Below are positions 1 through 64,000 of a DNA stretch of 64,000 nucleotides, in pieces. Numbering within the stretch: the first letter of the stretch is position 1; each line of letters begins with the position of its first letter. A program made the position numbers and the translations under genes. Origin of the DNA: Methylobacterium sp. AMS5 (GTDB lineage Bacteria; Pseudomonadota; Alphaproteobacteria; Rhizobiales; Beijerinckiaceae); the NCBI RefSeq assembly GCF_001542815.1, contig NZ_CP006992.1, positions 2,609,501-2,673,500 on the forward strand, written 5' to 3'. Below the pieces are notes generated by a model, which was given only the letters and a program-made list of their open reading frames with translations, did no database searches and was not told the DNA's origin.

Positions 1-1
1 C

Positions 2-1783
2 GGCTTCGACGCGGTGCTGCGGGGTTACGAACGGACGCTCCGTTTCGCGCTGCGTCACCGGCGACTGACCGTGCTCAGCGTGTTCATCGCGATCGGGCTC
101 ACGGTCTACGGCTACATCATCGTGCCGAAGGGCTTCTTCCCCGATCAGGATACCGGCCAGCTCATGGGCGGCATCCAGGCCGACCAGCGCATCTCGTTTC
201 AGTCGATGAAGGACAAGCTGGAGCGCGCCAGCGCCATCGTGCAGGCCGACCCGGCGGTGGAGAGCATCGTCGGTTTCACGGGCGGGCGCGGTACCAATTC
301 CGCCAACGTCTTCGTCGGGCTGAAACCCCGCGGCGAACGCGAGCCGATCGAGACCGTGATGGCACGGCTGCGGCCGAAGCTCGCCCAGGTCGCGGGCGCG
401 CGCCTGTTCCTGTTCCCGCGCCAGGATCTCCGGATGGGCGGGCGCCAGAGCTTCGCCCAGTACCAGTACACACTCCAGGGCGACACGTCGGAGGAACTCT
501 ACGCCGCCTCGCCGAAGCTGCTGCAAGCGCTGCAGAAGCGCACCGACATCTTCGCCGACGTGACCTCGGACCAGCAGGAGGGCGGGCTGGAGAGCCGCCT
601 CGTCATCGATCGGGCGACCGCATTCCGCTACGGCATCACCCCGGACCAGATCGACAACACCCTCTACGATGCCTTCGGGCAGCGGCAGGTCTCGACGATC
701 TACAACCCGCTCAACCAGTACCACGTGGTGATGGAGATCGCGCCGCGATATCTCCAGAACCCGGAAGTCCTGAAGACGATCTACGTCTCGACCACGGGCG
801 GCCGGGCGCGGGGCTCGGCCACCACCAACGCGGTTGCCGGCACGGTGGCGGGGGGCGGGACCACGACCGCCTCGCAAGCGTCGACCTCCGGCACGTCCGC
901 CACCGATACGGCAGCGACCATCGCCGCCGACTCGGCGCGCAACGCCGCGGGCAACGCCATCGCTGCGAGCCGGGGCAGCGCCTCGTCGAGCGCGCCGGTG
1001 TCGAGCGCCAAGGAAACGATGGTGCCGCTCTCGGCCTTCGCCCATTTCGAGACCGGCAACGCCCCGGTCCAGGTGGCGCATCAGGGCCTGTTCGTGGCCA
1101 CCACCATCTCGTTCAACCTCGTGCCCGGCAAGAGTCTGGGCGAGGCCACCGCCGTCATCGACCAGACCATGCTCGATCTGCAATTGCCGCAGACCATCCA
1201 TGGCGAGTTCGCGGGTGCGGCCAAGAGCTATCAGGAATCGTCTTCGCGCCAGCCGCTGCTGATCCTGGCGGCTCTCCTGGCCGTCTACGCCGTGCTCGGC
1301 ATCCTCTACGAGAGCTACATCCACCCCATCACGATTCTCTCGACCCTGCCCTCGGCCGGGATCGGCGCCATCGTCGCGCTGCTCACGACCGGGACCGAGT
1401 TCACCATCGTCGCCCTGATCGCGGTGTTCCTCTTGATCGGTATCGTGAAGAAGAACGCCATCCTGATGATCGATTTCGCCATCGATGCGGAGCGCAACCG
1501 CGGCCTGACGCCGGGGGAGGCGATCTACGAGGCCTGCCTCCTGCGCTTCCGCCCGATCATGATGACGACGCTCGCCGCCATCCTGGGTGCGGCCCCGCTC
1601 ATCGTCGCGGGCGGCGAGGGGGCCGAGCTGCGCCGGCCCCTCGGCATCGCGATCGTCGGTGGACTCATCGTCAGCCAGATCCTGACCCTCTACACGACAC
1701 CGGTCGTCTACCTGTATCTCGACCGTCTCCGGCTCTGGGCGAAGCGTCGCCGGGGCGGACCGGCGGCGGTGCCGGCCGAGTGA
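2..1783 (+). CDS. RND efflux permease, C-terminal half (partial at left edge)
   Basis: This is the inner-membrane pump subunit of a proton-driven tripartite drug or solute efflux system (RND superfamily, HAE1/MdtB-MdtC-like). The frame is open through the left edge, so only about the second half of a ~1000-residue protein is visible. Family signatures are a transmembrane segment followed by PKGFFPDQDTG, and KKNAILMIDFA in the late membrane domain, where RND pumps carry the proton-relay lysine. A Ser/Ala/Thr/Gly-rich stretch at about 798-1012 interrupts the periplasmic domain just before VPLSAF, which is unusual. The stop lies 13 nt before the outer-membrane channel gene, so the two are probably one operon. 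The exact substrate cannot be read from sequence. Confidence 0.93.
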   Translation, partial: GFDAVLRGYERTLRFALRHRRLTVLSVFIAIGLTVYGYIIVPKGFFPDQDTGQLMGGIQADQRISFQSMKDKLERASAIVQADPAVESIVGFTGGRGTNSANVFVGLKPRGEREPIETVMARLRPKLAQVAGARLFLFPRQDLRMGGRQSFAQYQYTLQGDTSEELYAASPKLLQALQKRTDIFADVTSDQQEGGLESRLVIDRATAFRYGITPDQIDNTLYDAFGQRQVSTIYNPLNQYHVVMEIAPRYLQNPEVLKTIYVSTTGGRARGSATTNAVAGTVAGGGTTTASQASTSGTSATDTAATIAADSARNAAGNAIAASRGSASSSAPVSSAKETMVPLSAFAHFETGNAPVQVAHQGLFVATTISFNLVPGKSLGEATAVIDQTMLDLQLPQTIHGEFAGAAKSYQESSSRQPLLILAALLAVYAVLGILYESYIHPITILSTLPSAGIGAIVALLTTGTEFTIVALIAVFLLIGIVKKNAILMIDFAIDAERNRGLTPGEAIYEACLLRFRPIMMTTLAAILGAAPLIVAGGEGAELRRPLGIAIVGGLIVSQILTLYTTPVVYLYLDRLRLWAKRRRGGPAAVPAE

Positions 1784-1796
1784 GGATGGTTGTTTC

Positions 1797-3344
1797 GTGA
1801 TCCGTGATTTGCGCGAAGGCCGCCTGCGTCGAGCGGGGAGGGGAGGGGCTGCGGCTCTGCTCCGTCTCTCGGGCGTCGCCGCGCTTGCCGCGACCACCTC
1901 CGGCTGCCTCGTCGGCCCCGATTACGCGCGCCCCTCCGTCGAGACGCCGCTGGCGTTCAAGCAGGGCGGGATGCGCGAGGACAGCCTCGCCTATGTCCAG
2001 GCGCAGAAGGGGTGGCGCCCGGCACTGCCGAACGACGCGGCCGAGCGCGGCGACTGGTGGCGGGCCTTCAACGACCCGACGCTCGACCGGTTGATCCGCT
2101 CCATCGACGTCGACAACCAGAACCTCCGCGCCCAGGTCGCGGTCTACGATCAGGCCCGCGCCCTCGTCGCGCAGGCGCGCGCCGCCCTGTTCCCCACGGT
2201 GATCGGCGCTCCGGGCATCACCCGGTCGCGGGCCCTGGGCGCCGAGCGCACCACCGTCTCGCTCCAGGGGCAGGCGAGCTGGGAACTCGACCTGTTCGGC
2301 GGCATCCGCCGGCAGATCGAAAGCGATGTCGCCTCCGCCCAGGCCTCGGCCTCCGACCTCGCCCTGGTGCGTCTCAGCCTTCAGGCGGAACTGGCGACCA
2401 ATTACCTCCAACTGCGCTATCAGGATTCGCTCAAGCGCGTGCTGGAAGAGAATGTCGAGGGCTTCAAGCGCAGCCTCAGCATCGCCGAGAACCAGTACAA
2501 TGCGGGCGTCGCTGCCCGCTCCGACGTCATCACCGCACAGACGCAGCTCCAGACGACGCAGGCCTCGCTGATCGCCGTCGATCTCCAGCGGGCGACCTTC
2601 GAGCACGCGGTGGCGATTCTCACCGGCCGCCCGCCCTCGGAGGTCAAGCTGCCGTTCTCGCCCCTGCCGGTGCGTCCGCCTTCGGTGCCGGTCGGCATCC
2701 CGTCCGATCTCCTGGAACGCCGGCCCGACATCGCCGGGGCCGAGCGGCTGGTGCAGGCACAGAGCGAGCAGATCGGCGTGGCGGTCTCCGCCTTCTATCC
2801 GACGGTGACGCTGTCGGCCTCGGGCGGCATCTCGGGCGCGACCAGCAACGGCGTGTTCTCGGCCGCCAATCGCGTCTGGTCGATCGCCGCGAACGGCTCT
2901 CAGGTGCTCTTCGACGGCGGCGCCCGCGCGGCGGTGCTGCAAACGGCGAGGGCCGCCTACGAGGCGGCGGTGGCCAATTACCGGCAGACGGTGCTGACCG
3001 CCTTCGGCGAGGTCGAGAACGGGCTGGCCGGCGTGCGCATCCTCGCCCGCCAGCAGGCCAAGCAGGACGAGGCGGTCGCCTCGGCGCGGCGCGCGGTCGA
3101 GATCACCCTCAACGAGTACCGGGCCGGCACGCAGAACTACACCACCGTCGTGACCGCGCAGGCGCTGCTCATCAACAACGAGGTCACCGCGCTCCAGATT
3201 CGCCTCAACCGCTTCACGACCGCCGTCGCGCTGATCCGGTCGCTGGGCGGCGGCTGGGACGCCCGCTCGCTGCCGACCGGCGAGGAGCTGAAGGGCGTGC
3301 GCCTGCCGATCGATGGAGGCTCGGCCGTCCGCACCGACGAGTAG
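1797..3344 (+). CDS. NodT/OprM-type outer-membrane efflux lipoprotein
   Basis: Outer-membrane channel of the RND efflux system, TolC superfamily, NodT subfamily. The GTG start gives a 515-residue protein. It opens with a basic N-region and a hydrophobic segment ending in TTSGC, a lipobox whose Cys would be lipidated. GPDYARP follows, a sequence typical just after the lipid anchor in this family. Two repeated outer-membrane efflux protein domains follow, including the LLERRPDIAGAE segment in the middle and long alpha-helical stretches. It lies 13 nt downstream of the RND permease and is probably co-transcribed with it; the periplasmic adaptor would be upstream, outside the window. Confidence 0.92.
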   Translation: MIRDLREGRLRRAGRGGAAALLRLSGVAALAATTSGCLVGPDYARPSVETPLAFKQGGMREDSLAYVQAQKGWRPALPNDAAERGDWWRAFNDPTLDRLIRSIDVDNQNLRAQVAVYDQARALVAQARAALFPTVIGAPGITRSRALGAERTTVSLQGQASWELDLFGGIRRQIESDVASAQASASDLALVRLSLQAELATNYLQLRYQDSLKRVLEENVEGFKRSLSIAENQYNAGVAARSDVITAQTQLQTTQASLIAVDLQRATFEHAVAILTGRPPSEVKLPFSPLPVRPPSVPVGIPSDLLERRPDIAGAERLVQAQSEQIGVAVSAFYPTVTLSASGGISGATSNGVFSAANRVWSIAANGSQVLFDGGARAAVLQTARAAYEAAVANYRQTVLTAFGEVENGLAGVRILARQQAKQDEAVASARRAVEITLNEYRAGTQNYTTVVTAQALLINNEVTALQIRLNRFTTAVALIRSLGGGWDARSLPTGEELKGVRLPIDGGSAVRTDE

Positions 3345-3445
3345 TGTGTGGCAGGGCAGCTCGGCCGGAACAGGAACCGCCAGCCTCTGTTGAAACCGGG
3401 ATTCCAGCGGTCGGTCCCTCGCCGGCCGAAAGCCCCGGATGGCCC

Positions 3446-4954
3446 ATGCCCGACGCCTGCGTTCACGATACGCCCGACACGCCGAAGACACCGGCCTGCA
3501 CCCTCGTGATCTTCGGTGCCGGCGGCGACCTCACGAAGCGCCTCTTGATGCCCGCCCTCTACAATCTTGCGGGCGGTGGGCTGCTCGATGACGGTTTTTC
3601 CGTGCTCGGCGTCGATCACAACCCCCTGACCGACGACGGCTGGCGCGACGACCTCACCCAGACCATGGAGTCCTTCACCGAGGACCCGTCCGCCGAGTTC
3701 CACGCCGAGCGGATCGACCCGCGCCCCTGGGGCTTCATCCGCGCGCGCCTGCACGTGATGCAGGGTGACTTCTCCGACGAGGCGACCTTCAAGGATCTGG
3801 CCGGACGCCTCACCGGCAACGTCGTGTTCTACCTCGCGGTCTCCGCCCGCTTCTTCGGCCCCGTGGTCGAGGGCCTCGGCAAGGCCGGCCTGCTGGAGCA
3901 GACGGACGACGCGTTCCGCCGCGTGGTCATCGAGAAGCCGTTCGGCTCCGACCTCGCTTCCGCCAAGGCGCTCAACGAAACCATCCTGGCGCAGGGCGAC
4001 GAGAGCCAGTTCTACCGGATCGATCATTTTCTCGGGAAGGAGACGGTCCAGAGCATCCTGGCGATCCGCTTCGCCAACGCGATGCTGGAGCCGATCTGGC
4101 GGCGCGAATATGTCGACCATGTCGAGATCACCGCCGCCGAGACCATCGGCGTCGAGGAGCGCGGCCGCTTCTACGAGCCGACCGGCGCGCTGCGGGACAT
4201 GGTGCCCAACCATCTGTTCCAGCTTCTCACCATGGTGGCGATGGAGCCGCCGAGTGCTTTCGACGCCGAAATCGTGCGCGACGAGAAGACGAAGCTGGTC
4301 GAGGCGATCCGCCCGGTCACGCCGGAGAGGGCCGTGCGCGGCCAGTACGCGGCGGGACGCGAGAACGGGCTGGACGCCCCGGCCTACCGCGACGAGCCGG
4401 ACGTGGCGAAGGATTCACGCACCGAAACCTACGTCGCCCTCAAGCTTGAGATCGAGAACGAGCGCTGGTCTGGCGTGCCGTTCTTTCTGCGCACCGGCAA
4501 GTGCTTGGCCGAGCGGCGCACCGAGATCGCGGTCCATTTCAAGCCGACGCCGCTCACGCTGTTCCGTGGGGCGGATGGGGGCGACCTCGCCCCGAACGTC
4601 ATGCGCCTGCGCATCGACCCGGAGCCCAGTTCGGCCACGCGCCTGAACGTGAAGCGACCGGGACCGCAGATGCATCTCGCCGCGATCGACACGGGTTTCC
4701 GCTACAGCGACTTCTTCGACCCGGCACCCGCCGTCGGCTACGAAAGCCTGATCTACGATTGCATGATGGGCGACCCGACCCTGTTTCAGCGCGCCGACAC
4801 CATCGAAGCGAGCTGGGCCGCCGTCGATCCGCTGCTCAAAGCATGGAAGGACGCGCCGGTCTGTTTCTATCCGGCGGGTAGTCCCGGCCCGAAGGAGGCG
4901 GATGATCTGCTCGCGCGCGACGGGCGCGGGTGGCTGCCGTTGGGGGAGAAGTGA
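3446..4954 (+). CDS. zwf: Glucose-6-phosphate 1-dehydrogenase
   Basis: Oxidises glucose 6-phosphate to 6-phosphogluconolactone with NAD(P)+, the entry to the oxidative pentose phosphate and Entner-Doudoroff routes; cytosolic. The ATG start gives 502 residues, the normal length. The N-terminal nucleotide-binding motif is FGAGGDLTKR near residue 23. The active-site motif RIDHFLGK is at about residue 191, with the substrate-binding Lys and catalytic His region intact. The same frame is open far upstream, through the efflux channel gene, but that part is a high-GC shadow. No pgl or edd is adjacent, so the gene stands alone here. Confidence 0.95.
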   Translation: MPDACVHDTPDTPKTPACTLVIFGAGGDLTKRLLMPALYNLAGGGLLDDGFSVLGVDHNPLTDDGWRDDLTQTMESFTEDPSAEFHAERIDPRPWGFIRARLHVMQGDFSDEATFKDLAGRLTGNVVFYLAVSARFFGPVVEGLGKAGLLEQTDDAFRRVVIEKPFGSDLASAKALNETILAQGDESQFYRIDHFLGKETVQSILAIRFANAMLEPIWRREYVDHVEITAAETIGVEERGRFYEPTGALRDMVPNHLFQLLTMVAMEPPSAFDAEIVRDEKTKLVEAIRPVTPERAVRGQYAAGRENGLDAPAYRDEPDVAKDSRTETYVALKLEIENERWSGVPFFLRTGKCLAERRTEIAVHFKPTPLTLFRGADGGDLAPNVMRLRIDPEPSSATRLNVKRPGPQMHLAAIDTGFRYSDFFDPAPAVGYESLIYDCMMGDPTLFQRADTIEASWAAVDPLLKAWKDAPVCFYPAGSPGPKEADDLLARDGRGWLPLGEK

Positions 4955-4981
4955 CCGCGGTTTCCGGATCATCGCGGCCTT

Positions 4982-5048
4982 GGAGCGCATTCCGACGAAG
5001 TGGCCACCGGTTCGTCGAAAGAATGCGCGTCACAACAATGAGCTAGAG
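4982..5048. repeat. Divergent copy (D) of the dispersed intergenic palindrome
   Basis: An inverted repeat downstream of zwf. GAGCGCATTC and GAATGCGC form the outer arms and CGACGAA/TTCGTCG the inner arms, around a GTGGCCACCGG core followed by AAAG. The core and layout match the repeat copies at 8.76, 17.6 and 19.1 kb, while the arm sequences differ but stay complementary. Compensatory arm changes suggest that the folded structure is what is kept. Probably a short non-coding dispersed element; a role as transcription terminator is possible. Confidence 0.55.
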
Positions 5049-5095
5049 ACGCCGGCCTGATGCAATCAGGTCGGATACGGCTCTCGCTGATCAAC

Positions 5096-5298
5096 CCCTC
5101 GCCCCGCTTGCGGGGAGAGGGCTTCATGCCCCCACGCCGGGGCATGAAGCGAGGCGGTCGCCGAGGGGGAGGGCGCGCGTCCGGAGGAGGCCTATCCTGA
5201 GCCGTCCCCTCACCGCCGCTTCGGCTGCGCCTCGGCTATCCGTCCTGTACGACAAGGTGAAGGACGGCCTCTCCCCGCGTGCGGGAAAGGGGGGACAC
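5096..5298. repeat. Intergenic inverted-repeat element between zwf and leuB
   Basis: The gap between zwf and leuB holds a mosaic of palindromes. CCCCGCTTGCGGGG lies inside a CCCTC...GAGGG stem at about 5096-5122. GCTTCATGCCCC pairs with GGGGCATGAAGC at about 5121-5150. A second CCTCTCCCCGC...GCGGGAAAGGGG stem lies at about 5268-5296. No credible ORF is present. Elements of this composition are widespread between genes in Rhizobiales genomes (established in general; identity of this copy is inference). It sits at the 3' ends of two convergent genes, as expected of such repeats. Confidence 0.5.
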
Positions 5299-5325
5299 GA
5301 CTGCGATCGGTTGGAAGTCGCTATG

Positions 5326-6435
5326 TCAGCCGGCCTGCGCTTCCAGCTCGCGCAGGATCGCGTCACCCATCTCGGCGGTGCTGATCGGGGTCTGGCCCTC
5401 GCCGACGATGTCGCGGGTGCGGGCGCCGGCGGCCAGCGCCCGGGTGATCGCGCCCTCCACGAGGTCGGCGGCGTCGCCGAGGCCGAAGGAGTAGCGCAGG
5501 CACATGGCGAGCGAGCCGATCATCGCGATGGGGTTCGCAAAACCCTTGCCGGCGATGTCGGGGGCCGAGCCGTGGACCGGCTCGTAGAGCGCCTTGCGGG
5601 TGCCGCGCGCGTCGGTGGCACCCAGCGAGGCGGAGGGCAGCATGCCGAGCGAGCCGGTCAGCATCGCCGCGACATCCGAGAGCACGTCGCCGAACAGGTT
5701 GTCGGTCACGAGCACGTCGAACTGTTTGGGGCGCCGCACGAGCTGCATGGCGCAGTTGTCGGCGAGCACGTGCTCCAGCTCGACCTCGCTGTAATGCTCG
5801 GCATGAACCCGCGTGACGACCTCCTTCCACAGGACGCCGGTCTTCATCACGTTGTTCTTCTCGGCCGAGGCGACCCGGCCGGAGCGCTTGCGGGCGAGGT
5901 CGAAGGCCACATGCGCGATCCGCTCGATCTCGGCGGTGGTGTAGACCTGCGTGTCGACCGCCCGCTTCGAGCCGTCCTCGAGCGTGGTGATCTCCTTCGG
6001 CTCGCCGAAATAGACACCGCCCGTGAGCTCGCGCACGATCATGATGTCGAGGCCCTCGACCAGCTCGCGCTTGAGGGCGGAGGCGTCGGCGAGCGCCGGG
6101 TAGCAGATCGCCGGGCGCAGGTTGGCGAACAGGCCGAGATCCTTGCGCAGGCGCAGCAGCCCCGCCTCGGGGCGGATGTCGTAGGTCACGCCGTTCCATT
6201 TCGGCCCGCCGACCGCACCGAGAAGAATCGCGTCGGCCGCGTCGGCGCGGGCGAGCGTCTCGTCGGCGAGCGGCTTGCCGTGGACGTCGATGGCCGCGCC
6301 GCCGACGAGGTCGCGCTCGGTCTCGAAATCGGCGAGGCCCGCGCGCTTGAGCCAGCCCACCACCTTCTCGACCTCGGCCATCACCTCGGGGCCGATGCCG
6401 TCGCCGGGCAGGAGCAGAAGCTTGTAGGTGGTCAT
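5326..6435 (-). CDS. leuB: 3-isopropylmalate dehydrogenase
   Basis: Third step of leucine biosynthesis: oxidative decarboxylation of 3-isopropylmalate to 2-oxoisocaproate with NAD+. I chose the internal ATG ([18 protein letters not shown]), giving 369 residues, because the family starts a few residues before LPGDGIGPE; the frame extends 11 codons further upstream. Family landmarks include the GAVGGPKW segment, the [12 protein letters not shown] active-site loop, the [12 protein letters not shown] metal/substrate site and [14 protein letters not shown] near the C-terminus. It stands alone here; leuC and leuD are not in the window. Confidence 0.95.
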
Positions 6436-6542
6436 GGGGCTGAAATCCGGGCTGATGGCACGCGCCACGTTGCCCGCGCTCTATCGGCGCGGCCCGGCCC
6501 CCGCAAGTCCGTCGCTCGCTCCGTGGGCTACCGAACCTCCGC

Positions 6543-6860
6543 CTATCCCGCGCGCTTGCCCGAGCGGAACGGGCGCAGCATCCAGGCCATGCGCCCGACC
6601 TCATCCTCCTCCGGGCGCTTGGCGGGGCGGACGGCGCGCTCGGGCGCGGACGAGCCGATCTCGTGCACGATCTGCCCGAGCAGGGGCGGGATCTCCTGGC
6701 CGTACTCGTCGAGGAGCACGGCGGCGTCCAGCAGGGCCTGGACCTGATCGTCGGGAATGGGACGGCTCATGATCTGCGCGTCGAGCGCCTGATCGGCCAG
6801 CAACGTCGCGAGGCGGGAGACCTCCGACAGACCGGCCGGTGCCGAGAGACCGCTGCTCAT
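6543..6860 (-). CDS. Conserved hypothetical protein, 105 aa
   Basis: A 105-residue cytosolic protein that I do not recognise. The first two thirds are acidic and look alpha-helical (for example ALLDAAVLLDEYGQEIPPLL), followed by a charged linker and a basic tail rich in Arg/Lys. There is no signal peptide or membrane segment. It lies upstream of leuB in the same direction with about a 107-nt gap. Codon use resembles that of the neighbours, which supports a real gene. No function is assigned. Confidence 0.6.
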   Translation of the reverse strand: MSSGLSAPAGLSEVSRLATLLADQALDAQIMSRPIPDDQVQALLDAAVLLDEYGQEIPPLLGQIVHEIGSSAPERAVRPAKRPEEDEVGRMAWMLRPFRSGKRAG

Positions 6861-7106
6861 CGATGGAATGCCCTCATTATCGAACGGAGGCCCACGATAA
6901 TCCGTCTTGGTGAGCCAATCCTTTCACCATGTTCGGTTCTCGCGTGCCGAAAACGACCTGATCGTGATGGGAAGGGTTGCCGGGAGTGCTTTCCGAGCGT
7001 GGGCCGGAAGGGCTAAGGTTGCGCCGTGCACAATCCGCGCCTTCCCGACCCCATCGCCGCCGGACGCGGCCCCCTCTCGCCCGAGGCCGGGCCCGCTCGA
7101 CGCGGG

Positions 7107-8633
7107 ATGCGGATCATCGCTGTGCCGCTCGTCGTGCTCGCGGCGTTGACGGGACCGTCCCAGGCCGGTGCGCCGCGCGGCGGCGCCAGTGCCTGCTATC
7201 TCACTGGGGGCGGCGCGTTGGAAATCTGCCGCTCGCCCGACGAGGCCGAGGGCGTCTACGCCGTCCCGCCGCTCTGCCATTTCGTCCACGACGTGCAGAT
7301 TCTGCGGCTCAAGGATACCGGGCCGCCGGGCCCGCTTCAGGTGATCTACCGGGCCGAGCCGCCGCGCCAGGGGAGTCGACCGAGTGGTCGCCGCGGCGAG
7401 GAGGCCTGCCCGACCGACCTGCGGGCCACCGATCCTGCGGCGGGCGGCGCCGTGCGCATCGGCCGGCAGATCGAGACGCTGGCGACGATGCTGCCGCCGA
7501 CCGATCCGCGCTTCTGGAGCGAAGGCCTCAAGGGCGCCGGTTCGGCGCGGGCCGAACAGCCGCGCCGCCGCAGCCGGGCGACCCGTCAGGCGCGGCGGGA
7601 GGCCCGCCGGGCGGCGCGCGAGGCGAGGCATGGGGACAAGCCGGCGGACAAGATGAGCTTCCGCGCCCAGGCCTCCACGCCGGAGGACGATCCGTCCGGC
7701 AACGCGATGATGGTCGCGGGGCGCGATTGGGCGGGTGACCCGTACTACGCCATCCTCGCCACCGCGACGGAGCCGTCCGGGGAGGGCCGTCGCCGGGTGC
7801 TGGTCCAGGCGCGCACCTACGACTTCCAGAGCCTCGATCTGCGCGTCGAGGCCGATCCCGGCACCGAATGGCGGCCGTTCGGGGCGCCCGCTGCCGAAGG
7901 TCAGGGGCGTCGGCGCGGGCGCGCCCGGCCGGCGGCGATGAAGCCCGCTCCGGTCCTCGACGACACCGGCAGGCCGATCGTGGGCAACTGCGCCGCGCCG
8001 GATTTCGAAGCGCGCGGCCTGACCGGGTCGATCAGCGTGGTCGATCGCGTCTACCACTACTTCTACACCGACGTGCTGCCCGCCGATTGCGATGCGCCGC
8101 GGAACCGGCGGCGCATGGCGCTCTACCTGCGCACGAGCCGCGACCCGCTGGCGGAGCGCACGTGGTCGGCGCCCGTGACGCTGATCGAGAGCCTGCCGGC
8201 CGAGACCGAGATGCGCGTCGCCAAGGCGCGGGGCATGGACCGTTGGGCCGTGGCCTATTCCTGCTCGCGGCCGGTCACCGTCTCGGGTGGACCCGTCGCC
8301 GACATCTGCCTGCACTACACCGCCGACCTTTCGCCCGGCAGCCTCACCGCCCTGACGCTCTATGCCGAGCCCGTCGCGGCCGGCCACTCCACCGCCTATC
8401 TCGGCCTGCGCTCCGGCGGCGACGCGCTGGGGCGGTTCACCCGTGACGGCTTTAGCTGGATGACCGACCGCTACGGCAACCTCGACGCGCCGACGATCTA
8501 CCCCGACAAGGGCGGCTTCCTGACCTGGCTCGACCGCCGGGCACCGCGGATCGACGGCAGCGACGCCTCCTCGCTCTACGGGCGGCCGGTCTACTGGGCG
8601 ACCTGGACGGTGCGGCCGCGCGCCGCCCCCTGA
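7107..8633 (+). CDS. Secreted hypothetical protein, ~508 aa
   Basis: Probably periplasmic or surface-exposed. From the ATG at 7107 the protein begins with a classic signal peptide (MRIIAVPLVVLAALTG, then SQAGAP), so I prefer this start to the in-frame GTG at 7026, which would place 27 hydrophilic residues before it. After a Cys-containing N-terminal region there is a strongly basic Arg/Ala stretch at about residues 150-185. The C-terminal half is rich in Trp, Tyr and Asp, with repeated DRxY motifs, and could be a beta-propeller-like fold (weak inference). No family recognised. Confidence 0.65.
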   Translation: MRIIAVPLVVLAALTGPSQAGAPRGGASACYLTGGGALEICRSPDEAEGVYAVPPLCHFVHDVQILRLKDTGPPGPLQVIYRAEPPRQGSRPSGRRGEEACPTDLRATDPAAGGAVRIGRQIETLATMLPPTDPRFWSEGLKGAGSARAEQPRRRSRATRQARREARRAAREARHGDKPADKMSFRAQASTPEDDPSGNAMMVAGRDWAGDPYYAILATATEPSGEGRRRVLVQARTYDFQSLDLRVEADPGTEWRPFGAPAAEGQGRRRGRARPAAMKPAPVLDDTGRPIVGNCAAPDFEARGLTGSISVVDRVYHYFYTDVLPADCDAPRNRRRMALYLRTSRDPLAERTWSAPVTLIESLPAETEMRVAKARGMDRWAVAYSCSRPVTVSGGPVADICLHYTADLSPGSLTALTLYAEPVAAGHSTAYLGLRSGGDALGRFTRDGFSWMTDRYGNLDAPTIYPDKGGFLTWLDRRAPRIDGSDASSLYGRPVYWATWTVRPRAAP

Positions 8634-8760
8634 CCCGTAACGATTCCGGCCGGTCGTTCGACAGAGGGATGGATGTCCCCCGTCCCGCCGTCGATCCTGT
8701 GAGCCTCGCGCTCCGCTGCGGGCCGGGCATCGTCCCGGCGTGGGCATTGCGCGTTGGGTC

Positions 8761-8868
8761 TAGGGCATCGTCCCGAAAGGTGGTTGCCGGCTTTCGGAAA
8801 AAAGATGATGCGAAAACAAGAGCCTAGAGCATCTTCCGGGATCCTTTATCCGGGACGATGCTCTAGGA
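8761..8868. repeat. Dispersed intergenic palindrome, copy A
   Basis: The gap between the secreted unknown and the ThDP enzyme holds a bipartite repeat. Part one is GGCATCGTCCCGAAAGGTGG, then TTGCCGGCTTTCGG, then a poly-A tract and GATGATGCGAAAACAAGAGCC. Part two is a smaller hairpin, TAGAGCATCTTCCGGGATCC to GGACGATGCTCTA. Its first ~60 nt are nearly identical to the reverse complement of copy B (17.6 kb) and close to that of copy C (19.1 kb). The CCGAAAG/CTTTCGG arms can form a stable stem. Confidence 0.8.
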
Positions 8869-8894
8869 GCCAGAAGGCGCGTTAGGAGAAGACC

Positions 8895-10583
8895 ATGACG
8901 GTCACGACACTCGACTCCCTGGCCGAGCGGCGCGGCGCCGACGTGCTGGTGGAGGTGCTGCGCAGCGAGGGGGTGCGGTACGTCTTCGGCAATCCCGGCA
9001 CGACCGAGCTGCCGCTGATCGATGCGCTGACGGACGCGCCCGACATCGCCTACGTGCTGGCGCTGCAGGAGGCGAGCGCGGTCGCCATGGCCGACGGCTA
9101 TGCCCAGGCTGCGCGTCGGCCCGGATTCCTCAACCTGCACACGGCGGGCGGCCTCGGCCACGGCATGGGCAACCTGCTCAACGCCCAGATCTCCGGCACG
9201 CCGCTGGTGGTGACGGCGGGCCAGCAGGATTCGCGGCACGTCATCACCGATCCGCTGCTGTTCGGCGACCTGACGACGATCGCCGCCCCGACCGTGAAAT
9301 GGGCGCGGGAGGTCACCCACGCCAACCAGCTCTCGATCCTTCTGCGCCGCGCCTTCAACGACTGCATGGCCGCCCCGTCCGGTCCGGTCTTCCTGTCCCT
9401 GCCGATGGACGTGATGGAGGCGATGACCGACGCGCCGCTCGGCGAGATCTCGACCATCGACCACCGCGCCGTGGCCGGTTCCCTCGACCGGCTCGCGGAC
9501 CGGCTGGCCGCGTTCGCTCCGGGGCGGCTGGCCCTGATCGCCGGCGACGAGGTCGATGCGAGCGATGCTTCGGAGCAGGCGGTGCGGCTCGCCGACATGC
9601 TGGCGGCGCCGGTCTATGGCGCCTCCTGGCCGGCCCACATCCCGTTCCCGACAGCCCACCCGCTCTGGATGGGCAACCTGCCGACCAAAGCGAGCGGCAT
9701 CGCCGAGATCCTCGGACAGTACGATGCCGTGTTCGCGCTCGGCGGCAAGTCCCTGATCACCGTGCTCTACACGGAAGGGTCGGCGGTGCCGCCCGGTACC
9801 GAGGTGTTTCAGCTCTCGGCCGATGCGCGCGATCTCGGACGCACCTACGCGACGCATCTGTCGACGGTCGGCAATGTCGGAGCCTCCCTCGACGTGCTGC
9901 TGCCGCTGCTGGAGGCGCGGGTGGCGCCGCGGGCGGAGGCCTATGCGCGTCGGCGCGAGGTGGCGGTGGCAGCCTACGACGCCCGGCGTGCCGCCCTGGC
10001 GGCCAAGGCGGAGGCGGCCTTCGCCGATCCGGTGATCCATCCCCTCGTCGCCGCCTGGGAGATCGCCCGCGCCGTCGGCTCCGACGTCGCCATCGTCGAT
10101 GAGGCGCCCGCGACCCTCGGGCATCTGCGCACGATCCTGCACAGCACGTGGACGCGGCAATATTCCTCGATCCGCGGCGGCGTGCTGGGCTGGGGCATGC
10201 CGGCTTCGGTCGGCTACTCCCTCGGGCTCGACCGGGCGCCGGTGGTCTGCATCGTCGGGGACGGTGCGGCGATGTACTCGCCCCAGGCGCTCTGGACCGC
10301 CGCGCACGAGGGGCTGCCGGTGACCTTCGTGGTGATCAACAACGCCGAGTACAACATCCTGAAGCAGTTCATGAAATCGCAGACGCACTACGCCTCGGTG
10401 CGTGCGAACCGCTTCATCGCCATGGACCTCACCGAGCCGCGCATCGACTTCCTGGCGCTCGCCACGTCGATGGGCGTGCCGTCGCTGCGGATCGAGCGGG
10501 CCGGGGACATCGCCGGGGCGGTCGAGGCGGGCATCCGTTCGGGTCGGCCGAACCTCGTCGAAGTGGTCGTCAGCGCGGCGTGA
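8895..10583 (+). CDS. Thiamine-diphosphate-dependent decarboxylase, benzoylformate decarboxylase-like
   Basis: A ThDP enzyme of the pyruvate decarboxylase/acetolactate synthase superfamily, closest in layout to benzoylformate decarboxylase (MdlC). The N-terminal PYR domain has FGNPGTTELP and LALQEASAVAMADGYAQ, including the cofactor-activating Glu, and NLHTAGG keeps the first active-site His. The C-terminal domain has GDGAAMYS followed by INNAEYN, the Mg-ThDP motif. The second catalytic His known from benzoylformate decarboxylase has no counterpart in the segment GGKSLITVLYTEG, so the substrate may differ. 562 residues is slightly longer than MdlC (~528). The stop overlaps the start of the next gene, indicating co-expression. 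Confidence 0.85.
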   Translation: MTVTTLDSLAERRGADVLVEVLRSEGVRYVFGNPGTTELPLIDALTDAPDIAYVLALQEASAVAMADGYAQAARRPGFLNLHTAGGLGHGMGNLLNAQISGTPLVVTAGQQDSRHVITDPLLFGDLTTIAAPTVKWAREVTHANQLSILLRRAFNDCMAAPSGPVFLSLPMDVMEAMTDAPLGEISTIDHRAVAGSLDRLADRLAAFAPGRLALIAGDEVDASDASEQAVRLADMLAAPVYGASWPAHIPFPTAHPLWMGNLPTKASGIAEILGQYDAVFALGGKSLITVLYTEGSAVPPGTEVFQLSADARDLGRTYATHLSTVGNVGASLDVLLPLLEARVAPRAEAYARRREVAVAAYDARRAALAAKAEAAFADPVIHPLVAAWEIARAVGSDVAIVDEAPATLGHLRTILHSTWTRQYSSIRGGVLGWGMPASVGYSLGLDRAPVVCIVGDGAAMYSPQALWTAAHEGLPVTFVVINNAEYNILKQFMKSQTHYASVRANRFIAMDLTEPRIDFLALATSMGVPSLRIERAGDIAGAVEAGIRSGRPNLVEVVVSAA

Positions 10584-11032
10584 CGGCCTCGGCACCCCGG
10601 CCGATGCCGCCGATCCTCGTCTTCGACACGGATTGCGTCCTCTGCGCCGGGATGCTGCGCTTCGTGCTGGCGCATGAGCGCGACCACAGCCTGCATTTCA
10701 TGGGCGCGTGGTCCGGCGAGGGGCTCGACCTCGCCGCCCGCCACGGCTTCACGGCCGCGGATCTCAACGGCACCTTCCTGCTGGTCGAGGATGGCCGGTC
10801 TCTGACGCGCTCGGATGCCGCGCTCGCCGTGGCGCGGCATCTCAAGGCGCCGTGGCGCTGGTTCCGGGTCCTCGCAATCGTTCCGAAGCCGTGGCGTGAC
10901 CGCCTCTACGGCCTCGTCGCGCGCACCCGCTACCGCGTGTTCGGCCGTCGCGAGGATTGCGCCCGGGTGCCGCCGGACCAGCGGCACCGCTTCCACGGCG
11001 TGCGGCCGGCGGACCCGCCGCGACCAGAGTAA
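10580..11032 (+). CDS. DCC-family (DUF393) thiol-disulfide oxidoreductase-like protein
   Basis: A small protein of the DCC family, named for the N-terminal DxxCxxC motif, seen here as FDTDCVLCAG. The family has a thioredoxin-like redox motif but no well-defined substrate. The GTG start at 10580 overlaps the preceding stop by 4 nt and gives 150 residues; an ATG at 10604 is an alternative that begins right before the motif. The C-terminal half (FRVLAIVPKPWRDRLYGLVA) matches the usual DCC layout. Translational coupling to the ThDP decarboxylase suggests a shared transcript. Confidence 0.85.
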   Translation: MTASAPRPMPPILVFDTDCVLCAGMLRFVLAHERDHSLHFMGAWSGEGLDLAARHGFTAADLNGTFLLVEDGRSLTRSDAALAVARHLKAPWRWFRVLAIVPKPWRDRLYGLVARTRYRVFGRREDCARVPPDQRHRFHGVRPADPPRPE

Positions 11033-11036
11033 GGAA

Positions 11037-11999
11037 TCAGGCCTTGCGCGCCACGGTGAACCGGGCCGCGTCATTGAGCACCTGCGCCCGCTCGCCCCAG
11101 GGGGCGAGCGCCTCCTCGCACAAAGCCACCAGCCGGTCGCACTCGGCCCGCGCGCCGTCGAGGCCGAGGCGGTCGACCAGCGTCGCCTTGCCGGCCTCCT
11201 TGTCCTTGCCGGTGGCCTTGCCCATCGCTTCCGGCGAGGCCTCGCGGTCCAGAATGTCGTCGGCGACCTGGAAGGCTTGGCCGAGCGCCTTGCCGTAGCG
11301 CAGCAGTGCCGCCCGCTCGTCCGCATTCGCGCCGCCGACGAGAGCGCCGGCCTCGACCGAGAAGGCCAGGATCGCGCCGGTCTTCATCGCCTGCATCCGC
11401 AGGGTGTCGTCAATATCCATGGTGGCCGGGCCGAAGCGCCCCTCGGCCGAGAGGTCGAGGAGCTGGCCGCCGACCATGCCGCCGAGCCCGGAGGCGCGGG
11501 CGAGGCCGAGCACGAGTTCGGCCCGGATCGCCGGATCGGGCTGCCAGCGCGGATCGGCGGTCACCTCGAAGGCCAGCGTCTGGAGCGCGTCGCCGACGAG
11601 GATCGCGGTGGCCTCGTCATAGGCCTTGTGGACGGTGGGCTTGCCGCGGCGCAGGTCGTCGTCGTCCATGGCCGGCAGGTCGTCGTGAACGAGGCTGTAG
11701 CAGTGGACGAGTTCGACGCCGGCGCCGGCCGCGAGCGCGGCATCCTCGGCCCCGCCGAGCATCCGCGCGGTCTCGATGGCGAGGAAAGGCCGCAGCCGCT
11801 TGCCGCCGCCGAGCACGGCGTGGCGCATCGCCTCCATCAGCCGGGGCGGGCGGGCGATCTCGCCGGCCTGCAGCGTCGGCCCGAGCAGATCGACGAGGAA
11901 GGTCTCGACGGTGTCGGCGACCTCAGCGAGCCTGTGGGTAAAGTCACCCGTATAGGCGTCCGCCTTGACCGAGGGGTGGGAAGCCTGCGTTGAGGTCAT
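11037..11999 (-). CDS. ispA: Polyprenyl (farnesyl/geranylgeranyl) diphosphate synthase
   Basis: Chain elongation of isopentenyl diphosphate onto allylic diphosphates, supplying precursors for ubiquinone, hopanoids and carotenoids. I chose the ATG at 11999 (MTSTQASHP), giving 320 residues; an earlier in-frame start would overlap mtgA. Diagnostic motifs are GGGKRLRPFL, the first Asp-rich motif VHDDLPAMDDDDLRRG with the two-residue insertion of the bacterial FPP synthase class, and the second Asp-rich motif VADDILD. Product length (C15 or C20) cannot be settled by eye. It diverges from mtgA with about 36 nt between starts. Confidence 0.92.
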   Translation of the reverse strand: MTSTQASHPSVKADAYTGDFTHRLAEVADTVETFLVDLLGPTLQAGEIARPPRLMEAMRHAVLGGGKRLRPFLAIETARMLGGAEDAALAAGAGVELVHCYSLVHDDLPAMDDDDLRRGKPTVHKAYDEATAILVGDALQTLAFEVTADPRWQPDPAIRAELVLGLARASGLGGMVGGQLLDLSAEGRFGPATMDIDDTLRMQAMKTGAILAFSVEAGALVGGANADERAALLRYGKALGQAFQVADDILDREASPEAMGKATGKDKEAGKATLVDRLGLDGARAECDRLVALCEEALAPWGERAQVLNDAARFTVARKA

Positions 12000-12035
12000 C
12001 GGAAGGGGCCTGGATCGGGGAGGGGCGGACGCGAC

Positions 12036-12821
12036 GTGGCGGTGCCGGAGGAGAGCGAGGCAGAACGGCACGGGCGCGACCTGCGGAGGATTCCTTCGTC
12101 GAAGCCCATCGCGAGGACCCCCGTGCCGCGGAATCCCGCCCCGAGGCGTCGAACCGGGCTGCGGCGCGCCGCCACCCTGATCACGCTCGCTCCCATTGCC
12201 ATTCTTGCCTTCACGCTCACGCTCGCGCTCGTCTATAGCGTGGCGACCCCGCCCTCAACCCTGATGCTGGGTCGTTGGTTGACGCTCCAGGGCGCGCAGC
12301 GGGACAGCGTCAAGCTGGAGGCGATCGCACCGGCCCTGGTCCAGGCGGTGATGGCCTCCGAGGACCAGCGCTTCTGCCTGCATAACGGCGTCGATTGGGG
12401 CGCCCTGCGCGACGTGGTGGACGACGAGGAGGGCCCGAGCCGCGGCGCCTCGACCATCACCATGCAGACGGTCAAGAACGTCTTCCTCTGGCCGGGCCGC
12501 TCCTACATCCGCAAGGGGCTCGAAATCCCGCTCGCTGTGATGGCCGACGCGGTCTGGGGCAAGCGCCGGACCATGGAGATCTATCTCAACGTCGCCGAGT
12601 GGGGCGAGGGCATCTTCGGGGCCGAGGCCGCCGCCCGCCACTGGTTCCGCAAGAGCGCACGCGACCTGACCCGGGGCGAGGCCGCCCTGCTTGCCGCCGT
12701 GCTGCCGAACCCGATCCTGCGCAGCGCCGGCAAGCCGACCCGCGGGGTGCGGGCGATCGCCGGGCGCATCCAGAGCCGGATGGGTCAGGTGGATGGGCTG
12801 ATGGGATGTTTGAAGCGGTAG
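12036..12821 (+). CDS. mtgA: Monofunctional biosynthetic peptidoglycan transglycosylase
   Basis: A GT51 glycosyltransferase that polymerises lipid II into glycan strands at the inner membrane. Residues 1-40 are basic and cytosolic, followed by one transmembrane helix (LITLAPIAILAFTLTLALVY) and the periplasmic GT51 domain. Catalytic motifs are visible in order: SEDQRF with the key Glu, GASTITMQTVKN, RKGLEIPLA and KRRTMEIYLNVAEWG with the second Glu. There is no transpeptidase domain, so it is monofunctional (261 residues). The start is GTG. It diverges from ispA over a very short intergenic region. Confidence 0.93.
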   Translation: MAVPEESEAERHGRDLRRIPSSKPIARTPVPRNPAPRRRTGLRRAATLITLAPIAILAFTLTLALVYSVATPPSTLMLGRWLTLQGAQRDSVKLEAIAPALVQAVMASEDQRFCLHNGVDWGALRDVVDDEEGPSRGASTITMQTVKNVFLWPGRSYIRKGLEIPLAVMADAVWGKRRTMEIYLNVAEWGEGIFGAEAAARHWFRKSARDLTRGEAALLAAVLPNPILRSAGKPTRGVRAIAGRIQSRMGQVDGLMGCLKR

Positions 12822-12860
12822 GCGGATGCTGCGCGGCCCGCCGCCAAGGGGGCTCGAAAG

Positions 12861-13196
12861 TCAGAGGAGCGAAAGGATCCGATCGACGTAAACAATGGGA
12901 TTTTCGCCGAGATCAAAGCAGACCGAGACGTGGCCGTTCGGTCGGTCGATGACGAGTTGATGAAAATGACCGTAGCCGACAATGACGTAGCGTGCGCCGC
13001 CGCAATCGACAATGCCGCGCTGCTTCGCCAATTTCAGCAGCACGGGATTGATGAACAGCTCCTCGTACTTGTCGGACTCGGGCGAGGACGCATTGGGCAA
13101 ATCCCCTCGTTGCCTCATCTGCACCGTCGCGTCGGCATAGATCGAGACGTAGCGGATTGAGGGACTGAGGCGAAATATTTGATCGAAGATGGTCAT
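12861..13196 (-). CDS. Hypothetical protein, 111 aa
   Basis: A 111-residue protein from the ATG at 13196 (MTIFDQIFRLSPSIRYVSIY). The alternation of short hydrophobic strands (RYVSIYAD, YVIVGYGHFHQLVI, HVSVCFDLG) suggests a compact alpha/beta domain, perhaps roadblock-like; this is a guess from the pattern only. The wider open frame extends through the opposite-strand GyrI-like gene and is not credible upstream of this ATG. Base composition is lower in GC than the surroundings. Its start is only 9 nt from the start of the divergent GyrI-like gene. Confidence 0.65.
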   Translation of the reverse strand: MTIFDQIFRLSPSIRYVSIYADATVQMRQRGDLPNASSPESDKYEELFINPVLLKLAKQRGIVDCGGARYVIVGYGHFHQLVIDRPNGHVSVCFDLGENPIVYVDRILSLL

Positions 13197-13205
13197 CGGT
13201 TGCTC

Positions 13206-13811
13206 ATGAGCAAATTTGATCTGAAAGTGCGCTACAAGGAACTGTATCGCGCATCGACGAGCGCTTTCTCGGAAGTCTCGGTGCCGCCGTTGAGCTTCGT
13301 CAAGGTCGATGGCGAGGGAGATCCCAACACCGCAAGCGCCTACCGGACGGCCGTCACGTCGCTCTACGGCGTGAGCTACGCCATGAAGTTCGCCGCCAAG
13401 GCGCTCGGATGCGATTACGTGGTGCCGCCGTTGGAAGCCCTCTGGTGGTCGGACGATCCTTCCAGCTTCGTCCGGCGTGAGAAGGACCGGTGGTGTTGGA
13501 CCGTCATGATCGCGGCACCGGACTTCGTCACGCATGCGATGTTCGAGAGCGCGGTGATGCGGACAGAGCGCAAGCGCGGCACATCGCCGGGCTCCTTGCG
13601 ATTCGAGCCCTACCTGGAAGGCCGCGCGCTCCAGATCCTGCACATCGGGCGATACGACGACGAAGGTCCGACGCTGAAGCACCTGCACGACGAGGTCATG
13701 CCGAGCCGGGGCGTGACCTTCAACGGCCCGCATCACGAGATCTATCTCAGCGATCCCCGCAAGACGGAGCCCGCCAAACTAAAGACGATCCTGCGCCAGC
13801 CCATCCGGTAG
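13206..13811 (+). CDS. GyrI-like small-molecule-binding domain protein
   Basis: A stand-alone GyrI-like/SOUL-type ligand-binding protein of 201 residues. Family hallmarks are DLKVRYKELYRAS at the N-terminus, FVKVDGEGDPNTA, AVTSLYGVSYAMKF, PLEALWW, QILHIGRYDDEGPT and HHEIYLSDPRKTEPAKLKTI. The ATG at 13206 places the domain start as in relatives; an ATG at 13179 would overlap the divergent gene. Members bind small hydrophobic molecules and some have hydrolase activity; the ligand here is unknown. No DNA-binding domain is attached. Confidence 0.88.
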   Translation: MSKFDLKVRYKELYRASTSAFSEVSVPPLSFVKVDGEGDPNTASAYRTAVTSLYGVSYAMKFAAKALGCDYVVPPLEALWWSDDPSSFVRREKDRWCWTVMIAAPDFVTHAMFESAVMRTERKRGTSPGSLRFEPYLEGRALQILHIGRYDDEGPTLKHLHDEVMPSRGVTFNGPHHEIYLSDPRKTEPAKLKTILRQPIR

Positions 13812-13847
13812 AAGCCTCGGAGCCGACGCACGTCGTCGGATTTCGCC

Positions 13848-15251
13848 TCAATCCTTCTCTTCCTCGCACAGCCGCGTCACCGCCCGCTCGTAGCCCTTCG
13901 TGTCGAACTTCCTGAGCGAGTTCTCGCTCTGGTAGCGCACACTCCCGAAAATCTTCCGGGTCTGCCACGGGCGGTCGTGCAGCCCGAAGATCCAGGCGAC
14001 GTTGGTGAAGGAGTTCGCGTCGCGCCCGTCGAGGAAGTAGCGGTTGTTGAGTCGCAGCGTCCGGGCGAACGCCTCCTCCGGCGAGGGCGACCATTCGAGG
14101 ATCTTCTTGCCCCAGTACATGCGGAGCTGGTTGTGCATGTAACCGGTCTCGCGCATCTCGCGCATGGCGACGTTCCAGTAATGGTCGTGGGTCATCCCCT
14201 CCGCCAGATCCTCATCGGAATAGAGTTTCGGGCGCTCGTCGCCGGCATGCTCGGCCAGCGTCTTGCGGGCCCAGTCGGGCACGGCGCGGGCGTAGTCGTC
14301 GTAGCCCTGCGTGTGGAAGACGTGGTTCATCGCCAGTTCGCGCCGGACGATCAGCTCCTCGAGATAGGCCGAGCGGTCGTCGGGGTCGCCGTCCTTGGCG
14401 GCGCGGATCGCCAGTGCGATCTCGACCGGCGAGATGTGCCCGAAATGCAGGTAGGGGCTCATGTGGGAGGCCGCCCCCGCCTCCGGTTTGTTGCGGCCGG
14501 CGCCGTAGCCGGCGAACGCGTCCTTTACGAAGCGCTTGAGATGCCCGGCGGCCTCGGTGTAGCCGCCGCGGAAGCGCTTCACCGGGCCGACCGTGGTGTC
14601 GAGGGTCAGCTTCGCGAGAAGTTTTTTCGAATCCGAGACGTCGAGCCCAGCCTTCAGCTTCAGCCGCTCGATCAGCCCTTCGGACGGGTGATCGACCGTG
14701 CGCGGTCTCACGGGTTCGAGATAATCGTCCCAGAGCTTCCGGAGCTTCGGGCGCAGGGTGCGCGCGGCGTATTCGTGCTTGGTCGAGGCGGTCTCGACCG
14801 GCACCACTACATCGCCCTCGACTTGGACGATCCGGCATTGCGCCGCGCGTCCGATTTCATCGTACCAACGTTTCTGGATCGCGAGGTAGCCGCGGTCGAG
14901 CACCAGCAGCGCGGCTTTGTCCGAGAGGTCGACGGCGACCTCCGCGGGCGTCGCCCGGCGCACGAGAAAGGCGATGCCGCGCTTTTCCAGGGCGGCGGCC
15001 GCGTCGGCGAGCCCCTGCAGCAGGAAGGCGTAGTGCCGGGCATTGGCCTCGGGGAAGCCGTTGGCACCGTCGAGCAGGCCGAAGCAGACGAGGAGCGGGA
15101 GTTCGAGGCGGTTGGCCTCCTCGATCGCGAGTTCCAACGCCGGATTGAACGGGACGCGCATGGCCTGCTGCATCAGGTACAGGACGTAATCGGCGCCCTC
15201 GGATGGCTTCACGTCGTTCAGCACCCGGATGCGGGCCGGTTGGATCGCCAT
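13848..15251 (-). CDS. Class II deoxyribodipyrimidine (CPD) photolyase
   Basis: A light-driven, FAD-dependent repair enzyme for cyclobutane pyrimidine dimers. From the ATG at 15251 it has 467 residues; the frame is open further upstream but that extension is Arg/Pro-rich and unlike the family. The order of motifs fits class II rather than class I: LVCFGLLDGANGFPEANARH in the N-terminal antenna domain, then ELIVRRELAMNHVFH, MYWGKKILEWSPSPEEAF, and the FAD-site segment LDGRDANSFTNVAWIFGLHD followed by RPWQTRKIFGSVRYQ. It is a single gene convergent with the GyrI-like gene. A surface-exposed lifestyle would fit but is inference. Confidence 0.93.
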   Translation of the reverse strand: MAIQPARIRVLNDVKPSEGADYVLYLMQQAMRVPFNPALELAIEEANRLELPLLVCFGLLDGANGFPEANARHYAFLLQGLADAAAALEKRGIAFLVRRATPAEVAVDLSDKAALLVLDRGYLAIQKRWYDEIGRAAQCRIVQVEGDVVVPVETASTKHEYAARTLRPKLRKLWDDYLEPVRPRTVDHPSEGLIERLKLKAGLDVSDSKKLLAKLTLDTTVGPVKRFRGGYTEAAGHLKRFVKDAFAGYGAGRNKPEAGAASHMSPYLHFGHISPVEIALAIRAAKDGDPDDRSAYLEELIVRRELAMNHVFHTQGYDDYARAVPDWARKTLAEHAGDERPKLYSDEDLAEGMTHDHYWNVAMREMRETGYMHNQLRMYWGKKILEWSPSPEEAFARTLRLNNRYFLDGRDANSFTNVAWIFGLHDRPWQTRKIFGSVRYQSENSLRKFDTKGYERAVTRLCEEEKD

Positions 15252-15622
15252 CGCTCGAAAATGCCCCGTCTCGGCTGCTTCGGTTCGGTCCGTCTCCGCC
15301 GAGGCGGCCGGTCGCGGCGATTCGGGCCTCGCCTTCCGTTTCGCGGGTCCGACGTCCCGTCGGGGCGGGGAATGCATCAGCGTCAAAAACGTTGCATCGG
15401 GCGCGGCCCGACGTGCCCTTCGTCGCTGGCTGCGGATCAGAAATCGCCAACCCGTTCAGGGATCTGTCGTGTACGAAAACAATGGGCGCGACTCAATCTA
15501 CTGCATAGATGGCCGCGATCCATTGCGTCCCGGGCTCGAACCCGTCTGCGGCATTTGAGTGACAGACATCGACCGACGTGTGCCTCCACACGCGCAAACG
15601 TGATCATTGCCGACCAAGCGAC

Positions 15623-15651
15623 TTGCAAAATCCAGGGCGAAGATCATTTTG
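15623..15651 (+). promoter_or_regulatory. Possible promoter of the alpha-r8-like sRNA
   Basis: TTGCAA at 15623-15628 followed after 16-17 nt by TCATTT/ATTTTG around 15644-15651 would place transcription start near 15658, at the base of the first sRNA hairpin. The match to the -10 consensus is weak. The local sequence is AT-richer than the flanks, which supports a promoter here. Confidence 0.35.
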
Positions 15652-15657
15652 TGCATT

Positions 15658-15747
15658 GCGGGAACGCAGACGGCGTCTGCCTCCCGCTGCCCTCCTTGGG
15701 CGTTTCCTCCCTAGACTTCGGGCCGCCCTCACGGGCGGCTTTTTTTT
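15658..15747 (+). ncRNA. Alpha-r8 / MmgR-like trans-acting small RNA (suhB RNA family)
   Basis: About 90 nt with three hairpins. Hairpin 1: GCGGGA (15658) and GCAGAC pair perfectly with GTCTGC and TCCCGC (to 15687). Hairpin 2: GCCC-TCCTT-GGGC (15689-15701). Then the unpaired decamer TTTCCTCCCT at 15703-15712, and a terminator GCCGCCC-TCAC-GGGCGGC followed by eight T. In Sinorhizobium the alpha-r8 sRNA MmgR, which limits polyhydroxybutyrate accumulation, carries the decamer UUUCCUCCCU unpaired before its terminator (from memory). No ORF covers the element. Ends are approximate. Confidence 0.75.
15722..15747 (+). terminator. Intrinsic terminator of the sRNA
   Basis: A perfect 7-bp stem GCCGCCC/GGGCGGC with a 4-nt loop, followed by eight consecutive T on the plus strand. 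On the minus strand it is not followed by T, so it acts on the sRNA transcript rather than on the TRAP gene reading away to its right. Confidence 0.9.
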
Positions 15748-15766
15748 GTCTTAAGTTCAGGTCCGA

Positions 15767-16900
15767 TCATCCGCGGGCGCGGGCACGGATCATGAAGTTG
15801 TCGTAGGTGTACTCGGCCACTTGGAACCAGAGGTATTCCTCGTTCCGGAAGGACTTCATTGCGTCGTAGATCCGCTTGAAGTCCGGGTTCTTGGCCGAGA
15901 GGTCGGCGTAGACCTCGTTCGACGCCTTCAAGGCTGCCTCCATCACATCCTGCGGGAAGGGGCGGAGCTGCGCGCCGCCCGAGACGAGCCGGCGCAGGGC
16001 CTGCGGGTTGCGCGCGTCGTAGCGAGCCTGGACGTCGGCATTCACCTGCGCGGCCGCCGCCTGCAGGATGGCGCGGTAGGATTTGGGCAGGCCCTTCCAG
16101 GCGTCGGCGTTGATCCAGAAGTGCAGGAGGGCGCCACCCTCCCAGAAGCCGGGATAGTGGTAGATCGGCGCGATCCTCTGGAGACCGAGCTTCTCGTCGT
16201 CGTGCGGGCCGATCCATTCGGCCGCATCGAGCGCCTTGCTCTCCAGCGCGGCGTAGATCTCCGGCCCCGGCGTCGCCTGCACGGCCGCCCCGAGCTTGGC
16301 CAGCACCGTGGCGCCGAGCCCGCCGATGCGCAGCTTGAGCCCCTGGAGGTCGCCGACCGTCTTGATCTCCTTGCGGAACCAGCCGCCCATCTGCGCCCCG
16401 GTATTGCCGCCGGGCAGCGCCACCAATCCGTTCTTGGCGAAGATCTCGGCGAACAGCTCCGCCGCGCCGCCCTGGAGCCACCACGCGTTCTGGCCGCGGG
16501 CATTGAGCCCGAACGGCATCGCGGTGGCGAGGGCAAAGGCGGCGTTCTTCGCCATGCCGAAGCTGGCCGGGGCGTGGCCCATCTCGGTCTTGCCGCTTCC
16601 GACCGCGTCGAGCAGCCCCTCGGCGGGGACCGACTCGCCCGCGGCCGAGACCTGGATCTGGAAGCGCCCGTCGGTCGCCTCGGCCACTGCTTTGGCGAGG
16701 CTCTCGCAGGCACCGAACAGGATGTCGAGGTTGCGCGCATAGCCCGAGGTGAGGCGCCAGCGCAGCTCCGGCGTCGGCTGCTGAGCCTGGGCCGGGCTCG
16801 CCAGCGATCCGGCGGCGCTCAATCCGGCGCCGAGGCCGGCGGTCAACAGGGCGCGGCGCTGGACGGACTTTGGCACGGACTTCGGCAGGGGCTTTTCCAT
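15767..16900 (-). CDS. TRAP transporter solute-binding protein (DctP family), orphan
   Basis: Periplasmic substrate receptor of a TRAP transporter, 377 residues. The N-terminus has a twin-arginine motif and hydrophobic core (QRRALLTAGLGAGLSAAG, then SPAQA), as in TakP-type receptors exported by Tat. The binding domain includes the ligand-contact region GGWFRKEIKTVGDLQGLKLR, whose Arg usually binds the substrate carboxylate, and a later GFWEGGALLHFWIN segment. The TakP-like sequence suggests a 2-oxo acid or other organic acid ligand. No dctQ or dctM membrane gene is adjacent, so its partners lie elsewhere. Confidence 0.9.
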   Translation of the reverse strand: MEKPLPKSVPKSVQRRALLTAGLGAGLSAAGSLASPAQAQQPTPELRWRLTSGYARNLDILFGACESLAKAVAEATDGRFQIQVSAAGESVPAEGLLDAVGSGKTEMGHAPASFGMAKNAAFALATAMPFGLNARGQNAWWLQGGAAELFAEIFAKNGLVALPGGNTGAQMGGWFRKEIKTVGDLQGLKLRIGGLGATVLAKLGAAVQATPGPEIYAALESKALDAAEWIGPHDDEKLGLQRIAPIYHYPGFWEGGALLHFWINADAWKGLPKSYRAILQAAAAQVNADVQARYDARNPQALRRLVSGGAQLRPFPQDVMEAALKASNEVYADLSAKNPDFKRIYDAMKSFRNEEYLWFQVAEYTYDNFMIRARARG

Positions 16901-17034
16901 GGATCTCCCGGCTCGTCCCGATCGCTCGACCGCCCTTCCGCGGGCCGACCGTTGCCATACACGTGAAGCCGGCCATCCGGAAACCGGGGCAGGCCCCGTC
17001 GCATCGCGCGGCGCGGCGTGATAGCAGGCTCGGC

Positions 17035-17610
17035 GTGAACACCGAAAAGCTCCACCTCCACACCGTCTGCGGCCTCGACGAACTCGTCGAGCATCAGACC
17101 CGAGGCGTCAGCCACGTCCTGTCGATCCTCGATCCCGACCGGGCGGACCCGGAGGCGTTCGGCGCCTACGGGATCCATCGGCGCACCATCCTACGCTTCC
17201 ACGACGCCATCGAGCCGGCGCCGGGCGTCGTCTTGCCGGAGCGCGAGGACGTCGAGAAGATCCTCGCCTTCGGCCGCGACGCCATTGCCGATGGCGGCGA
17301 GATCCATATCCTCGTCCACTGCCATGTCGGCATCTCGCGCTCGACCGCGGCGCTCGCGACCCTGTTCGCCGAGGCCGAGCCCGATACGCCGGCGCAAGAC
17401 CTGATCGCCCGCCTCCACGCCCAGCGGGAGAAGGCGTGGCCGAACGCGCGCATGATCGCGTTTGCCGACGAGATGCTCGGTCGGCAGGGCAGCCTCAGCG
17501 AGGCGGTGCGGCGCCTGCATGCACTGCAACTGCGCAAACGCCCGCATCTCGATCAGGTGATGCGCGACCTCGGCCGTGGCGCCGAGGTGGATGCGGCCCT
17601 GCGGGACTAA
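17035..17610 (+). CDS. Tyrosine/dual-specificity protein phosphatase
   Basis: A 191-residue cytosolic phosphatase from a GTG start. The catalytic P-loop CX5R is visible as HCHVGISRST, and an upstream FHDAIEP segment provides the likely general-acid Asp. It belongs to the dual-specificity-like group of protein tyrosine phosphatases common in Rhizobiales. Its TAA stop lies exactly at the edge of the dispersed palindrome (copy B). It diverges from the TRAP receptor gene. The target is unknown. Confidence 0.88.
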   Translation: MNTEKLHLHTVCGLDELVEHQTRGVSHVLSILDPDRADPEAFGAYGIHRRTILRFHDAIEPAPGVVLPEREDVEKILAFGRDAIADGGEIHILVHCHVGISRSTAALATLFAEAEPDTPAQDLIARLHAQREKAWPNARMIAFADEMLGRQGSLSEAVRRLHALQLRKRPHLDQVMRDLGRGAEVDAALRD

Positions 17611-17713
17611 AGCATCATCCTGGATGCCTGATTCGGGATGATGCTTGAGGCTGTTGTTTTCGCATCATGTTTTTTCCGAAAGCCGGCAACCACCTTTCGG
17701 GATGATGCTTTAA
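17608..17713. repeat. Dispersed intergenic palindrome, copy B (reverse orientation to A)
   Basis: Fills the gap between the phosphatase and the convergent LivK-like gene. Read on the minus strand it gives AAAGCATCATCCCGAAAGG, TGGTTGCCGGCTTTCGG, a poly-A tract, ATGATGCGAAAACAACAGCC, then a second small hairpin ending GGATGATGCTT. It is nearly identical to copy A over ~60 nt. Its left edge TAAAGCATC contains the TAA stop codon of the phosphatase. Confidence 0.8.
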
Positions 17714-17722
17714 CGTTCCGCC

Positions 17723-18847
17723 TCAGTTCGATTTGGCCGGCGTGAAGTTGCCGTCGCGCCAGACGTAGAGCACGTAGCCCTGGGCGGTGATGTCGCCCTT
17801 GGCGTCGAAGCCGACGGGGCCGAGCACGAGATCGAAGCGCTCGCCGTGCAGGGCCTTGGCGATCGGCGCGGGCTCCGTGCTGTGGGCGAAGTTGCCGGCC
17901 TCCACCAGCGCCTGGAGCGCGGCATAGCCGTAGATCATCGAGCCGTCCGCCTCGACGCCTTGCGCCTTAAACTCGGCCACCACGCCCTGCGCCTCCGGCT
18001 TGCGGCTCGGATCGAGATAGAAGGTCATCAGCACGCCGTTGCTGGCAGGGCCGGCAATCTTGGCGAAGTCCGGCGTGGCGATGGCCGAGGTGCCGAACCA
18101 TTGCGGGCGAAAGCCCCGTTCGGCCGAGATGCGGACCAGCCGGCCCATCTCCTGCGCGTCGCCGCCGTAATAGACCACGTCGATATTCGCGGCCTTCAGC
18201 CGGTCGGCGAGGGCCACGTCGTCGGCATCGCTCGGCTGGAAGGCCGTCGCCATCGCTTCGTTGACGCCGATGCGGTTGAGGTTGTCCTTCGTCGCCGCCG
18301 CGAGGGTGCGCGAGGCCGGCGAGAGGTCGTTGAGGATGGCGATCCTCCGGTCGCGGAACCGCTCGGCGAGGATCGCGGCCGAGAGCTTGGCCTGGTCGTC
18401 GTCTCGGCCGCAGACCCGGAAGATCGTCGGCAGGCCGCGGTCGGTCAGCTTGGCGGCGACCGAGGCCGCGGTGATCATCACGATTCCGTTGGCGGCGTAG
18501 ACATCGGAGGCCGCAAGCGACGCATTCGAGCAAACATGGCCGACGACGAGCCGTACGCCTGAGTTCACATAGTGGTTGGCCACGGCTACGGCCTGATTCG
18601 AATCACAGGAATCGTCCTGTACGTCGAGCACGATGGGCTCGCCGTCGATGCCGCCCTTCGCGTTGGCATCCCGCGCCGCCGCCTCGACCCCGCGCAGCAC
18701 CTGCGCGCCGACGGTGACGTAGGGGCCGGTGCGCGGCACCGCCACGCCGACCTTGACCTCCGCCATGGCCGGAACAGCCGAGAGCAGGAGCCCGGCCAGG
18801 AGCGCGAGCGAGGCCGAACCGAGGGCGAGGGGGCGTCGGACCGTCAT
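17723..18847 (-). CDS. Branched-chain amino acid-type ABC transporter substrate-binding protein
   Basis: Periplasmic ligand receptor of the LivK family, 374 residues from the ATG at 18847. A clear Sec signal peptide (LASLALLAGLLLSAVPAMA-like) precedes EVKVGVAVPRTGPYVTVG, the usual start of the mature protein. The Cys pair in DDSCDSNQAV and VVGHVCSNASLA is typical of the family's disulfide region. The frame is open upstream to 19090 but without family similarity. No permease or ATPase genes of the transporter are adjacent. The ligand may be an amino acid or amide; not determinable here. Confidence 0.9.
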   Translation of the reverse strand: MTVRRPLALGSASLALLAGLLLSAVPAMAEVKVGVAVPRTGPYVTVGAQVLRGVEAAARDANAKGGIDGEPIVLDVQDDSCDSNQAVAVANHYVNSGVRLVVGHVCSNASLAASDVYAANGIVMITAASVAAKLTDRGLPTIFRVCGRDDDQAKLSAAILAERFRDRRIAILNDLSPASRTLAAATKDNLNRIGVNEAMATAFQPSDADDVALADRLKAANIDVVYYGGDAQEMGRLVRISAERGFRPQWFGTSAIATPDFAKIAGPASNGVLMTFYLDPSRKPEAQGVVAEFKAQGVEADGSMIYGYAALQALVEAGNFAHSTEPAPIAKALHGERFDLVLGPVGFDAKGDITAQGYVLYVWRDGNFTPAKSN

Positions 18848-19091
18848 GGCGCCTCTTTCCCAGCCCGCTGCCCCTTTGCCAAGGTCTGCCGGTCCGGACC
18901 GTTGTCGTCTGTCAGGACGGCCATCCTGTGCCGGCTCCCGTTTCGGGACCGGCACGGCCGCGTATCCGACATCACCTTCGCTGCATGGAATGACGCGGGC
19001 CGAGCCTTTGGCAAGTCGCCATCTCGACGAAACGGGGCGGACTTTCGCGGGGGAGGGGACGTGCAAGGCCCGTCCGCACCCACACGCCATC

Positions 19092-19168
19092 CGGACGATG
19101 CGCTAGGATTTCGTTCTTGCATCGTCATTTTCCGAAAGCCGGTGGCCACCTTTCGGGACGATGCTCTA
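19092..19168. repeat. Dispersed intergenic palindrome, copy C
   Basis: On the minus strand it reads TAGAGCATCGTCCCGAAAGG, TGGCCACCGGCTTTCGG, AAAATGACGATGCAAGAACG, ending near TAGCGCATCGTCC. It is the third close copy of the element at 8.76 and 17.6 kb. Its first three bases TAG form the stop codon of the adjacent polysaccharide export gene. The remaining 18848-19091 interval holds no supported gene; it includes the leader of the LivK-like gene. Confidence 0.78.
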
Positions 19169-20338
19169 CCGGGTCACGGTGTAGATCGAGGCGCCGGCCG
19201 CGATGGGCGAAGCCACGGTCGAGAACACGCTCAGTACCTTGCCCAGCTCCGCGAACGGCGAACTCGACACATAGACGAGGTCGCGGTTCCGCATGCGGAA
19301 GCTCTGCGTCAGGAACATCCCCTGCGCGTCGCGCAGGTTCACCCGGTACACCACCGGCACCTGCGGCGAGGACAGCAGCGGCGAGTTCGGCCGCAGCCGC
19401 CGCACCACCGCCGCTGGCTCGTAGCGGAAGATGAACACGCCGGCCGGATCGGCCTGGGTCTCGCGCAGGCCGGAGGCGCGTGCCAGCGCCTGCGACAGCG
19501 TCAGCCCGTCCGCCGTGAACGGCACCTCGGTGGTGTTGCCGAGCGCGCCGACCGACAGGAAGGTCTGCGGGTCGCGCACCAGGGTCAGGGTGTCGTCGGG
19601 ACGAACGAAGATGTTCTCGCGCGGGTTGGAGACCACCGTGGTCATCGGCACGGTGACGGTGCGGTTGCCGCGCGAGAGCCGCACGAAGGTCTCGGCCACC
19701 GGGGTGCGCACGCCGCCGGCCTGGGCGATGACGTCGAGCAGGCGGTCGCCGCGGCCCGAGAGCGGCACGCGCTTGCCCATGGCCGCTTCGCCGGAGACGG
19801 TGACCGATTGCGAGACCGGCTTGGTGACGGAGACGAGCACCTGCGGTTGGATCGCCTTGCCGGCGAGTTCGGTCTCGATCAGCGTCTGGACGTCCTGGGT
19901 GCGGCGTCCGACGACCTTGATCCGGCCGGCGTATGGGACGGTGATGCCGCCGTCGGGCCCGACCACCTGCTCGGGGATCGTGGCGGATTTCGAGCCGGCG
20001 GAGAAGCGGTCGGAGACGAGGGGGCCGGAGAACAGGCCGCCGGAACCGGCTTCCCAGACCTGAACCGCCACCGAGTCGCCCACGCCGATCACCGGCTCGA
20101 CGGAGGGGCGATGGTCGCCGAAGGTGACGAGGAGGCTGTCGAGGGGTCGGGTGCGCAGGGCCTCGACGAGGGCAGGGGTGATGTCGATGATCTCGTAGCG
20201 GGCGAACAGGCCTTCGGCGGTGGCGACGTCGGCGCCGCTCTCGATCGCCGAGGTCGTCGGCCCCGCGGCCGGCAGGACCGAGCAGCCCGGCAGGGCGAGG
20301 CAGGCGGCAAGGATCGCCAGGGCCGCAGCGCACTTCAT
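19166..20338 (-). CDS. Capsular polysaccharide export lipoprotein (OPX family, KpsD/Wza-like)
   Basis: Outer-membrane polysaccharide export protein of 390 residues. The ATG at 20338 is preceded by GGAG six nt upstream, which decides the start. The signal peptide ends in the lipobox LALPGCS. A poly_export domain (IGVGDSVAVQVWEAGSGGLF, then TVPYAGRIKVVGRRTQDVQTLI) is followed by two SLBB-like beta-grasp repeats. The TAG stop is supplied by the flanking dispersed repeat. It is the last gene of a minus-strand transcript with the LtaS-like and KpsC-like genes, so it probably exports the capsule that they build. Confidence 0.92.
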   Translation of the reverse strand: MKCAAALAILAACLALPGCSVLPAAGPTTSAIESGADVATAEGLFARYEIIDITPALVEALRTRPLDSLLVTFGDHRPSVEPVIGVGDSVAVQVWEAGSGGLFSGPLVSDRFSAGSKSATIPEQVVGPDGGITVPYAGRIKVVGRRTQDVQTLIETELAGKAIQPQVLVSVTKPVSQSVTVSGEAAMGKRVPLSGRGDRLLDVIAQAGGVRTPVAETFVRLSRGNRTVTVPMTTVVSNPRENIFVRPDDTLTLVRDPQTFLSVGALGNTTEVPFTADGLTLSQALARASGLRETQADPAGVFIFRYEPAAVVRRLRPNSPLLSSPQVPVVYRVNLRDAQGMFLTQSFRMRNRDLVYVSSSPFAELGKVLSVFSTVASPIAAGASIYTVTR

Positions 20339-20520
20339 CGGAGACTCCATCCGGGTCGAGGCGGGGCGTAACGCCACGTCCTTCCCCTTTCCGACCGTCA
20401 CGCAGTCACTGCGATCCATTGAATACGGGCCCCGGCCTGATGCTTGACTGACGCGTACGATGCGCCGACGGCCGGCGAGGGCTCACGCAGCAATGCGTCA
20501 CCACCGTGGCACGGCTACGC

Positions 20521-22005
20521 TTATCCCCCAAATCCTGAACGTTTCGGAGTGACGGCGTCCCGCAGGACACAGCCGAGCTGTGCCGCGGTGAGATCGATCC
20601 GGGCGGGGGCCGGGCTGCCGTCCCGGCCGAAACGGAACAGGGCGTAATCCGTCGCCATCGGGCCGGATTCCGGCGGACGGAGGTCCGGCAGCGAGGGCGC
20701 ATGGTCGCCGAACACGCAGAGGGTCGCCCGCCGACCGGTGAGCCCGTCGATCAGCCGCTCGATCGCTTGGCCGGTATGGGCGACGTGGTGGAGGTACTGC
20801 GCCAGCGGCGCGTCGATGCCGGAGAGCCGGCCCGGCTTCCAGGGCCCGTGATTCTCCATCGTGACTGAGAACACGAACGTGCGGTCCTTCGCCTGCCCCT
20901 GGCCCAGCGCCACCTCCGCCAGAATGCGGTCGGCGACGGCGACGTCGCCGATATAGGGGCCGATCCGACGTGCGCCGTCGAAATCCTCCTCCATGACGAG
21001 GCGCTCGAAGCCGAGGCGCTGAAACACCCGAGCCCGGTCGAAGAAGTCGCGGTGGAAGGGGTGCACGAACACAGTCTCGAACCCGGCGGCGCGGGCGAGG
21101 CGGGCGAGGCTGGTCGGCTCCTCGCCCTTGCGCGCGAGGTAGGGGTCGTAGCGGCCGAAGCCGAGGCTTTCCGGGTCGAGGCCGGTGAGGACGGCGTGCT
21201 CGGAACGCATGGTGTAGGCGCCGTGCGCGGGGACCGCGAGGCGGCCGTACTGCGCCGCCAGCGCCCGGATCCGCGCCATCGCCGGGAGGTCCGGACCGCC
21301 CAGACGTGCCGGATCGAGGAAGGATTCGAGCTGGACGACCACGACGACCTCGTCATCGGGACTGCCTTCACCACGCACCGGCACCGGCCGCGCATCGTCC
21401 TCGCCGAGGCGGCGCAGGGCGTAGCCCATCATCGTCGCGACGAGCCCGTAGCGAGCGACGTCGCGGGCGAGGTCCGGGTGCGGGAAGATGTGGCGCAGGG
21501 CCCTCTGCCCGAGCGGCGTCAGGCCCGCGAGCGCCAGCGCCGCCAGCGCCGCCGGCAGGCCGAGGATCGCGAGGATGGATGCCCCCGTCCCGCTCGGCAA
21601 GGCGGCGGGTTCCAGAACATACCAAGCGACGACGACAGAGACAGCGAGCAGCAGTGGCCCGGCGATCCGCAGATCGGTGATCGGCAGGGTATAGTAGAGC
21701 TGCGGGTGGCGCGGCACCTGCGCGAGCAGCGCGAGGTCGCTGAACACCACCGGCTCACCGATCACCCGGCGCTTCAGGCGGTCCACCACCGAGAGGATGG
21801 CGAGCGTCAGCAGGCACGAGGAGGCCGCGAGCCAGGGCCGCCACGAGAACTGGAACCAGAACAGCGTGATCAGCGCGTAGCCGGCGGCTCGGATCGCCAG
21901 ATCGCCGGGCCGGAGGCTTGGGCGCTGCGGCGAGGCCGCCGCCTCGATGGCGAAGGCGCCGGTGACCGCGACCGCGAGGGGCACAAAATAGGTCGCGAGG
22001 CTCAT
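20521..22005 (-). CDS. LtaS/MdoB-type membrane sulfatase-fold transferase
   Basis: A 494-residue protein with an N-terminal membrane domain (at least four hydrophobic segments in residues 1-165) and a C-terminal alkaline-phosphatase/sulfatase-superfamily domain. The metal and catalytic elements fit the LtaS group: VQLESF with the metal-binding Glu, GAYTMRSEHAVLTGL with a Thr nucleophile, and FGDHAPSLP near the C-terminus. Relatives transfer phosphoglycerol or phosphoethanolamine to polymers or glycans. Here it starts 7 nt after the KpsC-like stop and so probably decorates the capsule or another surface glycan (inference). Confidence 0.85.
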   Translation of the reverse strand: MSLATYFVPLAVAVTGAFAIEAAASPQRPSLRPGDLAIRAAGYALITLFWFQFSWRPWLAASSCLLTLAILSVVDRLKRRVIGEPVVFSDLALLAQVPRHPQLYYTLPITDLRIAGPLLLAVSVVVAWYVLEPAALPSGTGASILAILGLPAALAALALAGLTPLGQRALRHIFPHPDLARDVARYGLVATMMGYALRRLGEDDARPVPVRGEGSPDDEVVVVVQLESFLDPARLGGPDLPAMARIRALAAQYGRLAVPAHGAYTMRSEHAVLTGLDPESLGFGRYDPYLARKGEEPTSLARLARAAGFETVFVHPFHRDFFDRARVFQRLGFERLVMEEDFDGARRIGPYIGDVAVADRILAEVALGQGQAKDRTFVFSVTMENHGPWKPGRLSGIDAPLAQYLHHVAHTGQAIERLIDGLTGRRATLCVFGDHAPSLPDLRPPESGPMATDYALFRFGRDGSPAPARIDLTAAQLGCVLRDAVTPKRSGFGG

Positions 22006-22012
22006 GCCTGTC

Positions 22013-23959
22013 TCAGCGGCCGGATTCGCTGCGCACGCCGCGGCGGGCGCGCAGGCGGCGTATGACCGGATTGATCAGGGCATAGCGCAGCCGCATCGTC
22101 GCGTGACGGACCGCGCTGAGGGCGAGACGCGAGGGCGGCGCGGCGGCTCGGGCCTCGCTGAGCCGGTCGAGCAGTTGCTCGGGCGTGCACGGCTTCATCG
22201 CCACCGGATCGAGATAGAGCGGGTAGAGGATCAGCGCACCGGCCACCAGGGCGTCGAGGGACAATGTGCGGCCGCGGTCGGCCCCCGGCGCCAGATCCTC
22301 GGTCAGCCCCCAGCCGGCATAGAAGGGGCGGCCGTGGACCGCCACGCTCAGCCCGCGGATCAGCGCCTCGAAGCCCGCCAGCGAGGTCATGGTCTCGACA
22401 TGGTGGCAGCGGTCGAGCAGGTCGACGATGGAGAGGCCGCCGACGACACGGTCCGCGAGCGGCCGCACTTCCTCCTCCGGGATCGCGCCGGGACGGAACC
22501 CGGCCTCGACGTCGGGATGCGGCTTGTAGAGCAGGAAGGCGTCCGGGTTGCGGGCGCGGGCGGCCTGCAGAAGGGCGAGGTTGCCGCGCACCTGCGGCGA
22601 ACCGGTCAACACCGAGGCGTCGTCCTCGACCTGGCCCGGTACCAGCACGATCCGCCGGTCCGTGGGCCAGTCCTCGCCGACACCTTCGAGGCCGACATTG
22701 TACTTGCTCAGGCGCCGCGCCACGATCGATTCGCGCAAGGCGGCGGCGCGGGCAGTCAGGCCGGGCGGGAATTCGGCCTCCTTCAGGGTGCGGGCCAGCC
22801 GGCTCTCCACCCGCGGGTCGTAATAGATGCCGAGGTCGTCCACGACGATGGAGGCACCCGGCTCCAGGCTGGCGCCGAGCCCGACCGAGCGCAGGAAGCC
22901 GTCCTCGATCCGCGCGAAGGGCAAGCCGGCCTCCGCACAGAGGCGCGGGAGCTGCTCCGGGCAGCGGGTCGCCCAGGCCTGGACCCGGCCGTCCTGCGAG
23001 CGGGCGAGCGCCACCGCTTCGTCCGCAATCATGGTGTGGAGTGGTGGTCCCGCCGGCCCGGTGGCGAAGACATCGAGTGCGGCCCGCTTCCAGCCGGATA
23101 CGCCGACGAGGACGACGCGGCGGTCGTTGCCGAGGAAGCGGTCGCGCAGCCACGCCACGCGCTCCACCGCATCCGCGAGCGGGATCGGCCGGCGCGTCCA
23201 CGGATCGAAGCCGTGCACGCCGATGCCGTAACGGAGCGCCAGGAACGCCGCCGCATCCGCTGGGCGCGGACCCGCCGCAGGGTCGGGGCAATGGGTCTCG
23301 AAGCCGGCCAGCGCCGGTTCGCAGGCCGCATCCCAACGCGCCACGTGGATGTGCGCCGCGAGGGGAAACAGCAGCCAGGGATCGGCTGGGTCCGCGATCA
23401 CGGTCAGCCGGGGATCGGTCGGCGTGCCATTGCGCGGGCATCCGTCGGGCCCGGCGGCGACGAAGCGTGTCCCCGGATTCTCGGCGAGAAGCCGCGTCAG
23501 GAAGGTTTGCAGGGCCGCGCCCGACGCGGCGGTTTGCGGGTCGATCAGGGCGAGGGCAGGCCGCGTCTGACTCGAGAAGGGATCGGCTGCTCCATCCGGA
23601 AGCGAGCCGGCGAACCGGTTGAAGCCGGCAAGGCCGCGCGCGCGAAGAAGGTCGCCGAAGTCCGGGGAGGGGGGCTCGCCCCCGACGGGCCGGCCGGCAT
23701 AGCTGAGCCGAAGGCTCGAAAGGCCGCTGTCGGGCGAATCGTAAGGGCTGAGCAGCGGGCCCGGCGCAACCCGCAGAACCGCTTTGCCGTCCGCCGCCGC
23801 AGACCACAAAGCCGGCGGGCCGGGCGAGCGGAAGGTCAGCGACGCGCCCGTTGCCGCCTCGATCTGCGCGCGCAGAAGCCGGACCGTCCGGCCGAGCGGC
23901 AGGTAGGAGCGGGGCAGCCCGGTATCGCCGTGCGGCTCGATGGGGCGCAGGTCGGTCAT
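22013..23959 (-). CDS. KpsC-like capsule polysaccharide glycosyltransferase
   Basis: A 648-residue homolog of KpsC, the beta-Kdo transferase that builds the lipid-linked oligo-Kdo linker of ABC-dependent capsules. The start is the ATG at 23959 (MTDLRPIEPHG); the open frame upstream lacks similarity. The C-terminal part has the family motifs ARIEDGFLRSVGLGASL, a short SKYN element, VLVPGQVEDDAS and LLYKPHPDVEAG. E. coli KpsC carries two such modules. Here the N-terminal ~240 residues lack an obvious EDGF motif, so the first module looks degenerate or replaced. First gene of the minus-strand capsule transcript. Confidence 0.85.
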   Translation of the reverse strand: MTDLRPIEPHGDTGLPRSYLPLGRTVRLLRAQIEAATGASLTFRSPGPPALWSAAADGKAVLRVAPGPLLSPYDSPDSGLSSLRLSYAGRPVGGEPPSPDFGDLLRARGLAGFNRFAGSLPDGAADPFSSQTRPALALIDPQTAASGAALQTFLTRLLAENPGTRFVAAGPDGCPRNGTPTDPRLTVIADPADPWLLFPLAAHIHVARWDAACEPALAGFETHCPDPAAGPRPADAAAFLALRYGIGVHGFDPWTRRPIPLADAVERVAWLRDRFLGNDRRVVLVGVSGWKRAALDVFATGPAGPPLHTMIADEAVALARSQDGRVQAWATRCPEQLPRLCAEAGLPFARIEDGFLRSVGLGASLEPGASIVVDDLGIYYDPRVESRLARTLKEAEFPPGLTARAAALRESIVARRLSKYNVGLEGVGEDWPTDRRIVLVPGQVEDDASVLTGSPQVRGNLALLQAARARNPDAFLLYKPHPDVEAGFRPGAIPEEEVRPLADRVVGGLSIVDLLDRCHHVETMTSLAGFEALIRGLSVAVHGRPFYAGWGLTEDLAPGADRGRTLSLDALVAGALILYPLYLDPVAMKPCTPEQLLDRLSEARAAAPPSRLALSAVRHATMRLRYALINPVIRRLRARRGVRSESGR

Positions 23960-24321
23960 GGCCGGTCGATCATGGCAGGGCCTGCTCCATAGCCCAAGCC
24001 TCGTTCTGGGCCCAGGCCGGTCCGAGCATGGGCTGCAACTTCCTATGCGCCGGCACCGTCGGTACGGCGCGCTTCGGCCACGGCTGTGAAGAACGCACTT
24101 TTCCGGGGATGGATTGGCACCGGACACAACGGAGCCGCAATCTGGCGCGAGAGGTGCCTCGACCGATCGTCACAGTCGTGGCGTGATCGATCGGCAACGG
24201 AGGCTGCAAATTCTCCCGGTCGCCTCGCGCAGCGGTTGTCGTTCGCGGGGCTGTCGTGAGAGGCGTTCGGCCAGATGACGCAACGCACACCGCTTCACGA
24301 CTAGGGATTGAGCGCCTGGGA

Positions 24322-25629
24322 ATGACGCAGCCTCGTGCCCATGCCATAGGCCCCCGCGCCGCCACCTTCCTGTTCCTGCAGGGGATCGCCTCCCCGTTCT
24401 TCTCGGTCCTCGGCAGCGCCCTGCGCGAGCGCGGCCACGGGGTTCGCCGCATCAATTTCTCGGCCGGCGACTGGTTGTTCTGGCCCTTTTCCGCCGACCA
24501 CTACCGCGGCAAGCGCGACGGCTGGGACGCCTATCTCGAAGCCTATATCCGCACGCACGCCGTCACCGACATCGTGCTGTTCGGCGATTGCCGGCCCTAT
24601 CATCAGGCGGCGGTGCTCGTCGCCAAGCCGATGGGCGTGCGCATCCATGTGTTCGAGGAGGGCTACATCCGGCCCTACTGGATCACCTGCGAGGCCGGCG
24701 GGGTGAACGGCAACTCGACCCTGCCGAAGCGGGCGGAGGAGATCCGGGAACTGGCACGCAAGCTGCCGCAGCCCGGACGGGCCATGCCGCTCACCGGAGA
24801 CATGGGCCGGCGCAGCCTGTGGGATATCGGCTTCAACATCGCCAATATCGGCTTTCCCTACCTCTATCCGGGCTTTCGCACCCACCGGCCGAACCACATC
24901 GCCGCCGAATATGCCGGCTGGATCCGGAAGTTCGTGCGCCGCCGCCGCACCCGCCGCGAGGCGGCGCGGGTGAACGAGATCTACCACGCGATCAACGCCG
25001 ATTACTTCCTGCTGCCGCTCCAGCTCGACAGCGACTACCAGATCCGCGTCCACTCGCCGTTCCTCGGCGTCGAGGGCTTCATGGACCGGGTGATCGCCTC
25101 CTTCGCCAAGCATTCGCAGGCGCCGACGCGGCTTCTGGTGAAGCTGCACCCGCTCGACAGCGGCATCATGAACTGGCGCAAGCGCGCCCGCCAATCGGCC
25201 AAGCGCCACGGCTGCAACGACCGGCTCGACTTCATCGACGGCGGCGACCTGCCCAAGCTCATCGACGGCAGCCGCGGCGTCGTGCTGGTGAACTCCACCG
25301 TCGGGATGCTCGCCCTCGAGCGCGGACGGCCGACGCTGGCCTTCGGCTCGGCGGTGTACAACCTGCCGGGCCTGACCCATCAGGGCGACATCGACACCTT
25401 CTGGAGTGCCCCGCAGGGACCCGACGCGGCACTGATGCAGGATTTCTTCCGGGTCGTCATGCACCGCACCCAGATCAACGGCGGCTACTTCTCCCGCTCG
25501 GCGATCGAGCGGGCCGTGGCCGGCGCCGTGCCGCGTCTCGAGGCGGCGCTTCCGCCTGCCGCGCTGGCGGCCGCCCGCGACACGCTGGAGCAGGCCGGGC
25601 GCGACGAAAGCCTCTCTCCCGCCTATTGA
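24322..25629 (+). CDS. KpsS-like capsular polysaccharide biosynthesis protein
   Basis: A 435-residue homolog of KpsS, which adds the first beta-Kdo residue to the lipid anchor of ABC-dependent capsules at the cytoplasmic face. Evidence: FLFLQGIASPFFSVLGSAL at the N-terminus, FGDCRPYHQAA, VFEEGYIRPYWITCE (the signature EEGY motif), DSDYQIRVHSP and VKLHPLDSG, then NSTVGMLALERGRPT. The ATG at 24322 is used because the upstream in-frame codons from 24256 lack similarity. Divergent from the KpsC-like gene. First gene of a plus-strand operon with an SDR and a formyltransferase. Confidence 0.9.
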   Translation: MTQPRAHAIGPRAATFLFLQGIASPFFSVLGSALRERGHGVRRINFSAGDWLFWPFSADHYRGKRDGWDAYLEAYIRTHAVTDIVLFGDCRPYHQAAVLVAKPMGVRIHVFEEGYIRPYWITCEAGGVNGNSTLPKRAEEIRELARKLPQPGRAMPLTGDMGRRSLWDIGFNIANIGFPYLYPGFRTHRPNHIAAEYAGWIRKFVRRRRTRREAARVNEIYHAINADYFLLPLQLDSDYQIRVHSPFLGVEGFMDRVIASFAKHSQAPTRLLVKLHPLDSGIMNWRKRARQSAKRHGCNDRLDFIDGGDLPKLIDGSRGVVLVNSTVGMLALERGRPTLAFGSAVYNLPGLTHQGDIDTFWSAPQGPDAALMQDFFRVVMHRTQINGGYFSRSAIERAVAGAVPRLEAALPPAALAAARDTLEQAGRDESLSPAY

Positions 25630-25684
25630 TCGCCGGCCTTCAACACGGTCACGACCCGGCTCCTCAGCGGAAAGACCCCTCTCC

Positions 25685-26452
25685 TTGCCCGTCATCCTGA
25701 TCACCGGTGCCTCCAGCGGCATCGGCGCAGCCCTCGCGCGCTTCTACGCCGAGACCGGTGCGAGCCTCGTGCTCACGGGCCGCGATCGGGAGCGGCTGGA
25801 CGCGGTGGCGCAGAAGTGCCGGACGCGCGGAGCCGAGGTGCTGACGCGGCTGATCGACGTGCGCGAGCGGGAGGCGGTCGGCGCCTGGCTCCGTGAGACC
25901 GATGCGGCGACACCGCTCGATCTCGTCATCGTCAACGCCGCGGTGAACGGCGGGCATCCGTCCGGCGGCCTGGAGACCGAGGCGACGGCCTTCGAGACGG
26001 CGGACATCAACCTGACCGGGGCGCTCAACGTGATGCTGCCCTGCGTGACCCTGATGAGCGGGCGCGGCCGGGGGCAGATCGCGCTGATCTCCTCGCTGGC
26101 GGCCTACGCGCCGCTACCCGACGCCCCGGCCTATAGCGGCGCCAAGGCGGCGCTCCTCGCCCACGGCCTCGCGCTCCGCCAGAAGCTGAAGCCTCTGGGC
26201 GTGCGCCTCAGCGTGGTGACGCCGGGCTACGTCAAGACGCCGATGGGTGGCGTCATCAAGGGTTGGCGCCCCCTGGAAATGACGGCGGACGAAGCCGCCG
26301 CCCGCATCGCCCGCGGGTTGGAGCGCGACCAGGACGTCATCGCCTTCCCGGCGATCCTCGCCGCGCTCGCCCGCGGCGCGCTGTTGGTGCCCGAATGGCT
26401 GCGCAGCGCCGGCCTGAGGGGCTTCCGATTCCGCAACCGGCCGCGGCGCTGA
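25685..26452 (+). CDS. Short-chain dehydrogenase/reductase
   Basis: A classical SDR of 255 residues with a TTG start directly before PVILITGASSGIGAAL. Cofactor motif TGASSGIG, the VNAAVNGG element, the catalytic Ser in ISSLAAY and YSGAK (YxxxK) are all present. Arg residues after the first strand (TGRDRERLD) suggest NADP(H) preference. The C-terminus has a hydrophobic segment (ILAALARGALLVPEWL), as in membrane-associated SDRs. It lies 55 nt after the KpsS-like gene and overlaps the next start by one base, so it likely acts in modifying a capsule sugar or lipid. Confidence 0.9.
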   Translation: MPVILITGASSGIGAALARFYAETGASLVLTGRDRERLDAVAQKCRTRGAEVLTRLIDVREREAVGAWLRETDAATPLDLVIVNAAVNGGHPSGGLETEATAFETADINLTGALNVMLPCVTLMSGRGRGQIALISSLAAYAPLPDAPAYSGAKAALLAHGLALRQKLKPLGVRLSVVTPGYVKTPMGGVIKGWRPLEMTADEAAARIARGLERDQDVIAFPAILAALARGALLVPEWLRSAGLRGFRFRNRPRR

Positions 26453-27309
26453 TGCCGCCGCTCCGGATCGCCCTGTTCGCGTTGGAGGCGCTGCCGAACG
26501 CCCGGGCCGTGCGTCGCTTCGTGGCGGATCACGCGGCGGCGATCGCCTTCGTCGGCCTCTCCAACGCCGAGCGGCCGGCAACCGGCGGGCTCGTCGGTCA
26601 GATCCGGCGGCATCTCGCCCGGTCCGGCCCCGGCTTCCTGCCCTATCTCGGCGTGAATTTCGGGCTGCCGGACCTGCTGCGCCCGCTCTCACCCCTGACG
26701 CAGCGCCTCGCCGGCAGTCGCGAGACGCCCGAGGCGACGCCGCTCGCCGCCCTCTGCCGCCAGTTCGATATCCCGGCCTTGCGCGTCGACGACGTGAACG
26801 GCGAGGAGGTGGCTCAGGCCTTCGCAGCGCACGCGCCCGACCTGATCGTCACCTTCCACTTCGACCAGATTCTGTCCGCAGCGACGCTCGCGCGGGCGCG
26901 GCTCGGCGGGATCAACCTCCACCCGAGCCTGCTGCCGCTCCACCGCGGCCCCGTGCCGACGATTCACGCCATGGCGGACGGAAAGGCGGAGTTCGGCGTC
27001 ACCGTTCACCGCCTCGCGCCCGCGATCGATGCCGGGGCGATCCTGTCCCAGGAAGCGGTCGTGCTGCCCGACGGCACCACGGCCACACGCGCGGCCGTGC
27101 GCCTGCACGAGCACGGTCGCCTCCTGGTCGATCGCGTGCTCGGCGAGATCGCCGCCGACGGGACGATGCCGGCGGGTCGAACCGGTCCGGTGCTGCCCTA
27201 TCGCGGCTTTCCCGACCGGGCGCTGCTGGCGCGGATGCGCCGTGAGGGCCTGCTCCTCACCGACGGGCACGACCTGCGGGACGCGCTGACGCTGTCCCGC
27301 AAGGGCTGA
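26452..27309 (+). CDS. Formyltransferase-family protein (possible sugar N-formyltransferase)
   Basis: A 285-residue protein of the formyltetrahydrofolate-dependent formyltransferase fold. The catalytic Asn-His-Asp set is visible: GGINLHPSLLPLHRGPVPT gives Asn and His, and APAIDAGAIL gives Asp. It lacks the C-terminal tRNA-binding domain expected of methionyl-tRNA formyltransferase, so a small-molecule amine is the likelier acceptor. Its ATG overlaps the SDR stop (TGATG). Placed last in the KpsS-SDR operon, it may formylate an amino sugar of the capsule (inference). Confidence 0.85.
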   Translation: MPPLRIALFALEALPNARAVRRFVADHAAAIAFVGLSNAERPATGGLVGQIRRHLARSGPGFLPYLGVNFGLPDLLRPLSPLTQRLAGSRETPEATPLAALCRQFDIPALRVDDVNGEEVAQAFAAHAPDLIVTFHFDQILSAATLARARLGGINLHPSLLPLHRGPVPTIHAMADGKAEFGVTVHRLAPAIDAGAILSQEAVVLPDGTTATRAAVRLHEHGRLLVDRVLGEIAADGTMPAGRTGPVLPYRGFPDRALLARMRREGLLLTDGHDLRDALTLSRKG

Positions 27310-27312
27310 GGC

Positions 27313-28593
27313 TCACGCCCGCAGGGCGGCGTCGAGATCGTCGATGAGATCTTGCGCATCCTCGATGCCGATCGAGAGGCGCACGACCTCGGGGCCGGCG
27401 CCTGCCGCCCGCTTCTGCTCGTCCGTGAGCTGGCGGTGCGTGGTCGAGGCCGGGTGGATCACCAGCGAGCGGGTGTCGCCGATATTGGCGAGATGGCTGA
27501 AGAGCTGGAGATTCGAGACCAGTTTCACGCCGGCCTCGTAGCCGCCCTTGAGGCCGAAGGTGAATACGGCACCCGCGCCCTTGGGCGTGTAGCGCTGCGC
27601 GAGCGCGTGGTAGCGGTCGCTCGTGAGGCCGGGATAGCTCACCCAATCGACGTCGGCGTGGTCCTTGAGGAAGGTCGCCACCTTCAGGGCGTTGTCGGAG
27701 TGGCGCTGCATCCGGAGCGGCAGGGTCTCGATGCCGTTGAGGATCAGGAAGGCGTTGAACGGCGACAGCGACGGCCCGAGATCGCGCAGGCTCAGCACGC
27801 GCACGGCGATGGCGAATCCGAAATTGCCGAAGGTTTCGGCCAGTACCATCCCGGCATATTCTGGCCGCGGCTCCGACAGCATCGGATAGCGCGCATCGCC
27901 CTGCCACGGGAACGTACCGCCATCGACGATGAGGCCACCGATGGAATTGCCGTGGCCGCCGAGGAACTTGGTGGCCGAATGCACGACGATGTCGGCGCCG
28001 TGCTCGAACGGCTTGATCAGGTACGGCGTCGCCATCGTGTTGTCGACGATGAGCGGGATGTTGTGACGCTTGGCGATCACCGAGAGGGCGGCGATGTCGG
28101 TGATGACCCCGCCCGGATTGGCGATGCTCTCACAGAAGATCGCCTTGGTGCGCGGCGTGATGGCGCGCTCGAACGAATCCGGATCGTCGGTGTCCGCCCA
28201 AACCACCTGCCAGCCGAAGTTCTTGTAGGAGTGGTTGAACTGGTTGATCGAGCCGCCGTAGAGCTTGTTGGCCGCGATGAACTCGTCGCCCGGCCGCATC
28301 AGCGCGTGCAGGGTCAGGAATTCGGCGGCGTGGCCCGAGGCGACGGCGAGCGCGGCGGTGCCGCCTTCAAGCGCGGCGATGCGCTCCTCCAGCACCGCGT
28401 TCGTCGGGTTGGTGATGCGGGTGTAGATGTTGCCGAAGGCCTGGAGCCCGAACAATGAGGCGGCGTGGTCCACGTCGTCGAAGACGAAGCTCGTCGTCTG
28501 ATAGATCGGCGTTGCCCGCGCGCCCGTGGCGGGGTCGGGGCTCGCGCCGGCGTGGATCGCGAGGGTGTTGAAGCCGGGCTGGCGGTCGGTCAT
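27313..28593 (-). CDS. metY: O-acetylhomoserine aminocarboxypropyltransferase (sulfhydrylase)
   Basis: A PLP enzyme of the Cys/Met metabolism family that makes homocysteine from O-acetylhomoserine and sulfide. The start at 28593 is fixed by GAGGAG seven nt upstream; the longer frame would begin inside that ribosome-binding site. 426 residues matches MetY rather than the shorter MetB/MetZ. Key segments: [41 protein letters not shown] and the PLP lysine in [11 protein letters not shown], with the MetY-typical insertion DGGTFPW...YPMLSEP. Convergent with the formyltransferase gene (3-nt gap). Confidence 0.94.
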
Positions 28594-28702
28594 CGAAAAA
28601 CTCCTCAAGACGCGTCGTTTACGCCCGTGCTCTTCGGCGGTGCAAGCGCCCGAGGCCGCTTGGGCGGCTTCGCCGCGCGAAGAGTGCGGCGCGGAGCGGG
28701 CT

Positions 28703-28724
28703 TTTCAGGGCTTCGGTCCTGAAA
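28703..28724. repeat. UUCG-tetraloop hairpin in the metY leader region
   Basis: TTTCAGGGC-TTCG-GTCCTGAAA forms a 9-bp stem, with one G-T pair, closed by a C(TTCG)G tetraloop. It lies 110-131 nt upstream of the metY start. No T-run follows on either strand. Its role is unknown; it could be part of a structured leader. Confidence 0.5.
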
Positions 28725-28793
28725 GGCATCGAGCGGAGCGGCAGCCTGAGGCCGCGGAGGCGGCCGCCGGCGCCCGAGGCCGGAGAAAAGAAT

Positions 28794-28811
28794 GCAGAGC
28801 GATCGCTCTGC
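28794..28811. repeat. Perfect 18-bp palindrome GCAGAGCGATCGCTCTGC
   Basis: A perfect palindrome about 200 nt upstream of metY in a ~560-nt gap (28594-29153) between the divergent metY and petA. The remaining part of this gap holds GC-rich inverted repeats and, at 28952-28974, two GACATGT copies 15 nt apart. I see no credible gene in it. Confidence 0.5.
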
Positions 28812-28951
28812 GGTCGGCGACCTTGCGCATCGGCCATGGGCGGCCGTCCGGGGCGGGCTCCGACGGAGGCCGAAACGCCCGGATGGTGTACCGGGGTAAC
28901 GATCGGTAGCGAACGTTGCGGCACTGCACATCGCTCAAGCGCAGCAGTCTA

Positions 28952-28974
28952 GACATGTTCGCATCTGACATGTC
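28952..28974. promoter_or_regulatory. Paired GACATGT sites between metY and petA (candidate operator)
   Basis: GACATGT at 28952 and GACATGTC at 28967 share the palindromic core ACATGT with 15-nt centre spacing, about 1.5 helical turns. Position in a divergent promoter region is suitable for a regulator site. The regulator is unknown and the motif could be chance. Confidence 0.3.
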
Positions 28975-29153
28975 ACAGAGCCGCGCGAACCAAACGGTAA
29001 TCCGGTGACCCACGGTCGCATTGATTGCCCCGGCGCAATGGTGTCTGCCGTTGCGTCAGACTTTGAATTTGAAAGCCTTCAAGGTGCGCGCGGGCGAAAT
29101 CGCCGGAGCGCTGCCCGGAGAGGCTCGGCGCGGCGGCTGACGGGAGGACCACC

Positions 29154-29702
29154 TTGGCGGACGAAGGGCCTCAGGGCACCAAGCGAGATTTCCTCTTCCT
29201 CGCGACAGGCGCGGGATTGGCTGTCGGGGCCGGCGCGGTGGCGTGGCCCTTCGTGGCCTCCATGGCGCCCGATGCGGCGACCGTCGCGGCCGGTGCGCCG
29301 CTCGATGTCGATCTCAGCCCGATCCAGGACGGCCAGATCGTTAACGTGTTCTGGCGCGGCAAGCTGATCTTCGTGCGCAAGCTCACGGAGAAGGAAGTCA
29401 CGGACATGAAGGCCGTGCCGCTCTCCGAGATGATCGACCCGGCCGCCTTCGACGCCCGCGTCAAGTCCGGCCACGATCGCTGGCTCGTGGCCTACGGCAA
29501 CTGCACCCATCTCGGCTGCGTGCCGATCGGCCATTCCGGCAATTACGAGGGCTGGTCCTGCCCCTGCCACGGTTCGCAGTTCGACGCCGTCGGCCGCGTG
29601 CGCCGCGGTCCGGCGCCGACCAACCTGCCGATTCCGCCCTACGCCTTCGAGTCCGATACCAAGATCAAGATCGGCGAAGAAGGCGGCAAGGCGGTCGCCT
29701 GA
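29154..29702 (+). CDS. petA: Cytochrome bc1 complex Rieske iron-sulfur subunit
   Basis: [2Fe-2S] subunit of ubiquinol:cytochrome c reductase, 182 residues. A strong GGGAGG site precedes the TTG start by about 7 nt. The N-terminus ([20 protein letters not shown]) is a Tat-type signal anchor. Cluster ligands are Cys117 and His119 in CTHLGC and Cys136 and His139 in CPCHGS, with Cys122-Cys138 as the stabilising disulfide. First gene of petABC, 34 nt before petB. Confidence 0.96.
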
Positions 29703-29736
29703 CAACAGGACACGAGAAGCCGGAGCGGGCAAACCG

Positions 29737-31029
29737 ATGAGCAGCGCACACGCGACCTCGACCTACGTACCCAAGAGCCGCCTCGCGAAGTGGTTCGAGT
29801 CACGGCTGCCGCTGGTCGGGCTGGTGCACTCGTCCTTCGTCGCCTTCCCGGTTCCGCGTAATCTCAACTACTTCTGGACCTTCGGCGCGATCCTGATCGC
29901 CTTCCTCGGGATCCAGATCATCACCGGCGTCTGGCTGGCGATGCATTACGATCCGAATGCGAGCAACGCGTTCGAGAGCGTCGAACACATCATGCGCGAC
30001 GTGAATTACGGCTGGCTCTTGCGCTACGCGCACGCCAACGGCGCGTCGATGTTCTTCGTGGCGGTCTACGTCCACATCTTCCGCAACCTCTATTACGGGT
30101 CCTACAAGGCCCCGCGCGAGGTGCTCTACCTCCTTGGCGTCATCATCTACCTCTTGATGATGGCCACCGCCTTCCTCGGCTACACCCTGCCGTGGGGCCA
30201 GATGAGCTTCTGGGGCGCCACCGTCATCACTAACATCTTGGCGGCGATCCCGGTCGTCGGCGACACGATCCAGAGCCTGCTCTGGGGCGGCTACTCGGTC
30301 GGCAACCCGACCATCAACCGCTTCTTCTCGCTGCACTTCCTGCTGCCGTGGATGATCGCGGGCGTCGTCGTGCTCCACGTCTGGGCGCTGCACGTCACGG
30401 GCCAGAACAACCCGGCCGGCATCCCGATCAAGTCGAGCAAGGACGCCGTGCCCTTCACCCCCTACGCGACCATCAAGGACGTGTTCGCGGTGGTGGTGTT
30501 CATGATCCTGTTCGCATGGTTCATCTTCTACCAGCCGAACTATCTCGGCCACGCCGACAACTACGTCCCGGCCAACCCGTCGGTGACGCCCGCGCACATC
30601 GTGCCGGAATGGTATTTCCTGCCCTTCTACGCGATCCTGCGTGCGGTGCCGGATAAGCTCGGCGGCGTGATCCTGATGTTCGGCGCGGTGCTGATCCTGG
30701 CCTTCGCGCCCTGGCTCGACACCTCGCGGGTCCGCTCCTGCAACTACCGTCCGGTCTACCGGGTGTTCTTCTGGGTCTTCCTCGTCAACGCCATCATCCT
30801 CGGCTGGCTCGGCGCGAAGCCCCCGGAGGGCGGCTACGTCCTCGCCTCGCGGATCTGCACCATCTACTACTTCGCCCACTTCCTCATCGTCATGCCGCTG
30901 GTCGGCCTGTTCGAGACGCCTGACCGCCTGCCGGGCTCGATTCTCGAGACCGTGACCGGTCCGGGCAAGCAGGTGAGCGGATCCGGCATGCCCGCGGGTG
31001 CTGCGGCCGAACCGGCCAAGCGCGCCTAA
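29737..31029 (+). CDS. petB: Cytochrome b of the bc1 complex
   Basis: The membrane-embedded diheme quinol oxidation/reduction subunit, 430 residues, eight or nine hydrophobic helices. Landmarks: [40 protein letters not shown] with heme-ligand His residues, [19 protein letters not shown] (cd1 helix, quinol site), [18 protein letters not shown] with the second His pair and the Qo motif PEWYF. A full-length fused cytochrome b, as in mitochondria and alphaproteobacteria, not the split b6/IV form. Confidence 0.97.
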
Positions 31030-31050
31030 GGCCCGAGGGAGAGAACAACG

Positions 31051-31944
31051 ATGCGCATCGCACGCCTCGCCGCCGCGACCCTGCTCGCGGCCTCCCTCGG
31101 TGCCGGCTCGGCTCTGGCCGACGACGGACACGGCACCAACCCGCCGCGGGAGAAGTGGAGCTTCGCCGGCATGTTCGGCCGCTTCGACCAGGCGCAGCTC
31201 CAGCGCGGCTTCCAAGTCTACAAGGAAGTCTGCGCGAGCTGTCACTCCATGCGGCTGGTCGCCTTCCGCAACCTCGCGGAGCCGGGCGGACCCGGCTTCA
31301 CGGAAGGGCAGGTCAAGGCGCTCGCCGAGACCTACAGCGTCAAGGAACTCGACGATTCCGGTGCCGAGAAGGAGCGCCCGGCCCGTCCGGCCGATCGCTT
31401 CCCGTCGCCCTTCCCGAACGACAAGGCCGCCGCCGCGGCCAATGGCGGCAAGGCGCCGCCGGACTTCTCGGTTCTGGCCAAGGCTCGCACCTACGAGCGC
31501 GGCTTCCCGCTGTTCGTGTTCGATGCGCTGCCCTTCACCGGCTATTCCGAGCAGGGCGTCGATTACATCCACGCGCTCCTGACCGGCTACGAGGACGCCC
31601 CGAAGGGCTTCACGATGCCGGACAGCGGCTACTACAATAAGTACTATCCCGGGCACGTGATCGCGATGCCGAACCCGCTGAGCGAAGGGCAGATCACCTA
31701 CCCGAAGAACGACAAGGGCGAGCCTGTTGTGCCGGAGACGGTCGAGCAGTACTCGCACGACGTGGCGGCCTTCATGGCCTGGGCGGCCGAGCCGCACATG
31801 ATGGCCCGCAAGTCCCTGGGCCTTCGGGTGATCCTGTTCCTCTTCGTTCTGGCGGGTCTGCTGTTCTACGTGAAAAAGCAGGTCTGGAAGAAGGTCGGGG
31901 GCGAGGTTCACGGCCTCCAGCCCGAGCTGCACAAGACCTACTGA
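31051..31944 (+). CDS. petC: Cytochrome c1 of the bc1 complex
   Basis: The membrane-anchored monoheme c-type subunit that passes electrons to soluble cytochrome c; 297 residues. A signal peptide (residues 1-23) is followed by the heme site CASCHS with Cys61, Cys64 and His65. The distal Met ligand is probably in the VIAMPNPLSEGQI region. A C-terminal transmembrane helix (LRVILFLFVLAGLLFYV) anchors it. Clear ribosome-binding site (AGGGAGAG) before the ATG. Last gene of petABC, followed by a hairpin terminator. Confidence 0.96.
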   Translation: MRIARLAAATLLAASLGAGSALADDGHGTNPPREKWSFAGMFGRFDQAQLQRGFQVYKEVCASCHSMRLVAFRNLAEPGGPGFTEGQVKALAETYSVKELDDSGAEKERPARPADRFPSPFPNDKAAAAANGGKAPPDFSVLAKARTYERGFPLFVFDALPFTGYSEQGVDYIHALLTGYEDAPKGFTMPDSGYYNKYYPGHVIAMPNPLSEGQITYPKNDKGEPVVPETVEQYSHDVAAFMAWAAEPHMMARKSLGLRVILFLFVLAGLLFYVKKQVWKKVGGEVHGLQPELHKTY

Positions 31945-31971
31945 GCGAAAGCTCCCACGATCGAACCGACG

Positions 31972-31994
31972 AACGGGCCCCTCGCGGGCCCGTT
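31972..31994 (+). terminator. Hairpin terminator after petABC
   Basis: AACGGGCCC-CTCGC-GGGCCCGTT is a perfect 9-bp stem 27 nt after the petC stop. The stem itself ends in TT and only one more T follows, so the U-tract is short. Strong stem with a weak tail, as is common in high-GC alphaproteobacteria. Confidence 0.7.
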
Positions 31995-32155
31995 TGCGTG
32001 TGGGGGAACGCCTACGGTAAAGGTTCCGCAGCGCCGGACGAACCGATTCGGGCGCATTCAAACCGTCATCGCCGGGACTTACGACGCTTTACGCGCAGCA
32101 GATGCGCCGCGTGCCTTCCGGCCTTGGACACGTTCTACACACAAGGGATTTTTGC

Positions 32156-33031
<876 letters not shown>

Positions 33032-33105
33032 CCGCTGGTCCTGCCGACTGTCACGTCCGCGACGGATCCCCTCGCCTTGTAGGCGGGGGGAGCGCCTGCA
33101 AAACA

Positions 33106-33369
33106 TCAGTGCGTGCAGCCGTTGTCGCGTTCCTGGCGCTGGATGTCGGCGATGTCGGTGCGCTGGCGGGCGGAGAGCGGCACGTCGGCCAGTGCGTCGT
33201 ACTTGCAGCCGAAATTGCCGAAGGCGCGAATCGCGCGCTCGGTGCGGAAGCAGTAGCCGGCATCCTTGTAGATCGCGTTGCGCTCGCCCCACAGCTCGTC
33301 GCAGGGGAAGGCCGCGAGGGCAGGCGAGGCCATAAGTGACACGAGAATGGCGGCGGCGAGGAAACGCAT
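33106..33369 (-). CDS. Small secreted YARHG-domain protein
   Basis: An 87-residue exported protein. Signal peptide MRFLAAAILVSLMASPALA, then a mature part of ~68 residues that matches the YARHG pattern: CDELWGERNAIYKDAGYCF and later DVPLSARQRTDIADIQRQE. Four Cys residues could form two disulfides. YARHG domains are extracellular and of unknown function. It lies after the metallophosphoesterase gene, same direction, 35-nt gap. Confidence 0.85.
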   Translation of the reverse strand: MRFLAAAILVSLMASPALAAFPCDELWGERNAIYKDAGYCFRTERAIRAFGNFGCKYDALADVPLSARQRTDIADIQRQERDNGCTH

Positions 33370-33404
33370 GGCTGGTGCTCCGAGCCGTCGGAGCCCGGGC
33401 GTCC

Positions 33405-34325
33405 TCAGGCGGTCTTGAGGGTCAGTGAGCGGCTCGGCTCGCGGCCAAACCCACGGATCTCCAGGCGGTCACCCGCGATCTCCACCACGGCGAAGGCCGA
33501 GCTGTCCGGCGTGTCTACCATGCCGTGGAAGTTGACGTAGTGGATTCCGTCGCGCTCGGCGTAGTTGCCCGCATGATTGTGGCCGTTGAAATAGGCGATA
33601 ACGTGCGGCTGCCTCGCCAGCAGGCCCGTGAGCCGTCCGGCATCCCAGAGATTGTGCGGGTTCTCGGGCGCGACGGGGTAGTGGTTGAGCACGACGACCC
33701 GCTCGCCGGCCGTCCGCGCCGCCGCCAGCCTTTGCTCCAGCCACGCGAACTGGGACTCGCTGAGGGATCCGTTCCAGGGCTTGGCGTTGACGAGCCCCTC
33801 CGCCTTGGCCTGCTCCAGGCGCTCCGCCGCCAGCGTCCGGCGCGGATCGTCCGGTGGCGGGGCGAACAGCGAGACGTCGTTGCCATCGAGCACGATGAAG
33901 CGGAGGCCGGCCACCACGAAGTCGTAGTACGGGCTCTCCATGCCGAGCAGGCCCGGCACCCGCCCGCGCTGTTCGGAAGCCACGTCGAAATCGTGGTTGC
34001 CGAGCAGGAACCGGGTCTCGTGGCGCAGCGTCCGGTAGATCGGCAGGATGCGGTCGTAGCTCGCCACGTCGCGGTCGATGATGTCGCCCAGCGTCACGAC
34101 GAAGCGCAGCTCCTCGGCGTTCAGGACCGCGACGGCCGCGCGCAGCTTGTCGAGGCTGTTGGCGTAGTAGCGGCCGAGCGTCAGGTTGGGCGGCGCCTCG
34201 GCATATTGCGGATCGGCGATCACGCCGAAGCGCAGCGGCCCGTCGGCGGCTCCCGCTCGGGCAGCAAGGAGCGCGGCGCTGGCGGCGAGGACGGAACGGC
34301 GGGACAGCATGCGGCTTCTCGGCAT
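33405..34325 (-). CDS. Tat-exported calcineurin-like metallophosphoesterase (ADPRibase-Mn-like)
   Basis: A 306-residue periplasmic phosphoesterase. The N-terminus SRRSVLAASAALLAARAGA is a twin-arginine signal. Metal motifs in order: FGVIADPQYA, where DPQ replaces the usual DxH, GDIIDRD, LGNHDFD, LNHYP and FNGHNHAG. The D-x-Q-Y-A motif together with RYYANSLDKLRAAV resembles the Mn-dependent ADP-ribose/CDP-alcohol diphosphatase group. The substrate could be a nucleotide-diphosphate metabolite, but secretion makes this uncertain. An ATG at 34310 is an alternative start that would still keep the RR motif. Confidence 0.87.
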   Translation of the reverse strand: MPRSRMLSRRSVLAASAALLAARAGAADGPLRFGVIADPQYAEAPPNLTLGRYYANSLDKLRAAVAVLNAEELRFVVTLGDIIDRDVASYDRILPIYRTLRHETRFLLGNHDFDVASEQRGRVPGLLGMESPYYDFVVAGLRFIVLDGNDVSLFAPPPDDPRRTLAAERLEQAKAEGLVNAKPWNGSLSESQFAWLEQRLAAARTAGERVVVLNHYPVAPENPHNLWDAGRLTGLLARQPHVIAYFNGHNHAGNYAERDGIHYVNFHGMVDTPDSSAFAVVEIAGDRLEIRGFGREPSRSLTLKTA

Positions 34326-34532
34326 CGGTGACCCCGTCAGGCTGGCGCGCCGGCATGACCAGCGGATGACGCCGAGCGGCTTCGCGGGGCGGTTCACGCG
34401 GGATCGCCGCCAGGACCCTAAAGCAAGACCCTTCAAGACCCTTCCCCCACCGGGCAAAACCACACTACAAGGCAGGCCCGGCCGGCCGCTGAAGGCCCGC
34501 TGCCCGTTTTCAGGATCAGACGCCCGTATCCG

Positions 34533-35120
34533 ATGCGTACAGCCAGCATCAGCCGCCGCACGGCGGAGACCGACGTGTCCGTCTCGATCGATCTCGACGG
34601 CACCGGCAAGGCCGCGATCGCGACCGGCGTCGGCTTTCTCGACCACATGCTGGAGCTGTTCGCCCGGCACGGCCTGTTCGACGTGACGATCAAGGTCGCC
34701 GGCGACCTGCACGTCGATCAGCACCACACCACCGAGGATACCGGCATCGCGCTGGGCCAGGCGGTGGCTCAGGCGCTCGGCGACAAGCGCGGCATCGCCC
34801 GCTACGCCGATATCCACCTGCCGATGGACGAGACGCTGAGCCGCATCGCGATCGACATTTCCGGCCGTCCGTTCCTCGTGTTCCGCACGAGCTTCCGCGT
34901 CGAGAAGATCGGCCAGTTCGACACCGAACTGGTGCGGGAGTTCTTCCAGGCCTTCGCGATGAATGCCGGCATCACGCTGCACGTCGAGACTCTCTACGGC
35001 GAGAACGCGCACCATATTGCCGAGAGCGTCTTCAAGGGGCTGGCCCGGAGCTTGCGCAAGGCCGTCGCCATCGACCCGCGTGAGGATGGCCGCGTTCCCT
35101 CCACCAAGGGATCGCTCTGA
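34533..35120 (+). CDS. hisB: Imidazoleglycerol-phosphate dehydratase
   Basis: Sixth step of histidine biosynthesis, monofunctional dehydratase (195 residues) without the phosphatase half found in enteric HisB. Metal-binding repeats are evident: [14 protein letters not shown] with [14 protein letters not shown] in the first half, and the second His cluster [17 protein letters not shown]. First gene of a long his operon that runs with tiny gaps or overlaps to coaA. Confidence 0.96.
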
Positions 35121-35142
35121 GACCATTTGAGGAGGAGCGAGG

Positions 35143-35646
35143 ATGCGGACCTACACGCTGCACGTTCCCGAGGGCTCGGTTCGGGGTGACCCGCGGGCGC
35201 TGGAACAGGCGCATCTCGTGCGCGACGGGTTCTCTTGGAGCGCCTTCGCCTTCACGGTGCTGTGGTTCCTGCGCCACCGTCTCTGGCTCGCCGCGCTCCT
35301 CGTGCTGGTGGGGCTCGTCGGGCTTGCGCTCGCGGGCCGGGCGCTCGGCCTCTCTCCCTTCGCGGCGCTGATCGTCACGGTGCTGGTGAGCCTGCTGATC
35401 GGCATGGAGGCGTCGAGCCTGCGCCGCTGGACCTATGGCCGCTGGGGCAAGCCGGCCCAGGACGCGGTGATGGCCGGCTCGCAGGAGGAGGCCGAACTGA
35501 AGGCCGCCGCCCGCTGGCTCGATGCCGCGTCGGTTCCGGGCGTCGCCGGGCCGGGTTTCGCCGCGACGGCCGTCAGCCGCCCGACCCATCGCCGCGGCGA
35601 TGATGCGGTGATCGGGCTTTTCCCCGCGAGCGAGGGTGGACGGTGA
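35143..35646 (+). CDS. DUF2628 membrane protein in the his operon
   Basis: A 167-residue protein with a short N-terminal beta-like segment ([11 protein letters not shown]), the family motif [14 protein letters not shown] (here [14 protein letters not shown]), and two closely spaced transmembrane helices (residues ~45-65 and 70-92). The C-terminal half is soluble. DUF2628 genes lie between hisB and hisH in many Rhizobiales, but no role in histidine synthesis is known. Ribosome-binding site AGGAGGAG-like before the ATG; its stop overlaps the hisH start by 4 nt. Confidence 0.88.
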
Positions 35647-36305
35647 GCGAGCAGACCGTCGCGATCATCGATTACGGATCGGGCAATCTCCATTCGGCGG
35701 CGAAGGCGTTCGAGCGCGCGGCGCGCGAGGCCGGGCTCGACGGCACCCGAATCGTCGTCACCGACGTGCCGGAAGCCGTGGCCGCTGCCGACCGCGTGGT
35801 GCTGCCCGGCGTCGGCGCCTATGCCGATTGCCGCCGCGGCCTCGATGCAGTGCCCGGCATGGTCGAGGCCATGACCGAGGCCGTCAGGGCGCAGGGCAAG
35901 CCGTTCCTCGGCATCTGCGTCGGCATGCAGCTCATGGCGAGCCGCGGCCTCGAATACGAGGAGACCGCGGGCCTGAACTGGATTCCGGGCGATGTCGCCC
36001 CGATCGAGCCGGCCGACCCGGCGCTCAAGATCCCGCATATGGGCTGGAACACCCTGCATCTCGACCGCGAGCACGCCCTGCTGCGCGATATCGCGATCGG
36101 GGAGGGCGGGTTGCACGCCTATTTCGTCCACAGCTTCGCGCTGAAGGCTGCCGAGCCGGCGGACGTGGTCGCCCATGCCGAGTATGGCGGGCCGGTCACG
36201 GCCATGGTCGCGCACGACAACATGGTCGGCACCCAGTTCCACCCCGAGAAGAGCCAGCACCTCGGTCTCGCGCTCCTCGGCAACTTCCTGCGCTGGCGCC
36301 CCTGA
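35643..36305 (+). CDS. hisH: Imidazole glycerol phosphate synthase, glutaminase subunit
   Basis: Class I glutamine amidotransferase that feeds ammonia to HisF. GTG start overlapping the DUF2628 stop; 220 residues. Motifs: [28 protein letters not shown], the nucleophile in [10 protein letters not shown], and the catalytic His-Glu in [10 protein letters not shown]. Works as a heterodimer with HisF encoded 830 nt downstream. Confidence 0.97.
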
Positions 36306-36346
36306 AGGCCGCCTTTGTCCGACACATCGTATTCGCGAGTTGACGC

Positions 36347-37090
36347 GTGATCCTGTATCCGGCCATCGACCTCAAGGAAGGGCGCTGCGTCCGCCTCGTT
36401 CAAGGCGACATGGCCCAGGCCAAGGTCTTCAACGACGACCCCGCCGCGCAAGGGGCGGCCTTCGAGTCTCAGGGGTTCTCCTGGCTCCACGTGGTCGATC
36501 TCGACGGTGCCTTCGCCGGGGAGCCCCGCAACGCCGCGGCGGTCGATGCGATCCTGGCGCGGGTGAGCCTGCCGGTGCAGCTCGGCGGCGGCGTGCGCGA
36601 GATGCGCACCCTCGAAGGCTGGCTGGAAAAGGGCGTGAGCCGCGTCATCATCGGCACCGCGGCCGTGCGCGACCCCGCCTTCGTTCGCGAGGCGGCCCGT
36701 CGCCATCCGGGGCGCATCGCCGTCGGCATCGACGCCAAGGACGGGCGCGTGGCGGTGGAGGGCTGGGCCCAGACCTCCAGCATGACCGCGGAAGAGCTCG
36801 GGCAACGCTTCGAGGATGCGGGTGTCGCCGCCATCATCTACACCGACATCGCCCGCGACGGCATCCTCAAGGGCCTCAACATCGAGATGACGCTGGCGCT
36901 GGCCTCGGCCGTCAGCATCCCGGTGATCGCCTCGGGCGGCCTTGCCTCGATCGCCGACGTCGAGCGGCTGCTGGAGCCGGACTGCGCCGTGCTGGCCGGC
37001 GCCATCACCGGCCGCGCCCTTTACGACGGACGGATCGACCCGAAGGAAGCGCTCGCCGCCATCGCCCGTGCCAAGGGGGGCGCGGCATGA
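36347..37090 (+). CDS. hisA: Phosphoribosylformimino-5-aminoimidazole carboxamide ribotide isomerase
   Basis: TIM-barrel isomerase, fourth step of histidine biosynthesis; 247 residues from a GTG start. Half-barrel repeats are typical: [19 protein letters not shown] with the catalytic Asp, [18 protein letters not shown], then [13 protein letters not shown] with the second Asp and IASGGLASI. Lies between hisH and hisF. Confidence 0.97.
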
Positions 37091-37134
37091 GCGTCGTCCG
37101 ACCGCCGGCCCCGACAGCCTGAAGGCATTCACGC

Positions 37135-37911
37135 GTGCTCAAGACCCGCATCATCCCCTGCCTCGACGTGAAGGACGGGCGCGTCGTGAAGGGCGTGCAG
37201 TTCCTCGAACTGCGCGATGCCGGCGATCCGGTCGAATCGGCCAAGGCCTACGATGCGGCCGGCGCCGACGAACTCTGCTTCCTCGACATCACCGCGAGCC
37301 ACGAGGCGCGCGGCACCCTGCTCGACGTAGTGAGCCGCACGGCGGAAGCCTGCTTCATGCCGCTCACCGTCGGCGGCGGGGTGCGAATCGTGGCCGACGT
37401 GCGCACGCTCCTGCTCGCGGGCGCCGACAAGGTCGGCATCAACACGGCCGCCGTGAAGAACCCCGATTTCGTCGCCGAGGCGGCGGAGAAGTTCGGCAGC
37501 CAGTGCATCGTGGTCGCGATCGATGCCAAGCGGGTCTCCGGTCCGGACGAGGCCGCGCGCTGGGAGATCTTCACCCATGGCGGGCGCAACCCGACCGGGA
37601 TCGATGCGGTCGAATTCGCCCGCACGGTCTCCGAGCGGGGCGCGGGCGAACTCCTCGTCACCTCCATGGACAAGGACGGCACCCGCTCCGGCTACGACCT
37701 CGCGCTCACCCGTGCCATCGCCGATGCGGTGCGGGTGCCGGTGATCGCCTCCGGCGGTGTCGGCGGGCTCGACGACCTCGTGGCGGGCGTCCGTGACGGC
37801 GGCGCGAGCGCGGTGCTGGCGGCCTCGATCTTCCACTTCGGCCACCACACGGTCGGCGAGGCCAAGACCCATATGGCCGCCGCCGGACTTGCGATGCGGC
37901 TCGATCCGTAA
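37135..37911 (+). CDS. hisF: Imidazole glycerol phosphate synthase, cyclase subunit
   Basis: TIM-barrel cyclase that uses HisH-derived ammonia to form imidazole glycerol phosphate and AICAR. GTG start, 258 residues. Motifs: [18 protein letters not shown] with the first catalytic Asp, [32 protein letters not shown] with the second Asp, and [16 protein letters not shown] is recycled by PurH, also encoded in this window. Confidence 0.97.
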
Positions 37912-37984
37912 CGGGTATCCGCTGCGCCGATGCCCGCGCCCCTTGACCGGGGGGCTGAGCCTGCGCAGGGTTCGGGGTGCCGGT

Positions 37985-38015
37985 ATCCGATCATGCGATG
38001 CCGCATGATACGGTT
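37985..38015. repeat. Short palindrome between hisF and hisE
   Basis: ATCATGCG-ATGC-CGCATGAT (37990-38009) is a perfect 8-bp stem in the 120-nt hisF-hisE gap, just upstream of the hisE start. It may be a processing or attenuating element inside the operon, or another small dispersed palindrome. Confidence 0.45.
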
Positions 38016-38031
38016 TCCGCTTGCGCGCCTT

Positions 38032-38355
38032 ATGACGAAGTTCAGCCTCGACGACCTCGCCGCCCTCGTGGACAGCCGCGCCGGCACGCCCCCCGAGACA
38101 TCCTACACCGCAAAGCTGCTCTCCGAGGGGCCGGCCAAGGCCGCCAAGAAGCTCGGCGAGGAGGCGGTCGAGGCCGTCATCGCGGCCGTGCAGGGTGACC
38201 CCAAGGCGCTCGTCTCGGAAGCGGCGGACGTGCTCTACCATCTCGTCGTGACCTTGAAGGCGGCGGGCGTGCCGCTCGACGACGTGATGGCGGAACTGGG
38301 TCGGCGCACCGCTCAGAGCGGTCTCGCCGAGAAGGCGGCGCGGAGGCACACATGA
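38032..38355 (+). CDS. hisE: Phosphoribosyl-ATP pyrophosphatase
   Basis: Second step of histidine biosynthesis, a MazG-like all-helical pyrophosphohydrolase of 107 residues. The ATG at 38032 ([13 protein letters not shown]) gives the standard length; the frame extends upstream without similarity. Motif [14 protein letters not shown] followed by [14 protein letters not shown] carries the metal-binding acidic residues. Its stop overlaps the coaA ATG (ATGA). Confidence 0.95.
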
Positions 38356-39365
38356 TCGGCGCTCCGATCCCGTCGGCGGGGATCGAACCGGAGGAGCGCC
38401 AGAATCCGGTCACCGGCCACGGGCCGGGCCGTCTCTCGCCCTATCGGATCTTTTCGCGGGACGAATGGGCGCAATTGCGCGCCGACGCCCCACTGACGCT
38501 GAGCGCCGAGGATATCGGCCGGCTGCAATCCCTCAACGATCCGATCTCGATCGAGGAGGTCGTGGCGATCTACCTGCCGCTCTCGCGCCTGCTCTCGCTC
38601 TACGTCGCGGCGACGCAGGGGCTGTTCAAGGCGACGCAGCGCTTCCTGCTCGCCGAGCACGACCACAAGGTGCCCTATATCATCGGCCTTGCGGGCTCGG
38701 TCGCGGTCGGCAAATCGACCACGGCGCGGGTGCTGAAGGCGCTGCTCGCCCGCTGGCCCAACACCCCGAAGGTCGATCTCATCACGACCGACGGCTTCCT
38801 CCACCCCAACGCCGAATTGCAGCGCATGGGCGCGATGGAGCGCAAGGGCTTTCCCGAAAGCTACGACAGCGCCGCCCTGCTGCGCTTCCTCGCCGACATC
38901 AAGGCCGGCCACAAACGGGTCTCCGCCCCGGTCTATTCCCACCTCGTCTACGATGTGGTGCCGGGTGAGGAGCAGGTGATCGAATCGCCCGATATTCTCA
39001 TCGTCGAGGGCCTGAACGTCCTCCAGCCGGCACGCCTGCCGCTGGACGGCACCGCGATCCCCTTCGTTTCCGACTTCTTCGATTTCTCGATCTATCTCGA
39101 CGGGCACGAGGACGACCTGCACCGCTGGTACGTCAACCGCTTCCTGCGCCTGCGCCAGACTGCCTTCCGCGATCCGCTCTCCTACTTCCGCAAATACGCC
39201 GAGGTCTCCGAGAACGAGGCGCTGGAGATCGCCGACCGGCTCTGGACGACGATCAACCTGCCGAACCTGCGCGACAACATTCTGCCCACGCGCCAGCGGG
39301 CGAGCCTGATCCTGGCCAAGGGGCCGAGCCACCGCATCGAGAGCGTGGCGTTGCGGCGGCTGTGA
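38352..39365 (+). CDS. coaA: Type I pantothenate kinase
   Basis: First committed step of coenzyme A synthesis, ATP-dependent phosphorylation of pantothenate; 337 residues. P-loop [17 protein letters not shown], then [34 protein letters not shown] and VEGLNVLQ, as in prokaryotic CoaA. Coupled to hisE by a 4-nt overlap, the usual arrangement in this group. A decayed partial copy of its 3' part lies 0.7 kb downstream (40066-40182). Confidence 0.96.
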
Positions 39366-39446
39366 CCGATCGGGGCAATTTATTCCGCAGTTTGGCGGCA
39401 CAATGCGATTGTCTATTGTTATATTGCATATCACCGTATTGGAGTT

Positions 39447-39962
39447 GTGCTGTTGCTGGTTCTTGGGCAGGATGACAGTGCAGAATTGGTAATCCGGCCC
39501 CGCTGGCCTTCAAGACAAGTTGTCGTCGATGAACGTGTCTACGGCGCGCTTGTCAGTGCACAGTCTCGCGCCCCTAGTCACGTATCGCTTGTGCTGACGC
39601 GGGGTTTTGAGGCCGAAACTTCGTTGACCGGCCGCATTCGCCAAGTGTCACGCGCCGTCGGTAGGTGCGCATTCTGGCTCATCTATCCGAATCGTCGATC
39701 GGAAATTCAACCCATATTCGGTGCAAACGGGCACAATGTTGATGGAACACATATCGATGTTTCGATCGCGATTGACGGCAGAATAATCCAGTTCCTGCCA
39801 CTTGGAGTATTTACGCCCCCGTTCTGGCAGGAGCGATACATACTCAAGTATGAACCCATTCTGCGTCCTATCTGGAGAGCACTGGAGGAGTGTGGATTTC
39901 ACATTCACACTAATCCGACAGAAAGCCTCCAGATCCATTGCGATTACCGAGGCTCCAACTGA
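39447..39962 (+). CDS. Hypothetical protein of foreign character (M15 peptidase-like pattern)
   Basis: About 171 residues; start uncertain (GTG at 39447, or TTG at 39453, which has better spacing to GGAG). Third codon positions are much more AT-rich than in neighbours and the upstream sequence is AT-rich, suggesting recent acquisition. The C-terminal half has GHNVDGTHIDVSI and SLQIHCDY, reminiscent of the His-Asp-His zinc set of M15 D,D-peptidases. The catalytic acid normally three residues before the last His is absent, so this link is weak. It sits between coaA and a coaA remnant. Confidence 0.6.
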   Translation: MLLLVLGQDDSAELVIRPRWPSRQVVVDERVYGALVSAQSRAPSHVSLVLTRGFEAETSLTGRIRQVSRAVGRCAFWLIYPNRRSEIQPIFGANGHNVDGTHIDVSIAIDGRIIQFLPLGVFTPPFWQERYILKYEPILRPIWRALEECGFHIHTNPTESLQIHCDYRGSN

Positions 39963-40065
39963 TGGGATGAGGCAACTTGGCCGCTATGCCCGTCGGACAT
40001 CGCTAGTAGCGCTGCGCTTAGGCAACTCCGTGCTCGCAGTTTGTTGGGTCTAAAGGTCTGGGGTT

Positions 40066-40182
40066 GCCACAAAACGGGTCTTTCCGCCGGCCGATCTCAC
40101 TTCGTCTACGGCGTGGTGCCCGGCGAGGAGCCGGAGATCGAGTTACTCGATGCCCTATCGTGACACTGCGGCGGCTGTGACC
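40066..40182 (+). pseudogene. Decayed internal-deletion copy of the coaA 3' region
   Basis: GCCACAAAACGGGTCT at 40066 matches coaA around 38908. CACTTCGTCTACGGCGTGGT at 40098 onward matches CACCTCGTCTACGATGTGGT at about 38939, with conserved VVPGEE codons. The copy then jumps to CTGCGGCGGCTGTGACCG, the coaA 3' end including its stop. About 350 bp of coaA are missing, and there are small indels, so it is not translatable. It indicates that a duplication or recombination at the coaA 3' end accompanied entry of the foreign gene. Confidence 0.75.
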
Positions 40183-40190
40183 GGCGACGC

Positions 40191-40604
40191 TCAATAGCTC
40201 GGCCATAGCCCCCGCGTCGCGCGTCCGAGCATGTGCCCGTCCGGATCGCGGAAATAGAGGCTCGTCGCCCCGCTCGGCCACGCGACACGCCCTTCGATGG
40301 CGATACCCCGCGATGCGAGCTTCGCCTCCCATGCCGGCAGATCGTCTTGCGTCGTCCCGAAACAGAGATGCAGCGGCCCTGTCCCGTCATGCGGCGGGAT
40401 CGACCCGCCATGCAGGCACTGCGGTGACACGGATGCGCCGCGCCTGAACAGCAGAAGCACGTTCCGTCCGCCGACATCGTAGGCCCAGAGTGTCTCCGAC
40501 TGCAGGACGCGCTCGAGACCGATGACGGTTTCATCGAACGCATGGCCTCTCTGTAAGTCATCGACGTACAGGGCCGTCTCCAAGATGCGATCGGGCCGCA
40601 GCAT
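40191..40604 (-). CDS. VOC-family (glyoxalase/bleomycin-resistance fold) protein
   Basis: 137 residues from the ATG at 40604, preceded by an AGAAGG site. Vicinal oxygen chelate fold: first half LETALYVDDLQRGHAFDETV, then LLLFRRGASV, GPLHLCFGTTQDDLP in the middle and SLYFRDPDGHMLGRATRG at the end. DPDGHMLG is the classical VOC ending with a metal-ligand Glu/Asp region. Substrate unknown. The stop lies 8 nt from the coaA remnant on the other strand. Confidence 0.88.
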   Translation of the reverse strand: MLRPDRILETALYVDDLQRGHAFDETVIGLERVLQSETLWAYDVGGRNVLLLFRRGASVSPQCLHGGSIPPHDGTGPLHLCFGTTQDDLPAWEAKLASRGIAIEGRVAWPSGATSLYFRDPDGHMLGRATRGLWPSY

Positions 40605-40859
40605 CGCCGAGGGCCTTCTTCCGTCGATGGTGCAACGCGGATCGGCGCGCACCGCATTCTCCTCCGATCTTGTCGGCTGCGAACCTCAACGCCGGTGGAA
40701 AACATCGGGGACAGCCGGTCAAATGGCTCAGCTTGCCTGCAAATTGCCGCGGCTTGCCCTGGGGATGCCACAACCTCGGCCGTGTTTGCGCCACATCCGG
40801 CGGCGTAAGTGTGGCCCACACGCCGCTGGCGCCATCACGAAGAGTGAGCGACGACAACG

Positions 40860-42005
40860 ATGCAGGGCCGTTCGATCGGATCGCCGCGGACCACCAAGAT
40901 CTCCTCTCACGCTCCTCGCAAGAGCGGGCGTCCCACCCCGTCCTCCGACGCCATCACCCTCAATTCCCGGACGGGGCGCGATCACGGCAGCCGCACGGCG
41001 CTGGTCCGCTCCATCCTTTCCATGACCCTGCTGGCCGGCGGCTTGAGCGCGGTTCTGCTCAATGCCGGCACCGATTTCGGCCGGGCCGAGGCTTCGACCA
41101 AGGTGTCCGACCTCGCCATGCCGAAGCCGCGCCTTCAGGCGCTCGCGCCCGAGATGCCGGTGTCGAGCGTGCTGGCCGCCTCCGCGAGCTTCCACCCCAT
41201 AGGCGATCTCGACACCGAACTCGGTGCCAACACGGTCGACCGCGTCTCCTACGACTTCCTGCTCTCGCAGACCTCGACCGGCGACCCGAACGACATCCTC
41301 GAATTCGGGCCGATGAAGATCCGCCGCCACCTCGTCCAGACGATCGTGAAGGCGGCTCAGGCGGTCCAGACCGATCCGGTCCTGCTCATGGCGGTGGCCG
41401 ACAAGGAGTCGAGCTTCATCACCGCCGTCCAGGCCAAGACCTCTTCGGCCACCGGCCTGTTCCAGTTCATCGAACGCACCTGGCTCGGCGTGATCCGCGA
41501 TTTCGGACCCCGATACGGATACGAGAAGGAGGCCGGCCTGATCGTCCCGGACGGCAACGACCGGCCGTCGATCCAGGATCAGGCCGAGCGCTCCCGCATT
41601 CTCGATCTGCGCCGCGACCCCTACCTCTCGGCCGTCATGGCCGGCGAGATGCTGAAGCGTGACGCCGGACGCATCGCCCTGAAGATCGGCCGCGAGCTGA
41701 CTCTCGGCGAGGTCTACCTCGCCCACTTCCTCGGGCCGGACGACGCCGAGAATTTCCTGTCCCGAGTGGTCGACAAGCCAACCGCCGCCGCCGCGACCCT
41801 GCTGCCGGGCCCGGCTCGGGCCAACCGGTCGATCTTCTTTGCCGGCACCACCGGCCGGGGCCGTCACCGCAAGCCCGCGAGCCTCTCGGTCGCGCAGGTG
41901 CACCAGAAGTTCGAGGCCATGATGAACGCCCGCGGCGACCGCTATCGCGACGTCCGCACCGTGGCCGGCCTCGTCGCGCTCGCCGACGCAGAGGCGGTTC
42001 AGTAG
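40860..42005 (+). CDS. Lytic transglycosylase (SLT domain), membrane-anchored
   Basis: 381 residues. N-terminal basic region then one hydrophobic segment (ALVRSILSMTLLAGGLSAVL), probably a signal anchor, then a linker and an SLT lysozyme-like domain. The catalytic Glu is in VADKESSFITAVQAKTSSAT and the following GLFQFIERTWLGVI is the SLT signature. The C-terminal ~80 residues are basic. It cleaves peptidoglycan glycan strands; with MtgA and the L,D-transpeptidase it belongs to cell-wall turnover. Confidence 0.88.
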   Translation: MQGRSIGSPRTTKISSHAPRKSGRPTPSSDAITLNSRTGRDHGSRTALVRSILSMTLLAGGLSAVLLNAGTDFGRAEASTKVSDLAMPKPRLQALAPEMPVSSVLAASASFHPIGDLDTELGANTVDRVSYDFLLSQTSTGDPNDILEFGPMKIRRHLVQTIVKAAQAVQTDPVLLMAVADKESSFITAVQAKTSSATGLFQFIERTWLGVIRDFGPRYGYEKEAGLIVPDGNDRPSIQDQAERSRILDLRRDPYLSAVMAGEMLKRDAGRIALKIGRELTLGEVYLAHFLGPDDAENFLSRVVDKPTAAAATLLPGPARANRSIFFAGTTGRGRHRKPASLSVAQVHQKFEAMMNARGDRYRDVRTVAGLVALADAEAVQ

Positions 42006-42133
42006 ACGTGCGGCCGCCCGCCGCGCGGCGGGCCCGCGACGGTGAAAATCTTCCTCCGACGCAACTGAGCGGCCCCCACCCGCTTTGTTGTGTTGTGGTG
42101 CGGCCCGGACGCGCAGGGGAGGATCGTTTCGCC

Positions 42134-42718
42134 TTGAACGACACGTTTCGAGACCGATCGCATCGGGGGCCCGCCGATGATCCGCTTCTGCCGAGCATGA
42201 AACTCGATCAGATCGGGCAGGCGCTCGCCTCCTGCTACGACAACCTCGTCGCAGAGGGCATTCCCGACCATCTCGCTGCCCTGGTTCGGCGGGTCGATGT
42301 CGCCGAACGCGCCGCGCCGACGAAGATCGAGCGTCCGGACGCCCGCATCGCCCTCGTGGTCGAGGACGAGCGCGAAACCCGCGAACTGGCCGAGAGCGTG
42401 CTGGAGGAGACCGAGATGCGCGTGATCGGCTGCGACAGCGCCGAGCGTGCCTTGAGCGTCCTGCAGGAGAGAGGCGGCGACGTCGCTCTGGTCTTCGCCG
42501 ATATCCGTCTCGCGGGGGCGATGGATGGGCTTCAGCTTGCCCGAGCCATCGCCACCCTCTGGCCGCGCACCCGGCTGGTCGTGACCTCCGGCGTCGAACC
42601 GGAACACGGCACGGCCTTGCCGGAGGGGGCGGTGTTCATCCCGAAGCCGTGGCGCGCCTTCGACGTGCTGGTCGAGGCCGAGCGCGCCGCCCGCGATCCG
42701 TCGCCCCCTGTCAGTTGA
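42134..42718 (+). CDS. NepR-like domain fused to a response-regulator receiver domain
   Basis: 194 residues from the TTG at 42134, which follows GGGGAGG; an ATG at 42197 is the alternative. The region KLDQIGQALASCYDNLVAEG, then IPDHLAALVRRVD, matches the two-helix core of NepR (IGxxLRxxYDxVVxExVPDRFxxLLxxLD), the anti-sigma factor of the alphaproteobacterial general stress response. The rest is a receiver domain: LVVEDERETRELAESVL, phospho-acceptor Asp about residue 123 in FADIRLAG, VVTSG, and the conserved Lys in FIPKPW. It could titrate PhyR or EcfG in a phosphorylation-dependent way (inference). No PhyR or EcfG gene is adjacent. Confidence 0.75.
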   Translation: MNDTFRDRSHRGPADDPLLPSMKLDQIGQALASCYDNLVAEGIPDHLAALVRRVDVAERAAPTKIERPDARIALVVEDERETRELAESVLEETEMRVIGCDSAERALSVLQERGGDVALVFADIRLAGAMDGLQLARAIATLWPRTRLVVTSGVEPEHGTALPEGAVFIPKPWRAFDVLVEAERAARDPSPPVS

Positions 42719-42769
42719 CCACGCGGGACGCGTGGTCTTGAGGCATCGAGGTGCCGTGCCGGGTGATCG

Positions 42770-43276
42770 TCAGGCCGCGACTGCGTCGCGCCGACGACGC
42801 CAAGGCAGGAAAAACAGCGCCGCCCCGATCAGGCCGACGACGCCCGCACCCATGCCGACATAGACGAGTTCCTGGTCGGTCCGCTCCTGATGCGCGGTGT
42901 CATTCAAGATGATAACGTTGTCGTCCGCTCTCCGTGATCCCGCTTCCCCGGCAATGTATTTGATGGGCAGGCGGTCGCTGGCCAACTGGTTGTCGACGAT
43001 GATCTGAGCGGCCAGCGCATGCGAAATCGTGACGCCTTCGGCCTTATGCCGTAGGCCGCCGCGATCCATCCAACTCAGGTCGAGCTTGTAGTTCGTTCCG
43101 CCGCGGCGGCGCTTCACCCGAGTCGCGCTGTCGATCGTCGCCTCGGTCTGGATGCCCATTGCCATCACGTCCCGCCGACGATTGCCGTCCTGCCAACAGG
43201 CGAAAGCCAAGATCGGTCCGCCGATTGCGCAGAGAACCGTAAGCCACTTCAGTTTGCCGAGGATCCAACCGACCAT
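42770..43276 (-). CDS. Two-helix membrane protein, DUF3592-like
   Basis: 168 residues with one transmembrane helix at each end (KWLTVLCAIGGPILAFACW and VYVGMGAGVVGLIGAALFFL) and a soluble beta-rich middle (QTEATIDSATRVKRRRGGTN, then LPIKYIAGEAG), the layout of DUF3592 proteins. The central domain would be periplasmic. Function unknown. Base composition is a little lower in GC than its neighbours. Confidence 0.75.
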   Translation of the reverse strand: MVGWILGKLKWLTVLCAIGGPILAFACWQDGNRRRDVMAMGIQTEATIDSATRVKRRRGGTNYKLDLSWMDRGGLRHKAEGVTISHALAAQIIVDNQLASDRLPIKYIAGEAGSRRADDNVIILNDTAHQERTDQELVYVGMGAGVVGLIGAALFFLPWRRRRDAVAA

Positions 43277-43765
43277 ACCTTCGACCTCTTCCAGGTTTCG
43301 AGGCGATCAGGCTAGGCGGGACGATCGAAGAAATCGAACGAACCGCGGATTGATTGGGTTCGGAGACGACTTTGCTGCACGAAGTCAGGGCGTTGAGCCG
43401 GCTCTATTGATGGGAGTTCTCGCGGAGCGCCACAGCCTTGCCGGCAGGCGCCGGGCCGGAGGTTTTGCCGAATCGGCGACCCGGGCAATCTCCTCGCGGC
43501 GCGCCTGACGCGCAGCGACGGCCCAGGCTGATGATGGATCGGCGGCCGACCGTCCGTGGCAGTGCCATGGCTCTCGGATGACGGCCCGAAGCGGGTCACG
43601 CGTCACGCCGGGCCGTGCCCGATTCGGGAGTAACCACATCGCTACGGCTAAGCTGATGTGAGCCGCTGCACGGCCGAATCGTGGAAAATCCGTAAACAGC
43701 GTGGAACCGACCAAGCACAGTCACGCTTGTAATGGCAAAGATTACTGCACAGGTAGGCACCTGCG
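43277..43765. other. Intergenic stretch without a supported gene
   Basis: About 490 bases between the DUF3592-like gene and the L,D-transpeptidase. Short ORFs on the minus strand (for example 43385-43714) lack ribosome-binding sites and codon bias and look spurious. Near 43692, GGAAC followed after 16 nt by CGCTT is one mismatch from an EcfG-type stress promoter, upstream of the L,D-transpeptidase; this is only suggestive. Confidence 0.4.
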
Positions 43766-44437
43766 ATGAAGACCTTGGCATCTGTTCTCGCCGGCGTTGT
43801 CGGCGTCTGTGTTCTCACGATGGGCGCTGCAAACGCCGCCCCTTACGATCCGTTCGGCTCGGACGGCGACGATTATCAGGAGCAGTCGTCGCCGGGCGGC
43901 TGGCCTGTCTACGATCCCTACGCCACGCAGCGCGGCTCCAGCGCGCGAGGCTACGGCCAGGGATACGGAGAGGCCGAGGCCGCTCAAGCGCAGGTGGCGC
44001 GTATTCCCCGCGAAATCGTGGAGTACAATAGCCGTTACGCGCCGGGCACGATTGTCGTCTCCACGGCCGAGCGTCGTCTCTACTACGTGCTGCCGGGCGG
44101 GCAGGCCGTTCGTTACGGTGTCGGCGTCGGGCGTCCGGGCTTCACCTGGAGCGGCGTGAACAAGATCACCGCCAAGCGTGAATGGCCGGGCTGGACGCCT
44201 CCGGCGGCGATGATCGCCCGTCGTCCCGACCTGCCGCGCTATATGGCCGGCGGCATCGAAAACCCTCTCGGCGCCCGCGCGATGTATATCGGCAGGTCGG
44301 AATACCGGATCCACGGCTCCAACGAGCCGGACACGATCGGGCAGGCGGTATCTTCGGGCTGCATCCGCATGACCAATGAGGACGTCACCGACCTCTATTC
44401 CCGCGTGAAGGTGGGTGCCACCGTGATCGTCAACTGA
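43766..44437 (+). CDS. L,D-transpeptidase (YkuD/ErfK family)
   Basis: Periplasmic cross-linking or protein-anchoring enzyme of 223 residues. Signal peptide (MKTLASVLAGVVGVCVLTMG, then ANA). A Tyr/Gly/Ser-rich linker precedes the YkuD domain: GTIVVSTAERRLYYVLPGGQ, YRIHGSNEPDTIG and the catalytic Cys in SSGCIRM. Such Ldts are expanded in Rhizobiales. Followed by a strong hairpin at 44461. Confidence 0.94.
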   Translation: MKTLASVLAGVVGVCVLTMGAANAAPYDPFGSDGDDYQEQSSPGGWPVYDPYATQRGSSARGYGQGYGEAEAAQAQVARIPREIVEYNSRYAPGTIVVSTAERRLYYVLPGGQAVRYGVGVGRPGFTWSGVNKITAKREWPGWTPPAAMIARRPDLPRYMAGGIENPLGARAMYIGRSEYRIHGSNEPDTIGQAVSSGCIRMTNEDVTDLYSRVKVGATVIVN

Positions 44438-44460
44438 CGCGCGGGATCATCGAGACCTTC

Positions 44461-44499
44461 GAGAAGGGCCGCACCGGTCATCCCGGCGCGGCTCTTCTC
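44461..44499. terminator. Bidirectional hairpin between the L,D-transpeptidase and the small secreted gene
   Basis: GAGAAGGGCCGCACCGG pairs with CCGGCGCGGCTCTTCTC around a short loop, a stem of about 17 bp with one mismatch. It lies between two convergent genes and can serve both strands, though the T-tracts are short. Confidence 0.7.
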
Positions 44500-44564
44500 A
44501 TATCGGTTCGGTGCCCGTGCATCATGACGCGCCGAGCGGTGACCATCGTCGTTTGGGAACTGTT

Positions 44565-44891
44565 TTAAGGTGAGACGCGTCCGACGGCCGTACGCGGACC
44601 GTTCAGGAACGACACCGGCATGTCGCAGAAGCAGCGGGCTCCCAGCGGGCGCGGGCCCGGCAGAGGGCAGGAGAACGGCTGCAGGCCGCTGATGCCCGAT
44701 TGCACCGCATCGCAATTGAGGCCCATGGCGCGGCGCGGCGGCGGACCACCCCAGTCGCGATCGCGATAGGCGCGCGCGCGGGGCGGAGGCGCATCGTAGC
44801 CGTCGTCGTAATATTGTGCCTGGGCGGGCGCGAGGCTTCCGGCCGCGACGGCGATCAGGGCCGCGAGGCCGAGAGTACGAACGGGACGCAT
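44565..44891 (-). CDS. Small secreted protein, 108 aa
   Basis: Signal peptide (MRPVRTLGLAALIAVAAGSL, then APAQA) followed by a low-complexity YYDDGYDAPPPRARAYRDRD stretch and a Cys-containing C-terminal part (four Cys after residue 60). The ATG at 44891 is preferred over an in-frame TTG at 44900, which is too close to the GGAGG site. No function recognised; probably periplasmic. Confidence 0.65.
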   Translation of the reverse strand: MRPVRTLGLAALIAVAAGSLAPAQAQYYDDGYDAPPPRARAYRDRDWGGPPPRRAMGLNCDAVQSGISGLQPFSCPLPGPRPLGARCFCDMPVSFLNGPRTAVGRVSP

Positions 44892-45029
44892 CGTGTCCAA
44901 AACCTCCGCTGGGCCGCCTCAAACGGAGCCGGCGAGGTGGGGAGCCTTGCGGTGTCCCGGCGGCGGAAAAGAGGCGGAGCGGGAGACGGCTTGACTGGAT
45001 GAATGTTGTGTTGTGCGCCCTGAAATGAG

Positions 45030-45059
45030 GACGGCCCACTCCGTTGGGAGCGGGCCGTC
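45030..45059 (-). terminator. Terminator downstream of the phasin gene
   Basis: GACGGCCC and GGGCCGTC form the outer stem, with CTCC/GGAG inside and a short loop. Typical position, about 40 nt beyond the phasin stop on the minus strand; the downstream T-content is modest. Confidence 0.65.
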
Positions 45060-45098
45060 GGCCTTACGTGCCGTTCAAACCGACGTTTGGAGGGTGCG

Positions 45099-45575
45099 TC
45101 AGGAGGTGGCCTTCTGCGCGTCGTTGGCCGTCTCGCGGGCCGTCTCGACGCCCTGCTCGTAGGCTTGGCGGGCGTCGGCGGCACCCTGCTGCATGACGCT
45201 CTTGGCGTTCTCGGCGCTCTGCTGAAATGCGCTCTGTGCGAGGCCACCGAACTCCTTGGCCTGCGCCTGAATCGCCGCGAACTGCGCGCGCACGAACTCG
45301 GCCTGGTGCTGCATGGCCTCCTGGACATCGCGCGAGCGCACGAGCTTCTGCGCCAGGTCGAACGCAGCGTTGACGTTCTGCTCAGCGTACTCGAAGCCGC
45401 GCGAGGAGATGCTGGTGGCGTTGTTGCGGGCGAGGTCGGTCGAGCCCTGGACGGTGTCGGCGGTGCGGCGGGCCGCGCCGATGAACGAATCGAACGCCTT
45501 GCGGGCCTGCTCGACGCTCTTCTCAGCGAAGTCGCGCATCTCGGTCGGGACTTCGTAATTCGGGGTGTTCGTCAC
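45099..45575 (-). CDS. Phasin family protein (PHB granule-associated)
   Basis: 158 residues from a GTG start preceded by AGGAGAG. Amphipathic all-helical protein without Cys or signal peptide, with the phasin_2 pattern MRDFAEKSVEQARKAFDSFI, then GAARRTADTV and a Gln/Ala-rich repeat region (AIQAQAKEFGGLAQSAFQQS). Phasins coat polyhydroxybutyrate granules and control their number and size. The upstream region has two TGTGC-N3-GCACA palindromes, compatible with the PhaR repressor. A terminator follows the gene. Confidence 0.9.
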   Translation of the reverse strand: MTNTPNYEVPTEMRDFAEKSVEQARKAFDSFIGAARRTADTVQGSTDLARNNATSISSRGFEYAEQNVNAAFDLAQKLVRSRDVQEAMQHQAEFVRAQFAAIQAQAKEFGGLAQSAFQQSAENAKSVMQQGAADARQAYEQGVETARETANDAQKATS

Positions 45576-45607
45576 GTCTCTCTCCTGATGTTCGCATCGA
45601 GCGCTCG

Positions 45608-45636
45608 TTGTGCGGCGCACAATGTGCACTGCACAA
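45608..45636. promoter_or_regulatory. Tandem palindromic operator upstream of the phasin gene (PhaR-like)
   Basis: TTGTGC-GGC-GCACAA (45608-45622) is immediately followed by TGTGC-ACT-GCACA (45623-45635). Both share GTGC-N3-GCAC with the same half-site spacing. The PHB-responsive repressor PhaR of related bacteria recognises TGC-N3/4-GCA palindromes near phasin promoters (family knowledge). The site is 33-60 nt upstream of the GTG start. Confidence 0.5.
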
Positions 45637-45762
45637 TAGCGCGGGGATAACCTTTTTTCCAGCCCCGGGGGGGCAATTGAGGTTACCAGTTGATAAACGT
45701 GTGGCGGCAGGCTTCAGTGTCCACGTCTGGCCGCAGTTAAGTTACACAGGGCTCAGGTGTTC

Positions 45763-48357
45763 ATGCCCCGAACGACCGGCGACAGGGCGATGAAGGGGTT
45801 CATGACCAGGGTTCGGATGTCGGACCGCGTAGTGCAGGCTTCCTATCCGGGCGACGACGCGGCCCTTCGTGACGCGTTGGCGCGCTGGAAAGACGACGCA
45901 TCGATCGCGCCTCTCGTTCGCGAGGGCAGCGCTCTGCTCGTTCTCGATGGGGCGGCCGAGCGCATCCTCTACGCCGCCGGTGCGGCGCTCCCGCTGCGGG
46001 CGGGCGTCGCCGGTTCGGACGGCGCCGTCCTGCCGGCTCTTCGCCTGTCCGAGCAGATCCGCCGCGCCGGTGCCCTGGGCACGCGGCCGCGCATGGTCCG
46101 CTTGCGCTTCGATCCCCGCGGTGTGGCGCCGCCTGTGGTCGCCCTCGCCGCGCGGGTCGAGATGGACGAGGGGCATCCGGTCCTGCTCCTCGCACCGATC
46201 GGGCCGTTGCCGGCCTTGCGGCCGTTCGACATCGGGCCGGCCAAGGCCAGTCCACCCTCCGCGGAGGTGGGCCCGGATGTCGCGAAGCCCGAGGCTCCGT
46301 CTCGATCTCCGGCGCCGGAAGTGGAGACGGAAACGGAAACGGCGGAACTGCCGCTCCGTGTGATTTGGCGCAGCGACGCCGATGGCGTGCTGACCCATGT
46401 GTCGCGCACCCATCCCGACCTCGCCGAAGCCCTGTCCGGCCGCTCCTGGGCGATGCTCGCCGCGGACGGTGTGATCGAGGGCGCGGCGCTGACGGAAGCG
46501 CTCGCGGGCCGACGCACCTTTCGTGCCCTGCCGCTTCTCGTGCGCGGACGTGCCTACGAGCACGCGGTTGAGATCTCAGGCGCTCCTGCGGGCCGTTCGA
46601 CGGACCACTTCTCCGGGTTCGGCGGCTTCGCGATCCTCGGCGAGCGTCACGCGCGCGCGATGGAGAGTCCGGTCGAGGATGAGGAGGGCGGACCGGAGAA
46701 CCCGCAGGAGGAGGCCCCGGTCGATGAGAGCGAGGCGGAATCCGGCCTGTCGGTGAACGAGCATGCCGCCTTCCGCGAAGTCGCGCGCGTTCTCGGATTG
46801 CGGTTCGCGCCGGACGAAGACGGGGACGACGCGGCGCCGATGCCTGTGCGTCCCGAATCCGCACCGAGCGGCTCGGTGATGCCCTTCCCGATCCCGCAGG
46901 GCCGCTTCCCGGAGGCGGAGGCACGCGCGCGGCTCGCACTCACCGAGCTGCTCGAAAGCCTCCCCCTCGGTGTATTCGTCTACCGCGGCAGCGAGATGCT
47001 GTTCGCCAGCCGCACCTTCCTCGATCTCACCGGCTACGCGGATCTGCCGGCCCTGCGTCAGGCGGGCCTCGCGCATCTCTTCCGCGGCCTTCCGCCCAGG
47101 GATCGGGAGATCATCGGGCCGGTGCCCTTCGCGCGGCCGGAGGGCGGCACGGTGGCGCTCCTCGTCGATCGGGCCGGTCTCGTCTGGGAGGGGGCGGCGG
47201 CCGAGATCTGCCTTGCGCGAGCCATGCCGTCTGCCGGCGACATCCAACTCCCCGCCGTTCCGGCCAATGCCGCGCGGCTGCGGGCGGAGAAGGTGCTGGA
47301 CAGTCTGGAGGACGGCGTCGTCACGCTCGATGCCGAGGGCCGCGTCGTCGGCCTGAACCCGAGCGCTGCCGAACTCGTTCATGCCCATCCCAAGGAGATC
47401 GTGGGCGGGCGCTTCGCCGACCTGTTCGCGCCCGAGAGCCTGTCGGCGCTGGAGACGGCCGTCACCGCTTCCCGCCGCTCGGGGACGAGCGAGATCCACG
47501 GCGTGACCGTGCGCACCGGGGCGGCGGCGTTGCGCCTGCGTATCGCCCGGCTGCTCGGGGAGGATGCGCCGGGTTATTGCGCCAGCCTGCGCGAGATCCG
47601 CGACGAGGACGCGGCGCCTCCGGTTCCGGTCGCGGACGCCGCGCGGCGGAGCGAGCCTGAGGCGGAAGGCGCTTGGAAGGCCAACGCGCTCGCGCGGGTC
47701 AGCCGCGAGATCCGCCCTTCGCTCAACGCGATCCTCGGCCTCACCGACATGATGCTGTCCGACCGCTTCGATCGGGCGGATGCCGAGCGTCTCGAGGCCT
47801 ATTTGCGCGAAGTGCGCCTCTCCGGCGGCCGGATCGCCGGCCTGATCGACGACTTGCGCGATCTCGCGGAGATTCAGGCTGGCCGCGGCAAGCTCACCTT
47901 CGCCGACCTTGCGCTGAACGAGCTGGTCGCTTCGTGCATCGCCGCGCAGCAGCCTCAGGCTGCGCGCGATCGCATCGTCCTGCGCACCAGCCTCGCCCCC
48001 AACCTGCCGGCGATGAAAGCGGACGCGCGTTCGATCCGGCAGGCGGCCCTGACCGTGCTCGGAAACGCGATCCGCGTGACCGAGGCCGGTGGACAGGTGA
48101 TCGTCTCGACCACGCTCGCCGAGCAGGGAGAGGTCGCCCTTCGTGTGCGCGACACGGGCACCGGCATGACCGAAGACGAGCTGCTGAGCGCACTCGAGCC
48201 GTTCCGGGCCGATGTCGGACCCGCGGCGGAGGGCGACGAGAAGGGGTTCGGGCTGACGCTGACGAAGGCCCTCGTGGAAGCCAATCGCGGGCGCTTCCGC
48301 ATTACCAGCCGCAAGGACGAGGGCACCCTCGTCGAGATGCTGTTCCCGGCCGCCTGA
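45763..48357 (+). CDS. PdhS-like PAS sensor kinase lacking the phospho-acceptor His
   Basis: 864 residues from the ATG at 45763; later Met codons (45790, 45802) are possible starts. Order: unusual N-terminal region, acidic linker (about 300-340), two PAS-like segments (LLESLPLGVFVYRGSEMLFA and KVLDSLEDGVVTLDAEGRVV), a HisKA-like helix, and HATPase_c. The H-box reads VSREIRPSLNAILGLTDMML, with Arg at about position 648 where kinases have His. The ATP-binding domain looks intact: LGNAIRVTEAGG, VRDTGTGM and GFGLTLTKALVE. It resembles the PdhS/PleC/DivL cell-cycle kinase group, and DivL likewise lacks His. Confidence 0.85.
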   Translation: MPRTTGDRAMKGFMTRVRMSDRVVQASYPGDDAALRDALARWKDDASIAPLVREGSALLVLDGAAERILYAAGAALPLRAGVAGSDGAVLPALRLSEQIRRAGALGTRPRMVRLRFDPRGVAPPVVALAARVEMDEGHPVLLLAPIGPLPALRPFDIGPAKASPPSAEVGPDVAKPEAPSRSPAPEVETETETAELPLRVIWRSDADGVLTHVSRTHPDLAEALSGRSWAMLAADGVIEGAALTEALAGRRTFRALPLLVRGRAYEHAVEISGAPAGRSTDHFSGFGGFAILGERHARAMESPVEDEEGGPENPQEEAPVDESEAESGLSVNEHAAFREVARVLGLRFAPDEDGDDAAPMPVRPESAPSGSVMPFPIPQGRFPEAEARARLALTELLESLPLGVFVYRGSEMLFASRTFLDLTGYADLPALRQAGLAHLFRGLPPRDREIIGPVPFARPEGGTVALLVDRAGLVWEGAAAEICLARAMPSAGDIQLPAVPANAARLRAEKVLDSLEDGVVTLDAEGRVVGLNPSAAELVHAHPKEIVGGRFADLFAPESLSALETAVTASRRSGTSEIHGVTVRTGAAALRLRIARLLGEDAPGYCASLREIRDEDAAPPVPVADAARRSEPEAEGAWKANALARVSREIRPSLNAILGLTDMMLSDRFDRADAERLEAYLREVRLSGGRIAGLIDDLRDLAEIQAGRGKLTFADLALNELVASCIAAQQPQAARDRIVLRTSLAPNLPAMKADARSIRQAALTVLGNAIRVTEAGGQVIVSTTLAEQGEVALRVRDTGTGMTEDELLSALEPFRADVGPAAEGDEKGFGLTLTKALVEANRGRFRITSRKDEGTLVEMLFPAA

Positions 48358-48628
48358 CCGCCCGGCCGGGGCGGGAGCCGGCCTCGCGCGGCCAGAGCTC
48401 GCCGGCTCAATTCTTACGACGCGACAAACGTTTCCCGGTCTTGCTTCAGCGGACCGGCGGTCTCTGCGCTGCCTGCAATGAATTACCGTACAACTTGATT
48501 GCGCAAAATCGCGGAACTCGACTTTTTGGTGCTTGCCGGGTGTATTCAACTGCGCTTAAGAGTTCTGAGGAAGCCCCGGCTGCGCGGACCTTCGCGATAC
48601 GATCGGGCACCGGCAGGGAAGAAACCAA

Positions 48629-50578
48629 ATGAGCGAGAAGGTCATCGACGTTCAGGATGCCTGGCGCGACCGGGCTTTGATCGATGAGGCCCAGTACAGG
48701 GAAATGTACGAAGCTTCGGTTTCCGATCCGGAGACGTTCTGGGCCGAGCATGGCAAGCGCATCGACTGGTCGACGCCCTTCACCAAGGTCAAGAATACGA
48801 GCTTCGCGCCTGGCGATGTGTCGATCAAATGGTTCGAGGACGGCAAGACCAATGTCGCACTAAACTGCATCGACCGCCACCTCGAGACCCGCGGCGACCA
48901 GACCGCGATCATCTGGGAGGGCGACGACCCCAACGAGTCGAAGCACATCACCTACCGGCAGTTGCATGCCGAAGTCTGCCGGATGGCCAACGTCCTGCGC
49001 AATCGCGGCGTCGGCAAGGGTGACCGCGTCACGCTCTACCTGCCGATGATCCCCGAGGCGGCCTACGCGATGCTGGCCTGCGCGCGTCTGGGCGCCATCC
49101 ATGCCATCGTCTTTGGCGGCTTCTCGCCCGACTCGCTGGCGAGCCGGATCAAGGGCTGCGGCTCGAAGCTCGTCATCACCGCCGACGAGGGCCTGCGCGG
49201 GGGACGCAAGGTGCCGCTCAAGGCCAACGTGGACGAGGCGATCAAGCGTCTCGACAAGGATCTTGTGGACCACGTCGTCGTGGTCAAGCGCACGGGCGGC
49301 AACGTGGCGATGGAGCCGGGCCGCGACGTGTATTACCACGAGGCCGCCGAGCAGGTGACCGACGAGTGCCCGGCGGAAGCCGTCGAGGCCGAGCACCCGC
49401 TCTTCATCCTCTACACCTCGGGCTCGACCGGCCAGCCGAAGGGCGTGGTGCACACCACCGGCGGCTACCTCGTCTACGCTTCGATGACCCACCAATACGT
49501 CTTCGATTACCACGATGGCGACGTCTACTGGTGCACGGCCGATGTCGGCTGGGTCACCGGACACAGCTACATCGTCTACGGTCCGCTCGCGAACGGCGCG
49601 ACCACGCTGATGTTCGAGGGCATCCCGACATATCCGTCGAATTCCCGCTTCTGGGAGGTGATCGACAAGCACAACGTCAACATCTTCTACACCGCGCCGA
49701 CCGCGATCCGCTCGCTCATGGGCGGCGGCGAGGGCCCGGTGAAGAAGACCTCGCGCCAATCCCTGCGGGTGCTGGGCTCGGTCGGCGAGCCGATCAACCC
49801 GGAGGCCTGGGACTGGTACTACCGCGTCGTCGGCGATTCCCGCTGCCCGATCGTCGATACGTGGTGGCAGACCGAGACCGGCGGCATCCTCATTACCCCG
49901 CTGCCGGGCGCGACGCGGCTGAAGCCCGGCTCGGCCACACTCCCGTTCTTCGGCGTGCAGCCGGTCATGGTCGATGCCGAGGGCAAGGCGCTCGACGGGG
50001 CCTGCGAGGGCAACCTCTGCATCAAGGACAGCTGGCCGGGCCAGATGCGCACGGTCTACGGCGACCACGAGCGCTTCGAGCAGACCTACTTCTCGACCTA
50101 CAAGGATCTCTACTTCACCGGCGACGGGGCCCGGCGCGACGCGGACGGCTATTACTGGATCACCGGCCGCGTGGACGACGTCATCAACGTTTCCGGTCAC
50201 CGCATGGGTACGGCGGAGGTCGAATCCTCCCTCGTTGCCCATCCGAAGGTCTCGGAAGCCGCAGTCGTCGGCTATCCGCACAACGTGAAGGGCCAGGGCA
50301 TCTACGCCTACGTCACCCTCAACGAGGGTGAGGAGGGCACGGAAGAACTGCGCAAGGAGCTGGTCATCTGGGTCCGCAAGGATATCGGCCCGATCGCCTC
50401 GCCCGATCTGCTTCAATTCGCGCCGGGGTTGCCCAAGACCCGCTCCGGCAAGATCATGCGCCGCATCCTGCGCAAGATTGCCGAGGACGATTTCGGCTCG
50501 CTCGGTGACACCTCGACCCTGGCCGAGCCGGCCGTGGTCGATGACCTGATCGAGAACCGCCAGAACCGCTCGGCCTGA
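48629..50578 (+). CDS. acs: Acetyl-CoA synthetase
   Basis: AMP-forming acetate activation to acetyl-CoA; 649 residues. Adenylate-forming motifs: [20 protein letters not shown], the WWQTETGG motif, [20 protein letters not shown], and the C-terminal [14 protein letters not shown] whose Lys is the usual acetylation control site. RBS AGGGAAG before the ATG. With the downstream yjcH and actP it forms the acetate uptake and activation module. The preceding 270 nt carry no ORF and are AT-richer near 48480-48560, a likely promoter region. Confidence 0.97.
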
Positions 50579-50792
50579 GCGTATCACGACAGCGCCCGCC
50601 GCACGCGGCGAGCGCCGATCCGGGCACGACCCCGATGCCTGGAATTCACGGTGCCGGTTGCCCGCTTCGGGCGGGCCGGTGCCGGTTTAGGCCGGAGCGG
50701 ATGCCAACGCCTCGGTTGTCACCATCACAGAATAAGCAGCCGATCCCCCGGCCCCATGCCGCGGTGAAACAGGATCGCGCGGGAGGAGATTG

Positions 50793-51179
50793 ATGAGTAG
50801 CATCCAGACGGTGAGGCCGTCCGCGACGTCGGGCGCCCGCACACTCCAAGGGGCGGGCGCCCTCGACATGCCCGAGCCCGATCCGCGGCTCGACCGGATC
50901 GCTGAAGACCCGATCTTCAAGACGCTGGTTCACGAGCGCACGCGCTTCGGCTGGATCCTCACCGGCCTGATGCTGTTCGTCTATTTCGGCTTCATCGGTC
51001 TCATCGCCTTCGACAAGGCGCTCCTCGCGACGAAGGTCGGCGGCACGGCTTCGCTCGGCTTCTACATGGGCATGTTCGTCATCGTCTTCGCCTTCATCCT
51101 TACGGGCATCTACGTCGCCCGCGCCAACACCCGCTACGACCGGCTCTCGGCCGAACTCATCCGGAGCCTTGCGAAATGA
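50793..51179 (+). CDS. yjcH: DUF485 small membrane protein
   Basis: 128 residues with two transmembrane helices ([17 protein letters not shown] and [20 protein letters not shown]) and the DUF485 pattern [29 protein letters not shown] site lies just before the ATG. It overlaps actP by 4 nt (ATGA), as in E. coli acs-yjcH-actP. A helper role with ActP is assumed. The 214-nt gap after acs holds only a small GCCCGC-TTCGG-GCGGGC hairpin. Confidence 0.93.
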
Positions 51180-52876
51180 TCCGTCCCGTTTCCCGAACCG
51201 TTTCGCTCCTGGGCGCGAGCCTCACGCTCGGCGCCGGTTCGGCGCTTGCCGCCGGCCCCGACATGGGCGCCGTGCAGCAGCAGGCCACGAACTGGCCCGC
51301 GATCTTCATGTTCCTGTTCTTCGTGCTGTTCACACTCGGCATCACCTACCGGGCGGCGAAGGGCTCGAAGTCGGCGGCCGACTTCTACGCGGCCGGCGGC
51401 GGCATCTCCGCACGCACGAACTCGCTCGCGATCGCCGGCGACTACATGTCGGCGGCGTCCTTCCTCGGCATCTCCGGACTCGTCTATTCCTCGGGCTTCG
51501 ACGGCCTGATCTACTCGACGGGCTTTCTCGTCGGCTGGCCGATCGTGCTGTTCCTGATCGCCGAGCGACTGCGGAATCTCGGCAAGTTCACCTTCGCCGA
51601 CGTGGCGAGTTTCCGCCTCGACCAGACCTCGATCCGCATCATCTCGGCGACCGGCACTCTCGTCGTGGTGGCGTTCTACCTGATCGCGCAGATGGTCGGC
51701 GCGGGTAAGCTGATCCAGCTCCTGTTCGGCCTGCCCTACCTCTACGCGGTGGTGATCGTCGGCGCGCTGATGATCATCTACGTCGCCTTCGGCGGCATGA
51801 AGGCGACGACCTGGGTGCAGGTCATCAAGGCCTGCCTGCTGCTCGGCGGGGCGACCTTCATGGCCGGCGCCGTGCTCTACAAGTACGGCTTCAGCCCGGA
51901 GAAGCTGTTCGCGGCGGCGGTGCAGACCCATCCGAAGGGCGATTCCATCATGGCGCCCGGCGGCCTCGTCACGAACCCGATCGACTCGATCTCGCTCGGC
52001 GTCGGCCTGATGTTCGGCACCGCGGGCCTGCCGCACATCCTGATGCGCTTCTTCACGGTGTCGGACGCGCAGGCGGCGCGGAAGTCGGTGTTCTACGCCA
52101 CCGGCCTGATCGGCTACTTCTACATCCTCACCTTCATCATCGGCTTCGGCGGCATCGCCCTGCTGATGTCCGACCCGAGCTACTTCAAGCTCGGCGCCGA
52201 CGGTGTGGCCTACGACAAGATCAAGGACATGGTCGGCGGCACCAACATGGTGGCGGTGAACCTCGCCAACGCGGTGGGCGGGCCGTACTTCCTCGGCTTC
52301 ATCTCGGCGGTGGCCTTCGCGACCATCCTCGCGGTGGTGGCCGGCCTGACGCTGGCCGGCGCCTCGGCGATCAGCCACGACCTCTACGCCCAGGTCTTCG
52401 CCCGCGGTCGCACCACGGAGAAGGCGGAGGTGAACCTCTCCAAGCTCTCCGCCGTCGGCATCGGCATCGTGGCGATCTATCTCGGCTACGTGTTCGAGAA
52501 CCAGAACGTCGCCTTCATGGTCGGCCTCGCCTTCTCGGTGGCGGCGAGCTGCAACTTCCCGGTCCTGACGATGTCGATCCTCTGGCGCGGGACCACGACC
52601 TGGGGCGCCCTCATCGGCGGTCTCGTCGGCCTCGTCGCGGCGGTGAGCATGGTGGTGCTGTCCGATGCGGTCTGGGTGAAGACCTTCGGGCATCCCGCGG
52701 CCCTGTTCCCCTACGCGAACCCGGCCCTGTTCTCGATGCCGCTCGCCTTCATCACGATCTGGGGCGTCTCGCTGATGGATCGGACGCGCCGGGCCAATCG
52801 CGAGCGCGCCGCCTTCGATGCGCAGTTCGTGCGCTCGGAGACCGGCATCGGAGCCTCGGGGGCGCACGCCCACTGA
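51176..52876 (+). CDS. actP: Acetate/cation symporter, SSS family
   Basis: 566 residues with an N-terminal signal-like segment and 13 or so hydrophobic helices of the sodium:solute symporter family. Family landmarks: [20 protein letters not shown], then [14 protein letters not shown], and [16 protein letters not shown]. Imports acetate (possibly also glyoxylate) for Acs. Start overlaps the yjcH stop. Confidence 0.95.
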
Positions 52877-52985
52877 CACGCTGCCCAACGACGCCGGTCC
52901 GGAGCTTCTGCAGATCCGGACCGGCCGCGATATCGCTCCCCTGCGCTCAAAAACATCGTAGGGACGCGTATTCTGTCGGTGAAAT

Positions 52986-53020
52986 AAAAAAGGCCCCGCT
53001 CTCCAGCGGGGCCTTTTTTT
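52986..53020. terminator. Bidirectional intrinsic terminator between actP and purH
   Basis: AAAAAAGGCCCCGCT-CTCC-AGCGGGGCCTTTTTTT: a 9-bp GC stem flanked by an A-run and a T-run, so it terminates both the convergent actP transcript and purH. The clearest terminator in the window. Confidence 0.95.
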
Positions 53021-53036
53021 GTTCGATGCGTTCGTG

Positions 53037-54635
53037 TCAGTGCCGGAAGTGGCGCACGCCGGTGAAGACCATGGCGAGCCCGGCCTCGTCGGCGGCCCGG
53101 ATCACCTCGTCGTCGCGCATCGAGCCGCCGGGCTGGATCACGGCCGTGGCACCGGCCTCGGCGGCGGCGAGCAGGCCGTCGGCGAAGGGGAAGAAGGCGT
53201 CGGAGGCGACCGCCGAACCCTTGGCGAGGCTCTCCGACAGCCCGAGGCGCTGCGCGGCTTCGGCCGCCTTGCGCGCGGCGGTGATCGAGGAATCCACCCG
53301 CGACATCTGCCCGGCGCCGATGCCGACCGTGGCCCCGCCCTTGGCGTAGACGATGGCGTTCGACTTCACGTGCTTGGCCACCCGATAGGCAAAGCGCATG
53401 TCGGCGAGTTCCGCCTCGCTCGGGGCGCGCTTGGTCACGACCGTCAGGTCCATGTCGTCCACGCTGAGCGCATCCCGGCCCTGGACCAGGAAGCCGCCCG
53501 CCACGGTGCGGATGACCTCGCCCTTCGCCCGCGGATCGGCGAGGCCGCCCGCCAGCAGAAGCCGCAGGTTCTTCTTGGCACCGACGATGGCGAGCGCCTC
53601 CTCGGAGGCGTCGGGGGCGATGATGACCTCGGTGAAGATCTCGACGATCTTTCTTGCGGCCTCGGCGTCGAGAGGCCGGTTGAGGGCGACGATGCCGCCG
53701 AAGGCCGAGGTCGGATCGCAGGCAAGCGCCCGCTCATAGGCCGCCAGCAGATCCGCTCCTTCCGCCACGCCGCAGGGGTTAGCGTGTTTGATGATCGCCA
53801 CCGCCGCCGTGCGGGCCGGGTCGAACTCGGCGACGCATTCGTAGGCCGCGTCGGTGTCGTTGAGATTGTTGTAGGACAGCTCCTTGCCCTGGACCTGCCG
53901 GGCGGTGGCGATGCCGGGGCGCAGTGTACCGGGCAGGCGGTAGAAGGCGGCCGACTGGTGCGGGTTCTCGCCGTAGCGCAGGTTCTGGGCGAGCGTACCG
54001 CCGAGCGCCTTGAAGGTCGGGGCCTTGTCGCGTCCCTCGACCGCGGCGAGCCAGTTGGCGATCGCCGCGTCGTAGGAGGCGGTGCGCGAGAACGCCTTCT
54101 GCGCGAGCCGGCGGCGGGTCGTGGCGGTGAGGTTGCCGTCATGCGCCGCGAGCTCGGCGAGGATGGCGCCGTAGTCCGAGACATCCACCACCACGGCGAC
54201 GTCGGCATGGTTCTTGGCCGCGGCGCGGATCATCGCCGGGCCGCCGACATCGATGTTCTCGACGCAGTCGTCATAGGCCTTGCCGGCCTTCAGCGTCTCT
54301 TCGAACGGGTAGAGGTTGACGACGAGCAGGTCGATCGCGCCGATGCCGTGGGCGGCCAAAGCCGCCTGATGCTCGGGGTTGTCGCGGACCGCGAGCAAGC
54401 CGCCATGGACGGCCGGATGCAGCGTCTTCACCCGGCCGTCCATCATCTCGGGGAAGCGGGTCAGCTCGGAGACTTCCCGGACGGCGAGCCCCGCTTCGGT
54501 CAGCGCACGGTGGGTGCCGCCCGTCGAGACCAGTTCGACGCCCCGCTGGCTCAGCGCCGCAGCGAAGTCCGTGAGCCCGGTCTTGTCCGAAACGGAAAGG
54601 AGGGCGCGGGTGACCCGGATCTGGTCGCGCGGCAT
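53037..54635 (-). CDS. purH: Bifunctional AICAR transformylase / IMP cyclohydrolase
   Basis: Last two steps of IMP synthesis; 532 residues. N-terminal MGS-like cyclohydrolase domain ([20 protein letters not shown], then [24 protein letters not shown]) and C-terminal transformylase domain ([28 protein letters not shown] and [20 protein letters not shown], then [11 protein letters not shown]). It recycles AICAR released by HisF. The heparinase-like gene lies upstream in the same direction. Confidence 0.97.
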
Positions 54636-54827
54636 GGGGATCGCCTGTGTCGTCGGTTAAGGAGTTTGCGCGCGCGGTAGCACGGAACCGGCCGGGGCGG
54701 CCAGTTGGAGCGGATGATGTCCGGCCACAGAGGCACCTGTTTCAACCGCGACACTCAAGAGCCGCACCGAAGCCGTCGTCGGGGGCTCCCGTGCATCCGG
54801 CGGAGGCCCGCCGCTCCGCCATGTGGG

Positions 54828-56627
54828 TCAGACCTGCTCGATCTGCCAGCGCACCAGCGCGTCCTCGTCCACCGTCAGGTGCAGGACGATCTGCGCGGTC
54901 CGCCGCGCACCGACGACGCCTGCGAAATAGACGCTCTCCTCGATCGCCGCCGTCGCACCCTCCACCGTGAAGCGCCATCGCTCCCCGGTCGACAAGCCCA
55001 GCATCACGCTACCGTCGTCCTGAGGCTGCGTCGCGACGGCGGTGTGGAGGTGGAAGCGCACCGCCACCGGCTGGGGCCGCGAGCGCGGGCGCTTGCTGTC
55101 GCGCCGGAACGCGTCCTCGCCCGCCAACCGCACGGGGCTGTCGGAGAGGCGCCAGCGGCGCTCGTGCAGGATGCCGAATTCGGTCACGTAGCCGTCATGG
55201 CGCGCGGCGAGGACCGCGGCCCCGTTCTCCGTGCGCCGCTCGACGGCCACCGGTCCGGGGCCGCGCAGGACCACGGGGCCGCGGCGGTAAAGCAGCCAGC
55301 GGGCAGCGATCCGGCTGATCCACCAATCCTCCGGCTCGTCGAGGAAGCGGCAGGAGGAGGTGTCGGCGACCGTGGCCGTCGAGTGGGCGGCGGTGCTCCG
55401 CGCCGCCCGGCGTAGCTCGCCGCCGCTCGCGGGACTGCCGCAATTGACGACGATGCGCTGCGCCCCGCTCGTGAGTTCGAAGGAGAGGCAGCCGGCGGCG
55501 GCCTCGCGCGACTGGTCCATCGGCGGTGGCGCGCCGACATCGCAGACGAGCACGACCCGCCCCAGTTCGAGCCGGGCGTAGCCGGAATGGGAGGCGTACA
55601 TCAGCGGCTCGGTGCCGGCCCCATCATAGACCAGCAGCGTTGCGAGATGGTCGGCCGCCGTCACGCCCATGCCGTTGAAGTGGCTGAGCGAGGCATCGCC
55701 GTGGCGCAGGAGACGCAGCGCCGGCAGCATCCGGTCGACGGCGCGCAGGAGCGCCTCCGGCGGATCGACACTGCGGCTGAGGAAGCTCTGGCGCAGAGGC
55801 AGAAGATCGAGCAGCAGTTCCATGGCAAAGCGCGGATCGCGGGAGCGGTGGCCGCCATCCGGCAGGATCTGCGCTTCGAGTTCACGCACCAGGATGCGGG
55901 TGGCCCGGCGCAGAATCGGCTCGATGCCCTCGCAGCACAGACCGGCATAGGTCAGCGCCACCGCCGCCAGCAGCCGCGATTGCGGCGGTGACGAGCGCCG
56001 CAGCGAGCGCTCCAGTTCCCGTGCGCCCTTGCCGACGGCCTTGAGGAAGGCCTGATAGAAGGCGTGGTCGGCACCCTCCAGCACCAGCGGCGACTGGCAC
56101 AGGAACGAGATCAGCCGGCGTGAGGCGACCGGCACCGGGCTGGCGCGGGCCGCCTCGCCGCGCCCGCTCATGAAGTCCGAGACGAAGGCGCGGGCATTGG
56201 CCCGGGCCAGCGCCGTGTCGGCAGCCCGCAGGTGGCGCAGCCAGCCGAAGCCGTAGAGCGCGTCCGCCCATTCGGGGGAGGGGGGATCGTAGTCGAAGGG
56301 CGAGCGGCCGCTGACCACCAGCGATCGGCCGGCGAACACGAACAGGCCGGAATAGATGTCGTCGGCGAGCGAGGCGTCGCTGGTACGCAGGTCGTGCGGC
56401 GCGATCACGAGGCCGGTCACCCGCGCGCGGGTGAGGATCTCGGGCCGCGCCGTGAGCTGTGCCGTCCGTTCGCGAACCGCGCGGACGATCTCGTGACCGA
56501 GCAGGCGGTAGAACTGCCAGCGTTCGGGGCCCCTGCCCAAGCCGTATCCTCCGAGCCTTCGAGACGGGCCGTACGGGTTGCCGCCCGGAGCCGCACGATG
56601 GGGCACCCGGCAGCCGGCTTCGGCCAA
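54828..56627 (-). CDS. Heparinase II/III-family protein
   Basis: About 600 residues; the start is uncertain (TTG at 56627 or a nearby downstream GTG), but homology should begin near RWQFYRLLGHEIVRA. The N-terminal part is an alpha-helical toroid (GFGWLRHLRAADTALARANA, PDGGHRSRDPRFAMELLLDL) and the C-terminal part a beta-sandwich (YVTEFGILHERRWRLSD, HLHTAVATQPQDDGSVML). This matches the alginate lyase/heparinase fold. No signal peptide is seen. Heparinase-like genes next to purH are common in Rhizobiales; the substrate is unknown and may be an endogenous glycan. Confidence 0.82.
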   Translation of the reverse strand: MAEAGCRVPHRAAPGGNPYGPSRRLGGYGLGRGPERWQFYRLLGHEIVRAVRERTAQLTARPEILTRARVTGLVIAPHDLRTSDASLADDIYSGLFVFAGRSLVVSGRSPFDYDPPSPEWADALYGFGWLRHLRAADTALARANARAFVSDFMSGRGEAARASPVPVASRRLISFLCQSPLVLEGADHAFYQAFLKAVGKGARELERSLRRSSPPQSRLLAAVALTYAGLCCEGIEPILRRATRILVRELEAQILPDGGHRSRDPRFAMELLLDLLPLRQSFLSRSVDPPEALLRAVDRMLPALRLLRHGDASLSHFNGMGVTAADHLATLLVYDGAGTEPLMYASHSGYARLELGRVVLVCDVGAPPPMDQSREAAAGCLSFELTSGAQRIVVNCGSPASGGELRRAARSTAAHSTATVADTSSCRFLDEPEDWWISRIAARWLLYRRGPVVLRGPGPVAVERRTENGAAVLAARHDGYVTEFGILHERRWRLSDSPVRLAGEDAFRRDSKRPRSRPQPVAVRFHLHTAVATQPQDDGSVMLGLSTGERWRFTVEGATAAIEESVYFAGVVGARRTAQIVLHLTVDEDALVRWQIEQV

Positions 56628-56727
56628 GCTTATGCCTGTCCTCTTAACCGTCCTTTAACGCTGTGTCGTCCTCGCGGGGGCCGGCATCCCCGCAATGCAC
56701 CGGCCCGACGCGGCGGCGCTTCGCCGC

Positions 56728-57576
56728 TCAGGCGGGGCCGGTCTCGACGGAGCGGGCGGGATCGGCACCCCATTCCGACCACGAGCCGTCGTAGAGCGCC
56801 CGCGGCTGCTTGCCCAAGGTTTCGAGTGCCAGCGCGACGATGGCTGCGGTCACGCCCGAGCCGCAGGTGGTGACGACGGGGCGGTCGAGATCGACGCCGG
56901 CCTCCGCGATCGCGGCACGCAGCGAGGCCTCGTCTCGCAGGCGGCCGTTCGCCTGGAGGGCGGCGTAATGCAGGTTCTTGGCACCGGGCATGTGGCCGGG
57001 GCGCACGCCGGGGCGGGGCTCCGCCTCCTCGCCACGGAAGCGCGGGCCGGAACGGGCATCGACCACCTGCGTCGTGCCGCCGGCCAGGGCACGGGCGATG
57101 TCACCCGCATCCGCCACGGCACCGTTGTCGAGCCGGGCCGTAAAATGGCGCCGGTCGCGCGGGCGGCCCTCGCCCTCCTCGGTCGGGTAGCCCGCCGCGA
57201 CCCATGCCGGCATGCCGCCTTCCAGAATCTTGACCTCGCGCATGCCGAAGGTCTGGAGCATCCAGCGAACCCGCGGCGCCGAGAACAGCCCCATCCCGTC
57301 GTAGACCACGACCTGCGCCCCGTCGCCGACTCCGAGCGCGCGCATCTTCGAGGAGAACACCTCGGGTCGCGGCAGCATGTGGGGGAGGGCGGAGTCGGTG
57401 TCGCTCATCGCATCCAGATCGAAGCGGATCGCACCGGGGATGTGGGCGGCCTGATACTCCGCCGCAGCATCGCGCCCCTGCGCCGGCAGGTACCACGAGG
57501 CATCGAGCACGACGACGTCCGGCGCGTTCAGGCGCTGATGCAGCCATTCCACCGTGACGAAGGGCGATGTGGTCAT
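56728..57576 (-). CDS. sseA: 3-mercaptopyruvate/thiosulfate sulfurtransferase
   Basis: A tandem rhodanese of 282 residues from the ATG at 57576. The first, inactive rhodanese domain has VVVLDASWYLPAQGRDAAAE. The second carries the active Cys in TTCGSGVTA, the CGSGVT loop typical of mercaptopyruvate sulfurtransferases. The linker includes EGGMPAWVAAGYPTEEG. It transfers sulfur from 3-mercaptopyruvate to thiols or cyanide. Confidence 0.93.
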   Translation of the reverse strand: MTTSPFVTVEWLHQRLNAPDVVVLDASWYLPAQGRDAAAEYQAAHIPGAIRFDLDAMSDTDSALPHMLPRPEVFSSKMRALGVGDGAQVVVYDGMGLFSAPRVRWMLQTFGMREVKILEGGMPAWVAAGYPTEEGEGRPRDRRHFTARLDNGAVADAGDIARALAGGTTQVVDARSGPRFRGEEAEPRPGVRPGHMPGAKNLHYAALQANGRLRDEASLRAAIAEAGVDLDRPVVTTCGSGVTAAIVALALETLGKQPRALYDGSWSEWGADPARSVETGPA

Positions 57577-57743
57577 GAATGTCCTCGCTGCGCGGGTCTT
57601 CGCGGGGAAGACATCACATCCGGCATTGGCGGGAATTCGGCAAGGCCGCCGGAGCAAAAGCAGGCGCGACGGTGTGGCGTCCGTTACGCCCCCTGCCACC
57701 GGCGCGATCTTCGGGTAAGCGCGGGACGTCAGCGAGAAAGTGG

Positions 57744-57986
57744 ATGTCCGTGCGAGAAACCTATCACATCGAAGTGCTCGGGCCGGAGGAGCCGGACGCA
57801 CCGGGCGGCGTGCAGCAGCGGGTCTCCGTGCGAACAGCGAGCCCGGAGGCCGCGGCAGAGCGGGCCAAGCGGCTGTTCGCCCGTGCACGGGTGCCGCAGC
57901 GCGCGCGCACGGCCGCGGAGGCCGTCCGCGTCATCGACGGCGCGGGCATCGAGATTTTCAGCATGAGTCAATTCGACGAGGCGTGA
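57744..57986 (+). CDS. Hypothetical protein, 80 aa
   Basis: 80 residues from the ATG at 57744 (MSVRETYHIEVLGPEEPDAP). Predicted small alpha/beta protein: a beta-hairpin, an Ala/Arg-rich helix (SPEAAAERAKRLFARARVPQ) and a final strand. No known family. It diverges from sseA and precedes the helicase promoter. Codon use fits the neighbours. Confidence 0.6.
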   Translation: MSVRETYHIEVLGPEEPDAPGGVQQRVSVRTASPEAAAERAKRLFARARVPQRARTAAEAVRVIDGAGIEIFSMSQFDEA

Positions 57987-58007
57987 ACGCGACGCTCCAA
58001 CATTCAT

Positions 58008-58036
58008 TGACTTCGCGGGTGCAACGTCGCATATCG
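58008..58036 (+). promoter_or_regulatory. Probable sigma-70 promoter of the DEAD-box helicase
   Basis: TTGACT (58008-58013) and CATATC (58031-58036) with a 17-nt spacer. If used, transcription would begin near 58043, leaving a leader of roughly 210 nt before the helicase start, unusually long and without its own credible ORF. Confidence 0.55.
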
Positions 58037-58253
58037 CATGTGCAGCGTCAGCGACCGAACGGGGTCGCTTGAGGGGGCTGCGTGACGGTTCGCGCCTTTT
58101 CCAAGGTTGTGCCCCGGCCCCTCTCTTCAACGTGTATGCACCCCAGGCCGCCCCATCACGCGGGCAGCCTCCCGGACTGATGGACCCGCCTTTGATAGTC
58201 CCGCGCGCATTGATGCGCCGGATTGCGGGTTCCGCTGCCTTGAAAGTACCGAC

Positions 58254-59786
58254 TTGACCCAATTTACCGATTTCGGCCTCGCTCAGCCCGTGCTCCGCGC
58301 GCTGGAAGAGGCCGGCTACGTCACACCGACGCCGATCCAGTCGCAGGCCGTCCCGCCCGCGATGGAAGGCCGCGACCTGTGCGGCATCGCTCAGACCGGC
58401 ACCGGCAAGACCGCCGCCTTCGCCCTGCCGATCCTGCATCGCCTGTCGCTCGACAGCCGCCGTGCGCCGCGCCGCGGTTGCCGCGTGCTCGTTCTGTCGC
58501 CGACCCGCGAACTCGCCAGCCAGATCGCCGATAGCTTCTCGGACTATGGCCGGCACCTGCCCTACACCAACACCGTCGTGTTCGGCGGTGTGAACATCAC
58601 GCGCCAGGAGCGGGCGATCGCGCCGGGCGTCGACATCCTCGTCGCCACGCCCGGCCGGCTCATCGACCTCGTCGATCGCCGCGCGCTGACGCTGGAGGGC
58701 GTCGAGATCCTCGTCCTCGACGAGGCCGACCAGATGCTCGACCTCGGCTTCATCCACGCGCTCAAGCGCATCGTGAAGATGCTGCCGGCCAAGCGCCAGA
58801 GCCTGTTCTTCTCGGCCACCATGCCGAAGAACATCGCCGGGCTCGCCGACCAGTATCTCAACAACCCGGTGCAGGTGGCGGTCACGCCCGTGGCGACCAC
58901 CGCCGAGCGCGTCGATCAGCAGGTCATCTTCTGCCATACCGGCGCCAAGCAGGCCCTGCTCAACCACGTCCTGCATGATCCGAAGATCGAGCGCGTGCTC
59001 GTCTTCACCCGCACCAAGCACGGTGCGGACCGCGTCGTGCGCGGCCTCGACAAGGCCGGCGTCGTCAGCGCGGCGATCCATGGCAACAAGAGCCAGCCGC
59101 AGCGCGAGCGGGCGCTCGCCGCCTTCCGCGACGGTTCGTGCCGCGTGCTGGTGGCGACCGACATCGCCGCCCGCGGCATCGATGTCGACGGCGTGACCCA
59201 CGTCGTGAACTACGATCTGCCGAACGTGCCGGAATCCTACGTCCACCGCATCGGCCGCACGGCCCGCGCGGGTGCCGAAGGTCAGGCGATCTCGTTCTGC
59301 AACGACGAGGAGCGCGCTTACCTGCGCGACATCGAGCGCACCACGCGCCAGAAGGTGCCCGTTGGCGGGTTCCCCGAGGGCTTCGTGCCGCCGACGCGCC
59401 AGGAAGCGCAGGACAATGCCGCCGAGGAGGCGCGCCGTCCGCCGCGTCAGCCGCAGGGTCGCCCCGGCCAGCGCCAGGGTCGTCCAGGTGGCGGTCGCGG
59501 CCAGGGTGGCGAGGGACGCGGCGAGCCGCGCGCCCACGACGCGCGCGGTGGTCGTCCCAGCGGACAGCCGGGCCACCGACAGGACCAGCGCGCCGCCGGC
59601 GCACCGCGTCCCGACGGTCAGCGGCAGGACCAGCGCCGTCCCGAGCGGGCCGGCGAGGCCCGTCCGCAGGGTGCGCGTCCGCAAGGCGCCCGTCCGAGCG
59701 ACGGCCGTCGCGACGGTCGGCCCGCGCGCTCCGGCGGCGAGGGCGGCCGGGCGATCGGCTGGCTCGATCGCGCACCGCGCACCTGA
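58254..59786 (+). CDS. DEAD-box ATP-dependent RNA helicase (RhlE-like)
   Basis: 510 residues from the TTG at 58254, chosen because family members begin LTxFxDLGL; here LTQFTDFGLAQPVLRALEEA. All helicase motifs are present: AQTGTGKT, PTREL, TPGR, DEAD, SAT, VFTRTK, ATDIAARGID and HRIGRTAR. From about residue 390 the tail is Arg/Gly/Gln/Pro-rich and low in complexity (RPGQRQGRPGGGRGQGG), which likely binds RNA non-specifically. It acts in RNA and ribosome remodelling. A hairpin terminator follows at 59894. Confidence 0.94.
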   Translation: MTQFTDFGLAQPVLRALEEAGYVTPTPIQSQAVPPAMEGRDLCGIAQTGTGKTAAFALPILHRLSLDSRRAPRRGCRVLVLSPTRELASQIADSFSDYGRHLPYTNTVVFGGVNITRQERAIAPGVDILVATPGRLIDLVDRRALTLEGVEILVLDEADQMLDLGFIHALKRIVKMLPAKRQSLFFSATMPKNIAGLADQYLNNPVQVAVTPVATTAERVDQQVIFCHTGAKQALLNHVLHDPKIERVLVFTRTKHGADRVVRGLDKAGVVSAAIHGNKSQPQRERALAAFRDGSCRVLVATDIAARGIDVDGVTHVVNYDLPNVPESYVHRIGRTARAGAEGQAISFCNDEERAYLRDIERTTRQKVPVGGFPEGFVPPTRQEAQDNAAEEARRPPRQPQGRPGQRQGRPGGGRGQGGEGRGEPRAHDARGGRPSGQPGHRQDQRAAGAPRPDGQRQDQRRPERAGEARPQGARPQGARPSDGRRDGRPARSGGEGGRAIGWLDRAPRT

Positions 59787-59893
59787 TCGCCGGACGGCCT
59801 GACGATCCCGCGTCGAACGCCCGCCCCATCGCCCGGCGAGACGGCACGCGACCGATCGTCGGTATCGTAACGGGTCTCTGACATCGATCTTTT

Positions 59894-59921
59894 CGGCGCG
59901 GGATGCGTTCATCCCGCGCCG
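59894..59921 (+). terminator. Hairpin terminator after the helicase gene
   Basis: CGGCGCGGGATG-CGTT-CATCCCGCGCCG, a perfect 12-bp stem followed by TTCTCGTT. Strong stem and modest T-tract about 110 nt after the stop. Confidence 0.8.
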
Positions 59922-59960
59922 TTCTCGTTCGGAGCACGGCCTGTCAGGAAATCAGGCGTG

Positions 59961-60146
59961 ATGCGCTACGAACTCTATCGTGATTCGGGTGGGCAGTGGC
60001 GCTGGCGCCTACGTGTCCAGAACGGCAACGTCATCGCGGATTCCGGTGAGAGCTATGTTCGCCGCGAGGATTGCGAGCGCGGCATCGAACTGGTGAAGGG
60101 CAGCGCCGAGGCGTCCGTCGTCGACATGACGACGAAGATCGCCTGA
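59961..60146 (+). CDS. DUF1508 (YegP-like) protein
   Basis: 61 residues (MRYELYRDSGGQWRWRLRVQ at the start) with the DUF1508 pattern: an aromatic-rich hairpin, then NGNVIADSGESYVRREDCER and a C-terminal strand. A GTG one codon upstream is the alternative start. Family members are single or tandem repeats of unknown function. Independent gene after the helicase terminator. Confidence 0.85.
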   Translation: MRYELYRDSGGQWRWRLRVQNGNVIADSGESYVRREDCERGIELVKGSAEASVVDMTTKIA

Positions 60147-60271
60147 CCCGATTTCACGGCTTCCTCGGGCGCTCTTTTGACGAAACCGTTTCGCGCCCTC
60201 GTGCGTTCTCGCTCGCGCGGTGCGCCAGGTTCGGCGTGTCCGTTCGCGATTGCCGAAGAGGGAATGCCCAC

Positions 60272-60553
60272 TTGATCAGAAAACTCCTCCTTGCCGCGCT
60301 GATGGTCCTGGGCCTTGCCGCGGTGGCACCGCAGGGTGCGTCGGCCGCCCCGGTCGGTCCGTCGGCCGCGCTCGTGACCGAAGCCACACCCGCGACCATC
60401 GAGAAGGCGCAATATTACCGCCGTGGCTGGGGTCCGCGCCGCTATTACGGCCGCCGCTTCTACGGCCCGCGCCCGTTCTATCGGCGCCCGTATTACCGCC
60501 GTCCGTTTTACGGCCCGCGCCGTTTCTACGGCCCGCGTCGCTTCTACTACTGA
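60272..60553 (+). CDS. Small secreted Tyr/Arg/Pro-rich protein, 93 aa
   Basis: TTG start with AGAGGGA eight nt upstream. Signal peptide (MIRKLLLAALMVLGLAAVAP, then QGASA) followed by a short linker and a C-terminal ~45-residue tail with repeated RRxYGPRRFY units (for example RRYYGRRFYGPRPFYRRPYY) ending in Tyr-Tyr. Strongly basic and aromatic, so it may bind the cell envelope or nucleic acid. No family recognised beyond similar small exported proteins. Confidence 0.7.
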   Translation: MIRKLLLAALMVLGLAAVAPQGASAAPVGPSAALVTEATPATIEKAQYYRRGWGPRRYYGRRFYGPRPFYRRPYYRRPFYGPRRFYGPRRFYY

Positions 60554-60611
60554 GCCGAACTGATTTCTCCGGAGTCCCCGCGGACTTCTGAAAACGGTCG
60601 TTTCCGAATTG

Positions 60612-60641
60612 AGCCCGGAGTGTCACCGCTCCGGGCTTTTT
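60612..60641 (+). terminator. Intrinsic terminator after the Tyr/Arg-rich gene
   Basis: AGCCCGGAG-TGTCACCG-CTCCGGGCT followed by TTTT. A 9-bp stem with T-run, 58 nt after the stop. Confidence 0.88.
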
Positions 60642-60762
60642 CGTGTCCGTCTCCTGGGCCGGCCGATCACGTCCCGCGCTATTCCAAAAGCCGCGAGCCG
60701 ATATAGGATGGCGGTCGAGCGAGTATGGCCCGCGTGAGACGGACCACTCCGGAGGACGTCCC

Positions 60763-60906
60763 ATGATCGATCTCGTGACGCGGCAGCGGCGCGCGATTGC
60801 GCCGCCTCGTACCCTGTCCTGGCAGGACATCCCCCTCGAGTTGTTCGTTTGCGCCGCGGCGATCTTTCTCGCGGCCGGGCTGGAGCTTCTCGGCCTGATG
60901 CCCTGA
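60763..60906 (+). CDS. Single-pass membrane microprotein, 47 aa
   Basis: 47 residues from an ATG preceded by a perfect GGAGG seven nt upstream. Basic N-terminal half (IDLVTRQRRAIAPPRTL), then one transmembrane helix (LFVCAAAIFLAAGLELLGLM) near the C-terminus. Basic side probably cytosolic. The strong ribosome-binding site argues for a real gene. Function unknown. Confidence 0.6.
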   Translation: MIDLVTRQRRAIAPPRTLSWQDIPLELFVCAAAIFLAAGLELLGLMP

Positions 60907-60990
60907 CGCCGTTCCGCCTCTGGCGCGGGACCGGCGCCCGTGCTTGGCTGTCGGACAACGCGCGATCGAATCGGCGCGAAGGGGGGATCG

Positions 60991-61410
60991 ATGACGCAGG
61001 CGATCGATGTGAGCGACGAGCATCCCGTCGGCGACCTGACGGTGCGCACGATCGCCATGCCGGCCGATACCAACGCCAACGGCGACATCTTCGGCGGCTG
61101 GGTGCTCTCGCAGATGGATCAGGCCGGCGGCATCGCCGGGGTCGAGCGGGCGCAGGGGCGGGTCGTGACGGTGGCCGTCGATGCGATGACCTTCATCCGG
61201 CCCGTGCGGGTCGGCGACGTGCTGTGCGTCTACACGCGGGTCGGGCGGGTCGGGCGCACCTCGATGAAGATCCACTTGGAGGCCTGGGCGCGGCGCTTCC
61301 AGACCCGGTTTCGCGAGAAGGTCACCGAGGCGACCTTCACCTTCGTCGCCATCGACGAGATGGGCCGTCCGCGCCCGATCCCGATCGAGGGTGAGGCGGC
61401 GTCCGCTTGA
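60991..61410 (+). CDS. Acyl-CoA thioesterase, hotdog fold (YciA-like)
   Basis: 139 residues from the ATG at 60991, preceded by AAGGGGGG. YciA-type hotdog domain: TVRTIAMPADTNANGDIFGG, then WVLSQMDQAGGIAG, with the catalytic Asn-Asp region in NANGDIFGGW, and TEATFTFVAIDEMGRPRPIP near the end. Hydrolyses acyl-CoAs to free acids. Confidence 0.93.
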   Translation: MTQAIDVSDEHPVGDLTVRTIAMPADTNANGDIFGGWVLSQMDQAGGIAGVERAQGRVVTVAVDAMTFIRPVRVGDVLCVYTRVGRVGRTSMKIHLEAWARRFQTRFREKVTEATFTFVAIDEMGRPRPIPIEGEAASA

Positions 61411-61575
61411 GCGAGGCTGCCGGATCAGGCAGCCCGCGCGGCGACTGAGCGACGCCCGATTCGCCATTCCGAGGGATCGAGCGGATCGGGCATGAGGCGC
61501 GTCGGCATTGGCGATTGCGGGCGCGACGGTCTAGAACCGGACGCAGTATCGTCATCCTCAAGCTGCCGAGTCCGT

Positions 61576-62220
61576 ATGCCCGCCACGCCCCGCGCCGCGA
61601 TCATCCCGGTCACCCCGTTTCAGCAGAATTGCACGTTGATCTGGGACGACGCCACCAAGGTCGGCGCCGTGGTCGATCCCGGCGGAGACCTGGACCGGAT
61701 CGAGGCGGCGATTCGCGCGCAGGGCGTCACGGTCGAGAAGATCCTGCTCACGCACGGTCATATCGACCATGCCGGCGGCGCCGCCGAGCTGAAGGAACGT
61801 CTCGGCGTTCCCGTCGAGGGCCCGCACGAAGCCGACAAATTCCTGCTCGATTCCCTGCCCGAGACGGGCGCGAATTATGGTCTCGACGGCGCCCGCGCGA
61901 TCACGCCGGATCGCTGGCTCAACGAGGGCGACACCGTCACCGTCGGCGGCCTGGCCTTCGACATCTGGCACGCCCCCGGCCACTCCCCCGGCAGCGTCGT
62001 CTTCATGAGCCGCGATGCCCGCTTCGCCCTGGTCGGCGACGTGGTGTTCCAGGGGTCGGTCGGCCGGACCGACCTTCCCGGCGGCAGCCACGAGCAACTG
62101 ATCCGGATGATCCGGGAGAAGGTGCTGCCGCTGGGCGACGACGTCGCCTTCATCCCCGGCCACGGGCCGACCGGAACGCTCGGACAGGAGCGGATGACGA
62201 ACCCGTTCCTGCAAGGTTAA
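61576..62220 (+). CDS. MBL-fold metallohydrolase (glyoxalase II-like)
   Basis: 214 residues. Metallo-beta-lactamase fold: PVTPFQQNCTLIWDDAT, then the metal motif LLTHGHIDHAGGAAEL, APGHSPGSVVF, LVGDVVFQGSVGRTDLPGG and FIPGHGPTGTLGQE. Close in layout to the YcbL-type glyoxalase II-like hydrolases. No C-terminal HAGH domain, so a small thioester hydrolase rather than canonical GloB. It precedes the GyrB-like gene by 116 nt. Confidence 0.92.
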   Translation: MPATPRAAIIPVTPFQQNCTLIWDDATKVGAVVDPGGDLDRIEAAIRAQGVTVEKILLTHGHIDHAGGAAELKERLGVPVEGPHEADKFLLDSLPETGANYGLDGARAITPDRWLNEGDTVTVGGLAFDIWHAPGHSPGSVVFMSRDARFALVGDVVFQGSVGRTDLPGGSHEQLIRMIREKVLPLGDDVAFIPGHGPTGTLGQERMTNPFLQG

Positions 62221-62336
62221 AAAAGGTCTGTAGCGTTGCCCGGCTCGCTTCGCCGGCCGCTCACAGGGTGGGGTCAGTCGCGAGCTGCCGGGCCGGCGAT
62301 GCGTGTGATGGGAGCGACGATGCGGGAGGGTTCGAT

Positions 62337-62951
62337 TTGAAGGCGTTCGATACCGATCGGATCCGCGTACTCCTCGGTCTCGGAGCCGTGCGCTGCCGGC
62401 CTCGCCTATATATCGGCGATACGGAGGACGGAACCGGGTTGCACAACATGGTGCTTGCCACCGTCAACAGTGCGCTCCGCGAGCGCTCCGGCCACCGCGC
62501 CGGTTGTGTCCGCGTGACCCTCGACTCCGACGATTCCTGCACCGTCTCCGACGATGGCCCGGGCCTGTCCGCTGACCCGGGCGGCGACGGCGATATCGGC
62601 GAGCTGGAAGCCGTGATGACGCGGCTCAACCCGCAGGATCTCGGGGGCGGCCTGGAAAAGGCGGGGCTGTGCGTCGTCAACACGCTGTCGCACTGGTTAC
62701 GGATCGAAAGCCGGACCGGGGGCAAGTCGTTCGATCTGGCGTTCCAGCACGGTGTGAAACTCTCGCCCGTCGGGATCCGGACGATCGAGGACGATCTTTG
62801 CGGAACGACGATTTCGTTCCGGCCCTCCGCCGATACCTTCACGGAACGACATTTCGATGGTGCGAGGTTGAAGGTCGATCTGGAGGGGCTGTCGCATCGA
62901 TCGGGGGTGCGCATCGAATTCAGCGACGCCCGAGGAAACCCCGCAGCCTGA
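62337..62951 (+). CDS. Truncated, degenerate GyrB-like ATPase-domain protein
   Basis: 204 residues from a TTG preceded by GGGAGGG at 6-7 nt. It aligns with the first ~210 residues of the full gyrB just downstream: RPRLYIGDTEDGTGLHNM matches [27 protein letters not shown] matches VSDNGRGIP, and GTTISFRPSADTFTERHFD matches [19 protein letters not shown]. The catalytic Glu and Mg-binding Asn of GyrB are Ala and Ser, and GGLHGVG is GGLEKAG, so ATP hydrolysis is unlikely. No transducer, TOPRIM or C-terminal part. It may be a modulator or binding partner of gyrase, or decaying; the good ribosome-binding site argues for expression. Confidence 0.8.
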   Translation: MKAFDTDRIRVLLGLGAVRCRPRLYIGDTEDGTGLHNMVLATVNSALRERSGHRAGCVRVTLDSDDSCTVSDDGPGLSADPGGDGDIGELEAVMTRLNPQDLGGGLEKAGLCVVNTLSHWLRIESRTGGKSFDLAFQHGVKLSPVGIRTIEDDLCGTTISFRPSADTFTERHFDGARLKVDLEGLSHRSGVRIEFSDARGNPAA

Positions 62952-63163
62952 TACTGTCCCTTCGCGCGACGGCGTCATGGACAGCCCTTACGCGCCGTTA
63001 ACGCGATCGGTCCACAACGAGGACGCGACAACGCTTTCCAGACGCGAAAAGCGATGCAAAATCAGGGATGAACGCCTATATGGAATGGGTACCGAGATAG
63101 CAGGCATGCCCGGCCCGTCCGGGCCCGAAACAAGGCTCCCGAGCCGCCTGCCCGAGGAATTTC

Positions 63164-64000
<837 letters not shown>

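Follow-up and report, generated by a model that had tools for sequence, protein, structure and literature searches.

How many phosphorylation points feed the general stress response of a Methylobacterium? In alphaproteobacteria this response is usually described with one such point, PhyR, while NepR, the brake on the response, is normally a small separate protein. The window analysed here is a whole stretch of 64,000 nucleotides from Methylobacterium sp. AMS5 (C1:2609501-2673500 of a 5.6 Mb genome), and a preliminary description of it had proposed that one gene joins a NepR-type segment to a receiver domain. A protein that joins NepR to a receiver, if conserved, would add a further such point, on the arm of the switch that faces PhyR. 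The questions are therefore whether the two parts are what they seem, whether selection has kept them together, and what such a protein would do.

The open reading frame at 42134..42718 (+) begins with TTG and codes for 194 aa, with the stop codon within these coordinates. Its NepR-type peptides are KLDQIGQALASCYDNLVAEG (aa 23-42) and IPDHLAALVRRVD (aa 43-55). We favour the TTG at 42134 over the in-frame ATG at 42197 because L18 and P20, which lie 5′ of that ATG, are conserved in 50 of 51 aligned fusion proteins, because position 22, the methionine of the ATG, is another residue in 31/51, and because the TTG start was seen in all 13 of the closest named relatives (L039-L051). The alignment comprises the window protein and 50 orthologues on named contigs, which belong to Methylorubrum and Methylobacterium; a receiver-only sequence from Roseburia (L089) was dropped. 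A smaller orthologue set (A1) holds 34 proteins, with the other 17 of the 51 left out. The positions of the features discussed below are collected in Table 1.

Table 1. Features of the fusion locus and of related loci, with the basis for each.
Feature	Position	Strand	Basis
NepR-like/receiver fusion gene	42134..42718	+	ORF translation, Pfam, alignment of 51
NepR-like segment, aa 24-57	42203..42304	+	PF18557 E 1.3e-4, hhalign, AlphaFold helices, dN/dS
Variable linker, aa 58-70	42305..42343	+	dN/dS, low pLDDT
Receiver domain, aa 71-187	42344..42694	+	PF00072 E 2e-12, Foldseek E 1e-8
Acidic pair E77 D78	42362..42367	+	51/51 invariant
Plausible phospho-acceptor D123	42500..42502	+	51/51 invariant; G in degenerate L151, L152, L195
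Conserved Thr T151	42584..42586	+	51/51 invariant
Conserved Lys K171	42644..42646	+	51/51 invariant
Terminator-like hairpin between transglycosylase gene and fusion gene	42067..42085	+	1 found, shuffles expect 0.4; consensus match only
Neighbouring lytic transglycosylase (SLT) gene	40860..42005	+	PF01464; conserved synteny
Decayed-receiver fusion copies	L151:4697-5314 (G012), L152:3632-4252 (G024), L195:1329-1952 (G020)		syntenic, NepR part kept
96-aa ORF, NepR-like by eye	L188:3729-4019, own genome about C1:2676728	-	gene count

The Pfam NepR family matches aa 25-58 of the fusion protein at E 1.3e-4 (22.0 bits, under the gathering cut-off of 25.7), and Response_reg (PF00072) matches aa 74-174 at E 2e-12 (47.7 bits against a cut-off of 30.2). 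The HMM check named in the preliminary description thus returned both families, the first of them below its curated threshold. When the whole genome was searched with PF18557, the fused segment scored 24.8 bits and ranked fourth, below NepR, the N-terminal extension of an EcfG and a NepR paralogue. All 34 orthologues tested matched both families at E<=0.01, with a top NepR E of 3.7e-6.

The fused segments of the 51 proteins were made into a profile (A2), which aligned by hhalign with a profile of 31 NepRs (A3) at probability 97, E 1.2e-10 and score 46.1, against at most 17.2 for 150 column shuffles and 9.4 for the reversed profile. Because 14 of the 31 A3 rows had been retrieved with A2, which makes the comparison partly circular, it was repeated on the 17 NepRs that came from PF18557 searches alone. 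This result was weaker than with 31 rows (probability 92.9, E 3.6e-7, score 31.9), and none of 150 column shuffles was as good (top score 20.6). The A3 profile retrieves the solved NepR structures 3t0y, 5uxx, 4qic and 2lfw. In a search of 149 family genomes with A2, short NepR ORFs from other genera came below the same-genus fusions, and the 24 weak-match loci inspected by eye consisted of 20 free NepR-like ORFs, one fusion (L124) and three loci out of register. A contrary result is that, against PDB sequences, pieces of ATP-citrate synthase (E 4e-4) outrank NepR 3t0y (E 0.18) as matches to A2; the profile is narrow. Judged by the Pfam HMM, the profile comparison and the shuffles, the N-terminal segment is homologous to canonical NepRs.

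The AlphaFold model places helices at aa 24-40 and 46-59, that is, two helices in NepR positions, at low confidence (pLDDT 48-61 in 10-residue blocks). The linker at aa 57-67 falls below 50, and the mean pLDDT of the whole model is 76. The joining of a NepR-type segment to a receiver is therefore borne out by HMM, profile comparison, conservation and a low-confidence helix prediction; neither of the contrary outcomes named beforehand, no significant NepR HMM match or an N-terminus unlike the NepR helices, occurred.

The receiver has as its top Foldseek match the NtrX receiver 4d6y (E 1e-8). Its catalytic set of E77 and D78, D123, T151 and K171 is unchanged across all 51 proteins, and the plausible phospho-acceptor Asp that had been pointed out, D123, is thus intact. 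The AlphaFold model of the receiver is without helix alpha-4 between the last two strands (42584-42646, aa 151-171). The PhyR sigma-like domain (PF22029/PF22233) gave no match on the fusion protein at E<=10, whereas the PhyR of the same genome matches both families. In a receiver tree the 11 fusion orthologues included group together (87/94); deep branching is not resolved in that tree, PhyR forms a very long branch, and the degenerate copies discussed below fall outside the group of the other orthologues. Single-domain receiver paralogues that have no NepR-like segment are present in the same genome (L145).

Which part of the protein is under the stronger constraint? By simple pairwise counts, in which synonymous sites are partly saturated, the 14 closest proteins have a dN/dS of 0.064 in the NepR part, 0.134 in the receiver, 0.49 in the linker and 0.37 over the first 21 residues; the corresponding values for the other 37 proteins are 0.20, 0.25, 0.97 and 0.73. 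The lowest dN/dS, and hence the strongest constraint within the fusion protein, belongs to the NepR part. Its invariant residues in the 51 proteins include L24, D25, I27, G28, L31, A32, Y35, D36, L38, E41, G42, P44, L47, A48, L50 and V54, and the hydrophobic NepR positions are retained. The R of LRxxY, found in 74% of canonical NepRs, is A in 51/51 fusions, and the P of EPxP (P42), found in 90%, is G in 51/51. The interface has therefore changed.

A study of Sphingomonas melonis NepR indicates how these positions matter: alanine at L32 or Y36, or at their NepR2 equivalents, lowers activity, and alanine at R33 leaves it unreduced (PMC6599016). By motif, L32 and Y36 correspond to L31 and Y35 of the fusion, which are invariant in 51/51, and the R-to-A change seen in 51/51 is the change that was tolerated in S. 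melonis NepR.

Most of the same-genus genomes searched carry the fusion. Among the matches listed, a match at E<=1.2e-60 spanning both parts was found in at least 32 of 37 same-genus genomes (our own plus 36). Three genomes (G012, G020 and G024) carry a divergent fusion copy, the match in G035, which begins at aa 28, turned out to be a second fusion lineage, and G015 gave receiver matches alone among the matches listed. An order-wide search covered 297 genomes at E<=1e-18, with at most 10 candidates scored per genome. Alignments that extended into the first 30 profile positions were confined to the 6 same-genus genomes that had any match, and G305 among these represents the second lineage; in the other 36 genomes with matches the alignment starts at position 43 or later, i.e. 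essentially in the receiver. One fusion from another genus was found in the 149 family genomes searched (G275; L124/L202), with D78 replaced by P and G28 by F.

The surroundings of the gene are also conserved. In 50/50 orthologous loci the gene immediately upstream is the transglycosylase gene, on the same strand and with 100-328 bases to the called start (gene calls are those of our own simple caller). A relative of the downstream gene at 43820-44437, L,D-transpeptidase-like by eye, was present in 44/50 loci as fetched. Neither phyR nor ecfG is among the neighbours of the fusion gene within the window. The sequence gives no hint of control by the general stress response, because an EcfG-type promoter (GAAC-N16,17-SGTT) is absent from the + strand between 41401 and 42300. 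Within the window, then, the fusion does not have the usual NepR arrangement of a small free protein encoded with phyR/ecfG and an EcfG-type promoter.

The nearest kinase-like gene lies 3 kb downstream of the fusion (45790-48357, +) and encodes PAS, HisKA and HATPase parts. An Arg occupies the expected position of the H-box His (SREIRPSLNAI). Among 29 orthologous fragments, 7 have a readable motif and 6 of these carry R; a 47% relative carries H. The gene product is possibly a pseudokinase.

The divergent copies of G012, G020 and G024 separate the two parts of the protein. All three (L151, L195 and L152, respectively) stand behind the same transglycosylase gene as the fusion. Their receivers have D123 replaced by G, T151 by A and E77 by G, with K171 in a gap, and their N-terminal parts retain L31, Y35, P44, L47 and L50. 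Pfam lists NepR for L151 and L152 at E 0.0027 and 0.0012, and does not list the receiver for either at E<=1. Since the NepR part persists in three syntenic copies whose receiver chemistry is gone, it matters in itself. The same copies argue against an obligatory or universal phospho-switch, because they combine a retained NepR part with a receiver devoid of its Asp.

There are several other NepR modules in this genome: a NepR near phyR, a NepR paralogue encoded by a frame of 97 aa (L003), and NepR-like extensions on EcfG proteins. Shortly beyond the right edge of the window, an EcfG-type sigma factor (C1:2675175-2676300) with a PhyR_sigma2 match has a weak N-terminal NepR match (E 0.11). NepR-like N-terminal extensions of Methylobacterium EcfG are already described (PMC4814048). 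Two further kinds were met here, a second receiver lineage with a NepR-like N-terminus and a hybrid kinase with a NepR-like tail.

The second receiver lineage (A5, 6 proteins) aligns with the NepR profile by hhalign at E 4.5e-7, and at 2.8e-7 with the 17 independent rows; 0/150 shuffles were as good in either comparison. Pfam NepR, run on four of these proteins, gave E 0.012 and 0.018 for L150 and L161 and nothing for L191 and L192. L193 is too degenerate for judgement. At L153:3335-3925 (-) a 63-aa ORF, on which Pfam NepR had no match, immediately precedes a receiver-like ORF in which, by eye, usual residues are missing; the pair may be a split form of the second lineage.

The hybrid histidine kinase has 803 aa (L219:1403-3814, which is C1:4545902-4548313 of our own genome, outside the window) and the layout PAS-PAS-HisKA-HATPase-REC-REC-NepR-like tail, assigned by eye except for the matches to the C-terminal receiver and to NepR. 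The idea that the tail (L005, 16 bits) is simply the last helix of the receiver was dropped: two of six orthologous tails pass the Pfam NepR cut-off (L212 with 26.5 bits and L215 with 26.2), and the others fall under it (L217, 25.6; L213, 24.7; L216, 14.8; and that of our own genome, L207, 14.0, at E 0.04). The tail profile aligns by hhalign at E 3.5e-11 with the NepRs and at 1.6e-11 with the 17 independent rows (0/150 shuffles in both). The first helix of the tail may double as the last helix of the receiver. An 81-residue query made of the receiver end and the tail gave matches over 80-81 residues in at least 21 of 25 same-genus genomes, among the matches listed. Because a hybrid kinase of the same genome ends REC-REC-NepR-like, NepR modules have come together with receivers on at least two occasions.

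Has the fusion protein already been studied in M. extorquens AM1? According to Francez-Charlot et al. 2016 (PMC4814048), AM1 has three NepR homologues; META1p1275 and META2p0735 co-precipitated PhyR, META1p2700 did not, and none of the three bound an EcfG in two-hybrid assays. NepR itself had only EcfG1 and EcfG5 as two-hybrid partners, and the remaining EcfGs, notably EcfG2, should be controlled by PhyR via a mechanism that the study calls yet to be identified. The paper also mentions a putative EcfG-type promoter ahead of META1p2700.

The position of the fusion had first made identity with META1p2700 seem likely, and this was ruled out by counting genes, on the assumption of collinearity with AM1 and with our simple caller. 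The gene ccmC, META1p2732 in AM1 (PMC7391723), lies at 2710 kb in this genome, and 32 called-gene positions back from it stands a free 96-aa ORF at C1:2676.7 kb, near an ecfG. This ORF is likely the orthologue of META1p2700. It is separated from the fusion gene by 21 called genes, so that the fusion locus would, given collinearity, fall near META1p2678 in AM1. The numbering is supported by the second called gene after ccmC, which looks like ccmG by eye (ccmG is META1p2734 in AM1); collinearity is imperfect, as ccmB is META1p2825 in AM1 yet lies just 20 kb past ccmC here. PF18557 had no match on the 96-aa ORF, and a strict scan for an EcfG-type promoter upstream of it found none; a one-mismatch site, GCAAC-N16-CGTT, is visible there by eye. 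Given a collinear gene order, the proteins tested in AM1 did not include the fusion, because its gene count differs from that of META1p2700. No description of a NepR-receiver fusion was found in the literature searched, mainly open-licence papers. That a NepR homologue need not bind either partner is shown by META1p2700, which bound neither PhyR nor EcfG.

What might the fusion protein do? The reading we put first, with somewhat less than even confidence, is that it may be a NepR2-type ligand of PhyR tied to a receiver input, acting as a graded brake or adaptor. A PhyR-directed, NepR2-like ligand is suggested because the L and Y are kept in 51/51, because the R-to-A change is a tolerated one, and because there are precedents: NepR2 of S. 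melonis binds PhyR and damps the response (PMC6599016), META2p0735 of M. extorquens does likewise, and for both proteins PhyR binding is reported with EcfG binding undetected (PMC6599016, PMC4814048). What would speak for the functional claim is thus the invariance of function-relevant NepR residues together with the existence of PhyR-binding NepR paralogues. Against it, the gene stands behind a lytic transglycosylase gene and not beside phyR/ecfG, and the nearest kinase-like gene is without the H-box His.

In such a mechanism the two helices would dock on a sigma-like fold, most likely that of PhyR, and compete with NepR, so that the general stress response would be dampened or tuned. The receiver would add a second phosphorylation input from a histidine kinase, and phosphorylation might alter the availability of the NepR helices or join kinase and PhyR. 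The likely output would be a graded brake or adaptor rather than a plain anti-sigma factor. The preliminary description had suggested either phosphorylation-controlled NepR activity or sequestration of PhyR. Its domain claim stands; either of these functions remains putative.

There are three other explanations to weigh. In an unlikely one, the protein is an adaptor between a kinase and PhyR: the helices would hold PhyR, the receiver would dock on the kinase or pass phosphate, and PhyR phosphorylation would be promoted or routed. This model is kept alive by the report, in PMC12148442, that in some systems NepR binds unphosphorylated PhyR, cooperatively with phosphorylation. The NepR-like tail of the same-genus hybrid kinase would fit recruitment of PhyR to a kinase, but no intact kinase gene adjoins the fusion in the window, the receiver chemistry is lost in three copies, and the hybrid kinase is by its H-box (by eye) of the HisKA and not the HWE type. 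An HWE-type kinase is usual for PhyR.

We think it quite unlikely that the segment is a NepR relic with an unrelated role, such as holding its own receiver or another partner, which would make the protein in effect an orphan single-domain response regulator. A relic would agree with a sub-threshold Pfam NepR score, with the changes at R32 and P42, with helices modelled at low confidence and with the segment-free single-domain paralogues; it is harder to square with a segment that is more constrained than the receiver, persists where the receiver has decayed and keeps two NepR-function residues invariant. Improbable, finally, is a direct phospho-gated anti-sigma factor for an EcfG paralogue, several of which are without a known NepR partner: the retained hydrophobic positions would suit this, as would the EcfGs other than EcfG1 and EcfG5, which lack a known regulator because AM1 NepR bound only those two, but in the same study (PMC4814048) three AM1 NepR homologues bound no EcfG, the NepR-like extensions of EcfG may already occupy the surface, and most EcfG paralogues, unlike the fusion, are not widespread across the genus.

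A PhyR ligand with a receiver input thus remains our preferred reading. Conservation of the fusion points to a possible direct link between the stress switch and a further signalling input, and the fusion could explain part of the unaccounted EcfG regulation of Methylobacterium. A broader idea, which we consider possible but doubtful, is that in Methylobacterium the NepR peptide serves as a portable docking tag, found on sigma factors, on receivers in two lineages and on the tail of a hybrid kinase, with the fusion as a phospho-gated NepR. If this were true, the general-stress partner switch would be physically wired to other phosphorelays. The fusion would also define a new class of signalling protein, PhyR being no longer the only response regulator of the switch and the anti-sigma side being one as well.

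The fusion can be set beside several known systems. With NepR (PF18557) it shares, by profile homology, the two-helix segment IGxxLxxxYDxxxxExxPxxLxxLVxxV; NepR, however, is a free protein of 60-100 aa, whereas the fused segment is joined to a receiver, has A and G in place of R32 and P42, and lies away from the phyR locus with no EcfG-type promoter found. The Methylobacterium EcfG with a NepR-like extension (PMC4814048) also bears an N-terminal NepR-like module on another regulator, there a sigma factor and here a receiver. NepR2 of S. melonis Fr1 and MexAM1_META2p0735 resemble the fusion as extra NepR copies and in having the L and the aromatic residue on which NepR and NepR2 depend. The available parts of their descriptions mention no receiver, whereas the fusion has a phosphorylation input attached and its PhyR binding is hypothetical. 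Single-domain regulators that feed the stress response, such as MrrA, SdrG and LovR, likewise have, by description, a receiver without a DNA-binding output; the fusion differs from them in carrying a NepR-like segment. PhyR, like the fusion, combines a partner-switch module with a receiver. The difference is that PhyR carries a sigma mimic, while the fusion has a relative of the ligand that this mimic binds.
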